Positions 1-9,501 of a stretch of 9,501 nt of DNA are shown here, piece by piece. The stretch comes from a bacterium. GTDB lineage: Bacteria; UBP15; UBA6099; JAJRTR01. The stretch covers positions 1-9,501 of the forward strand of contig JAJRTR010000048.1 in NCBI GenBank assembly GCA_024278215.1. The letters run 5' to 3'. The position numbers and the translations under genes are program-made. A model generated the notes under the pieces. It searched no databases. It had not been told where the DNA came from and saw only the letters and a list, made by a program, of their open reading frames with translations. Position 1 is the first letter of the stretch; every line of letters begins with the position of its first letter.

Positions 1-151
1 CTACTTCCACTGCGGCGGTCTCAATCTTTATCCGGAAATAGCTCAATGAAAGGAATTATCATGCGCTCGGACTTGCACCACAACATCTTGTGGCTACCCA
101 CTCAAAACCCGGAAGCGCGAATTGTAAAGCTGCTCGTCGACGGCTATGGCT
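1..151. other. Left-edge stretch, possible end of an upstream gene
   Basis: No gene can be assigned with confidence. One plus-strand reading (positions 2-49) ends in TGA and gives YFHCGGLNLYPEIAQ, which could be the C-terminus of an upstream gene. A second plus-strand frame is open from position 1 to a TAA at 157-159, and its ATG at 46 overlaps that TGA in an ATGA arrangement. Either or both may be chance. The dehydrogenase promoter lies just to the right, so any upstream gene ends before or within it. Confidence 0.3.
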
Positions 152-164
152 ATTGTTAAACAAT
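152..164. promoter_or_regulatory. Perfect inverted repeat upstream of the dehydrogenase promoter
   Basis: ATTGTT-A-AACAAT is a perfect 6-bp inverted repeat with a one-base spacer. Its right end is 6 bases upstream of the TATAAT box at 171-176, so it covers the spacer and -35 zone. That is a plausible place for an operator. No regulator gene lies next to it and an AT-rich palindrome this short can arise by chance. Confidence 0.35.
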
Positions 165-167
165 AAG

Positions 168-176
168 TGCTATAAT
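168..176 (+). promoter_or_regulatory. Extended -10 promoter (TGC-TATAAT) for the dehydrogenase
   Basis: The sequence TGCTATAAT is a perfect extended -10 element. Seventeen bases upstream of the hexamer there is no good -35 box, which is tolerated at extended -10 promoters. The last T of the hexamer is at 176 and the ATG begins at 183, exactly where transcription would be expected to start. The mRNA would therefore have no 5' leader. Confidence 0.55.
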
Positions 177-182
177 CACGAT

Positions 183-1169
183 ATGACTGAACGAACTGAT
201 CTGAATATTGTTTTTCTTGACACATCCACACTTGACAGGGGCGACATATCTTTCGAGAAATTCACGTCGCGCTGGCATTGCACATTCCATGACCGGACAA
301 CACCGGCTGATATGCCTTCGAGGCTCGAGGGTATGAATGTCGCGGTGACGAATAAAGTCGTCATCGACAGGGCCGCCATGAGCGCTGTGGAGGCAGGCAG
401 CCTGGAGCTTATCGCTATCGCCGCCACCGGCACGAACAATGTCGATCTTACATCTGCCGCCGAGCGCGGACTGCCCGTGTGCAACGTGGCGGGCTACTCA
501 ACCAGTTGTGTTGTGCAGCAGACTTTTGCATACCTGCTGGAGTTCTTCTCGAACATCAGCGGCTATGCCCGGGACGTGCGGGAAGGCGCGTGGGAAGCAA
601 GCCCCATCTTCACATTACTGTCGCGTCCGGTGTCAGAGTTGCGCGGCAAGATCATCGGCATAGTCGGGCTCGGCGCAATCGGCAGCGGTGTGGCAACAAT
701 CGCAGAAGCATTCGGCATGAAGGTGCTTGTCGCAGACCGGCCCGGCTCGAAAAGGCCTGTTCCGAGCGGTCGCACAGCACTGGATGAAATGCTGCCGCGG
801 GTGGACGTGCTTTCTCTGCACTGCCCGCTCACCGCACACACCGAGAACCTCATCGGCGCAGCCGAGCTGGCGAAGATGAAACCCACATCTATTCTCATAA
901 ACGTAGCGCGCGGCGGCATAGTCAATGAAGAAGCGCTCATACAGGCCCTGCGCCTCGGGAAGATCGCCGGCGCGGCCACGGATGTGCTTACCACCGAACC
1001 GCCCCCGGCGGATCACCCGATGATCGTCGCGGCGAAAGAACTCGATAATCTCATCGTCACACCCCACACCGCCTGGTCATCGCTCGAAGCGCGGCAGTTG
1101 CTCGTCGACGAAATAGCCGACAACATCGACGCTTTCCTCAAGGGCGAAAGCCGCAACCACGTCGCGTGA
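183..1169 (+). CDS. D-2-hydroxyacid dehydrogenase, glycerate (hydroxypyruvate) dehydrogenase-like
   Basis: A cytosolic NAD(H)-linked oxidoreductase of 328 residues, the usual size for the family, that interconverts a 2-keto acid and its D-2-hydroxy acid. The Rossmann motif G-x-G-x-x-G is at about residues 162-167 (GIVGLGAIGSG), with an Asp at 185 ending the second strand, which favours NAD over NADP. The catalytic residues are Arg243 (NVARGG), Glu272 (TTEPP) and His295 (TPHTAWS). Their 29- and 23-residue spacing matches the family. The TEPPPADHP and PHTAWSSLEAR segments resemble HprA-type glycerate dehydrogenases, but the substrate is inferred. I chose the ATG at 183 because an in-frame GTG at 90 adds 31 residues unlike the family N-terminus and would lie upstream of the promoter at 168-176. 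There is no Shine-Dalgarno before 183. A short GC-rich hairpin (GCAAT-AC-ATTGC, 1207-1218) follows the gene without a clear T-run. Confidence 0.93.
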   Translation: MTERTDLNIVFLDTSTLDRGDISFEKFTSRWHCTFHDRTTPADMPSRLEGMNVAVTNKVVIDRAAMSAVEAGSLELIAIAATGTNNVDLTSAAERGLPVCNVAGYSTSCVVQQTFAYLLEFFSNISGYARDVREGAWEASPIFTLLSRPVSELRGKIIGIVGLGAIGSGVATIAEAFGMKVLVADRPGSKRPVPSGRTALDEMLPRVDVLSLHCPLTAHTENLIGAAELAKMKPTSILINVARGGIVNEEALIQALRLGKIAGAATDVLTTEPPPADHPMIVAAKELDNLIVTPHTAWSSLEARQLLVDEIADNIDAFLKGESRNHVA

Positions 1170-1234
1170 AATTTCCGCATTTCTTTGTGAGGATTCCGGG
1201 CCGGGGGCAATACATTGCAGTCCCTCATATAAAA

Positions 1235-1403
1235 GAGCCAATTGTAAAATTATGTTCGTAGCGAGGTCGAACGAAATTATTCAGAAACAAGGCGGAGGTG
1301 CAAAATCCCCGCAGGCGTACTTGCAGAGTACGTTGAGGAAGATTTTGTGCCGACCACGCTGCTGTTGACAATTGCAGCCGAATCAGAATTTTGCAATTGG
1401 CTC
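1235..1403 (+). repeat. Intergenic inverted-repeat element, copy A (169 bp)
   Basis: The left end is GAGCCAATTGTAAAATT and the right end is AATTTTGCAATTGGCTC, terminal inverted repeats matching at 16 of 17 positions. Inside, GGTGCAAAATC pairs with GATTTTGTGCC, and CGTACT with AGTACG around a 5-base loop. The whole unit can thus fold into a long imperfect hairpin. AAAA flanks it on both sides. It has no coding capacity. It fills most of the gap between the dehydrogenase and the 3' end of the binding-protein gene, ending 6 bases from that gene's stop codon. The same element recurs at 2572 and 4821. Confidence 0.9.
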
Positions 1404-1409
1404 AAAAGA

Positions 1410-2387
1410 CTATTCCTCGAACGGGAGCGACATGTAGATTTTATCCCAGCCTTTAACTTTTACCGTGTTGTAGAATTGCTTTAAACCGGAAAAGTCGACA
1501 TCGCCGGCGGAGACCCAGCGACCTGCGGTCTGCCTGAAATAATTGTGGAACGGTGCGAAGTCCGCATTCTCGTGCATGTTGTAAAGTACATTTTTAATTC
1601 TTTTAAGGGGTTTTTCGCCAAAGCCGTCGCGCACGACGATAAGTGTGTTGGGGAAAGGTTTTGAACATGCGATGGGCAGGGCTTCCACCAGACGTTCGTC
1701 GGTTTCGAGCATCACATATTTCATGCTGAGCTCGTCGATGACCACAGCGTCCACTGCGTTGAAAAGCAGCGCGAGCGCTGAAGATTCGCGATTGAGCCGA
1801 TGAAAATTATGGAAAAGATAGTGGGGCGCGAATTCGTATTTCTGTTCTTCAAAAATATTGTTCAGCAAAGCCCAGGCCGATTCGTCGGGAATGGCGATTC
1901 TTTTTCCGAAAAGCGAATCGAGCATCTGGTCGGCGCCCGGGTCGATTGATTCGGGCATCATGTATATACACGTCTTCGAGGAGGTTTCGCCCACGCTCTG
2001 GTAGACGGCAATGGGGTGGATGGCGGATTTTTCGCTGCCGTACTGCGACTGCATGTAGTAGTATGAGGGCAACCATGCGACGTCGACGCTACCGTCTTCG
2101 AGTTTTTCGATTACGTCCGTCCAATTGTTAAATTTTTTGATTGTGATGTTGAGGCCATAATCTTTTTTTAGGATTGCCTGGAGCCTGAGAAGATCGTCCC
2201 AGATAATGACAGAGCCGCGACCGAGCAGCGATGTCGACAGGTTCATTGCGAATGTCACATTATACGTTTCCGCGACGGTTGTTTTTTCCGCCGCCGCCGG
2301 TTCGCCGATGCAGCACAGGGTGAAACATGCAATAAAAAATATTGCGGCGATGATGTGCCCTGATATCCGGATGCCGTTTGTGCTCAT
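1410..2387 (-). CDS. PhnD-like periplasmic substrate-binding protein
   Basis: A 325-residue secreted protein of the phosphate/phosphonate (PhnD-like, type 2 periplasmic-binding) group. A basic start is followed by a hydrophobic stretch at about residues 11-28 and a PAAA-EK signal peptidase I-type site near 33. LCC at 24-26 is not a proper lipobox. Family-like segments are DGSVDVAWLPSYYYM, LFGKRIAIPDESAW, AVDAVVIDELSMK and PFPNTLIVVRDGF. The start is the ATG at 2387, preceded by GGAG three bases upstream. An in-frame ATG at 2447 lies inside the -10 box of a good promoter (2446-2474), so it should precede the transcript start. No permease or ATPase gene is nearby, and the gene diverges from a histidine kinase. 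A role as a ligand sensor for that kinase is plausible but inferred. The ligand is unknown. Confidence 0.82.
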   Translation of the reverse strand: MSTNGIRISGHIIAAIFFIACFTLCCIGEPAAAEKTTVAETYNVTFAMNLSTSLLGRGSVIIWDDLLRLQAILKKDYGLNITIKKFNNWTDVIEKLEDGSVDVAWLPSYYYMQSQYGSEKSAIHPIAVYQSVGETSSKTCIYMMPESIDPGADQMLDSLFGKRIAIPDESAWALLNNIFEEQKYEFAPHYLFHNFHRLNRESSALALLFNAVDAVVIDELSMKYVMLETDERLVEALPIACSKPFPNTLIVVRDGFGEKPLKRIKNVLYNMHENADFAPFHNYFRQTAGRWVSAGDVDFSGLKQFYNTVKVKGWDKIYMSLPFEE

Positions 2388-2445
2388 GATCTCCAGCCGG
2401 TGTGGAATGTCGCAGTGCGCCGCGGTCCCAGTCTCACCGCCTTTC

Positions 2446-2474
2446 ATTGTACAATTACTTTCACCCGTTGTAAA
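2446..2474 (-). promoter_or_regulatory. Sigma70-type promoter for the PhnD-like gene
   Basis: On the minus strand TTTACA (2474-2469) is separated by exactly 17 bases from TACAAT (2451-2446). Transcription would begin near 2439, giving a leader of about 50 bases before the ATG at 2387. The box overlaps the upstream in-frame ATG at 2447, which argues against that start. Confidence 0.65.
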
Positions 2475-2571
2475 CTTACAGAGACAGAGTAAAAGTCAGG
2501 TATTATGAAAAATGAAGTATCCTGTAATTTCAGGACACAAGAGCGACGACGACATCAATGACAGTAGAAAA

Positions 2572-2677
2572 GAGCCAATTGCAAAATTATGTTCGTAGCG
2601 AGGTCGAGCGAAATTATTCAGAAGCAAGGCGGAGGTGTAAAATCCCCGTAGCAGAATCAGAATTCCGCAATTGGCTC
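2572..2677 (+). repeat. Intergenic inverted-repeat element, copy B (106 bp, internally deleted)
   Basis: This has the same left end (GAGCCAATTGCAAAATT) and, with two changed bases, the same right end as the other copies. The first ~75 bases match copies A and C closely, after which the central hairpin is missing. The missing part is bounded in the full-length form by CCGCAG on one side and CCGCAG just before CAGAATCAG on the other (see copy C). Copy B reads CCGTAGCAGAATCAG at the junction, as expected from loss between those short direct repeats. AAAA flanks both ends. It ends 34 bases before the kinase GTG. The rest of the 2475-2711 gap holds only a small TCCTG/CAGGA stem-loop at 2520-2535. 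Confidence 0.88.
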
Positions 2678-2711
2678 AAAAGAAGAAATCTGTGAATAGC
2701 CGAGTGATGAC

Positions 2712-4550
2712 GTGAAGAACGGCATTGTGACAAGACTTACGATAATAATCGGCCTTATGGTGCTGCTTACCGCCGCCATAGTGTACTATGGTTCCGATAT
2801 GCGGTTTTCCCTGCTGTACAGGTCCCAGAAAGAAAAACGGGTGACATTTCTCGCGCGGTCAATGTCGTATGGATTGAAAAACATCCTTGTGTCGGCAGGC
2901 TCGGAAAACGAAGTGTCGCGGCTTGTCGAAAATGTCATGCGAAGCGCGATGGCTAACGATCCTACGATAACAGGTTGCAGGGTGGAGAATAAGGAAGGCA
3001 AAATACTCTACAACTTCCTGATGCCGGGCGCGGGGGCGCGGGGCGCGTCAAGTGTGAGTGTGGATGTAAAGTCCGAGACGGGCAGGATAGGCACGATCAC
3101 ACTGTACTACATACACAACGACATCTTTTCCGATGAGAAAACACAGCAGGTGGTGGCGATAGCGGGCACAATAGCTTCAATGGTGACTTACCACATGAAG
3201 CGATTCGATTTTTTCCAGGTCAGGTTCCTTGCGGAAAAGATCATCGAGGAAGACCCTGATGTTATCTACAGCGAGGTGACCGGCCCCGGTGACAGGGTTG
3301 TGTACTCGCATAAAATGGAAGAGTTCAAGGATATGCTTTCCGAAGAAGTTAATCGGACATCCGCCGATGTCAGCCCGTTGCAGCCTGTTGTAGTGCAGGA
3401 GATAGGCGAGATAGGCGATTATGGGCGGGTAGTGGAAGTAGCGGTGCTTGTGCACGAGGGAAACCGCCGCCTTGGTGTTGTGAGAATCGGATATTCGACG
3501 GCATCGCTCAACAGAGCCATGGTGAATTCGCGGCGGATACTGACACTTGTTATCGCGGGGATAACGCTGCTCGCGCTGGGCCTCGGCATCGCGCTTGCCC
3601 GCAGCATCGCGCGTCCGCTGGTGGACCTCACGGATGTTGCGCGCACAATATCACCCGAGGGATTCACTGGCGACGTGCAACTCGAAAAGGCCGCGAAGGA
3701 GATCGAAACGCTCAAAGCTTCTTTCACCGACCTCGGCGACAGGCTTTCCTCTCGCCGGGACGAGATCGGCGCGCTCGCCACTTCCTTTAAAGACCTTGTT
3801 GTCGCACTCGACACTTACATAAAACAACTGAAGGTTTCCTACCGGCAGATCAGTGTTGCCGACCGCCTCTATGCCATGGGACAACTCACAGCCGGTATCG
3901 CACACGAAATAAATAATCCCCTCACTATCATTTCTACATACATACAAGTCATGCTCAAACGCGATGACATCGACCCGGAAATGCGCGGGGAGCTCGATAC
4001 AATAAAAGAGGAAATAGCGCGCATCGCCGAAAGAGTGAGCGAACTGCGCTCGTTTACACAGGAAACGCAATTCGAGTTTGCTACGATCGACCTGCATTCC
4101 GCGCTGAATAAAACGCTGTCGCTTTTCCGCTACCAGATAAATAAGAAGGGCGTCACTCTCAAAGCGGAATTCGACGATCAGCCGGTGTTCGTTACGGGCG
4201 ACGAGGGCAAACTGCGCCAGGTTTTTCTCAACCTCATGCTGAATTCGCTCCAGGCTATGGCCTACTCGGAAACAAAGGTGCTCGCAGTGGCGACCGAAGT
4301 GACTGAAGCCGAAGTCAGGATACATTTTTCAGACACCGGCTCCGGGATCGACGGCAAAGAGATGGACCATATTTTCGACCCGTTCTTCTCGACAAAAAAG
4401 GGAAGCGCGGGCACAGGGCTCGGACTTTCGATCAGTTACAGCATAATCGAGACACACAACGGCACGATCAGGGTCGAATCGACACCCGGCGAAGGCGCTA
4501 CATTTACGGTAATACTGCCGCCTGCGGCTGAAAACGACATCCAGAGTTAA
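2712..4550 (+). CDS. Membrane sensor histidine kinase with HAMP region (orphan)
   Basis: A 612-residue inner-membrane kinase. Transmembrane helices lie at about residues 8-26 and 276-296, enclosing a ~250-residue periplasmic region. Two similar stretches there (about 85-138 and 185-268) each end in a G-x-(I/V)-x-x-I/R-x-x-Y strand, suggesting a double Cache/PAS-like sensor. A HAMP region follows (297-370) with an apparent second copy of its second helix. The phosphoacceptor is His398 in AGIAHEINNPL. The ATPase domain shows the N box (LRQVFLNLMLNSLQAM, about 501-516), G1 (DTGSGID, 541-547), the F region (DPFFSTKKG) and G2 (GTGLGLSIS, 567-575). The HEINNPL form is typical of NtrB-like kinases that partner sigma54 regulators, but no response regulator is in the window. 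The start is a GTG with a weak upstream site, and no better start precedes the first membrane helix. A bidirectional hairpin at 4604-4632 follows. Confidence 0.93.
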   Translation: MKNGIVTRLTIIIGLMVLLTAAIVYYGSDMRFSLLYRSQKEKRVTFLARSMSYGLKNILVSAGSENEVSRLVENVMRSAMANDPTITGCRVENKEGKILYNFLMPGAGARGASSVSVDVKSETGRIGTITLYYIHNDIFSDEKTQQVVAIAGTIASMVTYHMKRFDFFQVRFLAEKIIEEDPDVIYSEVTGPGDRVVYSHKMEEFKDMLSEEVNRTSADVSPLQPVVVQEIGEIGDYGRVVEVAVLVHEGNRRLGVVRIGYSTASLNRAMVNSRRILTLVIAGITLLALGLGIALARSIARPLVDLTDVARTISPEGFTGDVQLEKAAKEIETLKASFTDLGDRLSSRRDEIGALATSFKDLVVALDTYIKQLKVSYRQISVADRLYAMGQLTAGIAHEINNPLTIISTYIQVMLKRDDIDPEMRGELDTIKEEIARIAERVSELRSFTQETQFEFATIDLHSALNKTLSLFRYQINKKGVTLKAEFDDQPVFVTGDEGKLRQVFLNLMLNSLQAMAYSETKVLAVATEVTEAEVRIHFSDTGSGIDGKEMDHIFDPFFSTKKGSAGTGLGLSISYSIIETHNGTIRVESTPGEGATFTVILPPAAENDIQS

Positions 4551-4600
4551 CCCGCATATTTTCAATTTATTGTGATTTGCAACAGAGGAAGATCCGTTAT

Positions 4601-4632
4601 AAAAAAAACACCCTTAAACTGAAGGTGTTTTT
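4601..4632 (-). terminator. Rho-independent terminator, best on the minus strand
   Basis: AAAAACACC (4604-4612) pairs with GGTGTTTTT (4624-4632), and the stem can extend by two A-T pairs past a bulged C. On the minus strand the stem runs into a tract of eight T residues (4608-4601), a canonical terminator about 35 bases past the stop codon of the 16-codon ORF. On the plus strand it could also stop the kinase transcript, with the T-run inside the stem. Confidence 0.75.
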
Positions 4633-4667
4633 CCTTAATGCGATTTTAGAATACGTCCAATAGCGAT

Positions 4668-4718
4668 CTATTTGCCTTTGGGACGCGGTTTCGGGGCAGG
4701 TCTCCAGCTTGTCATCAT
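4668..4718 (-). CDS. Putative 16-residue basic proline-rich peptide
   Basis: The predicted peptide is MMTSWRPAPKPRPKGK, with six Lys/Arg, four prolines in an alternating x-P pattern, and no acidic residue. I do not recognise it. The case for translation is its setting. AGAGGTGA ends 7 bases before the first ATG and closely matches the Shine-Dalgarno consensus. A strong promoter with a 17-base spacer (4756-4784) sits upstream, and a terminator (4601-4632) closes the unit about 35 bases past the TAG. The second ATG could be the start instead, giving 15 residues. There is no signal peptide or membrane segment, so it would stay in the cytoplasm unless exported by another route. The PRP-type composition recalls ribosome-binding proline-rich peptides, but that is only a resemblance. 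The transcript of about 150 bases could instead act as a small RNA. Moderate confidence that it is expressed, low for any function. Confidence 0.5.
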   Translation of the reverse strand: MMTSWRPAPKPRPKGK

Positions 4719-4737
4719 ATCGTTTCACCTCTTTATA

Positions 4738-4755
4738 AAGGATTTCTATATCCTT
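4738..4755. promoter_or_regulatory. Palindrome over the transcription start of the small-peptide unit
   Basis: On the minus strand AAGGAT-ATAGAA-ATCCTT is a perfect 6-bp inverted repeat. It starts immediately after the -10 box, so the expected transcription start (about 4749) falls in its loop. That position suits a repressor operator. It overlaps a second perfect palindrome, CTTTATAAAG (4731-4740), next to the ribosome-binding site. Confidence 0.45.
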
Positions 4756-4784
4756 ATTTTATCCTAAATAGCGACTTTAGTCAA
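4756..4784 (-). promoter_or_regulatory. Strong sigma70-type promoter for the small-peptide unit
   Basis: On the minus strand TTGACT (4784-4779) and TAAAAT (4761-4756) each match five of six consensus bases and are separated by exactly 17 bases. The expected start is about 4749, some 30 bases before the ATG. No other minus-strand gene could use this promoter, because the terminator at 4601-4632 closes the unit. Confidence 0.7.
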
Positions 4785-4820
4785 CAAATAGTTTAGCTTT
4801 GGTTGAAAAAGAAAACTGTA

Positions 4821-4998
4821 GAGCCAATTACAAAATCATGTTCGTAGCGAGGTCGAGCGAAATTGTTCAGAGCAAGGCGGAGGTGTAAAATCCTTGCAGG
4901 CGTACTTGTAAAGTACGTCGAGGACGATTTCGCGCCGACAACGCAGCTATGGACAATAGCAGCCGACCGCAGCAGAATCAGAATTTTGCAATTGGCTC
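4821..4998 (+). repeat. Intergenic inverted-repeat element, copy C (178 bp)
   Basis: The longest copy. The left end is GAGCCAATTACAAAATC and the right end AATTTTGCAATTGGCTC, matching as inverted repeats at 15 of 17 positions. The central stem is CGTACTT/AAGTACG around GTA, one pair longer than in copy A. Next to it GGTGTAAAATC faces GATTTCGCGCC. Relative to copy A it carries about ten extra bases (ACCGCAGCAG region) near the right end. It lies between the promoter at 4756-4784 and the 3' end of the pilin-like gene, ending 14 bases from that gene's stop codon. The flanks are TGTA on the left and GGTA on the right. Confidence 0.9.
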
Positions 4999-5012
4999 GG
5001 TAGAACTTCGGC

Positions 5013-5516
5013 TTATTCCTGCCTGTACTCGTCGGGAATATCGGATGCCGTGTACGGATCAGCATAAATCTTTTTGTCATCCGATACGTAAGTGTATATC
5101 TTGTTGTCACGGCAGTATCCGAAAAGCTCGTATGAATCGCCGAAGGATGTGTCGATTCTCATGACGCTTCCTGTTTTCGGGTCCCAGTATTCTGTATTAT
5201 AGACATATCTGTGTATGGTCTTGTGCCTGTTGAAGAATTCGTCGTCGAGATAGTAAGGATATTTGCCCTGATCGAGCATATCCGCGTCGAGCGCTTTCAC
5301 AACTTGCTTTATCGCTTTTTCGCACTTCATGCCGACCTGCTTGTTCGCCATAAATTTTTTTTCCGATTTCTCATTGACTTCACGCAGTTGGTTGACAGCG
5401 AGCCAGCCGACGACGACAACGGCGACAAAGAGAAAAAGAATCAATGCGACGGCGCCTCGATCATTATTATTTTTCGACGGTTTCAGATTGATCTGTTGTC
5501 TGTTTTTTTCATTCAT
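5013..5516 (-). CDS. Single-pass membrane protein with pilin/TadG-like N-terminus
   Basis: A 167-residue protein. A basic, Asn/Lys-rich N-terminus of about 20 residues leads to RGAVALILFLFVAVVVVGWL, one hydrophobic helix at about 21-43, then a ~125-residue polar domain presumably outside the cytoplasm. The helix start resembles both Tad pilus proteins (RGAVAV...) and prepilin cleavage sites (G followed by a hydrophobic helix), but the Glu5 of true type IV pilins is absent. The segment at about 65-91 (AIKQVVKALDADMLDQGKYPYYL) resembles the helix and GxYP turn of GspG-type pseudopilins. These are family resemblances, not a firm assignment. The start is the ATG at 5516, preceded by AAAGGA 9 bases upstream. 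The longer in-frame extension overlaps the upstream gene and lacks such a site. It lies 13 bases downstream of the nucleosidase-fold gene and is surely co-transcribed. Confidence 0.75.
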   Translation of the reverse strand: MNEKNRQQINLKPSKNNNDRGAVALILFLFVAVVVVGWLAVNQLREVNEKSEKKFMANKQVGMKCEKAIKQVVKALDADMLDQGKYPYYLDDEFFNRHKTIHRYVYNTEYWDPKTGSVMRIDTSFGDSYELFGYCRDNKIYTYVSDDKKIYADPYTASDIPDEYRQE

Positions 5517-5529
5517 GGAATTATTCCTT

Positions 5530-6321
5530 TTATATTGTTGAGAGTATACAAAGCGATGCTTCCACGGCATTGCACAGGCACACGCCGGTGTTTTCGACCT
5601 GTTCACCCTCGATGAACGGCACACGGTTGGCGACGCCTTTTATTGAAATGTAAAAAACATTGTCGTCGACGGCGGAACAGACAGCGTAGAAAGCGGCGGC
5701 CTCCATGTCGATCAGAAAAGGCATTTTGCGTTCGAGCATGTTTTTCAGGATGATGAATTTTTCCGGCGGGTCGAGTTCGGCCTTAAGCGGGAGGCCGGGT
5801 CGCCGGATACCGCCCGAGCCGTCCGGGGCGGCGCCCATGCAATAGAATGTGTCTGTGCTGATCATGCGGCCTGTAGTGAAAGCGATGCCGTTATTAAGAA
5901 GGATGCTTTTCGTTTTTTTCAGATAATCGGGATTCGCGGGCCTGAGCGGGTCGCCGGGGTTGTAGTGAAAGGAAGCCCCGTCGTGGCTTTCCGCTTCGTC
6001 CACGACAACCACCGAACCGTTCGGCACGAGCCCCGACAGGCTGCCGCATGTGCCGCTATGCACGAATTGGCGCGCGCCGCACAGATACAGTTCGGTGAGC
6101 CCCACCTCGACCGAGGCGGAGCCGAGGCCCGTGAGGCACATTGTCGCCTCGAGGCTGTCGGTAGAGATCGTGTAGGTCTGAAACTCGCGGTATCTTTTCA
6201 CCAGCGCGTGCCGCACGCCGAGACTGTCGAGCGCGCAGGTGAGGTCTTCGGCGTCTTCCCCGCACACGAAAAGGACTTTCCGCCCGACATCCTTTGTTGT
6301 GAGTCCGGTGTTTGGGAGCAT
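5530..6321 (-). CDS. Nucleoside phosphorylase-fold protein (uridine phosphorylase-like, substrate unknown)
   Basis: A 263-residue cytosolic protein of the phosphorylase/MTAN superfamily, which cleaves N-glycosidic bonds of nucleosides. Matches to the uridine phosphorylase pattern are REF-x-T (about 45-49), CLTGLGSASVEV (62-73), GTCGSL (90-95), HDGASFHYNPGDPLRPANPDY (114-134), STDTFY (155-160) and DMEAAAF (205-211). Met206 and Glu207 are the expected ribose-binding pair. Two of the three phosphate-binding Arg of E. coli Udp are missing. The GDPxR near the N-terminus is replaced by CGEDAEDL, and the Arg before GTxG is His88. The Gln-x-Arg uracil pair is also absent. It may be a hydrolase or use another base. 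The start is uncertain: the ATG at 6321 fits the fold but has no Shine-Dalgarno, and an in-frame ATG at 6396 adds a hydrophobic 25 residues. First gene of a two-gene operon. Confidence 0.85.
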   Translation of the reverse strand: MLPNTGLTTKDVGRKVLFVCGEDAEDLTCALDSLGVRHALVKRYREFQTYTISTDSLEATMCLTGLGSASVEVGLTELYLCGARQFVHSGTCGSLSGLVPNGSVVVVDEAESHDGASFHYNPGDPLRPANPDYLKKTKSILLNNGIAFTTGRMISTDTFYCMGAAPDGSGGIRRPGLPLKAELDPPEKFIILKNMLERKMPFLIDMEAAAFYAVCSAVDDNVFYISIKGVANRVPFIEGEQVENTGVCLCNAVEASLCILSTI

Positions 6322-6444
6322 GATTAATAATAATAGTATTCCGGCATGTTTACCACGCACAAACAAGATTGAGTGCGCCACACACATAACCCGCATATTT
6401 CACAAATCCGGGATAAAAAATCCATTTCAAGCGCTTTGTCTTCC

Positions 6445-6464
6445 GCCGGGAATCAATTTCCGGC
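6445..6464. other. Stem-loop between lipoprotein and nucleosidase-fold genes
   Basis: GCCGGGAA (6445-6452) pairs with TTTCCGGC (6457-6464) around a TCAA loop, an 8-bp stem with one G-T pair. No T-run follows on either strand, so it is not a canonical terminator. It could still protect or end the lipoprotein mRNA. Confidence 0.35.
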
Positions 6465-6471
6465 ACTGAAA

Positions 6472-6489
6472 GCGACAATGAATTGTCGC
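6472..6489. promoter_or_regulatory. Perfect 18-bp palindrome, operator candidate
   Basis: GCGACAAT-GA-ATTGTCGC is a perfect 8-bp inverted repeat with a 2-base spacer, in the gap between the lipoprotein gene and the nucleosidase-fold gene. A TTGACT (-35-like, minus strand, 6507-6502) lies 12 bases upstream of it for the nucleosidase operon. The matching -10 position overlaps the palindrome but is poor. A regulator binding site is the simplest reading. Confidence 0.45.
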
Positions 6490-6569
6490 ACTCCAAATTC
6501 AAGTCAATACAGAACTTGTGCGTTTTTGAAATATGTGCAGTCAATGTTGTTAAATAAGCAGTATTGATG

Positions 6570-7934
6570 TTAATGCCCATTCCACATCTCGAGGCGGTCG
6601 CGGTAGTAGACCTCGATGGCCTCCAGGTTCTGCCAGCCCTGGCCCTTGAGCAGGTTCATCACATTCACGGCGAAGAGTTCCTGCACAGGCAGATAGCGGT
6701 CATAAACATCATAAGGGTCGCCCCGGGTCTCGTCGGGGGTGTCGTCGAGTCCGACGATGAGGTAGACATAGTAGAGGACATACTGGTTCATATCGGAGTA
6801 TCCGCTATCGGAAAGTGTGACGGTGGTGGTGTGCAGACCGTCGATAGTCGACGTCCATGTTTCCGTGATGGACGCCGTTGTCCTGTCGATGAGATAAGAG
6901 TGAAGCGGCTGGTCGTCTTTTTCGATATTGACTTTCACTTTGCCGCTGATCAGGGTTTCATCCTTTATCAGTTCTACAAAAAGGTAGGGCTTTGTTTTGC
7001 CTTCTTTATAGAAGAAGCGCTGGAGACTGTTCTGGTCCGGGTCGAGCATCTTGATGTATGAATCCATGAGAGAGCTGGAGCCGAGGAAGAATTTGCAGAA
7101 TTCGGCGGAAAGCAGGTAGGCGATGCCGCCGACCGTAGCGCCGTCTGCGCTCTTGAGGTGCGCCCACTTCATCTGTGCGAAGTCCAGCCACATGGGATAA
7201 GTGCCTTCGTTCTCATCGATATAGAGGTCGCCGTCGTTGTCGCCCCCCTGGTAGAAACGGAACTGGCGGCGACCGCTCTCGATACAGTTGAAATCACAAT
7301 TCACCGTTATGTCCACTTTATAGTAGCTGCCCCATGAGTCGGTGCCGTTTTCGGCGACAACCTTGTAATCATATTTGTATGTATCTAAAGAATACAGAGA
7401 ACCGAATATCGTGTAGTCGGGAGTGGTGAGAGAACGGGCGCGTTTGATGCTGTAGGGGCTGGAGTGCGACAGCGCCGCGCAGACCCTGTTGCCTGAATAA
7501 TCCGGGAGGGAATCCATATACTGATCGAGCGCGGGTCCCGTGACGATCTCGAGTTCGGCAGGAGAATAGCCGGTGCCTGAAGCGGAGATGCAGAACCGTG
7601 TGCCGGAGACGAACGGCAGACCGTCGGGCTGTATGTCGTAGACCTTTCCGATCAGTCCGGACGGTCGGCCCGATGTGTAAAACCGTTCGGCGACAGTCAC
7701 AGTCTGGGTATCCGCAAGCGATGCTTCGAGCATGGCGGAACCGGCGAGAATGGTAGTGGTGACAGGTCCGACATCTGTGGAAGCAAGCGACTTAAGCGCA
7801 TATACGCCGGAAGCAGCGACAGGGTCGGACGCATCGCCGCCGCCCCCTCCGCAGCCCGCCGCCGCAAGCAAAACAGCGACCAGAAAAACACTTAACGCCG
7901 CTCGTGATAATGTTGATTCCGTGATGGCCCTCAC
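6570..7934 (-). CDS. Putative lipoprotein with EF-hand-like loop
   Basis: A 454-residue protein with a classic lipoprotein signal peptide when started at the GTG at 7934: MRAITESTLSR, a hydrophobic stretch, then LLAAAGC with Cys28, followed by a Gly run typical of a flexible linker. It should be lipid-anchored in the outer or inner membrane. At 232-243 DNDGDLYIDENE fits the EF-hand loop (acidic residues at 1, 3, 5, 9 and 12, Ile at 8), so Ca binding is likely. Residues about 90-170 (VYDIQPDGLPF, then a Ser/Pro-rich strand and CAALSHSSPYSI) resemble ZU5-like domains of bacterial surface lipoproteins, which is inference. Four further Cys (115, 152, 213, 217) plus one at 280 could form disulfides. 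In-frame ATGs at 7979 and 7997 put 15 or 21 extra residues before the signal peptide and lie upstream of the -10 box at 7943-7948, so I rejected them. Confidence 0.8.
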   Translation of the reverse strand: MRAITESTLSRAALSVFLVAVLLAAAGCGGGGGDASDPVAASGVYALKSLASTDVGPVTTTILAGSAMLEASLADTQTVTVAERFYTSGRPSGLIGKVYDIQPDGLPFVSGTRFCISASGTGYSPAELEIVTGPALDQYMDSLPDYSGNRVCAALSHSSPYSIKRARSLTTPDYTIFGSLYSLDTYKYDYKVVAENGTDSWGSYYKVDITVNCDFNCIESGRRQFRFYQGGDNDGDLYIDENEGTYPMWLDFAQMKWAHLKSADGATVGGIAYLLSAEFCKFFLGSSSLMDSYIKMLDPDQNSLQRFFYKEGKTKPYLFVELIKDETLISGKVKVNIEKDDQPLHSYLIDRTTASITETWTSTIDGLHTTTVTLSDSGYSDMNQYVLYYVYLIVGLDDTPDETRGDPYDVYDRYLPVQELFAVNVMNLLKGQGWQNLEAIEVYYRDRLEMWNGH

Positions 7935-7942
7935 AATATAAG

Positions 7943-7951
7943 ATTCTAACA
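7943..7951 (-). promoter_or_regulatory. Extended -10 promoter (TGT-TAGAAT) for the lipoprotein gene
   Basis: On the minus strand TGTTAGAAT is an extended -10 element. The GTG at 7934 begins 9 bases after the hexamer, so the transcript would have a leader of about 0-2 bases. The -35 position (TTTCTT) is poor. Supports the GTG start. Confidence 0.4.
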
Positions 7952-7982
7952 CAGATTGTTCCGGGAAGAAACCTCTCATCAA

Positions 7983-8013
7983 GTGAGCCGATTGCACCGC
8001 ATCGGCGGATCAC
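7983..8013. other. Stem-loop over the stop codon of the carbonic-anhydrase-like gene
   Basis: GTGA-GCCGAT (7983-7992) faces ATCGGC-GGA-TCAC (8001-8013), giving a 6-bp core stem extended by 4 bp past a 3-base bulge, with an 8-base loop. It covers the TGA of the minus-strand gene at 8010-8012. There is no T-run, so it is at best a weak terminator or mRNA-stabilising structure. Confidence 0.4.
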
Positions 8014-8924
8014 CCGTTATTTATTCTGTAGACAGCATTCGAGCTCGGCAGGTCGCCAACAGTCATTACATAGACCTCGCCGCCGCGCTTAATAAAATCC
8101 CTGACATATTCCCGCTCGTCCAGTATGGTCTGGATTTCACCGGGAATCGGGTCGCCCTGCCTGAACGCCAGCACAGCAACCCTCGTGTCCCGGAAACTTC
8201 CCTCGCCCCGCAGCGCATGTTCCATCGCATATTTCAGAGAATCGTCGATAATTCCGTCGTAGCAGTCACCCTGAAGATTTATCCTGAACGTTTTGAATGC
8301 CGAGAACCTTGTGTTGAGATTATTGAGGAAGATGACATCCGGGTTCTGCCCCCTCGACATGCTCTCCAACTCATCTTCCGTATACCTGTTTGCAAGACAA
8401 TATTTAAGCTCGTCGAACAGCGCCATGCACGTTGTTTTGCGCCTGTGATCGCCGTCGATCAGAGAGACTTCGCCCCGCGCGTGATCGAAATAAATGACTC
8501 CCGCCCGCCACTGAGGATCGATCTTCTCAAGTTGCGCTTCGGCATTCCTTATCGGGTCCGGAGCGAGCTTCGCGATGGCAGGATACTCCGGCGGTCCGGC
8601 ATCCGCCCCGCACGACCTCGCATAATCGACGGCCCCGCACCCCTTGAACTCCGTATCCCCGTGCGCAATTACCACAGACGGCCTTTCGTGTGGACTGTAA
8701 ACAACATTTCCGGCAGTGTTCAAAACATTAACATAAGGCACATGCGACAGAATCTGCCTGACAGCCTGGTTCCTCGCGTCACTGCACATATAAACATCCG
8801 TAGTAATATTCCTCGGGATATTCCGAAGTTCCCTGATGAAAAATCTGCCAGTTTCATCACGAATCCCATTGAAACTTATCCTCTCGTATTTCGCCCATGT
8901 CAGACTGATATTCCTTGCCGGCAT
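8010..8924 (-). CDS. Tandem beta-carbonic-anhydrase-like protein
   Basis: A 304-residue soluble protein that reads as two beta-carbonic-anhydrase-like halves. Half 1 (about 40-158) has the signature C-x-D-x-R (Cys47, Asp49, Arg51 in MCSDAR), then TAGNVV (70-75), VVIAHGD with His88, and GCGA with Cys96, then the late strand WRAGVIYFDHARGEV. His and Cys are seven residues apart, not the usual two, and the helix normally between AGN and His is missing. Half 2 (about 193-302) follows the same order. NLNTR is in place of C-x-D-x-R, then TFRINLQGD, DDSLKYAMEH, TRVAVLAFRQGD without His or Cys, and GGEVYVMTVGDLPSSNAVYRI. CO2 hydration is possible in half 1 only if the His and Cys still bind zinc. The ATG at 8924 follows AAGGAGGA closely, an excellent ribosome-binding site. 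No recognised family beyond this. Confidence 0.8.
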   Translation of the reverse strand: MPARNISLTWAKYERISFNGIRDETGRFFIRELRNIPRNITTDVYMCSDARNQAVRQILSHVPYVNVLNTAGNVVYSPHERPSVVIAHGDTEFKGCGAVDYARSCGADAGPPEYPAIAKLAPDPIRNAEAQLEKIDPQWRAGVIYFDHARGEVSLIDGDHRRKTTCMALFDELKYCLANRYTEDELESMSRGQNPDVIFLNNLNTRFSAFKTFRINLQGDCYDGIIDDSLKYAMEHALRGEGSFRDTRVAVLAFRQGDPIPGEIQTILDEREYVRDFIKRGGEVYVMTVGDLPSSNAVYRINNG

Positions 8925-9245
8925 ACTGCTCCTCCTTCACACGAAATTGTCGCTATCAAACCTGAATCAGTAACCATTCCGGGTCAAATTCCAATGTTAA
9001 ATACATATCCCGATCCATCATATCATGGAACTCATTCTCCCACAATTCTGAAACACAAAACGCGCTTCAGGCACATTAGAGATAATTGAGAAAGCCGAAC
9101 TTTATCAACAGCATATCCTGACCACCGGATTATCACAGAAAACACATAATTACGCAACTCTGCAAGGAGCGAAACAGCAGATTTTCCTGGATACTCCCGG
9201 CCACCCGACCATTACGGTATTACGGCAGTTAAAAGTAAAAACATC
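8925..9245. other. Non-coding gap between the carbonic-anhydrase-like gene and the tRNA
   Basis: No credible gene is seen on either strand. The plus-strand frame open to 9089 is the antisense of the neighbouring gene and runs on by chance. The stretch holds a promoter candidate for the minus-strand gene (9017-9045) and a short direct repeat, ATTACGG-T-ATTACGG, near 9212-9227. I see nothing else. Confidence 0.5.
9017..9045 (-). promoter_or_regulatory. Candidate promoter for the carbonic-anhydrase-like gene
   Basis: On the minus strand TTGTGG (9045-9040) and TATGAT (9022-9017) are 17 bases apart, and TGA just before the hexamer makes an extended -10. Transcription would start near 9010, leaving a leader of about 85 bases. 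The -35 box matches only three consensus bases. Confidence 0.4.
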
Positions 9246-9274
9246 TTTACATCCGAAATAGAGAGTACTATAAT
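9246..9274 (+). promoter_or_regulatory. Strong promoter abutting the initiator tRNA
   Basis: TTTACA (9246-9251), a 17-base spacer, then a perfect TATAAT (9269-9274). Only five bases separate the -10 box from the first base of the mature tRNA, so the tRNA would be transcribed with almost no 5' leader. Confidence 0.65.
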
Positions 9275-9279
9275 CCTTA

Positions 9280-9353
<74 letters not shown>

Positions 9354-9417
9354 TCAGAAAAAGCCCCGATAACGACGCTGTTGATTTTCTCCCTCAAAAA
9401 AATAATTTTCACAAAAG

Positions 9418-9446
9418 TTGACAAATAGCAATTATTATGCTGTAAT
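9418..9446 (+). promoter_or_regulatory. Strong promoter for the gene cut at the right edge
   Basis: A perfect TTGACA (9418-9423), a 17-base spacer and TGTAAT (9441-9446), preceded by TGC as an extended -10. Transcription would begin near 9453, about 30 bases before the candidate ATG at 9485. Confidence 0.75.
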
Positions 9447-9484
9447 GTTTTTATGTTTTAGAATCCCTACGGAAGTGATAACAA

Positions 9485-9501
9485 ATGCTGGTTATACGAA
9501 A
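9485..9501 (+). CDS. Start of a gene truncated by the window edge
   Basis: An ATG follows GGAAG by 9 bases and lies about 30 bases downstream of a strong promoter. Only MLVIR and part of a Lys or Asn codon are visible. CsrA proteins begin in a similar way (M-L-hydrophobic-hydrophobic-x-R-K), but five residues cannot identify the product. Confidence 0.4.

Follow-up and report, generated by a model that had tools for sequence, protein, structure and literature searches.

On its minus strand, the window (the whole stretch of 9,501 nucleotides that was analysed) carries a monocistronic gene for a peptide of 16 residues, and comparison with related genomes of the candidate phylum UBP15 shows that its amino-acid sequence is under strong purifying selection. 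The micropeptide gene is almost certainly real, and the original prediction, in which a very small, basic and proline-rich peptide is encoded by a self-contained gene, is strongly supported. Selection is thereby proven, by comparison, for a free-standing gene with only 14–16 codons, far below annotation limits.

Composition of the transcription unit

The unit extends from position 4784 to 4601 and consists of, in that order, a promoter, a Shine-Dalgarno sequence, a 16-codon ORF (MMTSWRPAPKPRPKGK) and an intrinsic terminator. All four parts had been predicted, with the strand left unstated. The sigma-70-type promoter (4756–4784) matches at 10 of 12 positions and has a −35 element TTGACT (4784–4779) and a −10 element TAAAAT (4761–4756), separated by a 17-bp spacer. 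Further downstream are the Shine-Dalgarno sequence AGAGGTG (4726–4732) and the ORF (4668–4718), which reads ATGATG...AAATAG and in which codons 4706–4671 specify the core WRPAPKPRPKGK. The core contains three lysines, two arginines, a single tryptophan, four prolines alternating with other residues, and no acidic residues. Inspection of the 16 residues revealed neither a signal peptide nor a hydrophobic stretch; a type I toxin of the Ibs kind, which would be a hydrophobic membrane peptide, was rejected on the latter ground.

The terminator (hairpin and U tract, 4601–4635) has a folding energy of −15.3 kcal/mol (z = −2.5). A simple terminator scan missed this hairpin (4635–4601), probably because the T tract pairs with an upstream A run. 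With an A run on one side and a T run on the other, the terminator is probably bidirectional and may be shared by the convergent histidine kinase gene downstream (2712–4550, plus strand); the earlier statement that no other gene can use these parts is not strictly true. The whole arrangement was also sought by a scripted search for a promoter, a Shine-Dalgarno sequence, an ORF of at most 30 codons and a terminator, which detected a single unit in the window; in 300 dinucleotide-preserving shuffles there was none. Genes this small can be found from the DNA sequence alone when promoter, Shine-Dalgarno sequence and terminator are read together.

The palindrome that had been noted at the expected transcription start is present just past the −10 element (AAGGAT-TTCTAT-ATCCTT with an N6 centre, 4738–4755), but it is imperfect and has no counterpart among the relatives' loci that would mark a conserved operator; it is therefore probably incidental or species-specific.

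Conservation and occurrence of the peptide

The peptide was sought in seven UBP15 genomes, that is, the genome of the window (G000) and six relatives (G001 to G006). With a back-translated pattern, exactly one copy of WRPAPKPRPKGK followed by a stop codon was found in each of six of the seven, representing three families, and a DNA search of the relatives matched the coding part in genomes of the same order. The relatives are metagenome-assembled genomes, and the invariance is seen across four independent lineages. The peptides are 14–16 residues long: the N-termini vary (MMTS, MRSE, MD and MRE; 2–4 residues) and the next 12 residues are identical in the six genomes. Within the core codons 10 sites vary, through at least 12 changes, all of them synonymous and none at a second codon position (p about 1e-7, computed with 26% of random changes being synonymous). 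For this test four independent lineages were used, G001, G003 and G004 being counted once since they have a common codon set. The check for synonymous change in relatives, set in advance by the original prediction, was thus clearly positive.

FtsZ is 63–76% identical to that of G001 across the lineages, and the pilin-like protein encoded next to the peptide is 18–36% identical to that of the window. The invariance of the core can therefore not be ascribed to recent ancestry: none of its residues has been replaced in the time in which FtsZ diverged by between a quarter and a third. Upstream of the ORF, all relatives have a promoter of the same class (spacer of 16–17) with the −10 sequence kept, as well as a strong Shine-Dalgarno sequence (GGAGGTG or GGAGG); the remaining flanks have diverged. 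A clear hairpin terminator is also located after the ORF in G002 and in G005, but no clear one was seen in G001, G003 and G004. Antisense coding over the core was considered and rejected, as the open frames range from 24 to 135 codons and do not agree between lineages.

G006, which belongs to the same genus as G001, lacks the peptide locus. Its ftsZ is 100% identical to the G001 copy, which is located about 1.2 kb beyond the G001 peptide gene, and its contig ends inside ftsZ, toward the missing locus. Gene loss was thus rejected in favour of an assembly break. The absence in G006 is uninformative, and the peptide is present in all six genomes in which its place is assembled.

Outside these genomes the peptide was not encountered. 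An exact-pattern scan of 84,980 species for WRPAPKPRPK gave five records only (ADurb.Bin236, UBP15_UBA6099, RA.bin91, USMO_maxbin.112 and DeMMO6_30). When two mismatches were allowed, only the six UBP15 genomes matched among 386 genomes. A profile search of 117 genomes yielded, beyond the six, only weak matches (best 19.7 bits). Six of these were inspected as possible second copies or distant homologues; they lacked the arrangement of promoter and Shine-Dalgarno sequence, which points to chance, and most ran into other sequence. Viral contigs contained no copy of the gene, and a search of phage DNA gave only chance matches of 25–31 bases. No paper containing WRPAPKPRPK was found in a literature search. 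As far as searched, the peptide gene is specific to UBP15, judging by these pattern and profile matches.

Proposed role of the peptide and alternatives

We consider it probable that the product is a cytosolic peptide that acts in trans on a conserved intracellular partner. A constitutive promoter of the housekeeping type would drive unregulated and strong transcription, and translation would be efficient, given the near-consensus promoter, the lack of a shared operator and the strong Shine-Dalgarno sequence. The product would be a cytosolic peptide of 14–16 residues in which a short N-terminal segment varies and the cationic C-terminal dodecamer is invariant; the proline-alternating core would be extended and polyproline-II-like rather than helical. 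The finished peptide might dock in trans via its tryptophan, its arginine and lysine side chains and the free C-terminus. The partner would be slowly evolving and largely anionic: the complete lack of change in four lineages suggests a partner that is itself almost constant, the rigidity of such a small peptide implies an exacting one, and the high positive charge makes rRNA or another nucleic-acid surface the natural choice. The ribosome (rRNA) is the likeliest partner, albeit a tentative one; the peptide would then be a tiny factor, either structural or associated with the ribosome. Next in likelihood would be a different nucleic acid or a protein assembly that is conserved. Rather doubtful is the further proposal that an endogenous, constitutive polyproline peptide is a permanent ribosome component or regulator throughout the phylum, perhaps positioned in the exit tunnel like the proline-rich antimicrobials. 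The smallest known ribosomal proteins, bTHX, bL37 and eL41, have about 24–26 residues; if the proposal is true, a ribosomal peptide of 14–16 residues would fall below them. The orphan peptide is a short, easily synthesised sequence, with which the target can be fished for directly.

Among known ribosomal proteins, bTHX (30S protein Thx, S31e; 26–27 residues) is comparable in being tiny, free-standing, basic and lineage-restricted, and its gene usually lies away from other ribosomal genes (PMC3353972). WR, followed at a distance by RP close to a lysine-rich end, occurs in both peptides, but that of UBP15 is about half as long, proline-rich and devoid of the N-terminal part of Thx. Membership of the bTHX family, hinted at by WR...K.RP.K.K, was rejected: the G002 peptide, searched together with its upstream frame, did not match PF17070 or TIGR04560 at an E of 10, and the Thx of T. 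thermophilus (confirmed by its family matches) matched the bTHX profiles at 6e-18 and 8e-15. In a genome search for bTHX no locus of UBP15 exceeded the cut-off, and the peptide locus was not listed; the score of the alignment to bTHX was equalled by 40% of shuffled cores. No structure resembling the peptide by sequence was found in the PDB.

Against a ribosomal role stands the location of the gene outside any ribosomal operon, and its upstream neighbour could mean a role in the envelope or pilus. This neighbour (5013–5522, minus strand) encodes a pilin-like single-TM protein with a pilin-like N-terminal segment, and immediately precedes the peptide gene in five of the six genomes and in all three families (in the relatives at G001:C22, G002:C391, G003:C9 and G004:C22). 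The protein has no match to a Pfam family, and its similarity to pilins in NCBIfam is weak (two members, E 0.025). It evolves fast and has two invariant cysteines, but not the Glu5 that is canonical in type IV pilins. That the peptide is a partner or regulator of this protein is nonetheless unlikely. In G005 (80% complete) no pilin-like homologue was found, and the peptide gene has as its upstream neighbour a comM/Mg-chelatase-like gene (judged from the translation); the pilin-like protein changes rapidly and the peptide core not at all; and the peptide gene has a promoter of its own and the peptide no export signal.

The alternating prolines had led to the speculation, marked as such, that the peptide resembles proline-rich peptides binding the ribosome tunnel; it might then be a bacterially encoded inhibitor of the exit tunnel, serving as self-regulator or antimicrobial. 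PKPRP does fit the PxPRP motif of apidaecin, oncocin and Bac7, and type II proline-rich antimicrobial peptides (apidaecin, drosocin) share with the UBP15 peptide a similar length, the cationic character and a variable N-terminus with a fixed C-terminus, reminiscent of the tolerance of apidaecin to mutation (PMC11347161). The type II peptides are, however, encoded by insects and secreted, and they need a penultimate arginine and a hydrophobic last residue (PMC11347161, PMC13233979), neither of which is present in the UBP15 peptide, with its ...RPKGK end in all six genomes. The similarity to apidaecin, oncocin, drosocin or Bac7 is equalled by 6–20% of shuffled cores, so composition alone can yield a likeness of this degree. 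Membership of the type II peptides is thus not supported by these comparisons. No export or immunity gene is kept nearby, and a free cytosolic peptide of this kind would damage its own cell. Taken together, a tunnel inhibitor is quite improbable.

Equally small is the chance that the product is a precursor, either of a modified peptide or of one used in signalling (a RiPP, a microcin C-like compound or a pheromone). Very short precursor genes do exist, such as mccA of microcin C with 7 codons, which is part of a biosynthetic cluster (PMC6495379). But mccA adjoins genes for modification and export, and no conserved gene for modification or transport was found next to the UBP15 peptide gene. The peptide also lacks a leader segment, and its entire core is invariant between families, whereas bacteriocins evolve fast.

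A cis-acting leader or arrest peptide, in which a ribosome stalled within the ORF or at its end would control the terminator and so a downstream gene, as with TnaC, was considered as well. As in TnaC and ErmCL, a short ORF has its own promoter and is followed by a terminator, and the C-terminal end is invariant. The corresponding spacing in TnaC is W12–P24; here the tryptophan is 11 residues before the last residue, which is near that spacing and may be coincidence. In contrast to TnaC and ErmCL, a downstream gene that is conserved, or at least co-directional, across the lineages is lacking: the window has the convergent histidine kinase gene, G001, G003 and G004 have a gene for an HTH protein of the LysR type, followed by ftsZ, G002 has oppositely directed genes (convergent, as in the window), and G005 has a gene for a large beta-barrel-like protein (judged from the translation). 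Read-through would produce antisense RNA in two lineages, and no conservation of an alternative hairpin was found. The differing downstream genes largely refute a leader peptide, which is very improbable, and argue for action in trans. What was found instead is characteristic of a free-standing small-protein gene: its own promoter and Shine-Dalgarno sequence, in the relatives too, and purifying selection on the amino acids.

The chance that the unit is a non-coding small RNA with an incidental ORF is negligible: the transcript unit is compact, with a terminator, and translation is deduced from sequence, but every core change is synonymous, no Rfam match was found, and the unconserved flanks together with folding that, the terminator apart, is no better than that of shuffles (z of −0.9, +1.1, −0.2 and −0.7) indicate that there is no conserved RNA. 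Frameshifts or stops in the ORF of relatives with the RNA kept, the outcome that had been named as pointing to a small RNA, did not occur; it is the ORF that is conserved and not the RNA.

Other elements in the window and its genome

The genome of the window has three ftsZ-like genes (G000:C54:9428-10492, G000:C113:818-1765 and G000:C105:9267-10163), whose products share 69%, 61% and 30% identity, respectively, with the G001 query; most relatives have two.

A repeat of about 175 bases with inverted ends (GAGCCAATTGC...GCAATTGGCTC) occurs three times in the window (1234–1405, 2572–2677 and 4821–4998), one copy being shortened. One copy separates the peptide promoter from the pilin-like gene and accounts for the larger gap there in the window. 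At least 40 copies with 86–96% identity are present in the window's genome (478 candidates at first look), and none was found in the six other UBP15 genomes. This distribution marks the repeat as a recently expanded MITE-like or REP-like family.

Further along the window (6570–7925, minus strand), a lipoprotein-like protein without a Pfam match is encoded. In G002, too, the pilin-like gene has such a gene just upstream, encoding a homologue with 43% identity, which indicates that the neighbourhood is old.
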